Part shown: positions 1-64,000 of the stretch, in pieces
How positions within the stretch are numbered: position 1 is the first letter of the stretch
How the letters are laid out: each line of letters starts with the position of its first letter
DNA from: Limnomonas spitsbergensis
Taxonomy: Eukaryota > Chlorophyta > Chlorophyceae > Chlamydomonadales
Length of the DNA stretch: 64,000 nucleotides
Reading direction: 5' to 3'
NCBI GenBank assembly: GCA_037349105.1
Contig: JAYJMM010000028.1
Span: 4,216,001-4,280,000 of the forward strand
Notes under the pieces: generated by a model
What the model saw: only the letters and a program-made list of their open reading frames with translations
What the model was told of the DNA's origin: nothing
Databases searched by the model: none
Made by a program: the position numbers and the translations under genes

Positions 1-818
1 GATAATATCTCCCAGCTCATCATTTGGAACTGCTGCCTTTCAATCTCGTTTATATCAGCATGATTGCCCAGGGTCCACCCTTGTTCCATCTTGAAATGTT
101 TATCAGGTTCTACAGGGTCTGTTGGACTGTCAGGTGTCATATTATCTAAGGACCAAGATCCCTCAATAGGGACACCCTCATGAAGCTCATCAGGTGACAA
201 CAGATCGTTCAACAAGACTGGATCTGTGTAATGCTGAATATCTGCTGGGTAAGAGGTACCTATCTGCGTGACCAGACAAGTTCCTAGTACTTCTCTTGAA
301 TACTGGTCTCGTGCAATGCTGCGAGTTAGGTCAAATACCTGAGCTGGGGCATTGTGAGTTCTCATACTGTTAACAGGTGTGAACATAAATGTTGTGACTA
401 TCATCCATAGGTAGAAGAGCCATTGCATTATAGTGGGTTGCATTCTATGGAGATGCTGCGTTCTGCGAGTTATTGCAGGACCAGGTGACCGCACAGATTT
501 ACAGAAATCAAGTTTCAAAGTCAATTTGCGCAACCTGTCAGACCTAAGCTGTTCAGCCTTGATCTTGTCATCAGTAATCCTTTTTACCCTGCGGAACCCC
601 CTGACTCTCTTGGCCCAGAACTCAATAAGGATAGCAATACGCTTGGCGCGCAGCTGAGCAAGTTCCCTAGCTCTAGCACGACGCAGCCTAGGTTTGTTAC
701 CCAAGCTCTGCAGAGGAACAACATAAGCAGAGCCCCTGATGGGATGCGCAGGTCGAAAATTAGGATGACGCCTTCTGATGAGAGCCTCTAAACTGCACTT
801 CCTAGCCTGCGCAACGCT
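1..818 (-). pseudogene. Partial pol of the left retroelement copy, running off the window
   Basis: After the gag UGA the same frame continues with the residues seen in the right copy (for example LGNKPRLRRARARELAQLR and the hydrophobic stretch near 380-430). It reaches the window edge before the RT domain. A net two-base insertion around base 25 compared with the right copy breaks the frame, so I call it a broken partial copy. Nothing is visible of its RT. Confidence 0.55.
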
Positions 819-1772
819 TCAGGAGTCAGGGCGACCCAGAATCTCCTGAACGGTCACCTCTGCAACATCAGCAGCATATACTGCTATATCCGCTAAGATA
901 TCAGTTTTGTCCCTGCGCTCGCGGAACACGCAGTTGGCACCGAACACCTTCCACCACTCACGTACCTGCTCGTTGTCTTTACTACGAACAAGAATGGTGA
1001 GCGTCGCCATCATGTTAGGCGTGATGATGCTCTTAATCTCCTTGCGGTAAGATGGCGTGCCACGTCCATCATACCGGTAGGCAACCTCCGTAGATGTTGG
1101 AGGGACAAACGACCTCGCTGGGCTGCGCAGCTGTCTTGAGGAACCGCCAGCGCTGGATGGAGCGTCGAGAGGCTCAGAGGCCACCGCCGCTAGACCATCG
1201 AGGTCCATGCGGTTAAGTCCAGACTCGCCCGCTGCTTCTTCTGGAATGGGCCGGAGGAGGTTATGCTGATCCAGGTCACGGTTCAGCTCTGCCTCCCTTG
1301 CCTGCAGCTTCCTCAGCTGCTTGCGCGTCTTGCGCTCCTTCCGCTCCTCTTCGCTGAGCGGTGGCTTGGGCGCCCTCACTAGAGGAGGTGCCTCATCACC
1401 ACCGGACGTCCGGGCCCCATGCATGCCCTGAGGCGGTTGCATCAGCCCTTCAGTCTGGCTCCTTCCACCAGCCAGGTTTTCACCACTGCCGCGGTTGGAG
1501 CCGGAGGCGCCGCCAGTTGCCTTGCGCTTAGTTAAAGACGCGGCTTGGCGGCGCCTGTCTTCTGTCCTGGCGATAGCTGCTGCTCGCTCCTTGAGAAGAA
1601 TCCGCGCTGAAGCGTTGATGATTTTATAGCCATCGCTGATGACGGCCTTGTCGCTGGCCCGTTGAGCATGGTCGCGGTCAGCCTTGCTGATGTTGGGCTG
1701 TCTAGGCATCTGAGGGTGTGATAAGTGATAAGAATTAGTCATCACATCATTGGATAATAAACAGCACTTCAT
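819..1772 (-). CDS. Gag-like ORF of the left retroelement copy
   Basis: A 317-residue ORF starting MKCCLLSNDV and ending GRPDS before UGA. It is nearly identical to the ORF at 10129-11082 (a handful of substitutions such as K/R, A/D and N/D). No known domain is recognised; the middle is basic and charged (EERKERKTRKQLRKLQ) and the N-terminal third is rich in Arg, Lys and Ala, as expected of a nucleic-acid-binding Gag. Its position directly before the RT reading frame, and in the same frame, supports a Gag role by context only. The following frame stays open after the UGA (see the right copy). Confidence 0.6.
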   Translation of the reverse strand: MKCCLLSNDVMTNSYHLSHPQMPRQPNISKADRDHAQRASDKAVISDGYKIINASARILLKERAAAIARTEDRRRQAASLTKRKATGGASGSNRGSGENLAGGRSQTEGLMQPPQGMHGARTSGGDEAPPLVRAPKPPLSEEERKERKTRKQLRKLQAREAELNRDLDQHNLLRPIPEEAAGESGLNRMDLDGLAAVASEPLDAPSSAGGSSRQLRSPARSFVPPTSTEVAYRYDGRGTPSYRKEIKSIITPNMMATLTILVRSKDNEQVREWWKVFGANCVFRERRDKTDILADIAVYAADVAEVTVQEILGRPDS

Positions 1773-2072
1773 GACAACCTTTAAACAAGTACTAATATAC
1801 TCTTACAAAGCTTATAGTAGGAGCTTCTCGATCCACTGCTGTAACTCAGTGAACTCAGCTCGATAACAGGTGATAGCTCTTGCTACTTCACCTGGACTTC
1901 TTCGATGATGTTGACAGGATCTCGTAAAGCCTCGACTCTTGAGGTACTTATAGGTTTCTTGGGACGACCTTGGGCGAATGTGGCCGTTGATCTGCTGTGT
2001 TGAGTCGCTTGCTTGGCTACTTCTGGTGATTGAAGATATCTCTGATGAATCAGATGGTCGACTTGGAGCCAA

Positions 2073-3359
2073 AGGAAAGGATGTAGGTTGGAGATGTGAT
2101 GGTGGGTTGGTGGTAATATCCAGCTGTAAGGCTGGAGATATGCCTTGTTAAGAGGCAGGAATAACTCTTATTGCTGCAGATAGTCGACTGTTGGCCTAGA
2201 TGCTCTGCCAGCTTCGTATTAGGAGACTTGTTGATGCTTATAGGGTCGCTGTTGGCCTAGCTGCTCTGCCAGTTTCCCTTAGTAAGACTTTGGTTGACGA
2301 TTAACTTGCAGATCGATAATCAGGAACAATAGCTGGAAACGTTAAGAGTCTATTGAAGGCCGTGAGATCAAGTAAGAAAGGAAAATTAAAGGACCCAGTT
2401 CGGGATCCTCTAAGACGGCAAACACACTTGTACAGGTTCACACATAACTTCCAACCGAAAAAGCAGTTGGCGCAGTCAAATAAACGCACGGTGCAGTCAT
2501 ACGTCGTGACAGTTGTCGCGGCACAGAGGTGCACCCTAAGGAATGGGTGCACCAAGCGAAAAGAACACAAGACATTCCCCCCCCAGATCGAAAAACACTG
2601 GAGGCAGATATAAACAAGTACGACGGCGTTTTAAGAACTGCGTATTGTTATCAGAGTTCCCACCCTTGGGCCCTGCCCAGAGTCCATGGGGCACAAGTAC
2701 CGGTAGGAAAAATAACCTCCAATATAATGCGTACGTTAGCGGCGACTTTTACGCATTACCGTAACTCGCCACAGTCGCTTTAAGGGACCCTCTTCAAGCT
2801 GAAGAGCCCTGTTCTCGTCACCATCGGTACTGTTCACCTTCCCCCAGGGCCCAATCGACCCCAAGTCCAGAAGACTACATCAGCCCTGCTCTAGTGCAAT
2901 TGGTTTCCCAATCCACACCATCTCAAACTTCCCGATCATCTAACTAACACCTGATCGAGGATGCCTATAGACTCGCGCCAGACATATGAGAATGCCACCT
3001 CACGGTAGACACCTCCTAAACCCTAAAAGTGCGTAATATGCACATCAGCTTTCCACCCCCAGATATTGAAAACTGCACTAAATTTGTTTTGTTTTGTTTG
3101 AAATCAAGTATCATCCTAAATATCAGTTTTGAGCAAATACATAATAGTTTATAACGTAAGACAAATGTTCACAGTCATCCAGTTCCAACTTTGGCTCACA
3201 ATTCTCAGCACCAGTATATTCAATTCCTAAATTCAAATCATATTTCCCAGACCCCCCCCCAGATCCAGTGAAAATTCCGCTCAGATACACAGTCAATTGT
3301 CAAAGCAAACGAAGGAAACTCAATTATATTCTGTCACTAGAAAGCAGTACGCTAATGTA
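2073..3359. other. Junction between the two retroelement copies, no gene
   Basis: This stretch holds the 3' end of the right copy and the 5' leader of the left copy. Visible elements: a 25-bp motif beginning ctgttggcctag repeated at about 2190 and 2251, a 61-bp block with an internal hairpin (2514-2574), and two G-tracts on the minus strand at about 2578-2590 and 3246-3260 that share a gatctggggg motif and could be polypurine tracts. I see no intact LTR pair and no convincing ORF; the short plus-strand ORFs here have no recognisable domain. Confidence 0.5.
2514..2574 (+). repeat. 61-bp terminal-type inverted repeat, left copy
   Basis: The block starts TGTCGCGG and ends AAGACA; its reverse complement appears unchanged at 11349-11409. 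It contains a perfect 9-bp stem (ggtgcaccc / gggtgcacc) with an 8-base loop, so each copy can fold into a hairpin. The pair brackets the right retroelement copy in inverted orientation, which is not what an LTR would do. Confidence 0.8.
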
Positions 3360-4352
3360 TTAACGGATGAACGTGTGCATTGGTGGGATCATCCGAGCAC
3401 GGATAGCTGCCGTTGCAAACACAAGGATCCATACTTTATTGCTGCAGCAACCGTGAATGGACATGTTAACTCCCAGACATGCTGTGAAGCTGACAGACTG
3501 CAAAATGACAAGCCGCCTTTCTCTCCGTAGTTGGGACAGCCACTCAAACCTTGCAGAATGACACTTAAGGAAATCTTGGGTGACTAAGCAGCATGCCACA
3601 TGACGTGCGTACTTGACCGCAAGAGCACAGGAGATGTCAGCGTATTCAGCCGGAGGGTTTGTGATAAGGACATGCAGGCCATGCTGTCGTAGCAGAAACT
3701 CGTAGGTGGAGGGTTGCAGTGGATCAGCACAGTAGTCTGCAGGGATGTTGACACCGATGCCCGAGTTGGTGAGAACATGGAGGGATCGAGGGTAAGGGTA
3801 AAGCTGACTGTTCTGCGGGAGTTCGGTGGCGTTTCCATTATCCTTGAACAGCAAAAGAATGCTGGGGGACAGGGACAAGTCAAGGCAGTCCAGCAGGGTG
3901 TTGCAGTCACTGTCTTCAATGGTGAGAGGTGAAGGAGGGTAGAGTTGGTACGACCATCCTGCCGGCACCCTGTTGCCCAAGTAGACAGCCACCTCATCGC
4001 GCTCTCGCAAAACTCCCGGCATCAGCGAATTCAGGGCATCCACCGCATCTCCACGGACACCCCAGTTGATGAAATCTGGGGGCACCCAAGGATGAGTGAC
4101 ATGGCTCTCGAACCTTTTGTTGGGGACGCGGATTCTCACGGAAGCACGGGTAGGTCGCTGATCATCAGGTTGCACCTCCGCAGCGATTTCCTCATTGCTG
4201 CCAACTGCGACGGTCCCGGCAAGCTCGACCGCATTGCTTCCGGCACCGCCTGCGGCGGTCCCGGCAAGACAATCTGCGTCCTCTTCCCTGTCTTCAGCGG
4301 TTCCTTCTTCTTCACCCTCAACAAGGCCACCGCCTATGGCGGCTCCCATCAC
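3360..4352 (-). CDS. Last ORF of the retroelement; N6-adenine-methyltransferase-like motif
   Basis: A 330-residue ORF in the integrase frame, separated from the integrase by UAG and UGA codons. Residues 1-90 are acidic and low in complexity. The region around residue 225 reads LHVLITNPPAEYADI, followed by an Ala-rich helix, CCLVTQDFL, a run ending FEWLSQLRRERRLVIL, and later NKVWILVFATA. The order NPP, helix, hydrophobic strand, R-rich RLVI strand, then a VWIL strand resembles phage-type Dam and related N6-adenine methyltransferases, whose motif IV is (D/N/S)PP(Y/F/W). Here the residue after NPP is Ala, not aromatic, so activity is doubtful. The function is an inference from motif order; a retroelement accessory protein of unknown role is the alternative. 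Confidence 0.45.
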   Translation of the reverse strand: MMGAAIGGGLVEGEEEGTAEDREEDADCLAGTAAGGAGSNAVELAGTVAVGSNEEIAAEVQPDDQRPTRASVRIRVPNKRFESHVTHPWVPPDFINWGVRGDAVDALNSLMPGVLRERDEVAVYLGNRVPAGWSYQLYPPSPLTIEDSDCNTLLDCLDLSLSPSILLLFKDNGNATELPQNSQLYPYPRSLHVLTNSGIGVNIPADYCADPLQPSTYEFLLRQHGLHVLITNPPAEYADISCALAVKYARHVACCLVTQDFLKCHSARFEWLSQLRRERRLVILQSVSFTACLGVNMSIHGCCSNKVWILVFATAAIRARMIPPMHTFIR

Positions 4353-4385
4353 CCTTCATGCCTTCTTTTGCTTAGCAGGCCGCAG

Positions 4386-6010
4386 CTAATAAACTGTCAC
4401 GGCGGCCGCTGGTTCCTCCAGTTCTGCCGCAACATCTCGTCGTGCAGCACCAGTAGCGTCAGCTCCCGCAGTCCTGCATTGCTCACAAATCCAGTAACCA
4501 GCAGGGACAGTAGTAAGCCGTGGTACCAAACAGTACGTGTGAGTGCCTCGACCACAACTACCGCATATAATCATTTTCTTATCGTTAACAGGCAGCAGAC
4601 ATCTCTGACAAGGGAAGTCTGGTGCTGGCTTTTGCCATCTTTTGGATGGGGGTAAGAGTCCCTCTATGGGCAGATGACATGGCGCACAGTTAATAGCGTT
4701 CTCAGCCACAGTCACCCCGTTGCGACCAACCATGACAAAAACTCCACTTGGCCGTACATCGAACACCCGAAGCACGTAAGGTCTCGCAGTGGAGTGCAAT
4801 CGGTTCTCATCCCGTACATACACAAACTGCCCCTCAGTATACTTAGCTATTGATGGAAGGTAAGCACCACTACGAAGCCTTGCGTAACGCAGGGTATCTC
4901 GCTGTTGAGCCACCAGAAGATTCTGGCCGACCATCACGCAGTTCTTGGCTAGTAATTCAGAACGGAACAGTACAAGTTCAGCAGCAGCATCCACATCCAG
5001 GTAATCCACTGCCTGATCCCCATTCAACCTTTCCATGATAGCAGGAGGGATGACTGGTTCACAGGAAAACAGCAGCTGGTAGGGACTCATCAAAGTGCTG
5101 GCATGCTTTGTGACTCGGTACCCGAGTGCTATCCAGGGCAAATACATGTCCCATTCTCGAGGCTCTCTTGAAACGTGCAAATGCCTTGATAATGCAGTTT
5201 TTACTGTCTTCACCAGCCTTTCCGCTTGCCCATTGGCTTGGGGATGGAAGGAACTGGTGACTCTATGATCAATCATGGCACGGACAAGCAGTGAGTCCAT
5301 TTCACCTTGAAACTCCCCACCACCGTATGTGACTACTTCAGCGCATGCCCCAAATCGTGCCAATATGCCGTGCAGGAAATGATAAGCTACTTCTTTAGAC
5401 GATTTAGCAGTCATGGGAAATACCTCAACCCATTTAGAGTAGCTTTCTACAGCTACCATAACATAGGTGTGACCACGGTAAGAAGCCGTGTAAGGACCAG
5501 AAAGATCCAGGTGCCAACGGTACATAAGTCCTCTGATGGGTAAGGGATGCATAACAGGCTGCATAGCATTGAACGATACTTTAGTGTAATCACAGGCCTC
5601 ACAGCACTGGACCACTCTCTTGCAGTCATTATATAATCCAACCCACCAGTGGGTCATCATGACAAGCCCCGTTGTGCGGCGCCTGCCATAATGACCATTT
5701 TCTACATGCATTTTGTGCACGAGTGCCAACCGGTCACCAGGGGGTGGTACCACCTTGGTTGTACCGCCTGGCATTCGACGATATAGAATATTCTTCTCAG
5801 CGGACCAGAGATAAAGCGCGGCTCGTCGTTGAAGAAGCTTGCGTTCTACAGGGGTCAGCATGGGCAACATTGTATCAGTGGTACGCCTCAGATATTGCAT
5901 AGCATTATTATCCAACCAGATATCTGCGAATGAGTGAGACTCTTCCTCACGGGTGATGGGCTGCTCTATCAACTCAGCCGCTAAGGACTGAGCAGCTGAG
6001 CTGCGTGTAA
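4386..6010 (-). CDS. Retroelement integrase with C-terminal PHD finger
   Basis: The ORF is open from about 6010 (no ATG; 5972 is only the first alternative start), so it was probably part of a polyprotein. Domains in order: HHCC zinc-binding domain (HVENGHYGRR, then CCEAC), catalytic core (WHLDLSGPY with the first Asp, VVTYGGGEFQG, and HPQANGQAERLVKTVK with the Glu), and a C-terminal region with C-x2-C, C-x2-C, H-x2-C, C-x2-C spacing (CQRC, CGSC, HTYC, CEQC), a PHD-type C4HC3 zinc finger. Integrase joins cDNA to the chromosome; PHD fingers bind histone H3 tails, so this one may direct insertion. The second catalytic Asp is replaced by Tyr (codon at 5325-5327), so this copy should be inactive. 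Confidence 0.85.
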
Positions 6011-6012
6011 GA

Positions 6013-7362
6013 TCAGAGAATCTCCAGCAGCAAACAAATGATTAAGCTGCTGAGATATCTGATCACCATTCCCCCCCAGCTCCAGTCCTGAAGTGGCAAA
6101 AGAGTGAGGAAAAAGTTATTGAAGGCAGAAAAAATTTCCTGCGAAGGAGGAACCGCTACAAAGCGAATTGCAAAGCCAACGGCAATCAGGTGACTGACAG
6201 CATTAGAATCAAAAGCTCCTCCAACTATCCTGTGACGCACAGAGAAGATTAAGTCTTTACCAGCAGTACAATCAGTGGCATATCCCATGGCACGTTCACG
6301 CTCATGAATGGTGAGAGCGTGTCTAGTGAAAACTCCTGTCTGATCTGTTTCCAAAACAAGTCCAGGTTCATATTCAGGGTTGGGTCGAAACGCATAAGAT
6401 TCAATCCTTGCAACCATTGTAGGAAAAACCCGTAGAGGTTCGTTCAAGATGTTGGCTGGATGATATGGGTACCTGTTAACTTTGAAACAGATACGGGGTT
6501 CTCTTCCATGATCCAGTATGTCAGTCAGGCGCAATGTATCATCACGAACAAAGGACATCATCACCAACTGCAGAGAAGTGGGGTAACATATATTCTGTCA
6601 ATAATTACGCAAGCGGTGGGCATAGCTGCCGACAGCAACCGCGTCAAAGCAAACTGGGTGTCCCAGCCTCTCCGTAAGCTCCTGGAGCCCTTCTCTCATA
6701 GCCTGCGACTTTGCAATAGCAAATTGTACAGCAACATTCTCAATGAAGTACATAGGTGGGCGTCTACCTTGTTGCATGTGTTGGAGAGATCCAAAAATTC
6801 TAATAAGAGGGGAAAAGGTAGAGCTCTTATCTCCCTGCAGTCATGTACGTTTCCCTGCAGAGGATAGATCAGTACACATAAATCCTGCTGTCAGCATCCA
6901 TTGGGTACCATCAAGGCATCCAATGTCAATGATATGTCTTTCATTAATGGCGTAAACATCCTGAGGCTGTCGGTTGAAAGTATTAGCAACAGCATCATGA
7001 CTTAGGAGATTAGGATATTCTTCCATGAGTAATCTAAGTTTGTGCTTAGCACATGCCCTTGCACCATTATCAATGTCAGCATAGTAATAGTGGTTGATGC
7101 GCATGCCATTTCTTAGCATACATTCTAATCCACCGCACATGCCACCAAAAAGCTCAATCAAGGAAACACCTTCTTGCACAGCAGTAATAATGCTGGTTTG
7201 GGGAACAGGTGTTGAATTTATGGACTGAATCCCTTTTCCCACAGGATTGCCCTCATGTGAATGCTCTTGCACCTGTAGTGAGGTATAATGGGAAGGGGGC
7301 AATTCCTGCAAATGCAGTCGACATTCTTCGACACGTGAAGACGCTGTCCCTCTTAAAGCTTT
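6013..7362 (-). pseudogene. C5-cytosine DNA methyltransferase-like domain inside the retroelement, broken by stops
   Basis: Translation in the frame of the upstream RT shows the C5-MTase motifs in canonical order: motif I VSLIELFGGMCGGLE, motif IV GFMCTDLSSAGKR with the catalytic Cys (normally preceded by Pro, here Met), motif VI YFIENV, a motif VIII-like AHRLRNY, motif IX RHALTIHERERAMGY and motif X RHRIVGGAFDSNAVSHLI. Known enzymes of this family methylate cytosine C5 through the motif IV Cys with help from the motif VI Glu. A UGA at 6841 sits where a Gly is expected just after GKRT, and another UGA at about 6598 where a Trp would fit; past motif X the frame shifts near a G7 run at about 6080. 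There is no ATG before motif I, so it was probably made as part of the polyprotein. It lies between RNase H and integrase. Confidence 0.75.
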
Positions 7363-10128
7363 TTATTTTTCGGACAGAGAATCCATCTGCGGCACATGGA
7401 TACGGGTGGAAAATGAAGAAATGCCATTAATTTCGGATTCAAAAGCAGCCTCAGTGTCATATGCGTTGCAGCAGCTCATTTCATACATGTCATCAGGATA
7501 CACGAGTGCAGTAGCTAATGAATGGATCTGGTTTGTAACAGATGGACCAAACGTGGGAGAGGGCCAAATGGCACGAGTCCTAGGCAGTCCTGGCCACTCA
7601 GTTGGCAGTGAAAAAGATACTTCAGTATTTTCAGAAATCTTTTGTAATCCAGTGATAACATGCTCCTTATCAGACGCCGGATCAGGATCGATTGCAGGTC
7701 CAAAGGGTGCTATGGGAAATCCCCAAGGGACTGCGCTCTGGGGAGTTCTTGACAAACACGCAGCCATGAGGGAATACGCTCGTTTAGAACTATTAGCGGT
7801 CAAATCAGTGTCTACACCTGATCCACAAAATGCAGAGTTGTAGTAAAAGGGCCACGTTGTCGCGAAATGACTCTCCTTTGTGCCTGTCCAGTCCAGGTCT
7901 GATTGGACAGGGAACCTGCTGGGGACATCAGCAACAATATGTTTAACACCTGGTTTATATTCAAGTTCATAGGAGAATGGAGATAGCATGACAGACCAGC
8001 GGGCAAACTGCCCTTCTAACTCTTTGTTAGACATTAACCAAGACAACCCTTTATGGTCACTTATTATCAAAAACGGTATTTTAGCCCCAAGCAGATAATA
8101 ACGGAAGGCTCTCACTCCCCATATTGCTGCTAACATTTCACCCTTGTAGGACCCATAATTAGCCTCATGCACATTGCAAGTCCTACTAATGCAGGCTACC
8201 AGATATTCCTTTCCATCATCATCCTTTTGGCCCAGAACGGCTGACATGCCTTTCTGGGACCAATCTGTGTGAAGGATGTAACGGCGATTTTTATCAGGTG
8301 TGCGCAATGCGTTACCAGGTTTGCAGAGCTCATCTTTTAGGTGTTCCCATGCTTTATCCCTCTCAGCTGTCCAAAGCCAAGGAGTGTCATTTTTAAACAA
8401 CTCTGTAAGGGGGCTGGAGATGACAGAGAAGTTAGGAACATAACATCGGTAATAATTAGCAAAGCCAATAACACGGCGTAGTTCATGCACAGTAGTGGGC
8501 GTGGGCAAAGCTCTGATTGCCAGAACCTTTGTTTCACTAGGTGAGATACCTGTTGTTCCAATCATGTGACCTAGGTACTCAAGACTGTTGAACAGAAACT
8601 CGCATTTTCCTGGATGCACCTTCATTTGACACTTTTTGAGGGCAGCAAACAGGATTTTAAGCGCCGCTTTATGCGACGCAAGATCTTTGGTGAAGACAAG
8701 GACATCATCTATAAAACATACACAACAGTGATCAAGACCTGCTTCAGTTATTACGGTATTCATAACCCTCTGAAAGTAGGCAGGCATGTTGGTAAGACCA
8801 AAAGTATTACGGTTAGTTTTCCAACACCTATCATTCCACCAGAATGCAGTCATGTCCCTACACTCTTCAGAGAGGGAAGTTTGACCGAATCCTGATTTCA
8901 TATCACAATCAGAGAAGACAGTGCAACCCTCAGTCCTTCCAAACAACTCTTCAGGCAAGGGTAGAGGGTACACGTCGGGAGGTGTAAATGCATTGATGCC
9001 TCCAGATGCTTTCCCATAGTTAATACAGCATCTTTTATCGGTCCATGCACCAGTTACGGGATCCTTTTTAGCAGCTATCACTGCTTCATGTATCATAAGA
9101 GGTCGTGCACACTCACTGATAAAGCCGGCTTCCATGAGAGGGGTCATGTGTATGTCCATGACTTCCTTCTCCATGGGCGACCTCCTGCGAGCTTTTCTGA
9201 GAATAATGCCTGGGGGCAAGGTTATAGTTTCTCCAGGGGGACCTATGGTGAAGGGAAGAACTGATCCTTCGTAACCTGTCAAGTCAGACAATTTATACGC
9301 ACTTTGCGCCTGGATAATATCTCCCAGCTCATCCTGGAACTGCTGCCTTTCAATCTCGTTTATATCAGCATGATTGCCCAGGGTCCACCCTTGTTCCATC
9401 TTGAAATGTTTATCAGGTTCTACAGGGTCTGCTGGACTGTCAGGTGTCATATTATCTAAGGACCAAGATCCCTCAATAGGGACACCCTCATGAAGCTCAT
9501 CAGGTGACAACAGATCGTTCAACAAGACTGGATCTGTGTAATGCTGAATATCTGCTGGGTAAGAGGTACCTATCTGCGTGACCAGCGAAGGTCCTGGTAC
9601 TTCTCTTGAATACTGGTCTCGTGCAATGCTGCGAGTTAGGTCAAATACCTGAGCTGGGGCATTGTGAGTTCTCATACTGTTTACAGGTGTGAACATAAAT
9701 GCTGTGACTATCATCCAGAGGTAGAAGAGCCATTGCATTATAGTGGGTTGCATTCTATGGAGATGCTGCGTTCTGCGAGTTATTGCAGGACCAGGTGACC
9801 GCACAGATTTACAGAAATCAAGTTTCAAAGTCAATTTGCGCAACCTGTCAGACCTAAGCTGTTCAGCCTTGATCTTGTCATCAGTAATCCTTTTTACCCT
9901 GCGGAACCCCCTGACTCTCTTGGCCCAGAACTCAATAAGGATAGCAATACGCTTGGCGCGCAGCTGAGCAAGTTCCCTAGCTCTAGCACGACGCAGCCTA
10001 GGTTTGTTACCCAAACTCTGCAGAGGAACAACATAAGCAGAGCCCCTGATGGGATGCGCAGGTCGAAAATTAGGATGACGCCTTCTGATGAGAGCCTCTA
10101 AACTGCACTCCCTAGCCTGCGCAACGCT
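7363..10128 (-). CDS. Retroelement reverse transcriptase and RNase H
   Basis: Open for about 920 codons directly after the gag UGA. The N-terminal part is basic, then a hydrophobic stretch (MQWLFYLWMIVTAFMF), then a linker. RT motifs: FSDCDMKSGFGQ, the catalytic FIDDVLVF (YxDD box, about residue 460), and KCEFLFNSLEYLGH. RNase H motifs: LHTDWSQKGMSAVLG, GEMLAAIWG and IISDHKGLSWL. The RT-RNase H order with gypsy-type boxes identifies a Ty3/gypsy-class Pol. No aspartic protease motif (DTG/DSG in the usual context) was found. The frame ends at UAA 7363, and the same frame then continues into the methyltransferase-like region. No ATG lies near its start, so expression by UGA readthrough from gag is likely. 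Confidence 0.9.
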   Translation of the reverse strand, partial: SVAQARECSLEALIRRRHPNFRPAHPIRGSAYVVPLQSLGNKPRLRRARARELAQLRAKRIAILIEFWAKRVRGFRRVKRITDDKIKAEQLRSDRLRKLTLKLDFCKSVRSPGPAITRRTQHLHRMQPTIMQWLFYLWMIVTAFMFTPVNSMRTHNAPAQVFDLTRSIARDQYSREVPGPSLVTQIGTSYPADIQHYTDPVLLNDLLSPDELHEGVPIEGSWSLDNMTPDSPADPVEPDKHFKMEQGWTLGNHADINEIERQQFQDELGDIIQAQSAYKLSDLTGYEGSVLPFTIGPPGETITLPPGIILRKARRRSPMEKEVMDIHMTPLMEAGFISECARPLMIHEAVIAAKKDPVTGAWTDKRCCINYGKASGGINAFTPPDVYPLPLPEELFGRTEGCTVFSDCDMKSGFGQTSLSEECRDMTAFWWNDRCWKTNRNTFGLTNMPAYFQRVMNTVITEAGLDHCCVCFIDDVLVFTKDLASHKAALKILFAALKKCQMKVHPGKCEFLFNSLEYLGHMIGTTGISPSETKVLAIRALPTPTTVHELRRVIGFANYYRCYVPNFSVISSPLTELFKNDTPWLWTAERDKAWEHLKDELCKPGNALRTPDKNRRYILHTDWSQKGMSAVLGQKDDDGKEYLVACISRTCNVHEANYGSYKGEMLAAIWGVRAFRYYLLGAKIPFLIISDHKGLSWLMSNKELEGQFARWSVMLSPFSYELEYKPGVKHIVADVPSRFPVQSDLDWTGTKESHFATTWPFYYNSAFCGSGVDTDLTANSSKRAYSLMAACLSRTPQSAVPWGFPIAPFGPAIDPDPASDKEHVITGLQKISENTEVSFSLPTEWPGLPRTRAIWPSPTFGPSVTNQIHSLATALVYPDDMYEMSCCNAYDTEAAFESEINGISSFSTRIHVPQMDSLSEK

Positions 10129-11082
10129 TCAGGAGTTAGGGCGACCCAGAATCTCCTGAACGGTCACCTCTGCAACATCAGCAGCATATACTGCTATATC
10201 CGCTAAGATATCAGTTTTGTCCCTGCGCTCGCGGAACACGCAGTTGGCACCGAACACCTTCCACCACTCACGTACCTGCTCGTTGTCTTTACTACGAACA
10301 AGAATGGTGAGCGTCGCCATCATGTTAGGCGTGATGATGCTCTTAATCTCCTTGCGGTAAGATGGCGTGCCACGTCCATCATACCGGTAGGCAACCTCCG
10401 TAGATGTTGGAGGGACAAACGACCTCGCTGGGCTGCGCAGCTGTCTTGAGGAACCGCCAGCGCTGGATGGAGCGTCGAGAGGCTCAGAGGCCACCGCCGC
10501 TAGACCATCGAGGTCCATGCGGTCAAGTCCAGACTCGCCCGCTGCTTCTTCTGGAATAGGCCGGAGGAGGTTATGCTGATCCAGGTCACGGTTCAGCTCT
10601 GCCTCCCTTGCCTGCAGCTTCCTCAGCTGCTTGCGCGTCTTGCGCTCCTTCCGCTCCTCTTCGCTGAGCGGTGGCTTGGGCGCCCTCACTAGAGGAGGTG
10701 CCTCATCACCACCGGACGTCCGGGCCCCATGCATGCCCTGAAGCGGTTGCATCAGCCCTTCAGTCTGGCTCCTTCCACCAGCCAGGTTTTCACCACTGCC
10801 GCGGTTGGAGCCGGAGGCGCCGCCAGTTGCCTTGCGCTTAGTTAAAGACGCGTCTTGGCGGCGCCTGTCTTCTGTCCTGGCGATAGCTGCTGCTCGCTCC
10901 CTGAGAAGAATCCGCGCTGAAGCGTTGATGATTTTATAGCCATCGCTGATGACGGCCTTGTCGCTGGCCCGCTGAGCATGGTCGCGGTCAGCCTTGCTGA
11001 TGTTGGGCTGTCTAGGCATCTGAGGGTGTGATAAGTGATAAGAATTAGTCATCACATCATTGGATAATAAACAGCACTTCAT
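10129..11082 (-). CDS. Gag-like ORF of the right retroelement copy
   Basis: A 317-residue ORF with ATG at 11082, nearly identical to that at 819-1772. No domain is recognised; it is charged and Ala/Arg-rich, consistent with a Gag structural protein. It ends at UGA (context TCC UGA AGC) and the frame continues straight into the RT ORF. Because UGA and frame are conserved in both copies, readthrough suppression is a reasonable way to make Gag-Pol. The role is inferred from position. Confidence 0.65.
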   Translation of the reverse strand: MKCCLLSNDVMTNSYHLSHPQMPRQPNISKADRDHAQRASDKAVISDGYKIINASARILLRERAAAIARTEDRRRQDASLTKRKATGGASGSNRGSGENLAGGRSQTEGLMQPLQGMHGARTSGGDEAPPLVRAPKPPLSEEERKERKTRKQLRKLQAREAELNRDLDQHNLLRPIPEEAAGESGLDRMDLDGLAAVASEPLDAPSSAGGSSRQLRSPARSFVPPTSTEVAYRYDGRGTPSYRKEIKSIITPNMMATLTILVRSKDNEQVREWWKVFGANCVFRERRDKTDILADIAVYAADVAEVTVQEILGRPNS

Positions 11083-11290
11083 GACAACCTTTAAACAAGT
11101 ACTAATAAACTCTTACAGAGCTTATAGCAGGAGCTTCTCGATCCACTGCTGTAACTCAGTGAACTCAGCTCGATAACAGGTGATAGCTCTTGCTACTTCA
11201 CCTGGACTTCTTCGATGCTGTTGACAGGATCTCGTAAAGCCTCGACTCTTGAGGTACTTATAGGTTTCTTGGGACGACCTTGGGCGAATG

Positions 11291-11350
11291 TGGCACTTCA
11301 TGGCGAAATGTGGCACTTCATGGCGAAATGTGGCACTTCATGGTGAAATG
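11291..11350. repeat. Three tandem copies of a 20-bp unit
   Basis: The unit tggcacttcatggcgaaatg is present three times, with one substitution in the last copy. It lies between the leader shared with the left copy and the 61-bp inverted repeat, where the two retroelement copies differ. Confidence 0.9.
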
Positions 11351-11409
11351 TCTTGTGTTCTTTTCGCTTGGTGCACCCATTCCTTAGGGTGCACCTCTGT
11401 GCCGCGACA
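11349..11409 (-). repeat. 61-bp terminal-type inverted repeat, right copy
   Basis: Reverse complement of 2514-2574. On the minus strand it begins TGTCGCGG right at the point where sequence shared with the retroelement ends and unrelated sequence (ccggcagagc) begins, so it probably marks the 5' end of the element. Confidence 0.8.
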
Positions 11410-13373
11410 CCGGCAGAGCTTTCCAACACATATGACGACCTAGTGATGATTACAGGTGGCATCGCCTCACCCCGTCCTTTTCCTCTTCCCCTTCCTCTCC
11501 TTCCGATCAAGGAAAAGAGGGCGAAGCAAGCTAAACGAGTGCCTTGTTGAGGGACTTTTCAGGGGAAAACCAAATTTAAGCCCATAAAATGGGTAAAAAT
11601 AACCAAACGTGTAAAATAATAGTTTAGGTACACAAAAAAAACCAACCATATAAAAACGACCGCTTTCAAAAGCAATTCAAAATTAAAGCAAATTCAGAAT
11701 AAAAATTCGCGATGCGCTCCAATAACCTCGACCCCGTCCAGCCAAGGGGGGTCTGACTGGAGGGGGGGGAAGGCCCTGCAAACCAGCTTCGGAACAAGCC
11801 TCGGCAAACCTTTCTCGGGACCCCTTGGGGGGTGTAGGGGGGGCCTGCAGATTTTTTTGAGGGGAAATTGTGTAATGACTTTAAACCTCGCCCCCCCAGT
11901 TCGGACCCCCCTTGTCCAGCGTGATGTCGTGGCCTGATGTATGTGCTGCATTTAGTTCGTCCATTTTACTATATTGGTCGTCTCTGTCTTACATCTGGGT
12001 GGCACAAATCCAAACGTCCTGCCAGGCTGCCGCGGAAGCCACCCTGGTAATTTTGGTAAGCCACGAACCTGAATACCTGATGATGCAACGTGTCTAGGTG
12101 GAATACGTCACCTACTTTCGATTGTCTCTTAGATTACCGTACGCATGTCTCTAAATCCCGTTAACGGATTTCTCTCGCGCAATAAATTGAGGCCCATATG
12201 CACTGCCGCTCCGTGCTGCCGCTCCAAAGAAAATAAAAGAAAAGAGAACGCCGCTGCGGCGTGGATTTTGGGAAGTACATACAGGTTGACGAGACGCCCA
12301 GTCGCCCAAGCCCCAGGCTGTATACCCTTGAAGGAGGACAGGGGCTATGGCGGGTCAGTTAGAACAGGGGGAGATACAGGCCGGCAGTCGGACGAACTGT
12401 TTTCAAGGAAACGTCGGAGACGATGGATGGAAAAGGCAGAGTGGGCAGTGTGAATGAACGGATAGTTGTTTAAGCCTTTAAGGAGTGGGGGGGCGTGGAG
12501 GGGTGGGATTACAAGGACTGGAAAGATACTCATGATAGCTTTGTAGAAGATTTCAGAGCAACCAATGATGACAAGGTGAACATAGGGGTACAGGAAGAGG
12601 ATTTCTGTAGCAGGGGGTGGTATCCAAGGGGATACCACCGTGTCAGTCAGGTACATCTGCCGTACTTCCTTCAGAACCACGCTGTGTAGCAGGGCTTTGT
12701 TGCTTGCCAGTCTTTCTTATTGTCTACACGTACATTTAAACGATCTACTCGTTTCTTACTCACACGACTGCTATTCAGGTAAAGACATCTGGAGCTTGCT
12801 GAATCTGCCGGCAGCCAGCTTGCTTTCTCCTCCAGCGCTATTCCCTAAACTGAACTCCAGATAAAGGTCTTAACTCGCATACGCTAGCTTCGCTGATAGG
12901 ACGTTACTGGACCTAGAGCATGCGCTTAGATATTCGCGAGTCCCGTCCCGAAAGAGCGTCAAACACCTTTTCCAATCCAACCAAGCAACAAGATGAGGAA
13001 GCAAAACAACTTCATGGACTTCGAACCGAGAAATAGCTCGGTAGGCACCGCTCGCCCAGGGGTCATGGATGTGAATTGAACCGGATATGACAACAGATTG
13101 CGAGTTGGTATCCCCCACGGTAAGAGATGAGGCTTGAATGTGAGGGACGTACATGAATGCTCCTCCCAGCCCAACTTGTTGTGATTCCTCTTGCTTGTTT
13201 CACATGGGAGGCAGGGGAGATGACCCCAGGAGGGCGATTCCCCTGACATCAGAAAGGTGTGGCCCTGCTTTTGTCACATCCCAACTTACGGTAGCTGTGA
13301 ACTCGACAGCCTGTTTCGGGATGGTCAGGCATGGGGCTGCCTGGCCCCTCCGCACTGCTTGCATAGCAAGAGT
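11410..13373. other. Unassigned region with a GC-rich fold-back
   Basis: No supportable gene. A fold-back lies at about 11741-11914: caaggggggtctgactgg is mirrored, imperfectly, by ccagttcggaccccccttg, which would give a roughly 170-bp hairpin-type (MITE-like) element. The rest has only short ORFs without recognisable domains. Upstream exons or the promoter of the MINDY-4 gene could lie here but cannot be identified. Confidence 0.45.
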
Positions 13374-14130
13374 GAAGCTGCATGGCAGGGGAGGGGGGAG
13401 GGGGCAGAGGGATGCAGCTGCATGGCAGGGGAGGGGGGAGGGGGCAGAGGGATGCAGCTGCATGGCAGGGAGGGGGGGGGGGGCAGAGGGATGCAGCTGC
13501 ATGACAGGGAGGGGGCAGGGGGCAGAGGGATGCATCTGCATGGCAGGGGAAGGGGGAGGGGGCAGAGGGATGCATCTGCATGGCAGGGAGGGGGGGGGGC
13601 AGAGGGATGTAGCTGCATGGTGGGGGAGGGGGGAGGGGGCAGAGGGTTGCAGCTGCATGGCAGGGGAGGGGGGAGGGGGCAGAGGGATGCAGCTGCATGG
13701 CAGGGAGGGGGGGGGGCAGAGGGATGCAGCTGCATGCCAGGGAGGGGGAAGGAGGCAGAGGGATGCAGCTGCATGACAGGGGAGGGGGCAGAGGGATGCA
13801 GCTGCATGGCAGGGGAGGGGGCAGAGGGATGCAGCTGCATGGCAGGGGAGGGGGGAGGGGGCAGAGGGATGCAGCTCAATGACAGGGAGGGGGGAGGGGG
13901 CAGAGGGATACAGCTGCATGGCAGGGGAGGGGGGAGGGGGCAGAGGGATGCAGCTGCATGGTGGGGGAGGGGGGAGGGGGCAGAGGGATACAGCTGCATG
14001 CCAGGGAGGTGGGAGGTGGCAGAGGGATACAGCTGCATGGCTGGGAGGGGGGGGGGGTGTAGCTGCATGGCAAGGGGGTGGTGGGGAGGGGGGGCAGGGG
14101 GATGCAGCTGCGTGGCTGGGAGGGCGGGAG
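13374..14130. repeat. G-rich minisatellite, about 40-bp unit, roughly 19 copies
   Basis: The unit contains gcagctgcatggcagggg, then a run of G with few A, then cagagggat. Unit length varies because the G-tracts differ in length and some copies are shortened. Each unit includes an agctgcat near-palindrome and a G-tract of the kind that can form G-quadruplexes. The long ORFs through it on both strands are a consequence of the repeat and not evidence of protein. Confidence 0.95.
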
Positions 14131-14567
14131 CATGGGATGCAGCTCTTTGATAGCGAGGGAGGGGCTGCATGGCATATAGCTGCGTGGCAGGGATGCAGGT
14201 GCTGCTTACACTGATTGACGATATGCAGAAAATGTGTACTCAAACAGCCAGGTAAAGATAGATAGGGTGCATTTCCCCCTGCCCTCGCCCACTACCCATT
14301 TGTGCCTCCTTCATTTTCCCCAGCCTGAGCCCACTACCCATTCGTGCCTCCTTCATCTCCCCCTGCCCGAGCCCACTCCCCATTCGTGCCTCCTTCATCT
14401 CCCCAGCCCCAGCCTAATGCCCGTTCGTGCCTCCTTCATCTTCCCCAGCTCGATCCCACTACCCATTCGTGCCTCCTTCACCTCCCCTAGCCATTCAAAT
14501 TTGTAAATTTAGACCCAGCCCGGGCCTCATGCCCGTTCATGCATCCTTCACGCCCTCAATCCTCCAG

Positions 14568-17500
14568 GCCTCAGTCCGGCGTACTGTGAAGGAGGTGGAG
14601 GTGGAGAGCGAGCCTGAGGAAGAGTCTGTCCCGGAATTCATGGCGTCATCATTTACGCAAAGGTGCGCCATCACGTTGTGGAAATGCCTTGGGCCTGAAA
14701 AGCACCTGTGCCTCAGTCTTGGCATCCCAGCCAGCGCCAATTATGTAATTTGGTGGCTGAAATACATGGTTGAGTTCCAGCCACCAAATGTTCGTTTCAT
14801 GGCAAATTTAGCTACTTTACCAACAAGGGACCGTAATTACCATTACTTACGTACCGTGTACGATTTCTGAATAACGGCACAAATGCACAATTGAGCAGCC
14901 CTACACATTCCGCCCCAAACACTGACACGCTGTGCATGGCACCTTCAGCTTTGGACACATCGGAGATACGGTTTGTCAGAGGGTGCCCTGGACATGCTTT
15001 CCATGGGCTGTGCCCTTGGTTTGTTGGTCATTTGCAACTGAGTACACCCACCTTGTACAATTGCAGAGGGGCTAGTGGCTGGCCTGAATGTTATGCTGGC
15101 TCTGTCTCTGCATTTTGTTCTCTTTCAGGTCCGGTAGCCCCACCTCCTGGACAGGTGGAAACCCTGAACATCCCCCCCAAAATGAGCGGGGATCTTTGCA
15201 CTACTTTCTCCTCAACAGGTTTCTTTGATATGTGTTTGGTATTCGGTGTTATCGCATAATATCCCCCCTTAATATCTCTGCATCAACCGGCCCCTTTTAA
15301 GTGCACCAACCAACCAACTGTACCAACCGACCAACCAATTGTAGGACCTCCAGAACCTCAGGATCTAGACTCGCTTCTGCGCGCAACAACGTGCTGCCCT
15401 CTGGTGCGGGACGGAGCCTGCCGGCTCCAGATCTCGGCTCCTGCCTTCCTCAGACAGGCGGCTTGTCAATGCCAACAGTGCCCGTCATCACAAGGCGTGT
15501 CGCAACTATGGCGCTGAGGTAAGAATGTTTTTTATTATTATTACAATGTATATTAAAAAATCGTCTGCAGGGGACTGCGCTCAGCTACTGGTCAGAATGC
15601 ATGCTTACCCACTGGGTACCTTCCAGGATCCCGGACGGTGTTAACTGGCTTTTTTAGGTTGCAGCAAATGTCATACAGAACGGTTTATTGCATATGATTG
15701 AAGGTTGTTACTCACCCATAGTGTTGTTGTTACGGAGTTGACGCAACCACCCACAGCCTTTTTAGGGATCTCCATTTAGGGAGGCTTTGAACAAAAAAGT
15801 ATATGAAAAAGAAGTGGGGAGAAAAATCTTGGGCTTATAGTTCTACATCGGAAAGCCAATGGTGTTGGTGAGAGGCAAAAAGATATAATCCAGTTACCTT
15901 ACCTGCAGAGTCCTTAATAATGGACTATGGCCTGATGTAAGACAGGGTCCACTGACTAAAAAGCAATGGCATGTATAGCATTGGGTAAGAGATAAGTGGA
16001 GAAGGTGCGAAACGAAACGCCCCCTCCTCCCTACCGCCTAGTGATGCCCTCCCACGACCCTAAGGCGCAGGGCAAGGGCAACCCCCAAACCGAGGCTTCA
16101 CCTTGGCATTTCACACTTTTAACACACAGTGTGATTTTAATGAATTCAAATTTTTGAAAAAATATCACAGAATGTGCTTCAGGGCTTTGGAGGCTGGGGT
16201 GTCTGGGGGCCACCAATTTGGCCCTGTTACTTGCCCGTGCTCGGTCCCTCCCGCCCCCTGCCCCTTTTTGTCCTCGTTGGCTCTTGGGATTTCGACCCGC
16301 CTCCCTCCTTCCCTCCCTGACCAGACATGATGAAGAGCAGGAGCCTGATAGCATCAGTGAAGTGGTTAACGGCAGTAGACCCTCACGCGGCTCCGGGACC
16401 GCGGGCTCTGCGCGCCCCCCTTTCACACGCCAAGCAGTACCGCACCCGCCCCTTCTGGTACCGGCGCCTGTTCCACGGGCGCCAGGTCCCGACCCCGCCA
16501 CTGCTGCACGGCCACGAGCAGCTGCCCAGGTGTCACCAGCACTGGGGCAGCAGGAGCCCCATTACAGCCGTATCAGGCAGGGCGCAGCGGGCGGTAGCAC
16601 GATGGTGATGCAGGTAAATATACTAACGCCTTACCCTGCCATCAGACGCTGCGTGAGAAGACTGGGGAACAATATTCCACAATTTCCTCACAAAACCGGG
16701 CAAATGTAATAAATCCCTGGCTTGAGGAAAGCAGCCAAGTGTCTTTTACCTTAAACTGTGTACTGATTTTTAGGAGCATACGAAGTGAAAAGTGTGGATG
16801 TGGTCACTCGCTCCAGCAAGCCAACATATTTTGGTCAGTGGCTGGGCTGAAATTGCCAATCGGACTTCCTTTCGACTCACCCTACTGGTCGCCAATGACC
16901 ACCACTCGCCTTATGCAGGAACACAGGGTAACCTCACAAAGTGCAGGAGGTGGATGATTTGGGGTTAATGGTTAAACCCTAAGCACGGAACCCTTAACAC
17001 TGCGCCCTGAACATGTTGCAGGGTTCACCCTTAAACCTCACCCTGAAACACTGTGCAGGAGGTGGATGATTTTGAGGATAGTTTCAGCGGCAGCGGCTCC
17101 TTTGGTCCCTTGTCTTCAACACTTGGTCGGACGCGTTCCGGGGCAGCCATCCTCAAGGTACTGTAGATTCGCTTTGCATTTCCTCACAATTAACGTTTTG
17201 GGGTTGAGGGATCCATGCATATGCTACTTGTCGATTGTCGACGCCAGTTTTCAGTCAGAAATTAAGAGTATTGGTCGATAATTTGCCCTGAGGGAAGCAT
17301 TGAAAGAAATCGTTTTCTATACCCGAGGGAGGCAAATCAAATGTACGTTGGGGATGATATGCAGAAAATTGGACACCCATTTATAACCACCCTCCCTTTG
17401 CTATCGATCCATCACCACTCCACCCTTTTACTATCAGTGTTGAGAGATAACGCTGGTGATTTACATCGTAAACCACGGTAGAAAATAAGACTCTGACTGT

Positions 17501-20500
17501 TTTCCAGACCGTAAAGGTGTGGAGCCCCTCCCGTGTGAACATAAGGCTCTCGATCGACTCAGTAGCCACACACCATGGCTATCCAGGTGGGAAAAAAGAA
17601 TCAAAACATGCCAAGCCTAATTCAGCAGTTTTTTCGAAGCTGGACAGCAAACAGAGGCAGAGGCATCAAATGACCATGGACCAATCAAATGACCATGGAT
17701 CAAATGGAAATCCGGCCGGCGACCCGGCCCTCTCGGCCAAGGGCTACATTCTTACGGTTGTACAGTTGATGCCTGTAATTTTACGGTTACCAGTATACAC
17801 CTCTGGGTATGCACATGTGATTTACGGTTGTATGGATTTATGCCTCCGCGAGACTGTGATCTACTGTAACATGCCGGTAATCACCGTAATTACGCCGCAG
17901 TGAAATCTGGCCTGTACTTAACACTGCAATAACACCAGAAAAGAAACCGCAGTTACACCGCAACTGTAAATCGCCCAACACTACTTACTATTCATAACTG
18001 AACCCTCACACTATAGGGACAGCCAATACCTCCGGACACTGCGAGAGCAATACAGCAGCTGCTGTGGGGGACACAGGTGAGACAGGGAAAATGGCTGAGT
18101 AGGGGATTTGGCACGGGTTGTTACAAGGACAGAAATGTGAACATGGGATGTTAAAATGTGAACATGTGGGCACAATGGCACATGTTGCTTCAAGTGTGAA
18201 TATGTGGATACAAGGCGCCACAAGTGTGAACATGTATAAGGGGGACAACTGGGTGCTGCAAGTATGAAAATTTGGATACAAGGCCGATATGTGCCAGGTT
18301 GTTGTGCAACAGACCGAGTAAAGGCCAGTGGATGCTCGCATAACTGCATGCAGCGCAATATCAAACATTGACAACAAGAGCATATGTGAATATCATAATA
18401 TGCATATGAGCACCGGTGATCTTAAAACGCGTGCCCCCCACACCCTTTAAAGAAAGGAATTGTCTCGCCGCCTACAATCGCCCTTTCCCTCCCCAGGGCC
18501 AGCCACCTGCCTCACGGAAGCAAGGTTCCTTTCCCTTCACAGCTGCTTCCCTGACCCCCTCCAAAACCTCTCCCCCTCTCCAGGACCATTGCCTTGCTTT
18601 CCCCTCAATGACGCTTCCCCTCGCCCTCCGAAACCTCTCCTTCTCCCCAGGGCCAGCCACCTGCCTCATGGAAGCAAGGCTTCTTCTTCAGCACCAAGCC
18701 GGACCTGCAGTTTGGCCTGGTCCAGGTGCAGGGAGGGCCGTGCGGTGTGCTGGCGGCGGTACAAGCCCACGTGCTGGCCGCTCTGCTACCCGAGGTAGGT
18801 GAAACGATCCTAAGGACCCACAAGGACGTGTTGACTACACCCAGATCCTTTGGTCTAACTGGTAAAAAACGATACAGTGGTTTCAGAGCACGTCCCTTGG
18901 CCTGGAGGTTGGGTTTTCGATAATGGGCATGGTGCGCGTCCCAACTGCCGTTAGGAACTTCGGACTTCCCAGTTGATGAAGATTGCCGGAGCGTCATGAT
19001 ACGGGCTTCCATCCCGAAATGGTTAATGACCCTTGCTATTTACCCAGGCCTCCTGAAAGGGGAGGTATGTAACATGCAGAACAACCTAAGAGGGCGTTAC
19101 CTACAAACGGATCCTTTGGTCTAAGTGGTGAGATCGCTACAGTAGGCCATGATTCTAACAACATGGTGGCGCATCAACAATTAAACACTCAACTTAAAAC
19201 CCGTATACCTAGCCGCCCTGCTGCCTGAGTTAGGCCAAGATTGTAGCAACCTGGTCGGGCCACTGATCACCTCCTGACCCCAGGCCACCAATCCAGGGCT
19301 ACTGTTGCGGTGCTGCCACAGCTCTTGTCGGTGGGGTCTCAACAATTCGTTTTTCGAAGTTGTCAAATTGAAATGTCACTGCTGGCATCTATACTTGGGG
19401 GGGAAGGTCAGGGTTCAGGCACTTCAAGGATATAAATCCTTGCCATGCATGAACCCAGCACCCCCCACACAGTGTCCAAGTTTATTGGTTGGTCGGTGCA
19501 CATGCCCTGCTGTAGCTGCTTCTCCTCCGCCCTCCCCCCCTGTAGCTGCTTCTCCTCCGCCCTCCCCCCCTGTAGCTGCCTCTCCTCCCTTTTGTATTTC
19601 AAGTTGACCCATCCATGCTCACAGGCTGGTGGCACCATCAACTTGCATCCCAACCGCGCGGAGCAGCAGGCAGCGCTTGTCTCGTCGCTGGCAGATCTGC
19701 TTTGGGCGTCGCGCCCAAGAGGGATTTCGGGGGCCATGGCCTCAGTGGCGCTTCCGCCACAGCAGGTATATTATACTAGGGTCACCATGATTAGGGTGTA
19801 GGGTTGTCACTTCAGCCTTGGCAGATACTAGGCCAGGGTCAGTCTGGTGCAGGTGTGGAAATAACATGAATTATTTAAGTAATCACAGTCCCTTCATCCT
19901 GGGAAAAGTAACTGGATTCGCCTTGAAATTTCGGTGACTGAAAGTCAGCTACCGGTACGTAATTCAGCCACCGTAAGGACCATAATCAGCGCAGCACTGT
20001 CCACGATGCAGGGTTGATCCCTCCTGTCCCCAAAGGTGCCTGGCCTCAGCCTTAATTACCCAGGAGATAACCGGCGGGGCATAGCAGTGGTGGTGCTGTT
20101 TTGAGGCGCTGGGGTTGGCCATGAAACTTGACCTGCCCCAAAGGAAGTTGGCGTGCAATGCTTGCTGCCTGAATTATTTTCCAGGTAGGGTTGTGTGCTT
20201 CCTGGAGTCGCTGTTAAGCGAGTGGAGGAGGGGGGGGGGGGGGCGGTGCTAAGCATGCGGAGCTAGGTTGTCAATAGGTTGACTGGGAGGTTGAACGGCT
20301 GAGGCCTGAGGCTGGCATTGTAGGGATCCCTAAATGGCAAGTTTCGAATTGAAGTTCCGCAATGCAAACAATGTATAGTCTTACGGCCTGTGCCAGAGAC
20401 GTCCATCGTCGCATGCTTTCTGTGGTTCCTGATTTGCAGCTGTATTGCCCCCCCCCCTCACCCCTGTCTCAGTGTCCTCACTCAAACCGTAGTGCCAGTC

Positions 20501-23500
20501 CAAATTCGTTTCATTCTGAGTTCGTTTTATTGTGTTGAAACCTTACTATTCTCAGTCACGCTGTTTGTTTATTGGTTCATTGTTCTGATCAGAAGCTGAT
20601 TTTGTTTCTAATTAACGGTTCCTTTTAGCTCCAGAACCACTGATGAATTGTTCGTTTTGCCCCCACACTAGGTAAAATGCAACCATAGCTTCGTTTTCTA
20701 TTCCAGATATTCAAATACAAATGAGGTCATAGGCACTTGCCGTCCAAGCTTCCCTCATCAAAAAGCTTTCCATACCGGCACGTACCGTTCTGGACTTCTG
20801 GTCCTAGCAGAAATGAAGATTTTGTCAACAAGCTGCCGGAACGCAACATGTAGTCCACAGGATGAACACAAATGTACGCACAAGATGGAAACAGCCGTGA
20901 TTAATGTTGAGTTGCATGGCAGCCTAACAATGCTACGGCCAAGAGGATCGCTAGTCCAGACCTAGGCATATGATGTATTACTTTCTCACTGGCATTGCCT
21001 GCAACCCTGAAACCTGCACTTGCAACATCCTACTTGAGGCGTGGGAGGCGGGGGGGCAGCAGGGAGTGCTGGAATTCTGAGGTGCAATGGCTGAGGAATG
21101 GCCCGGCCAATCCTTGAGACTCTCTGCGCCACAGGAGCCACAGCGAAAGGCTCAGCTGCTATGCGAGGGAGGACATCAGGGTCCCTTCGAAGACCCCTAG
21201 CTACAGGAGCTGGGGGTTTGGCAGCCTCCTTCTGATCCTCCTGATCCTCATCCGCCTGCTCCTCCTCCTTTCAGCTGTTCTCCTCCCTCTGAGGCTCATC
21301 AGATTCCTCCTCCCCATCCTCTGAGCTCTCGCCCTCGCCTTCCTCATTCCCAGACAGCTCTTCCTCATCAACCTCTGGCTCCTCAACAGCCTCAACTTGC
21401 TCTCCCACCTCATCAGCCCCCCCCCCCCCCCCCCTCATCAGCAGCCTCTTGAATACGACGCCCTCTACCCCCACGCCCCCTGCCACCTGCCCCCACGGCT
21501 GCCCCGGCCGCCCCCGCTGCCCTGGCCACCACCCCGCATTTCCGGGCCCCAAAGTGCAGGGGCCAAGCTGCAGCTGCAATAGCCTCCAATAGCCTTAAAA
21601 TGGCTATCTGCTCAGCTGCAGCCCGGCAGACCCGATCTACTACATCGTCCTCTTGCACTGTCGTTGCATCTGGTGCACGAGGAGGAGTGGGAAGTGTGCC
21701 CGCTGCACTCTGCTGCGACAAGGCTGGAGCATTTCTGACAGCTTCTCTAAGGTGGCCTTCACAGCTATCAAGTCAGTGTCCCTGTCAGTGCGCAGATCCT
21801 CGTCATACTCCAGCCCAACCTTCTCCTTGGGAAAGAGCAGGCCTTGGCTGTGCAGCACAGCAGCTGCCATCTGCTTAGGAGCCTCCCACGCCGTCAGCGA
21901 CCCCGGAACGTTCAAAACACGGAGATCCCGGCCTCTCTCATCAGCTTGGCATACGCAGCAGCCATGAAGCTATAGCATGGCTCCTTCAGCCCAGTGTAAA
22001 CGCTGCCTGTGCGGTGAACGGTGCTGCGCTCTGTGTTGGCGATATTTTTAGGGTTTGGGTTTGGGTTTGGGTTTGGGGTTTAGGGTTTAGGGTTGGGGTT
22101 GGGGTTGGGTTGGGTTTGGATTAAACCCTAAACCCATTGATTTTTTTGTTCGTTTTCGCTTCATTACTGTATGACTACCGGTAATCATCGAAATCAAACA
22201 CTCATTTCTTGAAAAAACGATCCATACAACAAATTCGGGCTGAAACTACAGTATTCATTTTTTCATTATACAAGGGCAAGCGCCCCCAGCACACATCACA
22301 CCGAGGCTTTGCCTTGGTATCATGGTCAATTGAGCTTTCAGAAAGTTACCCACATGGAGTCATGGTAGAATGAAGGTTCCTCTTAAACCTTTAAACAAAA
22401 CCCTGAAGGGCTCCGCAGGACCACACCAGGGTAGCATGCCCAACTTCTGCACCTGATGCTATCACTGATTCCATACCTCAACCACATTTAGTTTCTAGTC
22501 ACACAAGTCTTGCCCCCACAGGAGCACAGCAACTTGGTGTACGCGCAACTGCTGAGGGGCGCAACGTTTGTCAGCGTCTCATCTTTGGAAGCGTTGCAGG
22601 TGCACACGTAGATTCAGGGCTGGTGGGAGCTGTATTACTGTTGGATGCCTCGCGCTCGCCTGTTGAATTTTATCTTACCTTGAGTCTTCTTGATACTGTT
22701 GCCTTTATTTTGTTATTGATGCTCCCTACCTTTTGCGTTGCAGCCTCCCTCGCCTCCAGTTATGCTGCTTTGGACGTTTGTCTGCTCTTTTGAAAGCATG
22801 CAGCTGATCAGATGCGCGTTTCTTTTCACAGACACGCATTTCCACATCCAACCTCTCAACTTTTACACTGTTTCTGCTCTCTCCCCGACACACAGCCTTT
22901 CTCCCCTTATTTTTCTCCCCTTATTCCCCGTATCAACCTCTGTCTGCACCTTCTGTCTGCTGCCCTGCTCAGGCCACCCTGTGCACTGCCCTCTCAACGT
23001 ACATGGATCCAGGCGGTTGGGGTATTGTGCTGCTGCTGATGTCACTGATGCTCACGCGGGGCACACACGTGGTGAGGAAAGAAGGCTGCAGACCCTGGAA
23101 GCTCAAATAGGGTAGTGCAAATGTGGGCATACATTTGGATAGGTGTGTGCTTGTTCGAACGACGGGGAAAAAGGGCAGTCTGACAAACCCTCCTCAACCT
23201 AACGGACCAGTATAGGAGCAAGTCCAAATCTCATCAGGAAACACTGCTAATGGGATATTCAAATATTACAATCTCATACGTGTCTATCATTCAGGGGTCG
23301 ATTTGTCTGGAATGCCGTCTCACAGCTTGCTTTCTTCCCCCTGCATTTGAGCCCACGTTGTATGCATTGTTTTGGGGGACATGGCACTCTGCTCCCCATG
23401 CCTCCTGTTGCCAGGCTCTTTGAATAAGCTGTGGAACCAATGCATCCGTTACAGCCTCCTGGTGACTGCTCTCTCTTTCACACTTGCCTCACACATTTGC

Positions 23501-25006
23501 AGGTTCGTGGTGACATGGACGAGGCCTCAAACGCGCTCATGGGAATGCATGGCTATTGCACCCAGGAGCTGGTCAACCTCATCATAGCAGGTGATATCCG
23601 GAGGGACAGGGGGGTCATGAAGGAGATGTTGCACGTCCCTAGTGTTTCAACGGCTGTAGCATTATCGTGTCAGTGGCTCCTCCATGGCCATGGTTGTAGC
23701 ATGGAGATGTCCCTCATCCCCCACCCTTGGTTTCCTGTCCACACATACACACTGACCGGATGGGGCAGGGCAGGACAGGCAACCACTCGTACACTCGCCT
23801 GCAGGGTGCAGATGTCAAAACCCTGTCATATGTGAACCTTATCTCTCTGCACCCTTCTAGGCCAAGCCTCCTCCAACGTGTTTGATGGGAACAAGGACCT
23901 GGACGGAACTAAGCTCAAGGGCATCTCCCACCAGGCCCGTCTCGGGCTGCTCACACTCTTTGAGTGGTACAAATACGTTGAGGTGTGGAATCTGGCGCGG
24001 GGATCAGGAGGCACACATGATTTCTCAGCTGACAACATGGGCCACAAGCTAGTTTTCCTTTAAGCGTCTCAGGTTTTGAAGATTTGGGCAGCCGGCCTTA
24101 CACTGGTGAAGTTTAAGCAATAGATGATGGATGGAGGGCTTCCAACTCCCTGAAATTTTAAATTCAAACCAGAGATACGATTGATGCAATCTTCGTATAC
24201 CAAGTAAAACATGCCTTGAGTATCGTCTGTAACACAAGCACGCATATGAGCACACATTTCCTCCATGAGGAAGACCCTAATCCATGTCAACAAAATCCTC
24301 TGCCACTCCTTGCACATCTCCTCAGGTTGGGTCCCACCTCAAGGACCCACTGCTGCCCATCTGGGTTGTTTGCTCCGAGTCGCACTTCACCGTATTGTTC
24401 GCAAAGGACTCAAAACCTCTCAATGCGTCCCCGCCATTTGACCTGTTGTACTACGACGAGCTAGCAAACCAAGAGGTGTGGGCCGGGGTGTTCCGTCTTT
24501 GCAAAGGGGTTGTAGGCAGTATGACTGCCACCATCTAAACCCCGGATCTGTTTTGTGCGTGGGATTTGCAATGTGCAGGGTTCGAGAGGAGGGAGGAGCA
24601 CGTTATCCATGTACCCACTACCCTGCCCTTCCACATCAATACTTGGTCGGATGTTTAGGTCAGCGCTATTATGGCAATGAGCCAACAACATATGTCACCT
24701 ATCTATCATTTGATCATTTCACCAATATGTATTACCAGGGGCCGTCTCTTACGTAGGATGCTTGCCCCATGCATCTTTGGGCACACCCATGGACTGTCCC
24801 AATGTTATAAAATGGGTGCCCTGTAGGATATCATACGGCTCAGCATCCGGCGGGACCCTGCAGGCGGATGGACGTCACGAGTGGGCGCGTCGTTTGGTGA
24901 CCGCGGCAAGTGGGAGGGACAGAACATCCCGCCTCTAGAGTGCGTCATAGAGACCCGGTGGCCTGGTGTCGCTGTTAGCTGGAATGGAACGGAGCCTATT
25001 CTTTGA
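14568..25006 (+). CDS. MINDY-4-type (FAM188B-like) Lys48 deubiquitinase, 5' end not identified
   Basis: Proposed exons: 14568-14662, 16325-16613, 17059-17157, 18651-18794, 19625-19765, 22522-22599, 22973-23071, 23503-23590, 23861-23982, 24326-24475, 24827-25006. All introns are GT-AG and the phases agree, giving at least 494 residues. The first three exons encode a disordered acidic/Pro-rich leader (lower confidence). Family signatures follow: [35 protein letters not shown] with the catalytic Cys (codon 18741-18743), [48 protein letters not shown] with the catalytic His (24383-24385), [12 protein letters not shown] and a C-terminal [14 protein letters not shown] enzymes trim Lys48-linked polyubiquitin in cytosol or nucleus. 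The C-terminal architecture fits MINDY-4 better than MINDY-1/2. The start codon is not found; earlier exons may precede 14568. Confidence 0.85.
17435..17983 (-). mobile_element. hAT-like non-autonomous element (MITE), copy 1
   Basis: Reverse-orientation relative of the element at 26995-27487. Termini read cagtgttgagagat on the left and atcgcccaacact on the right. The eight bases before the left end (tttactat) and after the right end (cttactat) match at seven positions, as expected of an 8-bp hAT target duplication. The interior has many tacggt/accgta motifs and a ggccggcgacccggcc block shared with copy 2. It lies in the MINDY-4 intron 17158-18650 and encodes no transposase. Confidence 0.75.
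18486..18540 (+). repeat. Decayed duplicate of a MINDY-4 exon start
   Basis: The sequence ccccagggccagccacctgc with the following gcaaggttcc repeats the acceptor and first codons of the real exon at 18651 (the same acceptor, then a Trp-to-Arg-type change). It lies 160 bp upstream of the true exon and soon loses similarity to the coding sequence. Confidence 0.7.
19508..19590. repeat. Short tandem repeat, 29-bp unit about 3 copies
   Basis: The unit tgtagctgcttctcctccgc followed by cctcccccc occurs nearly three times inside a MINDY-4 intron, 35 bp before the acceptor-side region of the next exon. It is pyrimidine-rich and may act as an extended polypyrimidine tract. Confidence 0.85.
21200..22010 (-). 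pseudogene. Broken coding-like segment in a MINDY-4 intron
   Basis: On the minus strand two reading frames (21640-21915 and 21271-21579) look coding: one has a helical stretch [11 protein letters not shown] preceded by [17 protein letters not shown], the other an acidic tail rich in Glu/Asp/Gly. They are in different frames and contain no domain I recognise. Their position in an intron and in antisense suggests the remnant of a mobile element or a processed copy. Low confidence. Confidence 0.35.
22046..22135. repeat. Interstitial telomere-like repeat
   Basis: About 90 bp of TTTGGG, TTTAGGG and TTGGGG variants, then aaaccctaaaccc in the opposite sense at its right end. TTTAGGG is the plant-type and TTTTAGGG the Chlamydomonas-type telomere unit. 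It sits within a MINDY-4 intron, so it is not a chromosome end; it may mark a repaired break. Confidence 0.85.
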
Positions 25007-25774
25007 TTCTCGTGTTGCGTACTAGCAACAGTTTGATGCATGACCGCTAAATGCTGTGCGGGCTGTGATGTTGGATAGAGTCAGTGGCTAGGACTGCCAT
25101 TGTATTTGGCAAATGTTAACAACGGGTTTTAGTCAGTGTTTCAGTTAAAATGACACTACCCATACTGTCAGTCTCAGTTGGTGACCTTTCGATTTGGTTC
25201 CATGTTCTGGCCTTGGAATCTCGTACCTTCTGTACAAGCTTAGTGCCGAGATATTTTAACCCGCAGTTGGTTTTATGAAAAACATGTTTGAAATTGTCTT
25301 TTGTCAAAAAACAGCCATCGCAATCAAGGGGAGTATGCATCCCACACTACACTACACTGCTTGTTCTGAATCTGCTCATGCACTTAAGCCTCACCTTGAT
25401 GGTGCCTTCAGCCTGCTAGGCATGACATTGTGGTAGCTACAAGCAACATACGTACTCATGCAGCCACTCAATTATTCTGTAACTTAGCGCATTAGCTCCA
25501 CAGATTCCCTTGAGCCTGAATGGAACCACGATCACTCCGAAGGAAACAAATAGAGGGTTTTTTGGAAATTGTTGCATCTTTTTTTTGAACATATGATTGA
25601 GACAATAGCTACACCGTTGCATTCCTACTGCCATTTGCTACATCTATACATCATTAAACATTCCACACAGAATACCAGACCCCTCTTGGCATGCAATTTT
25701 GACATGGCTCCAGAACCACATGCGCCGTTGTGCGTACACCCATTTTGGCCGGTTTAGCTGCATTGGTAGTTGCT
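25007..25774. other. Intergenic, nothing recognised
   Basis: AT-richer sequence downstream of the MINDY-4 stop. No ORF with recognisable features, no strong repeat; it presumably includes the MINDY-4 3' untranslated region. Confidence 0.5.
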
Positions 25775-26125
25775 ATGAATTATGCAATGACAACCTGCTG
25801 TGAGCATTGTTTGAAGGTCTTAAAATTCACAGACAACCCAGTGGCCCTGAGGAATCACCAACAGGGGAAAGAGTGCAAGAGAGGAGCTGAAAGCTGGCTG
25901 CCAGCCCAGCTGGTGGGGCACCCTGGCCAGCTTCCACCAGTTTCTAGCCACAGCTTGAGCATGTCAGCTGAGTTCCCGTACAGAGGCGATGATGCCAAGC
26001 CCTGGACACTTCGCGATGACACCCCCCGAGAGTTGAAGGATGTTCAACAAGAATATGGACCACCAGTAGCTGGGGATGTGCCGAAGGTGTGCAAGGTGCA
26101 TGGCTGTGGGAAGATGAACAAGTAA
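25775..26125 (+). CDS. Zinc-finger-like ORF, possibly mobile-element derived
   Basis: The ATG at 25775 opens a 116-residue frame with CCEHCLKVLKF and HQQGKECK, a C-x2-C-x(n)-H-x(n)-C pattern like a BED or C2H2-type finger, and a C-terminal CKVHGCGKMNK cut by UAA at 26123. Past the stop the same frame reads CKWEAHLAAPMW, so the UAA may be a recent break. The family is not recognised. It could be a DNA-binding fragment of a transposon or a host zinc-finger gene. Confidence 0.4.
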   Translation: MNYAMTTCCEHCLKVLKFTDNPVALRNHQQGKECKRGAESWLPAQLVGHPGQLPPVSSHSLSMSAEFPYRGDDAKPWTLRDDTPRELKDVQQEYGPPVAGDVPKVCKVHGCGKMNK

Positions 26126-26248
26126 TGCAAGTGGGAGGCACATCTTGCTGCGCCAATGTGGGGCAGACTGTAGCTTGGAGCCAAGTGGTGCTGAGGCATG
26201 CGGCTTCTGTGGCATTGTGTGTAGCGACAGGACACCACTACACCAGGC

Positions 26249-26587
26249 ATGTTCACAACGGACTTTGGCAAAGGCTCTACTAGCGGCACCGAGTCCCGCT
26301 GCCCCCCGAAGTACAAGATGTCATATGCGGCTGCTGAGAGGGGTTCTGCGACCGATCCTTGCACCAAGAGACCAGTGGCTTGCACCATCTGCAGGGTCAT
26401 CGTGGGTGCCATCCGCCCTTATGTGTGGAGTTATCACTTCCTAGATCACATGGAGTCAGCCCACCCTGGTCAGGGGCTGACAAGATATGCCATCAGCGCT
26501 GAGGAGTTGAAGGGGTGGGTGGGCGAGGGTTCCCCGAAGAAGCAGAAGTCCCCATTGAAGTTAGTGTGTGATTTCCAAAGTTCGTAG
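26249..26587 (+). CDS. Second zinc-finger-like ORF fragment
   Basis: A 113-residue frame with CTICRVIVG, then WSYHFLDHMESAHPG, giving a C-x2-C-x(15)-H-x2-H-x4-H arrangement, and a Lys-rich tail. Its ATG follows a Cys-rich stretch (EACGFCGIVC) in another frame, so with the ORF at 25775 it may be one broken protein carrying several fingers. No transposase domain is visible nearby. Confidence 0.35.
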   Translation: MFTTDFGKGSTSGTESRCPPKYKMSYAAAERGSATDPCTKRPVACTICRVIVGAIRPYVWSYHFLDHMESAHPGQGLTRYAISAEELKGWVGEGSPKKQKSPLKLVCDFQSS

Positions 26588-26994
26588 CATGCCACATCAT
26601 AATCGCGGTTATCCCGGTGAACAATTTGGAAGCAAATACCGCATCAGAAATCCCCAGGCCAAAATTGAATAAGATGTCACCTTCTGCAGTGGTTTCAACG
26701 TCATTGACTGCCGTGATTTCAAATTTGGGTCCGCAACAGATTACTTGCGTATAAAATAGTGCCTTTCGTAAATGGCATGTTTCCATCATCCACATGAATA
26801 TCTAGATTGTAGTAATTAACCAGTTTGTCAATGCCATGCTAGCTTGGTGATCGTGTCTGCTGAAGGATGGTGGTGCACTCCGCTAGGATGCAACTCAGGG
26901 AACTCCTCCAGGGGCGTGTCGGGCTCCTCCAAGCTACAAAACGGACTCGAGTAGTCTGCCACAGCATCCTGTAGCAAAGGATCAGGTAAATAAC

Positions 26995-27487
26995 CAGTGT
27001 TGGGCGATTTCCGGTTGCAGTGTAATTACGGTTTTCTCTTACAGTATAATTACGGTGTAAATCACAGGCCAGATTTAGCTGACGGTGTAATTACGGTGAT
27101 TCTAAATACTGTACATGACAGTTATCTCAGGAGGAGGTCGTACAAGCGTAAAATACAGGCAAAACCTCGTACAAACGTAAAATTAAAGCCCGGCCGAGTG
27201 GGCCGGATCCCCGGCCAGATATCCGGTCATCTGATGCCTCCTCATGTCGCTGTCTAGCCTCGAAAACGCTACTGAATTAGGCTTGGCACCTTACTCTTCG
27301 CCTTTGTCACCTGCTTGGCTGTGGTGTGTGGCTGTTGAGTGGATCATGAGCCTAATTTTCACGGGAGGGGCTCCACAGTTTTACGGTTCGGAAAACTGTG
27401 TAAGTTTTTATTTACTGTGGTTTACGGGTGTGTTTCACCGTATTTCTTTAACTGAAGTCCCTCTTACGGCGTAATCGCCCAGCACTG
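26995..27487 (+). mobile_element. hAT-like non-autonomous element (MITE), copy 2
   Basis: A 493-bp element with terminal inverted repeats cagtgttgggcgatt and, at the right, aatcgcccagcactg. CAGTG-type ends and 8-bp flanks (taaataac / aaaataat, six of eight alike) fit hAT elements. It matches the element at 17435-17983 in inverse orientation along its whole length, with moderate divergence. It encodes no transposase. Confidence 0.8.
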
Positions 27488-28796
27488 AAAATAATCCTGG
27501 GATGTTCGCACGTTTCCCGGGTTCCATTTCGTGTATTTTCTTTCTTTATACTCAGTGTTGCTTTCACTACGCGTCAAGACACCGATATGCCGTGCTCCGG
27601 ATGTCGTACACAATGCAAAAGGTGGTGCTGTCGGTCGGTGTTGAACTGGTGAACTTCGCCTAGTCGTTAAAACGCGTCCGATTTATCCCCAATTATTTTT
27701 CAAGGAGGACTTTTTTAGTCTACCTACAACGAGATCCCTAAACATTTTTACTGCGCTAGTATCCAAGTCAATTAAGCAGCCAAACCTCATCCAAGCCAAG
27801 GGCAACGGCTGTAATAATGATTGGGAAGCATTGCAATGTAGCATATACCATAATATGTTTTGTAAGGCTGCCAGGATAACATTTGTTGATGATCTGTTGA
27901 CGAATTATGGCCCTAACAAAGGCTAGCAAATACGTAGAAAATATTAAGAACAGCGCCCGACAGGGCGCCTTATGGAGCACAGCAGTCTTCGGATTTAAAG
28001 TGTCTGGTTCTTAATACCCCTTCATACGGTATCCAACGTAAAGTAACCATTTTCCTTTATTTCCCTTCTTACCGTAGACTTTATTTGCCTCCACGAGCCC
28101 AGAGAATGTTTTTGCTAATCAATCGGAATATACAGAAAACACGTTATCGCTTGGGCCGAAATCAATACTTTTGTAAGCCGCGCACCGCACTGGGCAACTG
28201 TCCCTAAACCCCACCGTACGGTTCTCAAACTTAGGTTGCACAGTGCCGTTGTTACAGTAGGTAAACTGGTCGCGGTGCAGATATTGCATGCGCATCTGTA
28301 CGGTACCGGTGTGTGGACAAGGTGTGACGCGCGTGCGCTTAAGTTATTGTTTAATATTGCGTGATAAGCTGCAAATGCGTCTATGAGTTAATTTTTAAGT
28401 ATTTACTTAGACGCGAAGGCGAATTAACATAACTTTCTTGCGGAGGCAAAGCGCGTCTACGGTATCCATTTTCTTAATATCCCTTCAAATTCAGAAGTTC
28501 GTACCTCACCCTGAACTTTTGAATGTGTGTGGATGAACTATTCAAGAATCACCAGCATGACTCATGGTTGTGATGGGGGCAGCCAAGTGGCCAGTTTAAG
28601 CCGGGATAGGATATTGTTTAGGGGCCGGCGCCGGCGTACCATCCCTGCCATGCGTAACATCCCAGCCTCTGACGCCCATGCGGAGATGCGGGGTTAATCC
28701 CACACCCCCCACACCTCGGCCCTCACTCTTTTCACACCTGGGTGAAGTTTTAATTAATACAAAAATATGACATACGCGTCGCTGGCCATGCCTTAC
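27488..28796. other. Intergenic, mostly AT-rich
   Basis: No gene supported. Two segments contain tacggtatcc-type motifs also found in the MITEs (about 28025 and 28455). The last exon and 3' end of the ACHT gene (minus strand) must lie here, but I could not choose its acceptor; a possible exon lies near 28620-28680. Confidence 0.45.
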
Positions 28797-30693
28797 CCTG
28801 AACTTCTGGATTTTGCTGATGGTGCAAGAGAACTGATCAACCTTGCCCTCCGCTCCTCGGAAGAACTTGAAGAAGGGCAGCACCTTGACGCCCATGTTCT
28901 TACACTATGGGGCAACCAAGGAAACTGAGATCAGCTTGTAGATCGCGATTCCCTGCATGGCCTTCTGTTGATGGTAATGCATTGGTTCACTAGGAGCAGC
29001 AAGGACAAACCAACCAGTAATACACAGGTGGAAGCATGGTAGCAGGTTAGAGCATGACATGGCACGATAGCACAATATGGCGCAGGTTTAGCCAGATTGT
29101 GTTAACATGGGTGGAAGAACAAACCTCATCCTCGATACCCAGGATAAGTGCTGGTTCAGTGAGATTGCGAGTATGCCGATTCCAAGCTCACCATCTCTTT
29201 GTTGTCCTGCAAGGAGGAAAATAAACGTTGCCTTGATAAGACAGTCCTTAATTATGTTTACATGGCAGCTCAAAATGGCAAATGGCCGTTCAGAATGACA
29301 GGTGGCAGTTCAAAATTACATTTAGAAGATGATGGTAAGACTGGCTCACCTCGAAAGACACTTTCAGAAATACGACGTCATGGGTGTGCTCGGCCATGAT
29401 CTTGCAGAGCTGCAGAAAGAAGTGTGTTCATCATGCATTCAGGCCATCATCATAATTCTCTCAGTATGAAAGATCTCCACACCAGTAACATGTGCGCATG
29501 CATGCAGAAATCTGTAGTAGCCATGGGCGGCCATGCCAGTTCACTCCCCCAAACATCCACCATCCCAAGCAGTGTTGGGCGATTGAAGGTCGTGACAATC
29601 AGCTTTTTGACAGTGCCAAATATTAATAATTATGTTGCGTGCTTAGGTCAATAGTTTCTTTTTTGATGGTGTATCACAGTGTCTTACATTACACCGGAGT
29701 CACTTTCATGGTGTCAGAGCTAGGGGCCAGAGTGTGAAGCTGACAAGTAGCTGAGTCACGGATAAAGAAACACTGATCCCGACCCACCTTCGGGTACAAA
29801 GCTTTACAGGCATTGCACCTGAGAAAAGAGGAAGAGGTGAATGCTGTGTGAAAGGACAAAAATATTTCTCAGGGCTTCCAAATCAAACTTCAATCGTGTG
29901 GATGTTCGCGTGACATGTTAGCACAACAATGCAAAATATGACCCTAAGAACATCGACAATGTAGTTATACTCGTGTTTGGAAGCACCATAGTCCTGGCTG
30001 TGCATGGTAGCTGGAATTGAGCTTGCTCATCCCCTACCAGCCCCACGTGGCCGAGCGTTGAACAGGGCTCAGCTGGTACGCACCCTTACAATTTTATAAA
30101 GACATATCGCGTCAGGGTCAACGAGTTCCAAGCGCCAAATACGACACAGATTCCTAGCTTACACAACAGGGCTAAGGTCGACCCTGGTACCAGGGGGATG
30201 ACAACTAAAGACAACGCTGCTCATAAAATGATGGACTGGCGTGGCAGCTCTGCCCCCCGCTTACCATGGTGCGTAGAACTCCACTATCACCAGCTTGTCC
30301 CCTGCGTCTGCCTGGACAAGAAGAGGGCTGGTTTCTAGAAATGCATATCCAAGTGGTCAGCTCTGTTATCATGCAATCGAAAGCAGCTCACCAGCTCATC
30401 CACCAGCTCCTGCACGGACCCTACGTCCTTCATGTTTTCAGCAGATTCCTTATTCCACCTGTCCAGGAGAATGTGTCCACATGCATCAGGATTGGGTGGG
30501 AAAAGTTATGGTGTCCCATGCAGCAGCAGCAGCAGCACTAGGGATGGTTCCTCAGCAGGACTTATCCTGAAATGCCATCCACAGGCCTAAGGCTCACCAC
30601 TTAACATCGCTGGTTGAGCCCTCCGTTGCCTCAGTCGCCACACCTTGCATACTGTGAGGACTGGGATATCAGTGCGAGCACAAAGGCATTCAT
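28797..30693 (-). CDS. ACHT-type atypical thioredoxin (chloroplast redox protein), 3' exon missing
   Basis: Minus-strand exons from 5' to 3': 30644-30693, 30392-30458, 30265-30311, 29788-29818, 29350-29409, 29192-29206 (15 nt) and 28797-28904; GT-AG introns, phases agree. The protein runs through NMKDVGSVQELVDEL, KLVIVEFYAP, the active site WCNACKALYPK, LCKIMAEHTHDVVFLKVSFE, the micro-exon DNKEM, and GVKVLPFFKFFRGAEG with the cis-Pro. The order and wording are those of ACHT thioredoxins, which in plants pass electrons among chloroplast proteins such as 2-Cys peroxiredoxins; the active site here is CNAC where canonical thioredoxins have CGPC. The ATG at 30693 is the first in frame after an upstream stop, but the leader is short for a transit peptide, so an earlier start or exon is possible. 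The C-terminal helix was not found. Confidence 0.85.
29570..29586 (+). repeat. Solitary hAT-MITE terminus
   Basis: The sequence cagtgttgggcgattg matches the terminal repeat of the MITEs at 17435 and 26995. No partner end is evident, so this is a truncated copy, located in an intron of the thioredoxin gene. Confidence 0.55.
29990..30075. repeat. Dispersed repeat shared with 62459-62560
   Basis: Starts gtcctggctgtgcatggtag and continues through ccctaccagccccacg to a cagctgg end. The same sequence with scattered differences occurs at 62459. Both are next to other repeats; this one is inside a thioredoxin intron. Confidence 0.75.
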
Positions 30694-31263
30694 TGCAGCG
30701 CTCAGGCACACCTCGATTTGCGAACTTCCAGTAGCACCGGCGACCGTCCGAGTGACCGATGCAACGCACTTGGGCGAAATCTCGGGAAAATGCTTCGTAT
30801 TGCTAGGTTGTTAAGGTTTGGGTAGCAGGAGGCTCCCCTGATGGGAAGGTCAGAGCGTACTGACCGCATGCTGATACTGCACTCTTTTTACTTTTGACAA
30901 GTTAAGCAATCTACTAAAAATAAAGAATCACAAACGCTGAAATTGATGAACGGATACTATGTGCCGCTCGTCGCAGTCTGTCTTGTGTGCCGTGCCCTAC
31001 CCCCCAGTCTGAAAAGACAGTTGCTTCCAACCGACAACGTGTGGTCTGAGAATGGAAGCGCCGTATTCTTCTGGACACATTTGTAATTGATTGAAGCTAG
31101 CAACAGAAGGGCGGCTTGTTCCACTTAATTAGGCATGCATGGTACTTCAAATTGTGATATAGCTATAGGCCTCAGCTGCTGAGCTGTGCCACATACCTGG
31201 ATTTTGGACTAGCCTGTGAGAGCCAGCGAAACCTTAAAACACCCAGTGACTCATTCATAAATC
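30694..31263. promoter_or_regulatory. Probable bidirectional upstream region between ACHT and CK2 alpha
   Basis: The two genes diverge from this 570-bp interval. No ORF and no clear TATA box at a fixed distance are seen. Promoters for both genes are expected here from gene orientation alone. Confidence 0.4.
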
Positions 31264-34174
31264 ATGGCAGCCCGATATTCCAAGGCCTTTCGATCTAAAG
31301 AGGGGATAGTCAGCAAGGCCAAAGTGTATGAAACGGTCTGCTCGGAGCTTCGGCCAGCTAGCTACAGTGATTATGAAGCGCTCAGCGTCCAAGTGAGTGT
31401 CTGGTCCACTCTTGCAGATCCCGCTCTGACATCCGCATTTTAATCGCTTGGCCCTGGGTCCCCTTGTAGTGGGGCGATCAAGATAACTATGAAGTGGTCA
31501 GAAAAGTTGGTCGAGGCAAATACAGCGAGGTGTTCGAGGGCATTCACAACAAGAACGGGGGCCAGAAATGCATCATCAAAATCCTGAAGCCGGTCAAAAA
31601 GAAGAAGATCAAGCGGGAAATCAAGATCCTTCAGAGTCTCACTGAGGGCCCCAACATCATCAAGCTGCTCGATGTTGTGCGAGACCCTGACTCGAAAACG
31701 CCTTGCCTAGGTGTGCGCACATGGCTCAACAGCCATGCGTGGGTGGGATGGCATGGGTGCCCAACAGTTTTGGTGCAATGGAAGAGGCTGGTTATAATTT
31801 GAAGGTCAGCATCTCCTTAACGTCTGCAACTTTCTGGGTGATTACAACTTTGCCTTGACATAGGGCTTGCAACCTAGAGACATGAAATGCCAGGGCAGTT
31901 TCCTGCGCTGGCATGCACTCCCACATGAGCATCATGCTGACACGTTCCCCAAGCCCCCTTGGTCTTTCTTTGCCGAATCTTAGTGCATTCTAGTATGCTC
32001 ATCCTGTCATGCACAATCATGGTTACTTTCATGCTGTGGCTTCTTGTTTGCACGGCAAATGTTCCGCTCAGCTTGTGTGTGTGCGGTAGATTCAGCTGTT
32101 CCATTTTTCTTTGGAAGAGGCAACTAGCATGATCCTCCGAGCAAGCCTCTGATGTGCTTCAGCTGCCTCCTGAATAGACGGCGCTTATTCTGGTGGGGCC
32201 TGTGTCCCATCAGCCAGGGATCTCTGTATGGTTTCCTAAGCATATTTGTAGCATAATGCATCGGCATATTCCTAGTATGGTGCAGGCCACTAGTCATATC
32301 TAACTAAACAATGGCCGCTTCCTTGATCAACGTTGTGCGATGCTGTGTGGCGTTGTGGAGCCTGACCAAGCCCATTTATGGTGTGGCAAACCCCCTAGCC
32401 CGCCTGTCGAGTGTGACAAATTTGCTTGGTTGCAAGTGTCCATTAACTGTTGTACCTAGTCTACCCTGCTGGCTCCTTGCCCATGCTTTGTGGGCCTCCT
32501 GGCCCCTGCTCCCCAATCACTGTTTATTTAACAAAACCGCTGCAGCTTCTTCATGGCATGCTCCTGAGAGAGCCTGGTGCAGCAAGCCTAGCTGCTAGGG
32601 CCACCTGCCGTAGGGCGGTCACGGTTTTATCCCCATGGGCCCATTGGTGCCCCCCTGGCGCCCATCCTCTTGGGGCCTAGCGGGTACTTAACCATATATA
32701 CTGTTCCTCCCTTCCTTACGCATTTTCAAAGTACGTGCACATCACCAAGTGCTGTATTTCACCCATTGTGTCTGCTTCTCATGCTTGGGTGTGCCTCCCG
32801 TGCCCTGCATCTGAGTGCAGCCTAAGCAAGTCGACTCTGACTCTTGTTTTCTCACGTCTTCGTGTGCCTCCTGCTGCTTCTCCACTCGTGCGCAGTCTTT
32901 GAATATGTGAACAACACGGACTTCAAAGTGCTGTACCCCACCCTCTCCGACCACGACATCCGCTACTACATCTACGAGCTGCTCAAGGCGCTGGACTACT
33001 GCCACTCCCAAGGAATCATGCACCGTGATGTCAAGCCGCACAACGTCATGATCGACCACGAGAGGCGTGAGCTGCGGCTCATTGACTGGGGCCTGGCCGA
33101 GTTCTATCACCCGGGGCGAGAGTACAACGTCCGAGTGGCGTCGCGGTATTATAAGGTGCTTGCAGCAGGGTGCTGAAGCTAAAATCTGGCCTATGAATGG
33201 CACGGCACAGGCGGTCTGGTGCATACTAGAATAAGCATCGGGGTTAGGGTTGGGGGTGGTCTGATGAAGCTGCGCTCAGGTGATGTTGACCGGTGTAATA
33301 ATGGTGATGAATTGAAGTATTTGGTGCCCAAGTTAAATGCATGTATTTTGGTGTTAGGGCCCGGAGCTGCTGGTGGACCTGATGGACTACGACTACTCTC
33401 TGGACTTGTGGAGCCTGGGATGCATGATGGCCGGCATGCTCTTCCGCAAGGACCCATTTTTCTGCGGCCACGACAACTATGACCAGCTGGTCAAGATCTC
33501 GCGCGTGCTGGGCACCGACGACCTGTACACCTACTTGAACAAGTACGGGATTGAGCTGGACCCGCAGCTGGAGGCGCTGATCGGGAACCACTCTCGGAAA
33601 GCGCTTACCAAGTTTGTGACGCCAGACAACCAGAAGTTAGTCTCGCCTGAAGCTCTTGACCTGTTGGTGAGTGCATGCTGATTTTTACCCGTGGTAGCCG
33701 ATTGCGAATTCAAACAGGCTAAAAATGCCTGCCTTCGTCCGACCCCCATTTCAGATTCGGCCTTCAGCTGACCCCCCTTCCGCTGCCTTCAGCTGTGGAA
33801 AGTGTATGTCTGCCCCCCCTTTTACTTTCGGCCAGTGCTGACGCGCTCATAGCAGTGCGATCAGCCACATTTTTGTTTCCCCTATTTCTTTGGTGGCTGA
33901 TTTGCCGTGACTTCCCTGCTATGTCAGTGCGTAAGCTCCTCTCCTGATCCTGCCCTGCACAACCCTGAACCCTGGAATTTTCAGTCCCGCGACTTGAGCA
34001 GCTGACAATCAGTGAACCCTGCCCTCTCTGTTGCTGAAGAATTGGAAACAAAATTTTCCGTTCCTGCAGGGGCGACTGCTGCGCTATGACCACCAAGAGA
34101 GACTAACATGCAAGGAGGCCATGGCCCACAACTACTTCGCTGTTGTCCGGGAGCAGGAGAGCAAGACCAAGTGA
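31264..34174 (+). CDS. CKA: Casein kinase II catalytic subunit alpha
   Basis: Five exons, 31264-31392, 31470-31710, 32896-33155, 33358-33666 and 34070-34174, all GT-AG and in phase, give 347 residues, close to the usual 330-350. Diagnostic parts: [13 protein letters not shown] (Gly-rich loop), the basic cluster [25 protein letters not shown] (catalytic loop), [13 protein letters not shown] (the CK2-specific DWG in place of DFG), [17 protein letters not shown], and [21 protein letters not shown]2 alpha phosphorylates acidic Ser/Thr sites as a holoenzyme with regulatory beta subunits in nucleus and cytosol, and in plants influences the clock and light signalling. The N-terminus carries about 15 extra residues ([14 protein letters not shown]) ahead of the conserved SKAKVY. 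Everything needed for activity appears intact. Confidence 0.95.
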
Positions 34175-34323
34175 TGTGTTTGCGGTATATGGCGAGGGGA
34201 GAGCACTCGAATGCGAGTTGGAACTGTCCAGCAGTCTGCATATTATACGCAGTGCTGTGCTCGGCCGACCCATGCCTCCTTGTTCTGACAAGCTGCCAGA
34301 CCCAAGTTTGTTTGTACCGCAGA

Positions 34324-34941
34324 TGTCACAGTATATTACCGTATACGTGACAGAACCGTTTAGACCGCAGTTAGCGGCCACGGAGCCTCCGCAGCTTATC
34401 TGCGGAGTCTCCGGATTTGAACTGAGACCCAGAATCCCGCTTAAGTGTGAAGTGTAGCAGATTTCCCGTACTCAGTAAATAGGGCTTGCCGGGACCTTTG
34501 AATCCCGGCTTGCACGCTTGACACTTACTTCGTTCCTTTTAAGTGGACAGGCCTCTAATTGTAATCAGCAACGGCTATCATCCCAAGATATACCCTGTGA
34601 ATACCAATAACGCCAGTACCACGAAGGCACGAAGACGATCAAGCCTGGTTCAGCCTCAGAGCCGACATAGCAACCTAGTTATCCTCAGCTAGATGCCCAG
34701 CCCGACCTGGGACACCGCCCGCAGTCTACGGCTACGACATCCCCCGCTTCACGCGGTGAGTGACTCAGCGACCCAACAGATCAGCTGTCTGAAGGGCAGC
34801 TCCGTGTCTGTCATCTAGAAGTTCCAGCCACAGCTTAACGCGCTGCGCATCCGCGGCCAGTGTGTAGTCACTGAGTCCGCCCGTAGGCGTCCGCCACTAA
34901 GTGGGGAAGAAGTCCGCCACGGACCTGAAGCAAACCTCTCG
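34324..34941 (+). repeat. Split direct repeat A1 (618 bp)
   Basis: Identical by eye to 41825-42442. Begins tgtcacagtatattaccgta, with a near-palindromic segment (tgtcac ... gtgaca). A 23-nt segment at 34527-34549 is the reverse complement of 34942-34964, the first bases of the interior, so the 5' end of the transcript can fold back on itself. Confidence 0.9.
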
Positions 34942-35424
34942 TGTCCACTTAAAAGGAACGAAGTGGATCTTGCCTTATCAGCCTGACCCAACAAATCCTG
35001 CTAAAGGTGTATGTGCTGTGGAGCTTGGAATTTCTTTTTGAGACAGCGGATCTGCCTTGGACAGCTAGAAATCACTGAGCAGAGGATTTCTCATAGATAT
35101 TCCAAGCCAATCCCTGCTTGAGCTGGGCGTGGCAACCCAGAAGCAGACGTAGCTTGAAGATTTGGCGGTGGGCTTATACACCCATCAAATATTACCTGTA
35201 TGACTGCAGATTGAGATCAGGTGGATCCAATCTTTCATCATTGACAGAAGTGAACTTGTGGATAGAACATCCAGGTTTGAAATTTTGTGGGTGTACCAAA
35301 GGATCCCCGCAGGACCGCAGAGCTGAAAGGACACTACGCAAGAGGATACCTCCGCGTAGGACGCGAGACATCCACGCGGGACGTGTGCCATCTAGAAGCA
35401 GCCCAGCCAGTAAAGGTGGGAAGT

Positions 35425-35610
35425 ACTAAAAAGGGCGAAGGAGGATTCCGCCAGATTAAAAATCAGCAAGCAGAAAAAAGGGCGAAAGAGGATTCCGCCA
35501 GATTAGGAATTAGCAAGCAGAAAAAAGGGCGAAGGAGGATTCCGCCAGATTAAAATTAGCGAGCAGAAAAGAGGGCGAAGGAGGATTCCGCCAGATAAAA
35601 ATTAGTGAGC
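35425..35610 (+). repeat. Four tandem copies of a roughly 47-bp leader repeat
   Basis: Unit: aaagggcgaaggaggattcc, gccagatta, then agcgagcag with variants. It lies in the leader of the split-repeat element, 100 bp before the ATG of the Gag-like ORF. The purine-rich units could be a packaging or RNA-structure signal. Confidence 0.85.
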
Positions 35611-35715
35611 AGAAAAGCAGAAAGGCGAGGCCTACCCAGCTTAATCCCATGAGCCAATAGAAAGGGACGCAGAGACCTAGGCAGTGGGCCAGAATACGCG
35701 ACGCAGAAGAGGCTG

Positions 35716-38700
35716 ATGAGAGTGGCAAGCGCTGCGCAGTGCGTTCAAAAGGAGAACGGGACGATGCCCCGTGGTGGAAGTCAGGTGATCAGGAAGCAAA
35801 TCGCAGATCTGCAGGCGGTGGGTGAAGCAAAAGCCGCCACTGCGGAATGGCCCCCAGTAAAAAGGAAGGAGGATCTGGCTCAGCCAATAGGGTGGAACAG
35901 GCTAGGGCAGTGGGCCACTGGAGTGTGGAAAAGTGTGTGTGACGCAGAGCAGGCGGGGTTAAGCAGTCTGGCTGTGCCCCAGCAGCGCGCACCCTTGGAG
36001 GCATTGACCAGGTGTATGGAGCAGCCAGGCAATCAGGTGTCCCCCAACGGCTGGTCCATGTTTGATATCCTCAGCAATGACAGTGAGCCAAGTCCCAGGC
36101 ACCTGATCAACTGTATTACGGCAGAGAGTGCCGGCCCACCCAGGCAGGATAGCCTGGTAGCTAGCGAGCAGCTGCACCTGATCAACTGTATTACGGCAGA
36201 GAGTGCCGGCCCACCCAGGCAGGATAGCCCGGTAGCTAGCGAGCAGCTGCACATGATCAACTGTGGTCCGATAGGGAATGCTTTTTCACCCAAACCAGTG
36301 ACCGGTGGCTGCGAGCCAAGCCAACTGCAGGTGCAGGCGTCACGGCTGGGTTTGCAGAGAGAGGCAGTTCCTGTGACACGTGTAGGGATCGGTGGCTGTC
36401 AGCCAGACCAACTGCAGGTGCAGGCGTCACAACTGGGTTTGCAAAGGGAGGCAATTCATGTGACACCTGTAGGGATCGGTGGCTGTGAGCCAGGCCAACT
36501 GCAGGTGCAGGCGTCACGTTTGTGTTTGTCGAGGGAGGCAGCCCAGGTGACACCTGTGATGGCCGGCGGCTGCGAGCCGGACCAACTGCATCCGTGGGAG
36601 CAGAAGCTAAACCAAAAGGTGGCTGAGGAACCAGTTGGCCCAAGTGAGGTTGAGGACCACGAGCACAGGCAGGCGCCGGTGCCGGTGCAGATGCACCAGC
36701 CAGAAGAGGAAAGGCCTGTCACACCACCAGTGGCAGCAGCTCCAGGAGGGGTCCAGGTGCCAATATCAGAACCAGGGGCGGCCCAGCAGGCCAGCAAACA
36801 GCTGGAGGCGGCAGAGAATCCTGAGGGGTCAGAGGAGCAGGGAATCTCCATACCCATGCTAAGGGAAAAGGTGAACTGGTACCAGCAGAAGCTCAAAGGA
36901 ATGGCCAGGCAGCTGTGGATGGCCAGGCAGCCAGGGATTGCCTGGCAGATGAGAATGACCAGGCAGCTGAGGATGATGAAGCGTCGCTTGGCAAAGAAAT
37001 TGCAGACGCTGTTGCCACAAGACAGGGCAGCTGACAGTGACGTGGATGAAGCTAGGAGCAGCAGGTCTCCGGTGCCAGCACCCGTGAACAACAGCAGCAG
37101 CAGGAATGTGTGCCTGGTAGCATTCCCTGCTGCGGTGCCTGCAGATGTGGAGCTGGCCAGGCTCTGGGAGGATTGCGCAACAGGTGACCGTCAGCAGCAG
37201 ATGGACACCCGCAATGCCATGCGTCAGGCCATGAGGTATTACCCCGGAAGAGTATGCATGTTCTGCGGGTTCGAGTGCGAGCACAGCGACAGCGCATGTG
37301 AGCACCTCATGGATGCCAACATCCAGAGGGGGCTGGAGCCGGGTGAGGACCCGGCTGAGGCCATTGATGCAGAGATCAAGCGCGAGGGAGCTGAGATCAA
37401 GCCTGCTGTGACCAGGCAGGCCCCGCAGAGCAGCAAAGAACCACAGGAAAAGTCAGCTGTACAGGTGGGAAAGCCGTGGGCTGACCTAATATCTGAGGAA
37501 GAGCTGCCTGATCCGATACAAGAAGAGAAGGGGCGGCAGCCAGTGACAGGGCTGCGCCCAAGGCAGCCAATGCGACCACGCAGGGTGCCGGTTCAAAGAG
37601 GGGCGGGATCCACAGTTTACGGGACGCCGCTGTCCAAGTTTACGCCCAGTGTGGGCAGACCTGTGCAGAAATCCATGGAGGGATCTAGCAGCCAGATGCA
37701 GAGAGACGACAGCCACAAGGAAATCCTGCGAGGGTTTTTTCACGATCCATCAAGAACGCAGGATACCAGCCCTAGAGAGCCAGAGCGCTCCGGAACTGGG
37801 GGAGTAGTGTGCGGCAATGAGGAGTCAGAAGGACCGATCGGTTGGGCAGGAATTTTGCAGTGGGCAACAGACCTGTGGAAGCAAGTTTGCTCCAGGACGT
37901 TCTTGCATTTCCAGGACCAGGTCACAGCCATTGAGGAGTTCAAGGCCCATCATCTGAGGGGATGGGCAACAAAGGCCATGCTGGGTATCCCCCACACAGG
38001 GCAGGACAGGGCGATGCTGTTAGCCGCCCTTGGACAGATATCCAAGGGAAGGGCGGGACGCGAAGCAGCCCTGGCTGTTAAGGCTTTCGCAGATGAGTGG
38101 TGCAATGAGGTGACAGGAAATCAGGCTGAACCGGGATCCGAGCCAGAAGATGAGGAGGACCAGGCATGGGAAGGATTTGAAACAGCGGTGCAGCGGCCTG
38201 AGGAGCTCAGGGCAGTCCAAAGGTGGCAGCAGCAAGCAAGAACCGCGCCAACCCCAACACTCAGATCTGAGGTTTTTGAGGTCAGCAGCGAGCCAAGCCT
38301 CAGGGGGCGGCTAAGGGGCAGGGAAGAGCCCAGGGCCAGTAGCCCAGCCGCCAGCGAAAGGGCGGAGTTGACTAGCCGATCGCTGGCCAGGATGGCTGAG
38401 CAAGGCGTAGCAACGCGCAGAGCAAACAGGCAAGAGTCTTATGCACTCCTGCGCATAATCGAGGACAAAGAGAACACATGCCAGGAAACCCAGGTGGATT
38501 ACATCGAGGAGTTCCTGAGGAAAAGGCAAGAGGGCGCAGCAAGAGGACCACAACAGGACGAGCCTGCAGGCAGTGTGCGCAGCAGTGGACCAAGAAGGCA
38601 GGAAACCAGAGGGGTAACGCAATCTGATTCCTACGCCAGGAATTACACAGGAGGGACGCAGCCAGGAAGGCAGAATCAAGGGCAGCCCAGGGGGCAAGCA

Positions 38701-40332
38701 AGCGGTGAAGAACAGCAGTACCGGCAAAGCCAGGAGCCGCCCAGGGGGCAGGCAGACAACAGGGAACAGCCAAATCGGCAAAGCCAGGAGCCGCCCAGAG
38801 GGCAGGCAGACAGCTGGGAACAGCCAAATCGGCAAGGCCAGGAGCCGCCCAGGGGGCAGGCAGACAGCTGGGAACAACCAAGGCAGCAAATCCAGGAGCC
38901 ACCCAGGGGAACAGATGAATGCAGCAGGGGAGCACAGCAGGATCGGCAAAGCCAGGAGCCGCCCAGAGGGCAGGCAGGACCGGGCAGAGCACATCCTTGG
39001 AGGCCCGGGTCGGGCGACAGACCAGGCAGAAGTAAGACCGGGAGGCAGCCGCGCGACGGGAGTAGAAGCTCCGCAGGAAGAGCAGGCAGACAGCCATCAC
39101 GGGAAGATCGGGAGGACGATGACAACAGATTCGACAGATACTATCCAGGTCGCAGTCCATCAGGAGGCAGAGGAGGTGGATATGGATCGCGCTCAGAATC
39201 AGCGGATTCAGAGCCAAGGGGAGCGGACAGGCGCAGGCCAAGAACCAGGCAGGAGTCCAGCGACCAAGAAATGAAGAGAATCGACAGGGAGCAGGCGAGA
39301 GTGACCCTGCAGCTGCAGCAACAGATGGTCCTGCAGCTGACAGGGGTGGCCAAGGTCACCAAGATCCCAGCCATCCAAGGCAACGTGCCAGTCCTGGATA
39401 TGTCGCACCCAGGCGCAGTTGCAGCCAGGAAATATTGCCAGGCGTGTGGATACTGGGGATCGCACAACAGGCTGGCAATGTCAGATGACCAGCCAGCGCT
39501 GGCTGTGGTGGCCGGAGAAATAGCTGGATCGTGCCAGTCGCCGTCAGCTATGACACTGCTGATCAAGTCGCTGGTCAAGCTTTGGGACAGCAAGCCAGCT
39601 AGCGTGGGGCCGCTGATGGCAGCCATCAGGGCGGCGCCCCATGCAGGAAACAGAATTGCCAGAGAAGTGGAACGGATCAGGCAGCAGTGGATCGCACCAG
39701 CAGAGGAGCAGTGTTGCGAGGCCTCGCTGCTCACTTTGTGGATCAAGGTGGTTCAGGCGGAAGTGGGAAAGCCGACCTCGGATGAGAGATCCGCGATCAC
39801 CAACATCAAGCTGGGAGTCAAGACCACTTTGGATCCAGAGGTCAAGCCAGAGGAGACAGTAGAGGCGTTTGCGCACAGAGTCCTGTCCACAGCAGAGTTG
39901 CTACATATCTCCAGGGATGCAGTGGACTACTTTGGCAGAAGGCACTCGGTCTCGCACATGTTCTATGAAGGGCTGCCAGTGGCCACCAGGGTCAAGCTGA
40001 GCAAGTTCGTGATCACTGTGCCAGGGTACTTGTGCATGACCGATGAGGAGCAGATCACTGTGCTGACGCAGCAGGTGGTGCTGTGGGAGAAGTTCGCCCT
40101 GGAAATGGGGGACCTGTTCGTCACAGATCACAGGCATGCGGCAGAAGAGGAGAATGAGATGGAAGAGGCAGAAGAGGAGAATGAAATGGAAGAGGAGGAA
40201 GAGGCGGATGAGGAGGAGGAGGCGCGAGAGGCTTCTTGGAGGGAGAGACTTTTTGGAGCAAGATATTCCTTGGATGAAGAGAAGCCAATGTCACCCAGGG
40301 AGCGGTCCATAGATGGGCCAAGGTGGCGCTAG
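35716..40332 (+). CDS. Gag-like polyprotein of the split-direct-repeat element (1538 aa)
   Basis: One uninterrupted ORF. It begins with a basic segment, then two 22-residue repeats (LINCITAESAGPPRQD), about three 29-residue repeats (QLQVQASRLGLQREA), a Lys/Arg/Met/Gln-rich helical stretch, a Cys/His cluster (CMFCGFECEHSDSACEH), and five Gln/Pro/Arg repeats (QSQEPPRGQAD). The motif WATGVWKSVCDAEQ recurs later as WATDLWKQVCSRT. The last 300 residues look like a capsid domain: KLGVKTTLDPEVKPEETVEA, AHRVLSTAEL, HMFYEGLPVATRVKL, then an acidic poly-Glu tail. Gag proteins assemble the particle that carries the RNA. No RT, protease or recombinase motif is present. Length is unusually large for Gag because of the internal repeats. 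The intact frame of 1538 codons argues for recent activity or selection. Confidence 0.75.
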   Translation: MRVASAAQCVQKENGTMPRGGSQVIRKQIADLQAVGEAKAATAEWPPVKRKEDLAQPIGWNRLGQWATGVWKSVCDAEQAGLSSLAVPQQRAPLEALTRCMEQPGNQVSPNGWSMFDILSNDSEPSPRHLINCITAESAGPPRQDSLVASEQLHLINCITAESAGPPRQDSPVASEQLHMINCGPIGNAFSPKPVTGGCEPSQLQVQASRLGLQREAVPVTRVGIGGCQPDQLQVQASQLGLQREAIHVTPVGIGGCEPGQLQVQASRLCLSREAAQVTPVMAGGCEPDQLHPWEQKLNQKVAEEPVGPSEVEDHEHRQAPVPVQMHQPEEERPVTPPVAAAPGGVQVPISEPGAAQQASKQLEAAENPEGSEEQGISIPMLREKVNWYQQKLKGMARQLWMARQPGIAWQMRMTRQLRMMKRRLAKKLQTLLPQDRAADSDVDEARSSRSPVPAPVNNSSSRNVCLVAFPAAVPADVELARLWEDCATGDRQQQMDTRNAMRQAMRYYPGRVCMFCGFECEHSDSACEHLMDANIQRGLEPGEDPAEAIDAEIKREGAEIKPAVTRQAPQSSKEPQEKSAVQVGKPWADLISEEELPDPIQEEKGRQPVTGLRPRQPMRPRRVPVQRGAGSTVYGTPLSKFTPSVGRPVQKSMEGSSSQMQRDDSHKEILRGFFHDPSRTQDTSPREPERSGTGGVVCGNEESEGPIGWAGILQWATDLWKQVCSRTFLHFQDQVTAIEEFKAHHLRGWATKAMLGIPHTGQDRAMLLAALGQISKGRAGREAALAVKAFADEWCNEVTGNQAEPGSEPEDEEDQAWEGFETAVQRPEELRAVQRWQQQARTAPTPTLRSEVFEVSSEPSLRGRLRGREEPRASSPAASERAELTSRSLARMAEQGVATRRANRQESYALLRIIEDKENTCQETQVDYIEEFLRKRQEGAARGPQQDEPAGSVRSSGPRRQETRGVTQSDSYARNYTGGTQPGRQNQGQPRGQASGEEQQYRQSQEPPRGQADNREQPNRQSQEPPRGQADSWEQPNRQGQEPPRGQADSWEQPRQQIQEPPRGTDECSRGAQQDRQSQEPPRGQAGPGRAHPWRPGSGDRPGRSKTGRQPRDGSRSSAGRAGRQPSREDREDDDNRFDRYYPGRSPSGGRGGGYGSRSESADSEPRGADRRRPRTRQESSDQEMKRIDREQARVTLQLQQQMVLQLTGVAKVTKIPAIQGNVPVLDMSHPGAVAARKYCQACGYWGSHNRLAMSDDQPALAVVAGEIAGSCQSPSAMTLLIKSLVKLWDSKPASVGPLMAAIRAAPHAGNRIAREVERIRQQWIAPAEEQCCEASLLTLWIKVVQAEVGKPTSDERSAITNIKLGVKTTLDPEVKPEETVEAFAHRVLSTAELLHISRDAVDYFGRRHSVSHMFYEGLPVATRVKLSKFVITVPGYLCMTDEEQITVLTQQVVLWEKFALEMGDLFVTDHRHAAEEENEMEEAEEENEMEEEEEADEEEEAREASWRERLFGARYSLDEEKPMSPRERSIDGPRWR

Positions 40333-41577
40333 GCTTCCAACAAAGAGGAGGAGTCAGCCCTTGCAGAGCTTAACGAGACCTGAGGCCGAGCCCAGAGCGG
40401 CAAGGCCGCTGAGCACGTGACGTTACCCACGCCGTAACTGGCAAGGAGCGGGCAGGCGCCTACAGAGCAGAAAATGCAGACGCAGCGCGGCTTGTCCTAG
40501 TACCCGGCAGGCAGTGGGCCGGCAGCCAGCGGACCGAAGACGGAAGATGCAGGATTGGAGTTAAAGCTATCGCAGCAACATAGTGAAAATTTGTTTCTCA
40601 GCAGCAGCAAGGCTACGGTAGTACATATGTTATGAAGATGATGAGCAAGGAGAATTAGTCAACTCGGGCGATGATAACACAGCAGGGGGCGGATCACGCT
40701 GCTACGGCGCACATTTCCTGTGGCCATTGAAGACCAGGCGGCTATGGCGCAGTGGGGCGAGAGCAGCGGTTGTTCTTAGCTTAACCTGATAACTTTGAAA
40801 ATTCTCTGTTTGCTAGCCAGTAGTGGGCTGAACAGCCTGGATTTGTAGGATTCTGCGCATTGCGCTTCAGCTGAGACTCGGTGGATTTTTTTTAGTTCTG
40901 ATTGAAGAAGGCCTGAACCAGGCAGCTTTGCTAAGACGATTTGAGCTTCTACGTACATATTTTCCAGAAGTTTAAAGATTCTGATTTCTGAGGGTTTCTG
41001 ATGATTTCTGATGGTTTCTGATGCTTTCTGATGGTTGCTGAGGGTTTCTGATGGGTTCTGACCCTTTATTGCCTGCAACCAAGCATGACACTGGTGACGG
41101 TACCGGATTCTGTGTGCCCCGATCAGGCCGGAGAGAGATCAGGGTCCCAGAGGCCTTTGTCAAGTGTGCAGAACCGTGGGTGGACCTAGGGTCCGCCACG
41201 GGTTTCAGTGAATTTTTTCTTTGATGAATTTCCTTGTGTGGATGTCCTGCAGCACATTTCCTGCAGTGGATTTTCTTCAGGGGATTTTTTTTACCGACTG
41301 GCTGGATTGCAGTCAGATGTTTAGGAGGCTTCAGTGTTAGGGAACTGACAAGTTCTGGGCGTACAGATTTTGCTTTGAAAACAGCCTGAACCAGGCTGAT
41401 GTGTGTATATAGCCTGAACCAGGCAGATGCGGGGGACGGCCTGAACCAGGCAGATTTGCTTTGATATTTTGATCTTCTGAGGTGTACATATTGCCAGAAG
41501 TTTATTTCTTTCAGTACCGACCCCTTTTTCCGGCTCCCAGCGCATGCCCTTTAGGCTTAACGCTGAGGAGCGGGGGG
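40333..41577 (+). other. 3' region of the split-repeat element
   Basis: No ORF of note. Contains a roughly 10-bp tandem array (tttctgatgg type, 40978-41062), three or more copies of agcctgaaccaggcag (about 40910, 41385, 41408, 41440) and two related 60-bp segments ending ccagaagttta. It ends in a purine-rich tract adjoining B1, a likely primer site for second-strand synthesis. Confidence 0.6.
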
Positions 41578-41822
41578 CGAGTGAAGTAGTAGGGGCGGTA
41601 CCCACAAGACAGGGACACCCAGACATTACCCCTAGGCAGAGAGACTTCCTGCTAGGGCCGAACCTTACAGTAGCCAGTTAACAGCTCTTGTCTGAAGTAC
41701 AAGGAGTCTGTGTGTACGGTAATGTACCGTGTTTATGAGTAGAAGGACACTTCTCTAAGGCGCCTTTACCGGAGATTCCGGAGTTTACCATATTGGCACG
41801 TTTACTGCTTTATGGTGCGACA
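41578..41822 (+). repeat. Split direct repeat B1 (245 bp)
   Basis: Begins cgagtgaagtagtaggggcg and ends ttatggtgcgaca. It follows a purine-rich tract and is repeated unchanged at 42441-42685. Confidence 0.9.
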
Positions 41823-41824
41823 GC

Positions 41825-42442
41825 TGTCACAGTATATTACCGTATACGTGACAGAACCGTTTAGACCGCAGTTAGCGGCCACGGAGCCTCCGCAGCTTAT
41901 CTGCGGAGTCTCCGGATTTGAACTGAGACCCAGAATCCCGCTTAAGTGTGAAGTGTAGCAGATTTCCCGTACTCAGTAAATAGGGCTTGCCGGGACCTTT
42001 GAATCCCGGCTTGCACGCTTGACACTTACTTCGTTCCTTTTAAGTGGACAGGCCTCTAATTGTAATCAGCAACGGCTATCATCCCAAGATATACCCTGTG
42101 AATACCAATAACGCCAGTACCACGAAGGCACGAAGACGATCAAGCCTGGTTCAGCCTCAGAGCCGACATAGCAACCTAGTTATCCTCAGCTAGATGCCCA
42201 GCCCGACCTGGGACACCGCCCGCAGTCTACGGCTACGACATCCCCCGCTTCACGCGGTGAGTGACTCAGCGACCCAACAGATCAGCTGTCTGAAGGGCAG
42301 CTCCGTGTCTGTCATCTAGAAGTTCCAGCCACAGCTTAACGCGCTGCGCATCCGCGGCCAGTGTGTAGTCACTGAGTCCGCCCGTAGGCGTCCGCCACTA
42401 AGTGGGGAAGAAGTCCGCCACGGACCTGAAGCAAACCTCTCG
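41825..42442 (+). repeat. Split direct repeat A2 (618 bp)
   Basis: Second copy of A1. It joins B1 through the two bases gc and continues straight into B2, making the B1A2B2 block typical of split-direct-repeat elements. Confidence 0.9.
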
Positions 42443-42685
42443 AGTGAAGTAGTAGGGGCGGTACCCACAAGACAGGGACACCCAGACATTACCCCTAGGC
42501 AGAGAGACTTCCTGCTAGGGCCGAACCTTACAGTAGCCAGTTAACAGCTCTTGTCTGAAGTACAAGGAGTCTGTGTGTACGGTAATGTACCGTGTTTATG
42601 AGTAGAAGGACACTTCTCTAAGGCGCCTTTACCGGAGATTCCGGAGTTTACCATATTGGCACGTTTACTGCTTTATGGTGCGACA
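42441..42685 (+). repeat. Split direct repeat B2 (245 bp)
   Basis: Second copy of B1; its last bases gcgaca are the right end of the element, followed by flanking cagacgag. Confidence 0.9.
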
Positions 42686-44690
42686 CAGACGAGAACTGTA
42701 TACGGCCTTTGCCTTTGCACAATTTTATGTTAATTGCCCTGCACAGGATAACATTCGGTTGATTAATTAATCATTTAAGGGTCTCACGCCTTAAATTGCT
42801 AATTCAATTACCGGTATGAAGTTTTTGCTTGTGAGTGCCGAAATTATGCAAGTTTCCCGCACCGGAATTCACACCGGTACCGGTACACAGTGACATTGTG
42901 TAGGGAAATTGTGTGGGTGCTATGGGACTTTTCTGGCTTGTGCACTGAATTCCATCAGAGGAATAGTTATATGCGTTGACAGAGCTTGCTTGCGATTTGA
43001 ATCATCCTCCGTGTCAGGAGCATAGTCATGCCACATGCATCGTATCGCGCATCACACCCTCTCTTGAGCTTCCTGTCAGTACTCGCTACTACCTCCAAAA
43101 GTGGATGTTGAGGTGGTATAAAAATCCATACATGACTGACTTGCTTTGCGATGGTGGGGTGCACATCCTAACCGCTTTAACGGTCATAATCATTTCAACC
43201 ACCAAAAAGTGTCAAAATACTATGGGTTTAGAGGAAACTAAATTTAGTACCTGTCGACTGAAAATTGTGCACACAAAAAGTAACAGAACGTGCCTGATTC
43301 CTCAGATGTGCCAGTTTTATTTGAGTGTCATGTATTGAGCACTAAGACTGTTGTTACCTTTACCACCAATAAAAGAGTTCGAGCGAGTTTGGTTCACGTT
43401 CGTCATAATCAGACATAGCATCATGTGCAGCTGCAGCTGATGATGAAGACTTGGTGCCGTGAGTTTTTCCCCCTGTGGGGTGCAATTTGCAGTTGGCTGA
43501 CAACATGTATCTATAATTATAGATCGTCATTAATCCTAGGTGTCGTGACATGCGTGACGTCCCTCGCCGGCTGTAAGAGTTTCCACATTTGTCTCCCTCT
43601 TAGGAATTGTCTGGCTTTCTGAAAGCAGTCCATTCCCTCGTGTCTTCTTCCTCGAAACCCTGATATCGATCATGTAAAGCACCGGTACCGTAGACGTTCT
43701 TTGCCTTTGTCTGAGGCAATGAATTCGAGTTTTTTGAACATATTGTACGATATCGGTACTCATGAAACAAATTGATTTTAATTATTAAGTTCAGCCGCGC
43801 AACCCGTCCGAACAGCCGCAAACCGACACGGTTTAGGCCTTTCTGTTCGAGGCCGAAACCACGCAAAAGAGAATAGCCTGTACCTCGTCGATGACCAGGT
43901 TTAAGCTATTATATGAGTTGTTTACCTCTTGGTTTAGGGAACCATCTCGGTGCGAAGGAGTGTTTCGTCCTGAAAGACGCTATTTTTATTGCCAGCTCGA
44001 AATAAGAGGCGACACTTAGTTGTGGTTCCGAGGCCGCAAATCGTTACATAAATACATAATGGATATGCGCCCTCTGGCACCACGTAAACATGCCTAACTA
44101 TCGTACTCTAACGCAGTTTGCGTATGATATTTTCAATCTCCACCACCTGCATCTGACCTGCATGGTAGGAGCCCTGGGCTAGGTCATGCGTCATGACCGG
44201 GAAGTTTGCTGTGGAAACAATTTTAGTTTAAGACGTGCGAAAATTACCATCGCGAACAACCGGATTCAAACCACTCGTGTGAAGCGCCCATGGACACCCC
44301 CCTAAGAGGCAGCATGACAGGAATAAAAACACATAGGAGTGAGGGCAGATGGTCTTCGGAAATTGCCAATGTGGCGAAAGTGACCGACGCGAAGTGAATC
44401 TGGCTCAAAAAGCCATTATCAGTTGGCGTCGCCAATCAATCCGACCCAAAGTGGTTGTTTGGGCGAAGCTAACCCATGCCACTTTCGGAGCGAAAGTGAC
44501 CAATCAGACCAATCCGACCCGGTGTGAATTGCCTCTAAAGCACGCTAAACCCGTGCACTAAACCACCTGGAGAATTCCCACAAGCGGTTGCTGAACGGCT
44601 CCACCACAACCGAAAAGGGCAACTAAGCAGCAAAAGGAGGGGCATAAATTGTGTCAAGAAGCTGGAGAAGGAGGTGCTATGACCCTATGA
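42686..44690. other. Intergenic, no gene supported
   Basis: AT-rich, with short ORFs that show no domain. The segment 44340-44600 has internal inverted motifs (ccactttcggagcgaaagtg and gtggcgaaagtgacc) that suggest a degraded fold-back repeat. Nothing else is recognised. Confidence 0.5.
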
Positions 44691-44691
44691 C

Positions 44692-45534
44692 ACTACCGTA
44701 GAACCACTTAGACTCGTGCACCCCCATTTTTTTATTATGGTGTAAACCGTATACCGTAGATGGTTGTTTCATTGACCAAATGACGTCAGATGCAAGGCGC
44801 CGCATGGACATCAGGTGACTCAAGCCGTACAACCGTTTTACGAATGGGATTATGCTCGGCCAAGTGCTCTACGCCACCACTTACAAATGGCGCTGCCGTC
44901 ACCGTGCCATGTTGCCTCGAACATGAACAGTACTAGTACTAGGAAGCGTAAACTACCTAAGTCTATGCTCTTTAAACCCAAGAAGGAGGGGGGCGAGAAG
45001 GAGGAGGGCGAGAAGAAGGAGGCAGAGAGGAAGGAGGATGAGAAGAAGGAGGACTAGAAGAAGGAGGTGGAGGAGGAGGAGGAGGAGGGGGAGGAGGAGG
45101 AGGAGGAGAGGGAGGAGGAGGAGGAGGCGAGGGAGGATGAGGAGGATTGGAAGGCCGAGCAAGCCGAGGATAGGCGTTGGCGATTCGACTGGCGAGCCGA
45201 GTGGATGGAGGCTGAACTGAGCAGTAATGCTAGCTACGAGTACCGGTTGTGCTCATCTGATTCACCAGTAGTGTTACTATGCAGGGCTATTTGGGCACAC
45301 TTGACAAGGATGACTGAACGGATGTCGAACCAAACAGTCGCGCGCTAGCGCACGATTTTTTTAAAATGTGCTGTTTTTAATTTATACCTCGCACCCCCAA
45401 AATAGTTGTTTGGGCACCTGACTGACGCTCCGCGCAGCGGCGATTTTTGAATTAATATTGACACGCAGCCATGTCCGCGCACCCCAATATTTTTTTAATT
45501 ACGAGCGGAGTCAAAGTGGTTCTACGGTAGAGGG
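44692..45534. mobile_element. Non-autonomous element with terminal inverted repeats
   Basis: The left end ctaccgtagaaccacttaga is mirrored at the right by tcaaagtggttctacggtag; similarity extends about 45 bp, including gtgcaccccc/ggggtgcgc and an A/T run. Total about 840 bp. No transposase. The superfamily is unclear: the left end reads cactac like a CACTA element but the right end does not match tagtg. It contains one Lys/Glu-rich ORF. Confidence 0.65.
44815..45348 (+). pseudogene. Lys/Glu-rich ORF inside the TIR element, split by UAG
   Basis: The frame starting MTQAVQPFYEWDYARP runs through a basic part (RKRKLPKSMLFKPKKEG), a Lys/Glu-rich part to UAG at 45055, and continues in the same frame through a long poly-Glu tract to WRFDWRAEWMEAEL and a stop at about 45346. 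The run of gaggag repeats makes composition unreliable as evidence of coding, but the two ends have ordinary composition. No family is recognised. Confidence 0.35.
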
Positions 45535-45647
45535 TAGGCGGATCTGCAGCTGTATAATGGGTATTGAGTTACCCTGTGATGTCCAGTGTGGCCACTCCCA
45601 CAGCACTTAATGTTAATAACGTTACACCTCCGGGCTGCTTATATAAA

Positions 45648-45960
45648 TAAAGCTCGGCCACGTCGGCAAACATAAAGTCAGCTGGTAAGTCAAGGGAGAA
45701 GGCACAGGAGGAAAGACGGGAAGCAAGTTCACCTTCCAAAGAACAAGAACACCAACAAAAAGGTCAGGCAAATAGTATCCCCTGCCTGTTATGTGCACCG
45801 CTCTTCTGAGTGGGGCGTCGAGTAGATAAAGCTGTAGAAATTGGAAGTGCTGAATTTGGACAAGAGGGACTGAGATAGAGAGCCTGGGCCTGAAGGCAGG
45901 TAGGGTGGGATCGCATTCGTCTGGCTCTCGAACACAGATGCTTCGTCCACACAATCCGTG
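45648..45960 (-). mobile_element. LINE 3'-end fragment
   Basis: The sequence aataaagctcggccacgtcg and its continuation recur at 53843 and about 62793, in the same orientation. At 53843 it is the 3' end of a LINE read on the minus strand, so this is a truncated 3' end of the same family, 200-500 bp upstream of the SDH1 ATG. No coding part remains. Confidence 0.65.
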
Positions 45961-46151
45961 AACTGGATATTGTGGGTGCGTCTACGAGCATCCTGTGTCC
46001 ACACATTTCTGTCAGATTTTCGTGCTCAAATGGCTGGCATGTGATCAGGACACTTACACACACCTTATTCCCCGACAGACTATTTACATTTTCTGTCTTA
46101 CCCCTTGTTCCGGTAACAGCTGTTATTTACATTGCGGATCGATACTAGTGC

Positions 46152-49100
46152 ATGACTCCTTTATCTGCTCTCGTGGGCTCGGCTGCCCGTGGGACTCGGA
46201 ATGCTGTGTCCCGAGCTTTCAGCAGCAAGGCGTATCCCATCATCGATCATGAGTATGACGCCATCGTTGTTGGCGCTGGAGGTGCTGGTCTGCGCGCAGC
46301 TGTTGGCTTGAGCGAGCAGGGTTTCAAGGCAGCGTGAGTTATGACTACATTGCCATGCTGTTGTCTGCAAGCCTTGGCCCAACTTGGACGAGTCTGCCCT
46401 AAGAGCCATTTCTAAATCATCGCATGTATGTAGTCAAGAAGGCTGACAAACAGCTTTTTGATTCCACGATCAGGTGCATCACTAAACTCTTTCCGACCCG
46501 GAGCCACACAGTTGCCGCACAGGTAAACAATTGTTTATGTTCCGGAATTTATTTTAAGACTCTGAACCTGATCCGTCCTCTGGTGCGTACAGGGAGGAAT
46601 CAATGCAGCCCTGGGCAATATGAGCGAAGGTCAGTGATGTTAGTGTCCAACTCCTTTTTCGTACAAGACCTGAAAACTTGCCATAACCCACTGTAAGCCA
46701 CGATCAGGCACGGAAGTTGCCTCTCTGGTTGAGGCTGCCTGACATGACCATGGCCTTTCCTACCCTCACATGCTTGTTTCTGAGGTGTTGCTTACACCAC
46801 AAGTTTGACATCCCACACAGATGATTGGCGCTGGCACGCGTATGACACTATCAAGGGCAGTGACTGGCTAGGTGATCAAGACGCCATCCAGTACATGTGC
46901 AGGGAGGCCCCCAAGGGTGAGTACAGAGGAAATAATGTATTATGCCATGGACGAGCTTATAGCATGGCCCTGGCAATCCAATTTTGCTTGCATGTTGAAG
47001 TATTAATTGCCATGTTACTTATGAACCTTCAATACTTGAAGTAATACATGATATGTCTGCATGACTGTACCAAGGACCCTTGTCTGGAGAGTTGTGGACG
47101 CTCCTGGCTACGCCCTTCATAATAGACCTGCATCCTGACCCGCAGTGTCATGATGATGAGTTGTTGACAGTGTGTATGGAAATTGTCTCCCATGCACCCT
47201 GCCCTGGCGCTTGGACCTGGAAATTGTTTGATCTTGAGGAACTGTGGTCATAAAGAGTGCCGACTGACTCATGCTGGCTGGTACTTAACACAGCTGTCCG
47301 CGAGCTGGAGAACTACGGCCTGCCTTTTTCAAGGACAGAAGATGGGAAGATTTACCAGAGAGCTTTTGGTGGCCAGTCGCTAGACTTCGGGAAGGGCGGG
47401 CAAGCATACCGCTGCGCTTGTGCTGCTGACCGAACCGGCCACGCAATGCTACACGCGCTGTATGGCCAGGCGATGAAGCATGAAGTTCAGTTCTTTGGTA
47501 AGCCTGGTCACCCCGCTGCTGGCTGACCTCCTTCAAGTCCCTGTAGTTATACCAGCAAGTGACCTTCCCTGACTGCTTGGCCCCTTCCTTTTGCCAGTTA
47601 TTATACATGCCCCTTGTCCCGCCTAGAACTGATGTGGACCTGGCCTTGGTCAAAAACAGTACCATATCCCTGATGCTGCACCCTTCAAAAGGAAACTATT
47701 CCCCTGTATCTCATCATAGACTGACCCTCAACCCTTTACCCTGCACCCCCCCCTGTGTATTTCACTGCATGCAATCCTGTACCCTGCACTGCCCCTTTTG
47801 TATTGGACCCTATCATGGTCTCAAGTGGTGCCCCTAGCCCGGCCATCACCATGTCGGTGCACTTTGCCCCATACCTCAATACACATCTAAACCTTGCGTT
47901 TGAACCCTCCACTGCCGTCAATGAAAGAGACCAAGCTGATTTGAACCTCATCATGGACCCAAGTCATCTAAAACCCTGTATCCTACACTGTACCGGATTA
48001 CTTTTAACCCTGGACCTGTCCATGGGCTAATCATCTTTTAACCCTGAACCCTTCACTTTAGTGGAGTACTTCGCCCTGGACCTGATCATGGACAAGGATG
48101 GTGCCTGCCGCGGCGTCATTGCCCTATGCATGGAAGATGGAACGCTGCACCGCTTCAAGTCGCACCAGACCATCCTGGCCACGGGTGGATACGGACGAGC
48201 GTGGTATTCGGCCACTAGTGCGCACACCTGCACCGGTGATGGTGGTGCCATGGTCGCACGCGCAGGGCTTCCGCTGCAGGTGAACAATTTGCCGGCCCTC
48301 GCCGCACTATTATTGCCTGGCTGTCACATCAGCACTGCACTGAATACCTTTTCTAGCTCTAGTTGCATGATGACATCAAGGCAGCTAGGATACAACAGGC
48401 AGGTAGCTTCCCAGGATAGCAGCATGCCTTCTTGGTTCCAGGCTGTCCTGTGAGTCTTGTCTGTTGTACAGGTGTAGCCCAACTAGGGCCAGGCATTGAC
48501 CTCAGCACTATACTGTATGCCGTTTTAGCTCAGCAGCAAGACACTTGGGTATCACTGGTTACAGCAGTTCTGCTGTCATGCAGGAAACCTGCAGGCCTTT
48601 TCCCTACAGTTTGTGGATTGTGTGCCTCTCGGTAGCCCAGCCAGTGCCTGTCCGTGACTTGAACAGCTGGCAGTGTAGGTGCCTCACCTCAGACTGCTGT
48701 GCCCTCTTTTGTGTCCTTTATACTGACTCGCACACGTTCCTGTAACACGCCCTATGCCCCTGCAGGATATGGAGTTTGTGCAATTCCACCCCACTGGCAT
48801 TTACGGTGCTGGCTGCCTCATCACTGAGGGCTCTCGGGGAGAGGGTGGAGTACTGAGGAACAGCGAGGGGGAGCGGTTTATGGAGAGGTGAAGATGGCAA
48901 TGTGGATGAGGGTAGAGGGATGACAACCAATAATTTGGACGGACATACCTGTGTGTGGTTTGTGGAAGTGTGCATGCAATATTATAACAGTCTAGAATAA
49001 TTTGTTACTCCCACCACTAATTATCTACGCTCTTTGAGGCCTCAGTGTACCGCGGTGATTTTCTCAGTCATCCTGCCACTGACCAATCATCCTGCCTGCA

Positions 49101-51738
49101 ATATAAAAAATGTTATGTAGATAAGTCAATGCTGATTAGTAGATTTCTTCGCAATTGAGCATGCACCTAATTAGTTCTGCCTTATAGTAACACCCATACA
49201 CCCACACTACCTAATAATCCCCGCAACCTAATACTACTACCTTTGACAGGTACAACTCACTCAACTATAGCTTCACCCGCCCTTTGCATCTACTGAACTT
49301 GCTGGCCCAACTCACTCTATTGTTCCCACCAGGTATGCCCCCACGGCCAAGGATCTGGCATCTCGCGACGTGGTGTCCCGCTCCATGACCATGGAAATCC
49401 GGGAAGGTCGCGGCTGCGGGCCTGAGAAGGACCACCTGTACCTGCACCTCAATCACCTGCCCCCAGAGCTACTGGCAGAGCGACTGCCTGGAATCTCCGA
49501 GACTGCGGCAATCTTTGCTGGAGTGGATGTGACCAAGGTGGGTACATTTCAGCACATTTGTCACTTTGTGCTAAGTAAGCAGGGCATCAGACTGGGCTGC
49601 AGTGGCTGCTTTTCTCTACGATGTACACATTTGTTGCCTGTCTTCTTTAATATTCGACTAGTTATTGATGTCTTCTAGGACATATCTGCCACAGCTGTGT
49701 GCTTGTCCATGCTGAGGCCTGTTTTTGGAAGTAGCTAGTAGCTCAAGTAGCAGCTTTTTAGAATGCTGATATCTGACCACCTAGACCTTGCCTCTCTATT
49801 CTGTCTTGTGCCACAGGAGCCCATACCTGTGTTGCCTACTGTCCATTACAACATGGGTGGCATCCCCACCAACTACCACGGCGAGGTGGTCAAGCCCATG
49901 GGCTCCAACCCTGACGTTGTGGTCAAGGGTCTGATGGCTGCAGGGGAGGCTGCATGCGCCTCTGTGCATGGTGCCAACCGCCTGGGCGCAAATTCACTGC
50001 TGGACATCGTTGTGTTTGGTCGCGCTTGCGCCAACCGGGTCGGTGAGTACTTTTCAAAAGCACGTAGGAGATGCAGCAGTTCGGAATGTTTGTTTGGCTA
50101 TGCTACTGGATGCCGTGGAAGTAGTGTGTCACAAAATGGGATCATGAAAGACATGCCTTCAGCATGTGGTTTAACTGAGGACACTTGTAGAATGTAGTGA
50201 TTTTGACTTGTATCAGGTGATCATCTGGGTTTTTTTAAGGTGATGGCAGAAATCTGCCTTTGTTTCACAGAGGAGGCATGGAGAGGTTCATTAGTGGTGT
50301 TGGACCAGGTGGTGGAAGGCCATACTTCAGGCAACAAGAGGCCTGAAGATTCGCAATTGCTTGAGCCCATTTCAGCATGAGTGTTGCTGTGACAATTCGT
50401 TTTACTTAATCGATCCTCTCACCACCAAGGTGAAGAATACTAGTGATACCATGCTTCAGGTTTTGTCCTGTCCTTTGATCCTGGTAACATCCTGACTTCT
50501 TGCATGCCCCCGGTGATGTGTACAGGTGAGATCTTGAAGCCAGGTACCAAGCACGAGCCACTGCCCGCGGACGCTGGTGATGCCAGCATTGCGCGCCTGG
50601 ACAAGCTGCGCAATGCCAGTGGTAACCTGCGGACTTCAGAGCTCCGCCGCAACATGCAGAGGATCATGCAGAACAACGCGGCTGTGTTCCGGACACAGGA
50701 GACACTGGATGAGGGTGTGAAGCTGATGGATGAGTGTGTCCAGAGCTTCGGAGATGTCAAGGTGAGCAAAAGGCGTCCCTGCTTTTCCATGAAGAAATTT
50801 GTACCCTGACCCTTCTGTACATGACTGGGCGACGCATGGCTTAGTTGTGGTTGTCCTATAGAGGCTTATTTTACCATGAATTCAATTGGTAGGTTCAACA
50901 CAACTACCCCAACATGAACCTGCAGGTGACAGACCGGGGCATGATCTGGAATACTGACCTGGTGGAGACGTTGGAGCTGGAGAACTTGCTGATCAATTCT
51001 GCAGTGACGATGCACAGTGCGGAGCAGAGGAAAGAGAGCCGTGGCGCTCACGCCCGGGAGGACTTTGCAAAGCGCGATGATGTGGAGTGGATGAAGCACT
51101 CGATCGGGTACTTCGACATTGACAAGCAAGACAAAAACAAGGTGGAGCATAGGCAGTGAGGGTTCTGGAGGGTTAATTAATTGTAGTCATTAACCCTTTG
51201 GGCACTGTTTTACAAGGCCTGCCCTCGGGTCCCCAGTAAAAATTGAGAGAAAAGAAACTAAACAAATCAGAAACAAAAGCAACTAAAAAATATAGTAAAT
51301 GAACATATGAAAGGCTGCGGAAAAAGTCGCCTAAAGGCAGCCCAAGTGCTGGCGTCTGACACGAGCACACCTCAACAATTCATCAACCAAATTCAGGGCA
51401 CCCTCCCTTGCCTGCCCTGGTATAAAGGGTGGAAATAATGAGCATGACTGTCTATCCCCGCTCCCTTGGTTGACCTTACACCCTGGAGGGTTGTTTAAGT
51501 TGGACTTGTGTGATTCCTGAAAGAGACCTTCAAGGCTGCCACCCTCAACAGATACAGCCTCCGTGGCTGCTGACTTTGCGTATGTTAAGGCTGATCCTTT
51601 ATTAGCCTTGTTTATGCCCTTTTAATGAAAAGAAATGTTGAACTGATGACGCAGGTTTCCATTGGCTACCGACCAGTGCACTTGCAGCCGCTGGACAGCG
51701 AGATGGAGCACGTCCCACCCAAGGCCCGGGTCTACTGA
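46152..51738 (+). CDS. SDH1: Succinate dehydrogenase flavoprotein subunit, mitochondrial
   Basis: Twelve exons: 46152-46333, 46474-46522, 46593-46629, 46821-46916, 47294-47497, 48062-48279, 48766-48887, 49333-49537, 49817-50042, 50526-50761, 50893-51141, 51655-51738. All introns are GT-AG and in phase, giving 635 residues, the usual length. After an Arg/Ser/Ala-rich mitochondrial presequence ([19 protein letters not shown]) come [12 protein letters not shown] (FAD-binding), [10 protein letters not shown] with the His that binds FAD covalently, [20 protein letters not shown] (substrate site), [41 protein letters not shown], and RGAHAREDF. It oxidises succinate to fumarate in complex II on the matrix face of the inner membrane, linking the citric acid cycle to ubiquinone. 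All key residues appear intact. Confidence 0.96.
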
Positions 51739-52780
51739 GAAGCGTTCAATATCTGGTTGCTGAACTCCAGCTGCAGGGCAGCTGGACTGGAAAGGGTCCA
51801 TAATTAGTCAGCCTCTCTCCTGGGCTGTTGTTATTAGCCTGGACGAGGGTCAAGTGAGGCTATGTAGCCAAGTCGATGCTTCGTACGCACCAGAAATATG
51901 ACTCGTTTTCCTTTTGTAGAAGCTCAATGCAACATATTTTGCTGTTCTACCCTGGTCAGGGAATTGGCGCACAAAAATGATGATAATTGATTTGTTAGAA
52001 GCTCTTGATTAGGAACTTGGCAAAAGAAGCTTAACCCTGTTAGCAGGGGAATGCGTGTAGCTCATCACTTTCAGGGGCTTTTCTTCCAATTGTACTTGCA
52101 CCGCTACGTTTGTATGAATGCGATAAGGTACCGAAAAGTGATCACGCCCAGCCCTCCCTGGAGTCGTTTGTAAGTCGTTACGGTAATGACGACAACATTC
52201 AAAGGCCTATCGATTTTCACTTAACGCGGGAACAGACACTGAGATCGGCGACGACTGTAGAAACCTAATAAGAAACATTAGCAATGATGTCGTGAGAGGT
52301 CGGTGGAAGATAATCAAAAGACCACCGAAAATGAACAGTGACGGCGAAAGATAAGTAAAAAATTTAACGTCGCCAACGCCTTGCGAATGACTGACGAAAA
52401 GTTGCCGAAAACATTGTCAGCGACAGAGAATAAACTTATAAGCGCTGGCTACGGAAAATCAACGGATATTCCGGAAGTGGCGCAATTCACACGTAAACAA
52501 CGTTAAGACTCACGAGAGTTTTGCACAAGGCTACCGGAAAAATTGCCGGCGAAACCTGTAAGCGGTGCGTACGGAAAATAGTAGCATTTCAACGAATATT
52601 CGTGGGGTAGTCGGAATTCACATTTCCACTCTTTTGTCACGGTGAATATATCACACAGTTCGTGTTTGTGCCAATGCAACACTTTTTCTATTTTAATCGG
52701 AAAGGATTCTATTTAACTCACTCACCTGCACACCTACCTACCTACCCATTTCCCCCCCTTTTATCTTGTTACGCTACGCC
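51739..52780. other. Region downstream of SDH1 with diverged repeats
   Basis: The SDH1 3' untranslated region is followed, at about 52220-52640, by a diverged tandem arrangement of roughly 120-bp units recognisable by gcgtacggaaaat / ggctacggaaaat, aacgaatattc / aacggatattc and cggaattcacat / gcaattcacac. Many cggaaaa and gccgaaaa motifs occur. No coding sequence is seen. Confidence 0.5.
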
Positions 52781-53184
52781 TCACACGGGAATATTCAAAA
52801 TGGACAGCTTTATCGACAGATTGACAAAGAACGTGACAATCAAAAAGTCCTGCAGAGTTGGCACATTTGGACAGACATAACAAATGAATAAGTAACGATA
52901 TATCTACTGCATTGATTGATTGATTGATTGGCTGAATTCCAACATATGCAGCACATACAAGTCGTCATTACCGCATAACGCATGGGCCAAAACAAACTCA
53001 CATTGCTCATCACAGCCACGACTAGGAAAACCCCACTCGCTGGCTGGACGCTTTGTCCCTCTCGAAACTTGCCGATGCCGTGCACGGAGCCAACCACATG
53101 GCCCACTTCCCCTTTGGGCACAGCAAAGGTGAAGGCATCCTTCAACCTAACTATCTGAGCGGCAAGGGTGCCCACTGATGACAT
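52781..53184 (-). CDS. Possible small two-exon membrane protein
   Basis: Minus strand exons 53002-53184 and 52781-52849, joined GT-AG in phase 0, give 83 residues. Exon 1 begins MSSVGTLAAQIVRLKDAF and contains AVPKGEVGHVVGSVHGIG and a hydrophobic stretch at its end; exon 2 is hydrophobic (DFLIVTFFVNLSIKL) and ends with UGA. A stretch of about 35 residues could form one or two membrane segments. I do not recognise the family; the balanced codons of exon 1 and clean splice sites are the only support. A longer gene with an upstream start is possible. Confidence 0.35.
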
Positions 53185-53834
53185 AATGGCTTGGCGCTTA
53201 AACGCAGACAAATTTATAACACCAGATACACTTTTTTATTTCAAAGGAATTGCGCGCACCGGGTCTACAGTGCCGAGTCTTACAGTACCGAAGGATATAA
53301 CAGTCTATAGGTATTGACAGTAAGAACTGCATGCGGAGTGACACATCTCTCAATCTGACAATACGTCTGCCACCATCCAGCTGCCACCGCATCCTAGTAC
53401 ACACGTCACACCACATAACAGACGGATCCTCATCCACTCACCCTATTCCAAATCCCACCTGAATTCATCCTGGCCACAACTTGCCCAAACAAACGAGTCC
53501 CAAGCACATGGTCCCCAAGAAACGGTCCCTTCAAACGTACGGTCCCTTACGGTCACCATTTTTTTTTACAGCTCCCACTTCAACTTACGGCAATTGTAAT
53601 TCAATTTGCACCATAAGTGCAAACCGTTATGTCATACACCGTAAGGAAGCACAGCACTGGTCATCACACGATCATGTTGTCACCATACGCCATAGCAATG
53701 TATCGCTGGATTGTTCGCAACCAAAAGACAAGAAACCAGAACCAAAAGAAATCTGGAATATCGGTACGGGCAAAGATCCCCAGGTTTTTTGTATCCCCAC
53801 TTTTTCTGAACACTTCTTTACAGTTTCCCTACAA
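53185..53834. other. Intergenic, nothing recognised
   Basis: Contains several tacggt/accgta motifs and short ORFs without domains. No gene is supported. Confidence 0.45.
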
Positions 53835-54700
53835 GGAGATCCCTAATAAAGCTCGGCCACGTCGGCAAACGAAAAGTCTGCTAGGAAACTCAGGAGAGAA
53901 GGCAAGAGAGGAAATAAAGAAAGGGAGTCTCCACCCCCCCCACAACAAAAGGAACTGAGACATCAAGTAAAAGAAAAGAGGACTGCATCCCAAGCCCCTC
54001 AAGAGACTAGCTTTCAACCAGTTCGACCACATCTTCCACAAAAGCAGGGTCCCCTGCCAGCCCCGGTGAAGCTGGTGGAGTTCTGTAGCATCGTTTGGAG
54101 GACCGGCCCACACCCGCTCCATAAGTGCCGCTTTGATGTTTGGGCATTGGAAGCAAGCATGGAACAGGTCTTCCACATACTGGCCATGTCCCCTAGCCCA
54201 GCAACGCTGGCAGGAGCGTGTATAACGCTGCTGATTGTTGCGCCGTCTAGCGTCGGCTGTGCTGACCTCGCGAAGACACAACCTTAGGTTTGTGCACACA
54301 CGGGCACACGCTCTTCTGCTAACGCGGCCCTTGGCATGCCCCAGTGCGACGCCTGCTGTAGGCTGAAACCAGGCAGGCTAGGCAGCGGCAGATTTGTGTA
54401 CGGCGGCAGGATCCCTAGGGTCCCTCCGGCCGATCATCTCCAACCGGGCCCACTCGTATGCAGCGTCCATTAGCGCTTGCACCTCTGTGACGGGTAATGG
54501 CTGTAGGTCAGCCGCTGCCTGGCGTAGTTTGGGGACGGCTTCTCCCCGCTCCAGCTCCTCCAAGGCACCGAGCAGTTCAATGCACCAGTTGCGTCCTCTG
54601 GTCCTGTGTTTGAGGGCTAGCTGCATATCGGCCGCCATGGCTGCCTCCATGAAAGAGCTGTCCTGCTGTGCTGCCATGCATGCGTCAGTGCATCACAAGT
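53835..54700 (-). mobile_element. LINE (non-LTR retrotransposon) 3' fragment with zinc knuckle
   Basis: On the minus strand the frame 54677-54378, then (past one UAG) 54299-53829, reads through CLREVSTADARRRNNQQRY into CQRCWARGH, then EDLFHACFQCPN, the C-x2-C-x(n)-H-x4-C knuckle found after the RT domain in many LINEs. The RT domain itself is missing (5' truncation). The 3' end, on the plus strand aataaagctcggccacgtcg, is shared with copies at 45648 and 62793. The copy is decayed. Confidence 0.65.
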
Positions 54701-55090
54701 AAAGCCAGCTATTTCGTTACCTTTTGTCTATTTCAAGTCATGCAATACGTCTTTCCAGAGAGGGAAGCCACGGGCTATTTACTAGTGGAGGTGATAATTC
54801 AGAAACGTTCACCATGAGCAGGAGCGTGCTTATACTGCTCATCACCAGGGCATGCAAGAAGGCGATGGAGGGTTTAGGCCAGGTTCTGGTACATTGGTGC
54901 AGGCTCGATCCGTGGGAAATCATGACGGGTTGGACTTAAGCAGCATACAAGAGCCGGATTTGCAACCCCGATGTTGCAACTCTGCACTTCTCTCAAGTAC
55001 CCAGACCGATCCGACCCCGTATGGAAATGCATATGCGCTATTGCAGCAGTGACCATCGCCATTAGTTTACAATAAGCGCCGGGTCGCTGC
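54701..55090. other. Upstream region of the primase gene
   Basis: About 390 bp between the LINE fragment and the proposed first exon of the primase gene. No ORF or clear repeat is recognised; the promoter is expected here. Confidence 0.4.
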
Positions 55091-58000
55091 ATGCCTCTCC
55101 GAACGATATGCGAGCCCCTGCGGAGACCCGGTCTGCGCTGCAGAATTTGCGCCGTTCCTTTCGCGGGCATCATGCCGCTGCGCGCCGTAGCCTACCCTGT
55201 TATTAAGCGCGTCGCCCACATTCAGTGTCGGTCCGGAGGTGAGTTGCGAGGTCGCCCATTGAGATCTATAATTGCTGCTTGTGGATGTCCCATGCTCAGA
55301 CAGACCCATCAGACCCATCTTAAGGAAAGGAGGAGTCTAGGAACTGCGAGAGGGGAGAAAATGATTGTGCCCACACAGGCACATCAGGGTTGAGGGAACA
55401 TTGCAATATGGGCGGAGTCTGCGCCGCTACCATCCCACAGACGAGGAGAAAGGATGGCCCTGCAGTTTACCAGTAACTGACCTGTACTACCGGGCTGCAG
55501 AACATCAGCCACTGACCTGTACTGCCATGCAGTATAGTATAGCTAGCTGGCCTGTACTGCCATGCAGCATAGTATCGCTAGCTGGCCTGTACTGCCACGC
55601 AGCATAGTATCGCTAGCTGGCCTGTACTGCCATGCAGCATAGTATCGCTAGCTGGCCTGTACTGCCATGCAGCATAATATTGCTAGCTGGCCTGTACTGC
55701 CATACGCTGCAAAGTGTGAGCTGACATTTATTACCACGCTGCTGCACCTCTTTCGGTGCAGGAACCTCCCAGGTATCTCAGGCCGAGACCGACTGTGATC
55801 CCATCCCATGCACGCTCATGGACGGCGCCCCCGTGGTGCCAGCCGAGGCCTCCCTGCATGGGGCAGCTTCACCAGACCTAGCAGCTCAAAGCCCCCAGGA
55901 CTTATATTTGGTGCCATGCAGCCCTGTGGCCCCGAGCGAGGATGTGCAAGAAGGGCCGGCAAGGGTGGAGCAGCGTCACTGGGTGGCAGAGGCAGCAGTG
56001 GCTGCAACAGTGGGGACAGAGGGGCAGTCTGACAGCATGGACTGCAACGCTGATTTGAATATAGCAGCTGCTTCTGTGAGCTCAGCAAGCCCCAGCGGTC
56101 ACATGGCTGCTGTTTCGTTCATAGCGACACCCCCCAACCTCAACCTGACCAGCCCCAATGTCACACCGAACGGCAACATTTATTACTACCAATGGCCTCG
56201 CACCCGCACTGTCATGCATCGGCCGCCATTCCAAGAGGTGAGAGCAGCGGTGTGTAGCTGCTAGGCTGCATGGTTACATTGCTATATGGTGCATGGCCTG
56301 ATGGCCACATGGCAACTTGGTGCATGGCTGTATGGCTATATAGTGCATGGCTGTATAGCTGTGTAGTGCATGGCTATATGGCTGCACGGCCATATTGAGC
56401 ATGTCCGCTTGTCCATATTGAGCATGTCCGTATAATGCTTCGCTGCATGGCGACTCAATGCATGGCTGCATGGCAACTCAGTGCATGGCCACATAGTGCA
56501 TGGCTGCATGGCCACGGAATGCAAAGCTGCTTGACCACATTGTCCATGGCTGCATGATCACACAGTGCATGGCTGTACAGTGCATGGTAGCATGTTTATA
56601 AAGAACATGGCTGCATGGTCATGTAGTGCATGGTTGCATGATGACATTGTATTAAGCTACATTGTGCATGGCTGCATGGTTGCACAGCACATTGCATGGC
56701 TGCATGGCCACATAATGCAAGACTGACTGGCCAGATTGTGGATGGTAGCATGGCCATATAGTGCATGGCTACATGGCCACCTAGTGGGTGGCGGCATGAC
56801 GACATTGTGTCAAGCTGCATGGCTACATGGCTGCAATACTGCATGGCTACTTAGCGCATGCTTGGCAAGGTAGAGCATGGGTGCCTGGCTGTAAGGTCTA
56901 TGGAGCATGGCTCTTATGTGCATGGCTACATGGCCACATGGCTGGCGTATGGTGCACTAATTGGAAGAAAGTAAGCTCCCCACCCAGTCAAGCAGTCCTT
57001 CTGAAACGTAAGCTATAAATAGTCCTCATCGCCAGTCCTACTGGTAGTCGGATTGCAACGGCCAGCACCCATACCCGCCCGTACTTGCCCCTGGTCTCCC
57101 TGCTGTGGATCTTCACGAGGATTTTCCTTATCCTGGGACAGAGGCCAGAGATTGGCCAGAGACAGCCATGCATGCCTCCCCTTCTCTCTCCACCCTACTA
57201 TGCATTCAGGACTATCCGGTCCCCGAGAACAGTGAGCCCAACATCAACTCCTTCCTCGGGGCCAAGGACACGTACGCGGGCAAGCTCTTTGTGCAAGGGT
57301 AGGGCCATGGGCGAGCAGGAGGGCAGACTAGCTTCAGGAGGACCATACATGTACATATATATGTACGGTATACATATACTGATATACATATACGTATGGT
57401 CCTCCTGATATACCGGTTTAAATACGTATATGTTTCCTATATACAAATGGCAATCCCTGCTAGCTGTGTGTCTGTGCGCGTGTTGAGCTACGGCATCTTG
57501 CATCTTAATCTGTGCACATCCCGTATGCCCCGAGCCCATGTGTAAATGACTACCTCTGTCTACCCCATACCCCTGTTTCGACGTTTATCCACCCTGGTGA
57601 TCTTCCTGCATTGTTGCTCCCTCTAGCACCGGGTTACCTAGTCAGCTGTTTGGGCCCAAATTCTGTACCCTTTACCGCACCGTTTAACAATACCGTACAA
57701 TGTGAAAACACGGTACCGGCCATTTTCTTTACCAATCCGTCCATTGTGTCTGGACCGTACCAGTACCTGTCCTGTAACGTTTGACAGTATCGGTTAACCC
57801 TGCTCAAGCAACCACAAGGTGAGCTGTCCCATCTGATTCACTGCACGCAGGAATCAGTACAGGCAATTCATGCAGGACTACTTGCATGCCTACAAGCAAG
57901 GCTACATGATGTTCCTCTCGGAAAAGTACTATCACGAGCCATTCAGGTGAAGGGGCCATTCAGGTGAAGGGGCCATTCAGGTGAAGGGGTCATTCAGGCG

Positions 58001-61000
58001 AAGGGGCCATTCGTGTGAAGGGACCATTCTTGTGAAGGGGTCATTCAGGTTAAGGGGCCTGTCAGGTGAAGGAGTCGAATCTAGAGCCCCAAACCTCTTC
58101 GCTCAGACGCTCACCCCTGACATCCCAAGTGCTACAGGGGCGGAACCCTGAGGCCAGACTACTGAAAATACTGAACCCTGAGCAAAAATGAACACCGAAT
58201 GGGCTCTTGTGTCAGAAATCATGTGCAATGCTGGATGGGGCATGCCCCTTGATGCCTGGGAGTCTGGGACCTCCTGTCATGACGCCTCCGCTTTGGGTCA
58301 ACCTCTTTGCATTACAGCCTGCCCTCACACACCACCCATACATGACATGATGGTCTTCCTCGGTCACCCTAGCATCATGACAGCCCACCCTCACCTTGCA
58401 TTACAGTTATTCCTCATGATTGACACGGATCTGATGCGATAAGATCGCCTGATCATTCTTTCATGACACTGTATTCTGACCTCAAGTGTTACCCTTTCAT
58501 AGAAGTTCGTCCTCATATGGCACACAAGTATCATTATCTGACATGATAATCTTCCCTGATCACCCCTCAACATGACGTGAAAGCTCACCCTCAGATATTA
58601 TTATACCATGACATCACAGCATGCTATTCTGTTACCCTTTTATAATACGGGAGTTTGTCCTCATATGTCACACTTATATGAGATTATGCACTAATATATC
58701 TCCCCTGCCCATTGACTTCACATTGCGTGATTGCCCTGGTCGGGCATGCACTACCAGCTTATCACAAGCTGGAATGCATTACCATCTACCTGGAAGGAAG
58801 GCATGGATTAGGCTGGCATGGACTAGGCTGGCATGCACTAGGCTGGCATGGACTAGGCTGGCATGCATTAGGCTGGCATGGACTAGGCTGGCATGGACTA
58901 GGCTGGCATGGACTAGGCTGGCATGGACTAGGCTGGCATGCCTTAGGTTAGCATGGACTAGGCCGGCATGGACTAGGCTGGCATGCATAAGGCTGGCATG
59001 GACTAGGCTGGCATGGACTAGGCTGGCATGCATTAGGCTGGCATGGACTAGGCTGGCATACACTAGGCTGGAATTGACTAGGCTGGCATGGATTAGGCTG
59101 GCATGGATTAGGCTGGCATGCACTAGGCTGGCATGGACTAGGCTGGCATGCATTAGGCTGGCATGCACTAGGCTGGCATGGACTAGGCTGGCATGGACTA
59201 GGCTGGCATGCATTAGGCTGGTATGGAATAGGCTGGCATGTTCTAGGCGTTTTCAAAGGGGCCCTGCTGTCTGTGCTAGCATGCAGGGATGCACTGCCTT
59301 TGAAGCATGATCAAGGGTGGGACTGACTTTGCATAGAACCGCTGCATGCAAATCGTGTATAAAAAAACGCACCAACGCGATAATATTCTGCTTCCTCCGC
59401 TAGGTATTTCGCTGAGCTGAATCTTGAATGGACGTGTACAACCTGGAGGCAGTGATGGACTGAAGAAACTCAACACTTGCTTCACTTCCTGCTGCCCCCC
59501 GCCAGGTACTTTGCTGAGCTTGACTTTGAGTGGACGTACGACCTGGATGCAGTGCTGGCCATCACAAACCAGGTCATCAACCTTGTGGCGGAGACGGTGC
59601 GGACCTTCTACAAGTGCAACACCAACCCGGCCTACGTGGTCTCCATGCGCACGCCGTACAAGGTGGGGCGAGAGGGAGGGAGTCATACGTAGACTTTGTG
59701 CGCACGCTCTAGTGCCCCACATAGTTGGTCAAGTGGGTGCAGCATGAGGACGTATGCCCAGCAATGGACTGACCTTCAGGACTTCTCTGTTCAGCGAAGC
59801 TGGGCCATAAGTGTGTGGGGGTTTTAATCGTGTAAGTGTGTGTGAGGGAGGAAGGGGGGGGGGGGGTGAAGTACACGGAACAGCTGGGTATTGTGATTTT
59901 TAGGGTTTGGCTAGGCGTTGCAAGAGGCCGGGCCATATGGATCTCTCTGGATCCAGGTGGTTATCTGTCCGGTACAGGAAGCGGTATCGTCATGCTTACA
60001 GAGGTTGCAGATTCTGGGGCGTGGATGTCATCACTGCTTGTTATGAGAGAGGAGCATGGATGATGATGCAGCTGTTGGGGAAGGGTTGTGCCCTAGTAGC
60101 CAAAGTCAGCTTAATCCACGCCTTGTTGCCCGGACCAGCAACATGCCACTTTGTCTCTGCAATGACCTCCCATCTCTGCATTTACCTCCCCCTTACCTGG
60201 GCGCTGTCTGCCTCCTCCTTCCGCAGTCGCGCACCCCCAGGAAGTATGGTAAGGTGTTGCTGCTAAATTCCAGCTGCAGCACTGCCTACAATTGGGGGGA
60301 CTTGGGGCAGCAAAGCATGCTGCATGGTCCGTTGGCGAAAGGCTTGTCCCTGCTGGCCTTGGGGGGGATCACCCCGATGGGGCCTGCCTATAGTGGTATG
60401 GAACGCACTTGGAAAAAAAATGACCACCATCCCTTGTAAGCCCCCTTTTTCTTCTCCTGGCGCTGCTGCTGCCTCTGCTCACCCCAATATTCCCTCTCTA
60501 GGTGCATCTCAATTTCCCCGCCGTCATTACCACGGAACCCCTGGCGCATATGTGCCGAGATATGATTGTGGGGAGGTGCCGCGCAGAGCTGGACGCCGTC
60601 GTGGCAGTCAAGATGGACTGGGACCGTGTCATCGACTTTCCGCACGGGAGCTTCCGGCTTTTGGGGTCAAAAAAGGTAGGGACACTGTCAGGCACACCAT
60701 GTATTAAAATTGTACAGTGATCAGGCATACCGTGTATTAAATAGGGAGTAACAATTATCATAGACTTCCCGCACAGGAGCTTCAATCTGCTGGGGTCAAG
60801 ACAGGTTGACACAAATAGGAGAATAGGGATCGGCAAGCGGGGATGTAGCAGCAGAGGCATGGCTGGGGTTACTCATAGCCAAGTCATGGTTCTGATTTGA
60901 GCTTACAGCATGCTTGTGTAGCTGGATAGCGCGCTCTCCCTGGCTGGCTGAGGATTTGAGGCACAGTCCCCATGCAGTTTGTTTTTGAAATGCTTGGGGC

Positions 61001-61899
61001 CCTTTGCATGTGGAGAATTGGAGATCATGGCAAAAATTGTAGTTGTGTGGGCAGCTCGGTTGCATGCAAAGTTTTTACAACAAGCCAGTGGGTCTGGACA
61101 TTGGCTCGGAAACAGATATGTCCATGGCCCTCCATAATTTGTGGTTGGGATTTCTGATCGAGGTACCCTGGGACTGAAGATCTTTGAAAGCAAATGCCCG
61201 TCCGGATCTGTGACTTGGGACAAGGCCCTCATCTTCACACCCACATGGAGGTGATGCAGGTGTCACCAGCCCAACATGTGTGTGCATTACTTTGATTCCG
61301 TGCCTGACGTTGTCTGTTAACCCCCCCCTTCCTGCCTGTTCAACAGGCTCGTCACATGGACCACGACCCCCCCTGGGTGAGGGACAAGGCGTACTACCCA
61401 GTGGTTTGGAAAGAAGAGGAGAGCAGATGGGCAGCCACTGGATTTTACCATGCCCTCATGATGCAGGTGAGTGGTTGCATGCATGACATGTGTTGCATGT
61501 GTGTTGGGGGGAGGGGGAGTGTCTGAACGCACTTTCCGTTATTAGCATGCGTGCGCAATGCCACCCAAGAGTGGTTGGTGGTGGAAGATTCGGTGCACCT
61601 CTTGGTGTGCATCGCAGGCTAGCATCTTCCCTGATGTGCAGCAGCTGCACGCCTTTGAGAGCTCGGATCTGTTTCGCGACATGGCATACATGGACGTTGA
61701 GTCCTACCGGGCGAAGCTTGAGGTACGGCGCAAGCGGAGGCAAGAGCAACGGGAGGCGGTAACAGCTGCTGGAGGCCCGGCCATAAAGCTGCGCCTGCGC
61801 GTATTAGACAACGAGACGGTGGCTGTGAGGCTGATGGTTAGAGAGGACAAGACAGAGAAGCCAGGGAAACCTCCTTCTCTCCCTTCAGTGAAAACATAA
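55091..61899 (+). CDS. AEP-superfamily primase-polymerase-like protein (PrimPol/UL52/D5 group)
   Basis: Proposed exons: 55091-55238, 55762-56237, one ending at 57298 (at least 57210-57298, perhaps from 57064), 57851-57946, 59506-59662, 60227-60253 (27 nt), 60502-60675, 61347-61466, 61618-61899; GT-AG and in phase, about 522 residues or more. The first exon is Arg-rich (MPLRTICEPLRRPGL), like an organelle presequence. Catalytic motifs of archaeo-eukaryotic primases appear in order: motif I RYFAELDFEW (Asp codon 59522-59524), motif II KYGKVHLNFPAV (His 60505-60507) and motif III DRVIDFPHGSFRLLGSKK (Asp 60634-60636). Such enzymes start DNA chains and can bypass lesions. No helicase or zinc domain follows, only a charged tail. 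It could be a host PrimPol-like gene or one captured from a large DNA virus; the introns show it is now a nuclear gene. Confidence 0.65.
55515..55705. repeat. Minisatellite, 35-bp unit, about 5 copies
   Basis: Unit: gctagctggcctgtactgcc followed by atgcagcatagtatc. Copies differ by single bases. It lies in the first proposed intron of the primase gene, just before the second exon. Confidence 0.9.
56270..56960. repeat. Degenerate gcatggctgcatggccac array
   Basis: About 690 bp built from variants of gcatggctgcatggccacat and tagtgcatggc with irregular spacing. It fills the intron after the second primase exon. No constant period; short ORFs through it on the minus strand are artefacts. Confidence 0.85.
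57935..58085 (+). repeat. Tandem repeat built on a splice donor, 17-bp unit about 8 copies
   Basis: The primase exon ends cattcag and its donor is gtgaag. The unit cattcaggtgaaggggc is repeated from exactly that boundary into the intron, with growing divergence (aggcgaag, gtgtgaag, aggttaag). Several units retain an intact CAG/GTGAAG donor. Confidence 0.9.
58796..59248. repeat. Minisatellite, 15-bp unit, about 30 copies
   Basis: Unit ggctggcatggacta, with variants at the last six bases (gcatta, gcacta, gattag). It lies in the primase intron 57947-59505. The 15-bp period leaves ORFs open on both strands, which explains the repetitive predicted proteins (ARLAWTRL and HASLVHASLV types). Confidence 0.95.
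59397..59460 (+). repeat. Decayed duplicate of the primase motif I exon start
   Basis: The sequence starting aggtatttcgctgagctgaa parallels the real exon start at 59504 (aggtactttgctgagcttga) for about 55 bp, including the acceptor AG. In frame it reads RYFAELNLEWT, so the motif I Asp is Asn, and it then goes out of frame. Confidence 0.8.
60755..60805 (+). repeat. Decayed duplicate of the primase motif III exon end
   Basis: The sequence gacttcccgcacaggagctt, then caatctgctggggtcaagacag, parallels the end of the exon at 60634-60675, including the donor region (aggtt compared with aggta). The Arg of FRLLGS is replaced by Asn. Confidence 0.8.
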
Positions 61900-62789
61900 T
61901 CTGAGCACAGCAGAGTTGCCAAGTCAATGACGTAACACCTCTGGGCCCTGCTCGAACATACAAACACGCTCGGCCGGGTGGGCGGGCACCCAACAATTGT
62001 GAGCCTCAAATGCTTAGGAATGAGCTTAACACATAGAGGAACACTCCATGCACAAGCATCCATGTTGCCTTCCCGGATAAGACGGCACGGATTCACACCC
62101 CCGTCGAATTTGAAGTTGTAATATTCATGCTAGTCTGGGATTTCCTTCCACACCTGGCTTGCAAACGCATGGTATGACACTTCTGGGATAATTAAGGATC
62201 TTCCACAAATTCCAGTCCTGCCTGATGTTGACTCGAATCTGTCAGGTAAGACAGAACTGCCCATCATGGACATCCAAGACAGACCATTTGAGGTGAACTG
62301 CTTCTGCTGGGATGGGGGTGGGGGCAGTGGTATCACGCTGGTGGCATCCGGACCCAAAGGTTGAGGGATCGAACCCGCCACACGATTTCTCTCACCCCTG
62401 TCTAGATCTCTGGGGTCCATGTTCCTGCCCCCCTTAAAAGGGTGGGATGGCTGAACCATGGTCCTGGCTGTGCATGGTAGATGGTATTGAGCTTAGTCAG
62501 CCCCTACCAGCCCCACGCGGCCAAGAGCCCAGCAGGGCCCAGCGAGTGTGCAGTCCTAAATCTCTGGGACCTGCTCAAGAATGCTCGGCCGCGGGGGCGC
62601 CGAACTGCTCCGATGGGATAAAGAAGAAACTTAGGGGTAAGAGGTGAAGAAAAGGTTAGGCGAACAATTACAACACCTCTAGAGACTAGCCCTCCACAAT
62701 GCCTACAACAACGTCCACAAAAGCGATTGTATCCCACCCTGACCCGGCAGGGTACAACTGGTTAGTGACGTCACACCTCTGGGCCCTGC
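61900..62789. other. Repeat-rich region downstream of the primase gene
   Basis: Contains the dispersed repeat shared with 29990-30075 (at 62459-62560), and two versions of cacctctgggccctgct (61945 and 62774), the second immediately before the LINE end at 62793. On the minus strand at about 62372 the sequence gggttcgatccct matches a tRNA-type box B, but no box A or cloverleaf is apparent. No gene is supported. Confidence 0.5.
62459..62560. repeat. Dispersed repeat shared with 29990-30075
   Basis: Begins gtcctggctgtgcatggtag and contains cccctaccagccccacg; it corresponds closely to the copy in the thioredoxin gene intron. Confidence 0.75.
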
Positions 62790-64000
62790 TTAAATAAAGC
62801 TCGGTCACGTTGGCAAACAATGTCAGGTAGGAAAGTCAAGGAGAAGGCACAAGAGGAGAGAAAGGAAAACTAGTTCCTTCCAAATAAATCAAAAAGGTCA
62901 GACAAACCTTTAACCCTGAGAATACCGGTAGCCTTAAAAAACTTAACTGCAACTTCAACAAAAGCCAGGGCCTCCCACTCCTGCCTACAGGCTACCCTAA
63001 TTCCTGCTCGTATGAGAAAAATGTACTATTGGCAAGAGGAACGACAGAGAGGAGCACAAAGGGCAAAGAAAAACACCCATACAGAAACGGAAAGGCAGCC
63101 CCTGATACAACTGAAGTCCATGGCGCCCTTAGGGGGGCCTGACCAACCAATTGCTCAACCTCTCGCCCTCAGCCTCTCTTTCACGCTAGGTCACTGAAAG
63201 CACACATGCTGCGCATCCTTCACATGTTGGCCTTATCCCTCAGCCCAGCACCATTGGCAGCAGTGTGTGTCACGCTGCTAATCTCTGCACCGTCCTCTTT
63301 TATCAACTGGCCGCTCCGAGTCGTAGTCGCAAATTTGTGCGCACACAAGCAGAATCCCCTGTGCCAGTGCCAGTGCTAGTGCTAGTGCTAGTGCGCACGC
63401 CCGCTTTAGGCTGAAACCAGGCGTGGTAGGTCGCCGCAGACCAGCGCTCGGTGGTAGGATCCCCCCGCCGCTTGCGTCCAGCTGCGACTGCTCGTTGGCT
63501 GCGTCAACGTGTGCCAACACCTCTGTGACGGGTAGACGGTGTAGGTCAGCTGATGCCTTTTGCAATTTGGGTCAGCTGATACCCCCGCTCCAGCTCCTCC
63601 ACTGCACCCAGCAGATCAGAGCACGAAGTGCGTCCTCCATTGCCCTGGCTGACTGCAAGCTTCATATCCGCTGTTATGGCTTCAGCCATCAGAGGGCTGT
63701 CTTGCTCTGCTGCCGGTGCCACCAATGCATTGTAAAAGCGGAGGATATGGGTCCACCAGTCTCACTGTAATGGCTGGATCTGCAGATCTTTCGGGACCCC
63801 CCAGCTGGCGGCTGATGCGGTTAGCCCCGCTGCCTGGTGCAAGTGCTGGAGGCCCCAAAGCCTAAAGGCTGGACTGCTTGTTATGAAGACATTGCCACAG
63901 CCGGAGGTGGCTGTTGGCCAACACCACGTTGCCTTCGTTGGCCACAAGCGCTGCGTAAACAGCTGCCACCTGATGCGTGTTGGTAGAAGGTGTCTTAGGG
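62790..64000 (-). mobile_element. LINE fragment, same family as 53835-54700
   Basis: Starts (plus strand) aataaagctcggtcacgttg, the shared 3' end. On the minus strand the frame 63565-63278 contains ADLHRLPVTEVLAHVDAAN, corresponding to ADLQPLPVTEVQALMDAAY in the fragment at 54378-54677. The zinc-knuckle part is not intact, and frames are broken throughout. It runs to the window edge. A short gctagtgctagtgctagt microsatellite lies at 63373. Confidence 0.6.

Follow-up and report, generated by a model that had tools for sequence, protein, structure and literature searches.

Some members of the DNMT3 family of C5-cytosine methyltransferases sit in retrotransposons, and such cases have been reported in streptophytes and dinoflagellates (PMC12344493, in the part drawn on here). 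The closest to the element considered here is KnitGypsy-Dnmt3 of Klebsormidium nitens (de Mendoza et al. 2018), a multi-copy charophyte gypsy element with a Dnmt3 domain in Pol that is under purifying selection, and with, according to the legend of figure 4, a DIRS-like repeat layout alongside a DDE integrase. When the Klebsormidium domain was tried in yeast, no methylation resulted, in a test that the authors call inconclusive. SymbioDIRS-Dnmt3 and SymbioLINE-Dnmt of Symbiodinium likewise hold C5-methyltransferases in their coding regions, those of the DIRS elements methylating CpG in yeast, and DIRS elements with a Dam-like adenine methyltransferase also exist (all as described in the parts of PMC5890265 drawn on here). 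Among plant copia elements, BARE and EVADE make a spliced subgenomic RNA (PMC3735527 and PMC8892269, in part). At the level of titles and abstract openings, with subscription journals and preprints outside the scope, we found no report of a methyltransferase-bearing retroelement, or of an intron holding reverse transcriptase (RT), in a chlorophyte.

The family described here, from the green alga Limnomonas spitsbergensis, resembles KnitGypsy-Dnmt3 as set out in those parts of PMC5890265 in having a DNMT3-type methyltransferase in a gypsy Pol, DIRS-like repeats, purifying selection and many copies. It differs in its chlorophyte host and in a methyltransferase clade that stands apart from the K. 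nitens protein in our comparison (P0114), which presumably derives from KnitGypsy. A PHD finger, a conserved C-terminal domain that appears to be worn, a TGA ahead of Pol and the intron of family D go unmentioned in the parts of PMC5890265 by whose description the two were compared. The Symbiodinium elements are, by the same source, DIRS (tyrosine recombinase) and LINE elements, whereas the present family has a DDE (rve) integrase and 4-bp target duplications. With the Dam-bearing DIRS elements it shares a methyltransferase and split repeats, but its enzyme is of the C5 type and its terminal amino-methyltransferase-like domain is degenerate (NPPA, NPSP and HPAA in three subfamilies). Judged by the literature seen in part, then, the kind of element was published in 2018; what is new is the set of chlorophyte relatives with the order RT–methyltransferase–integrase, the conserved C-terminal domain and the putative RT intron of family D. 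Methyltransferase-bearing gypsy elements are thereby extended from one charophyte to chlorophytes (Pols of Chlamydomonas eustigma and Haematococcus lacustris, and a Cymbomonas protein).

The window copy and its methyltransferase domain

The window, a stretch of 64,000 nucleotides (G000:C28:4216001-4280000) from an assembly of 260 Mb, holds a copy of the element whose features all lie on the minus strand. An earlier note, made from the letters of this DNA, had recognised C5-methyltransferase motifs in order and in the same frame as RT–RNase H, and the analysis bears this out. The motifs lie in the frame 7362–6013, in phase with RT–RNase H, and the DNMT3-like core of the methyltransferase (MT), at 6157–7182, aligns without gaps (tblastn) to residues 983–1324 of an intact copy, P0001. 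Two in-frame stops, at 6841 and 6598, break this core. It is preceded by the N-terminal part of Pol (7363–10128; RVT_1 4e-21, RT_RNaseH 7e-28), which ends in a stop at 7363, and followed, after a frame change beyond about 6109, by the integrase and PHD finger (4386–6041; H2C2 1.2e-10, PHD 9.8e-9, rve 4.5e-6, the last scoring 27.3 bits, below its cut-off of 32.6). The remainder of Pol (3360–4355) consists of a linker and a conserved domain resembling a worn amino-methyltransferase, with NPPA in the window's subfamily. A 327-aa frame in the same phase precedes Pol (10129–11112), and its closing TGA is kept in the relatives examined.

At the 3′ side lies an LTR-like terminal repeat A of about 728 bp (1784–2511), matching the paired repeats of the C19 copy, which are 99.6% identical to one another. 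It is adjoined by a short repeat B (2514–2576) and by a run of C (2577–2584) that in the coding sense is a G8 polypurine tract immediately upstream of repeat B; the C84 copy has its polypurine tract likewise placed upstream of its second repeat A. At the 5′ side a partial repeat A (11092–11294) is fused straight onto the 327-aa frame, and Gag and protease are missing. This junction is matched whole or nearly so in three of 40 scored places, two of which are the window's own tandem copies: the 5′ part of a second copy lies head to tail with the first (1–1802), window positions 1–1984 being 98.8% identical to 9313–11294 and continuing into the repeat. The second copy shares the loss of Gag and protease. 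With in-frame stops, a frame change and no Gag–protease, the window copy is dead.

The Pfam DNA_methylase search that the earlier note proposed divided by copy. Pieces from the window fall short of the profile cut-offs because the copy is broken (PF00145, E 0.062 and 13.2 bits against a cut-off of 22; NCBIfam dcm, E 0.23, ranked behind an unrelated model at 0.05), and the genome was therefore searched for intact copies. One such copy exceeds the cut-off, with 25.2 bits within the whole Pol and 29.8 bits as a single domain; among 14 aligned members of the family, 13 have a PF00145 match at E ≤ 0.01. A profile of the 14 members finds DNMT3A as its best match in the PDB (3.4e-17), followed by DNMT3B, DRM and HhaI. 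The catalytic columns C103, E148, N149, R190 and R192 (Cys, Glu-Asn and Arg-x-Arg) are invariant in all 14 and correspond to motifs IV, VI and VIII, respectively. The pattern GF.C.DLS.AG is present in seven of 10 loci from the genome search, where L001 is the window copy; L007–L009 deviate at its last residue and keep the Cys. Two loci, L005 and L006, have a frameshift inside the MT domain. We regard the window feature as confirmed, at the level of sequence comparison: it is a C5-cytosine MT domain, and it sits in a gypsy-class Pol with RNase H before it and integrase after it.

Intact copies, repeats and relatives

The earlier note had named two outcomes that would refute it, the lack of a significant DNA_methylase match and the lack of other copies with the segment. 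Neither arose. Beside the PF00145 match above there is a family of copies: scanning the genome with the first MT piece as query gave a count of 152 matches, with 150 of 786 first-look candidates scored. This count includes the window copy, as well as places that were split into pieces. At least 25 rows among the matches listed lie in open frames of at least 2,000 aa, one with a stop inside the match. A single frame of 2251–2253 aa runs from RT through the last domain in the C99, C116 and C3 copies, and MT and C-terminal domain share one frame of this length in the three loci read to the end of Pol (L011, L013 and L015); in the C19 copy the frame is open up to the end of the sequence taken. In the C3 copy Pfam finds RVT_1, RNase H, DNA_methylase (25.2 bits), H2C2, rve (35.3 bits, cut-off 32.6) and PHD. 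The C99 and C3 copies are 16.4 and 16.5 kb long, and their terminal repeats measure 670 and 672 bp.

Intact copies carry, ahead of the 327-aa frame, one frame of some 1,100 aa that contains a CX2CX3HX4C motif and that we read as Gag-like, and another of 335 aa that resembles an aspartic protease (PF13650, E 0.0023, 19 bits, below the cut-off of 24.3). Two further frames lie between the protease and the 327-aa frame (L016:787-1548 and L016:1677-2750, minus), with dN/dS of 0.26–0.27 and 0.26–0.50. The TGA between the two same-phase frames before Pol is kept in eight of eight copies (window 10129–10131, L011, L013, L015, L017, L019, L021 and L029), as is the TGA before the protease frame in six of six (L012, L014, L016, L019, L021 and L029); stop readthrough and separate starts are alternative explanations.

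The repeats are split in the layout A1–coding–B1–A2–B2 in the C19, C84 and C70 copies, C99 retaining merely the last bases of B2; a B2 adjoining A2 was not seen in the C28 and C3 copies. Terminal repeats are 100% identical in C99, C3 and C84 (670–803 bp; the second C3 repeat is truncated in the sequence), 99.6–99.7% identical in C19 and C28 and 97.2% in C70, and there are therefore recent insertions among the copies. Both outer ends are present in four copies, two each from subfamilies A and C, and all four are flanked by 4-bp target duplications (GTTG, CAGC, ATAA and CACC, the last extending to 8 bp inside a CACC repeat). The duplications fall within the 4–6 bp of a gypsy (Ty3) LTR retrotransposon, and the element ends are TG...CA, as in that class. 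A G8 tract stands ahead of B1 in both C84 and the window, and we read the C84 B1/A2 junction as a joining of both ends of the element, separated by two bases. The ends are not those of a standard gypsy element, in that no identical, unsplit LTR is found at both; the family combines a DIRS-like repeat layout with a DDE integrase. Its assignment to the gypsy class, claimed in the earlier note, is borne out by the order RT–RNase H–DDE integrase and by the nearest solved relative, Ty3 Gag-Pol (1.4e-64). In Pfam scans of the window and the C3 copy there is no match to phage integrase (tyrosine recombinase), and rve and H2C2 are found instead. The window family is a high-copy gypsy-class retroelement of a green alga, represented in the window by a defective copy.

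Homologs of the MT occupy the same position in 21 proteins (E ≤ 0.001), which come from Chlamydomonas eustigma, Haematococcus lacustris and metagenomic sequence. In 23 proteins tested at 80% coverage we find RT in 17, MT in 23 and integrase in 21, and the placement of the MT between RNase H and integrase holds in the intact copies and, as the order RT–MT–integrase, in all 15 of the 23 that have the three parts. Moreover, RT and MT distances are congruent (Mantel r 0.75, 0 of 9999 permutations), the MT being a module that diverges in step with RT and integrase. A profile search gave 134 proteins at E ≤ 0.001; a Cymbomonas protein carries the domain, and P0114 of K. nitens, among the best 120 of the 134, is collinear with the family at 31% identity and also has DNMT3A as its best solved relative.

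The MT tree has 81 rows: 93 of 165 matching proteins passed coverage, P0076, four loci and DNMT3A were added, and 18 near-copies were removed. One clade of 57 rows (SH-aLRT 99) takes in all 22 rows marked as Pol-linked or chlorophyte plus 35 others; P0114 falls in another of 12 rows (SH-aLRT 100), and liverwort and metagenome rows form a third of 10 (96). The separation of P0114 from the chlorophyte MTs is that of a quick search, rooted on a single distant DNMT3A on a long branch and with no green-algal host DNMT3s among its rows. The earlier note had spoken of a further capture. That stands in so far as a chance insertion into one copy is excluded; the capture may be independent or one with that of the Klebsormidium gypsy element, which agrees in its type of domain and in its unusual repeat layout (PMC5890265, in the parts drawn on).

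In five pairs of subfamily A, dN/dS is 0.05–0.09 for the MT, 0.01–0.04 for RT–RNase H and 0–0.01 for the integrase, with 0.41–0.61 for the linker, where one pair lacks synonymous change. A broken copy whose pieces miss the profile cut-offs might also be expected if a fragment of a host methyltransferase had landed in it by chance, or if the motifs were fortuitous. Against this stand the 152 counted matches, the relatives in other chlorophytes and the constraint on dN/dS; the reading is vanishingly improbable, and fortuitous motifs or a single insertion are ruled out by the genome matches and the chlorophyte homologs.

Possible role of the methyltransferase

The explanation that we favour, with moderate confidence, is that the MT travels with RT and integrase and methylates the element's own cDNA, which we infer to be its most likely role, with a splice variant in family D. 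In intact Pol the order is RT, RNase H, DNMT3-like C5-methyltransferase, integrase, PHD finger and a last domain that is probably amino-methyltransferase-like and worn. The MT would be carried in the particle together with RT and integrase and would methylate CpG of the new cDNA before or at integration, a preference for CpG being suggested by its kinship with DNMT3 and by analogy with the SymbioDIRS result in yeast (PMC5890265, in the parts drawn on). An incoming copy would in that case bear a methyl mark suiting a CpG-methylated host, and it may be taken for self, gain protection, or undergo early silencing and for that reason be tolerated. Histone H3 at the target is probably what the PHD finger reads.

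This explanation is supported by the intact architecture, the constant order RT–MT–integrase, the RT–MT congruence, the invariant Cys, Glu-Asn and Arg-x-Arg, the dN/dS of 0.05–0.09, DNMT3A as the best solved relative, the recent copies, the target duplications and the CpG level of the window. Counting against it are a replaced proline in motif IV, the lack of a CpG footprint and the lack of yeast methylation by the Klebsormidium domain, as given in the parts of PMC5890265 drawn on here. As to the footprint, observed/expected CpG is 0.57 across the window from 12 to 64 kb, a value in line with a CpG-methylated genome, and 0.51–0.62 in eight of nine element stretches, with 0.73 in L023 and 0.69–0.74 in two repeats. 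The elements are not lower than the rest of the window, and an element-specific loss of CpG was therefore rejected. Why a selfish element should retain an enzyme of a kind that silences it is a question that long-read methylation calls can address in this alga, whose CpG-depleted genome holds several copies with identical repeats.

In 26 of 28 aligned rows another residue (M, E, A, S or D) stands in place of the Pro before the catalytic Cys of motif IV, giving GFMC, GFEC, GWEC and other variants. Among these rows the Pro is kept only in P0021 and P0022; it is retained in eight of nine more distant members examined, P0114 of K. nitens among them. Such a replacement would be expected of a domain that has lost its DNA-methylating activity and persists in Pol for a structural purpose or for binding DNA or RNA. 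The C-terminal domain of Pol offers a parallel, its motifs being lost under similar constraint: dN/dS is 0.03–0.08 in four pairs and 0.29 in a fifth (78 codons), so a worn fold can be kept. The invariance of the Cys, Glu-Asn and Arg-x-Arg columns in all 14 aligned members speaks against such a loss of activity, which we consider improbable.

We tentatively read the C-terminal domain as a worn amino-methyltransferase fold. Five columns are invariant in an alignment of 11 members, and the catalytic-motif site, where N6-adenine and other amino-methyltransferases have (D/N/S)PP(Y/F), reads SPPF, RPPA, NPPA, NPSP, HPAA and others. The weak methyltransferase matches come from one of the 11, P0015 (PF02086, 20.7 bits against a cut-off of 22; phrog_799, 3.3e-5), and another member has a Myb-like match at 0.0023, below its cut-off. 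The domain has no solved relative in the PDB at E ≤ 10, and its PHROG and Pfam matches are weak. The window's NPPA suggested that Pol might end in a functional N6-adenine methyltransferase, but subfamilies B and C have NPSP and HPAA there, and a second active enzyme is therefore not claimed.

Family D and its putative RT–RNase H intron

For a second, sister family, D, the MT region of a 4358-aa frame on C116 served as query: of 1653 candidates, 86 places were scored, and 24 rows have frames of at least 4,000 aa. A 5181-aa frame on C19, taken from two adjoining loci and with its last part beyond the sequence examined, contains CCHC, RT, RNase H, DNA_methylase (23.5 bits) and H2C2. RT is absent from the 4358-aa frame over its whole length (tblastn on all three pieces, Pfam on two). 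Base comparison of an RT-bearing copy (L040) with an RT-less one (L043) reveals that a piece of 1731 bp, or 577 codons (L040:6163-7892), is missing in the latter. Three placements of its ends are equivalent, and one of them begins GTGAGT and ends CATTCCCTTGCAG, the standard form of an intron. The GTGAGT donor is present in all six RT-bearing loci read (L040 and L048–L052), and an identical in-frame join in all six RT-less copies read (L023 and L043–L047). Moreover, the acceptor CAG of the RT-bearing loci is followed by the bases that RT-less copies of their own lineage have beyond the join (L048–L050 with L023, L040 and L051 with L043, L052 with L045), a comparison that covers L023, L043 and L045, since L044 and L047 have no RT-bearing relative among the loci read. 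In 31 of the 86 places the match begins no later than query residue 28 and extends across the join side; the join is present in all six of these that were read. Splicing of an in-frame RT–RNase H intron is thus indicated by the sequences, and the spliced RNA appears to have been copied back into the genome more than once.

The spliced protein would consist of Gag, MT and integrase without RT. As in BARE and EVADE, known here from parts of the sources named above, family D splicing would give a Gag product apart from RT. In those two elements the spliced RNA reportedly leaves Gag alone, whereas the spliced frame of family D would keep MT and integrase joined to Gag. We tentatively suggest, as a scenario somewhat short of probable, that unspliced RNA yields Gag–RT–MT–integrase and spliced RNA Gag–MT–integrase, that the MT is thereby delivered independently of RT, that spliced RNA is recopied as RT-less MT elements, and that the MT is a selected, transmissible cargo.

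Among family D copies dN/dS of the MT is 0.04–0.08, with one pair lacking synonymous change and 0.30 for L043 against L040 at a dS of 0.004; at so low a dS, the loss of RT in L043 must be recent. Selection on the MT after RT loss is not separable from earlier selection because RT was apparently lost several times from RT-bearing lineages, and the divergence of the MT may mostly precede these losses. The RT-less form, which is numerous (31 of 86 places) and retains MT with Gag and at least part of the integrase, would suit an enzyme whose targets, in trans, are host chromatin or older copies and not the element's own cDNA, with a self-limiting or counter-silencing effect; the PHD finger in Pol of the window family likewise suggests contact with chromatin. 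The case is weakened in that, with an apparently repeated origin of RT-less copies, MT selection after RT loss does not stand out from that before it, and we judge action in trans unlikely.

In the window family, L002 and L007–L009 have no RT upstream of Pol residue 764. In L005 and L006, compared with L017:6523, repeat A is fused to an ATG directly after CCGCAG, at the start of the MT. A canonical splice from LTR to MT start is doubtful for these two loci, the CCGCAG being acceptor-like but the donor side not GT. A tandem arrangement like that of the window is seen in family copies on C120 (L025 and L026; about 8.3 kb). The window also contains long minisatellite arrays at 13376–14192 and 58800–59248, with units of about 40 and 15 bp.
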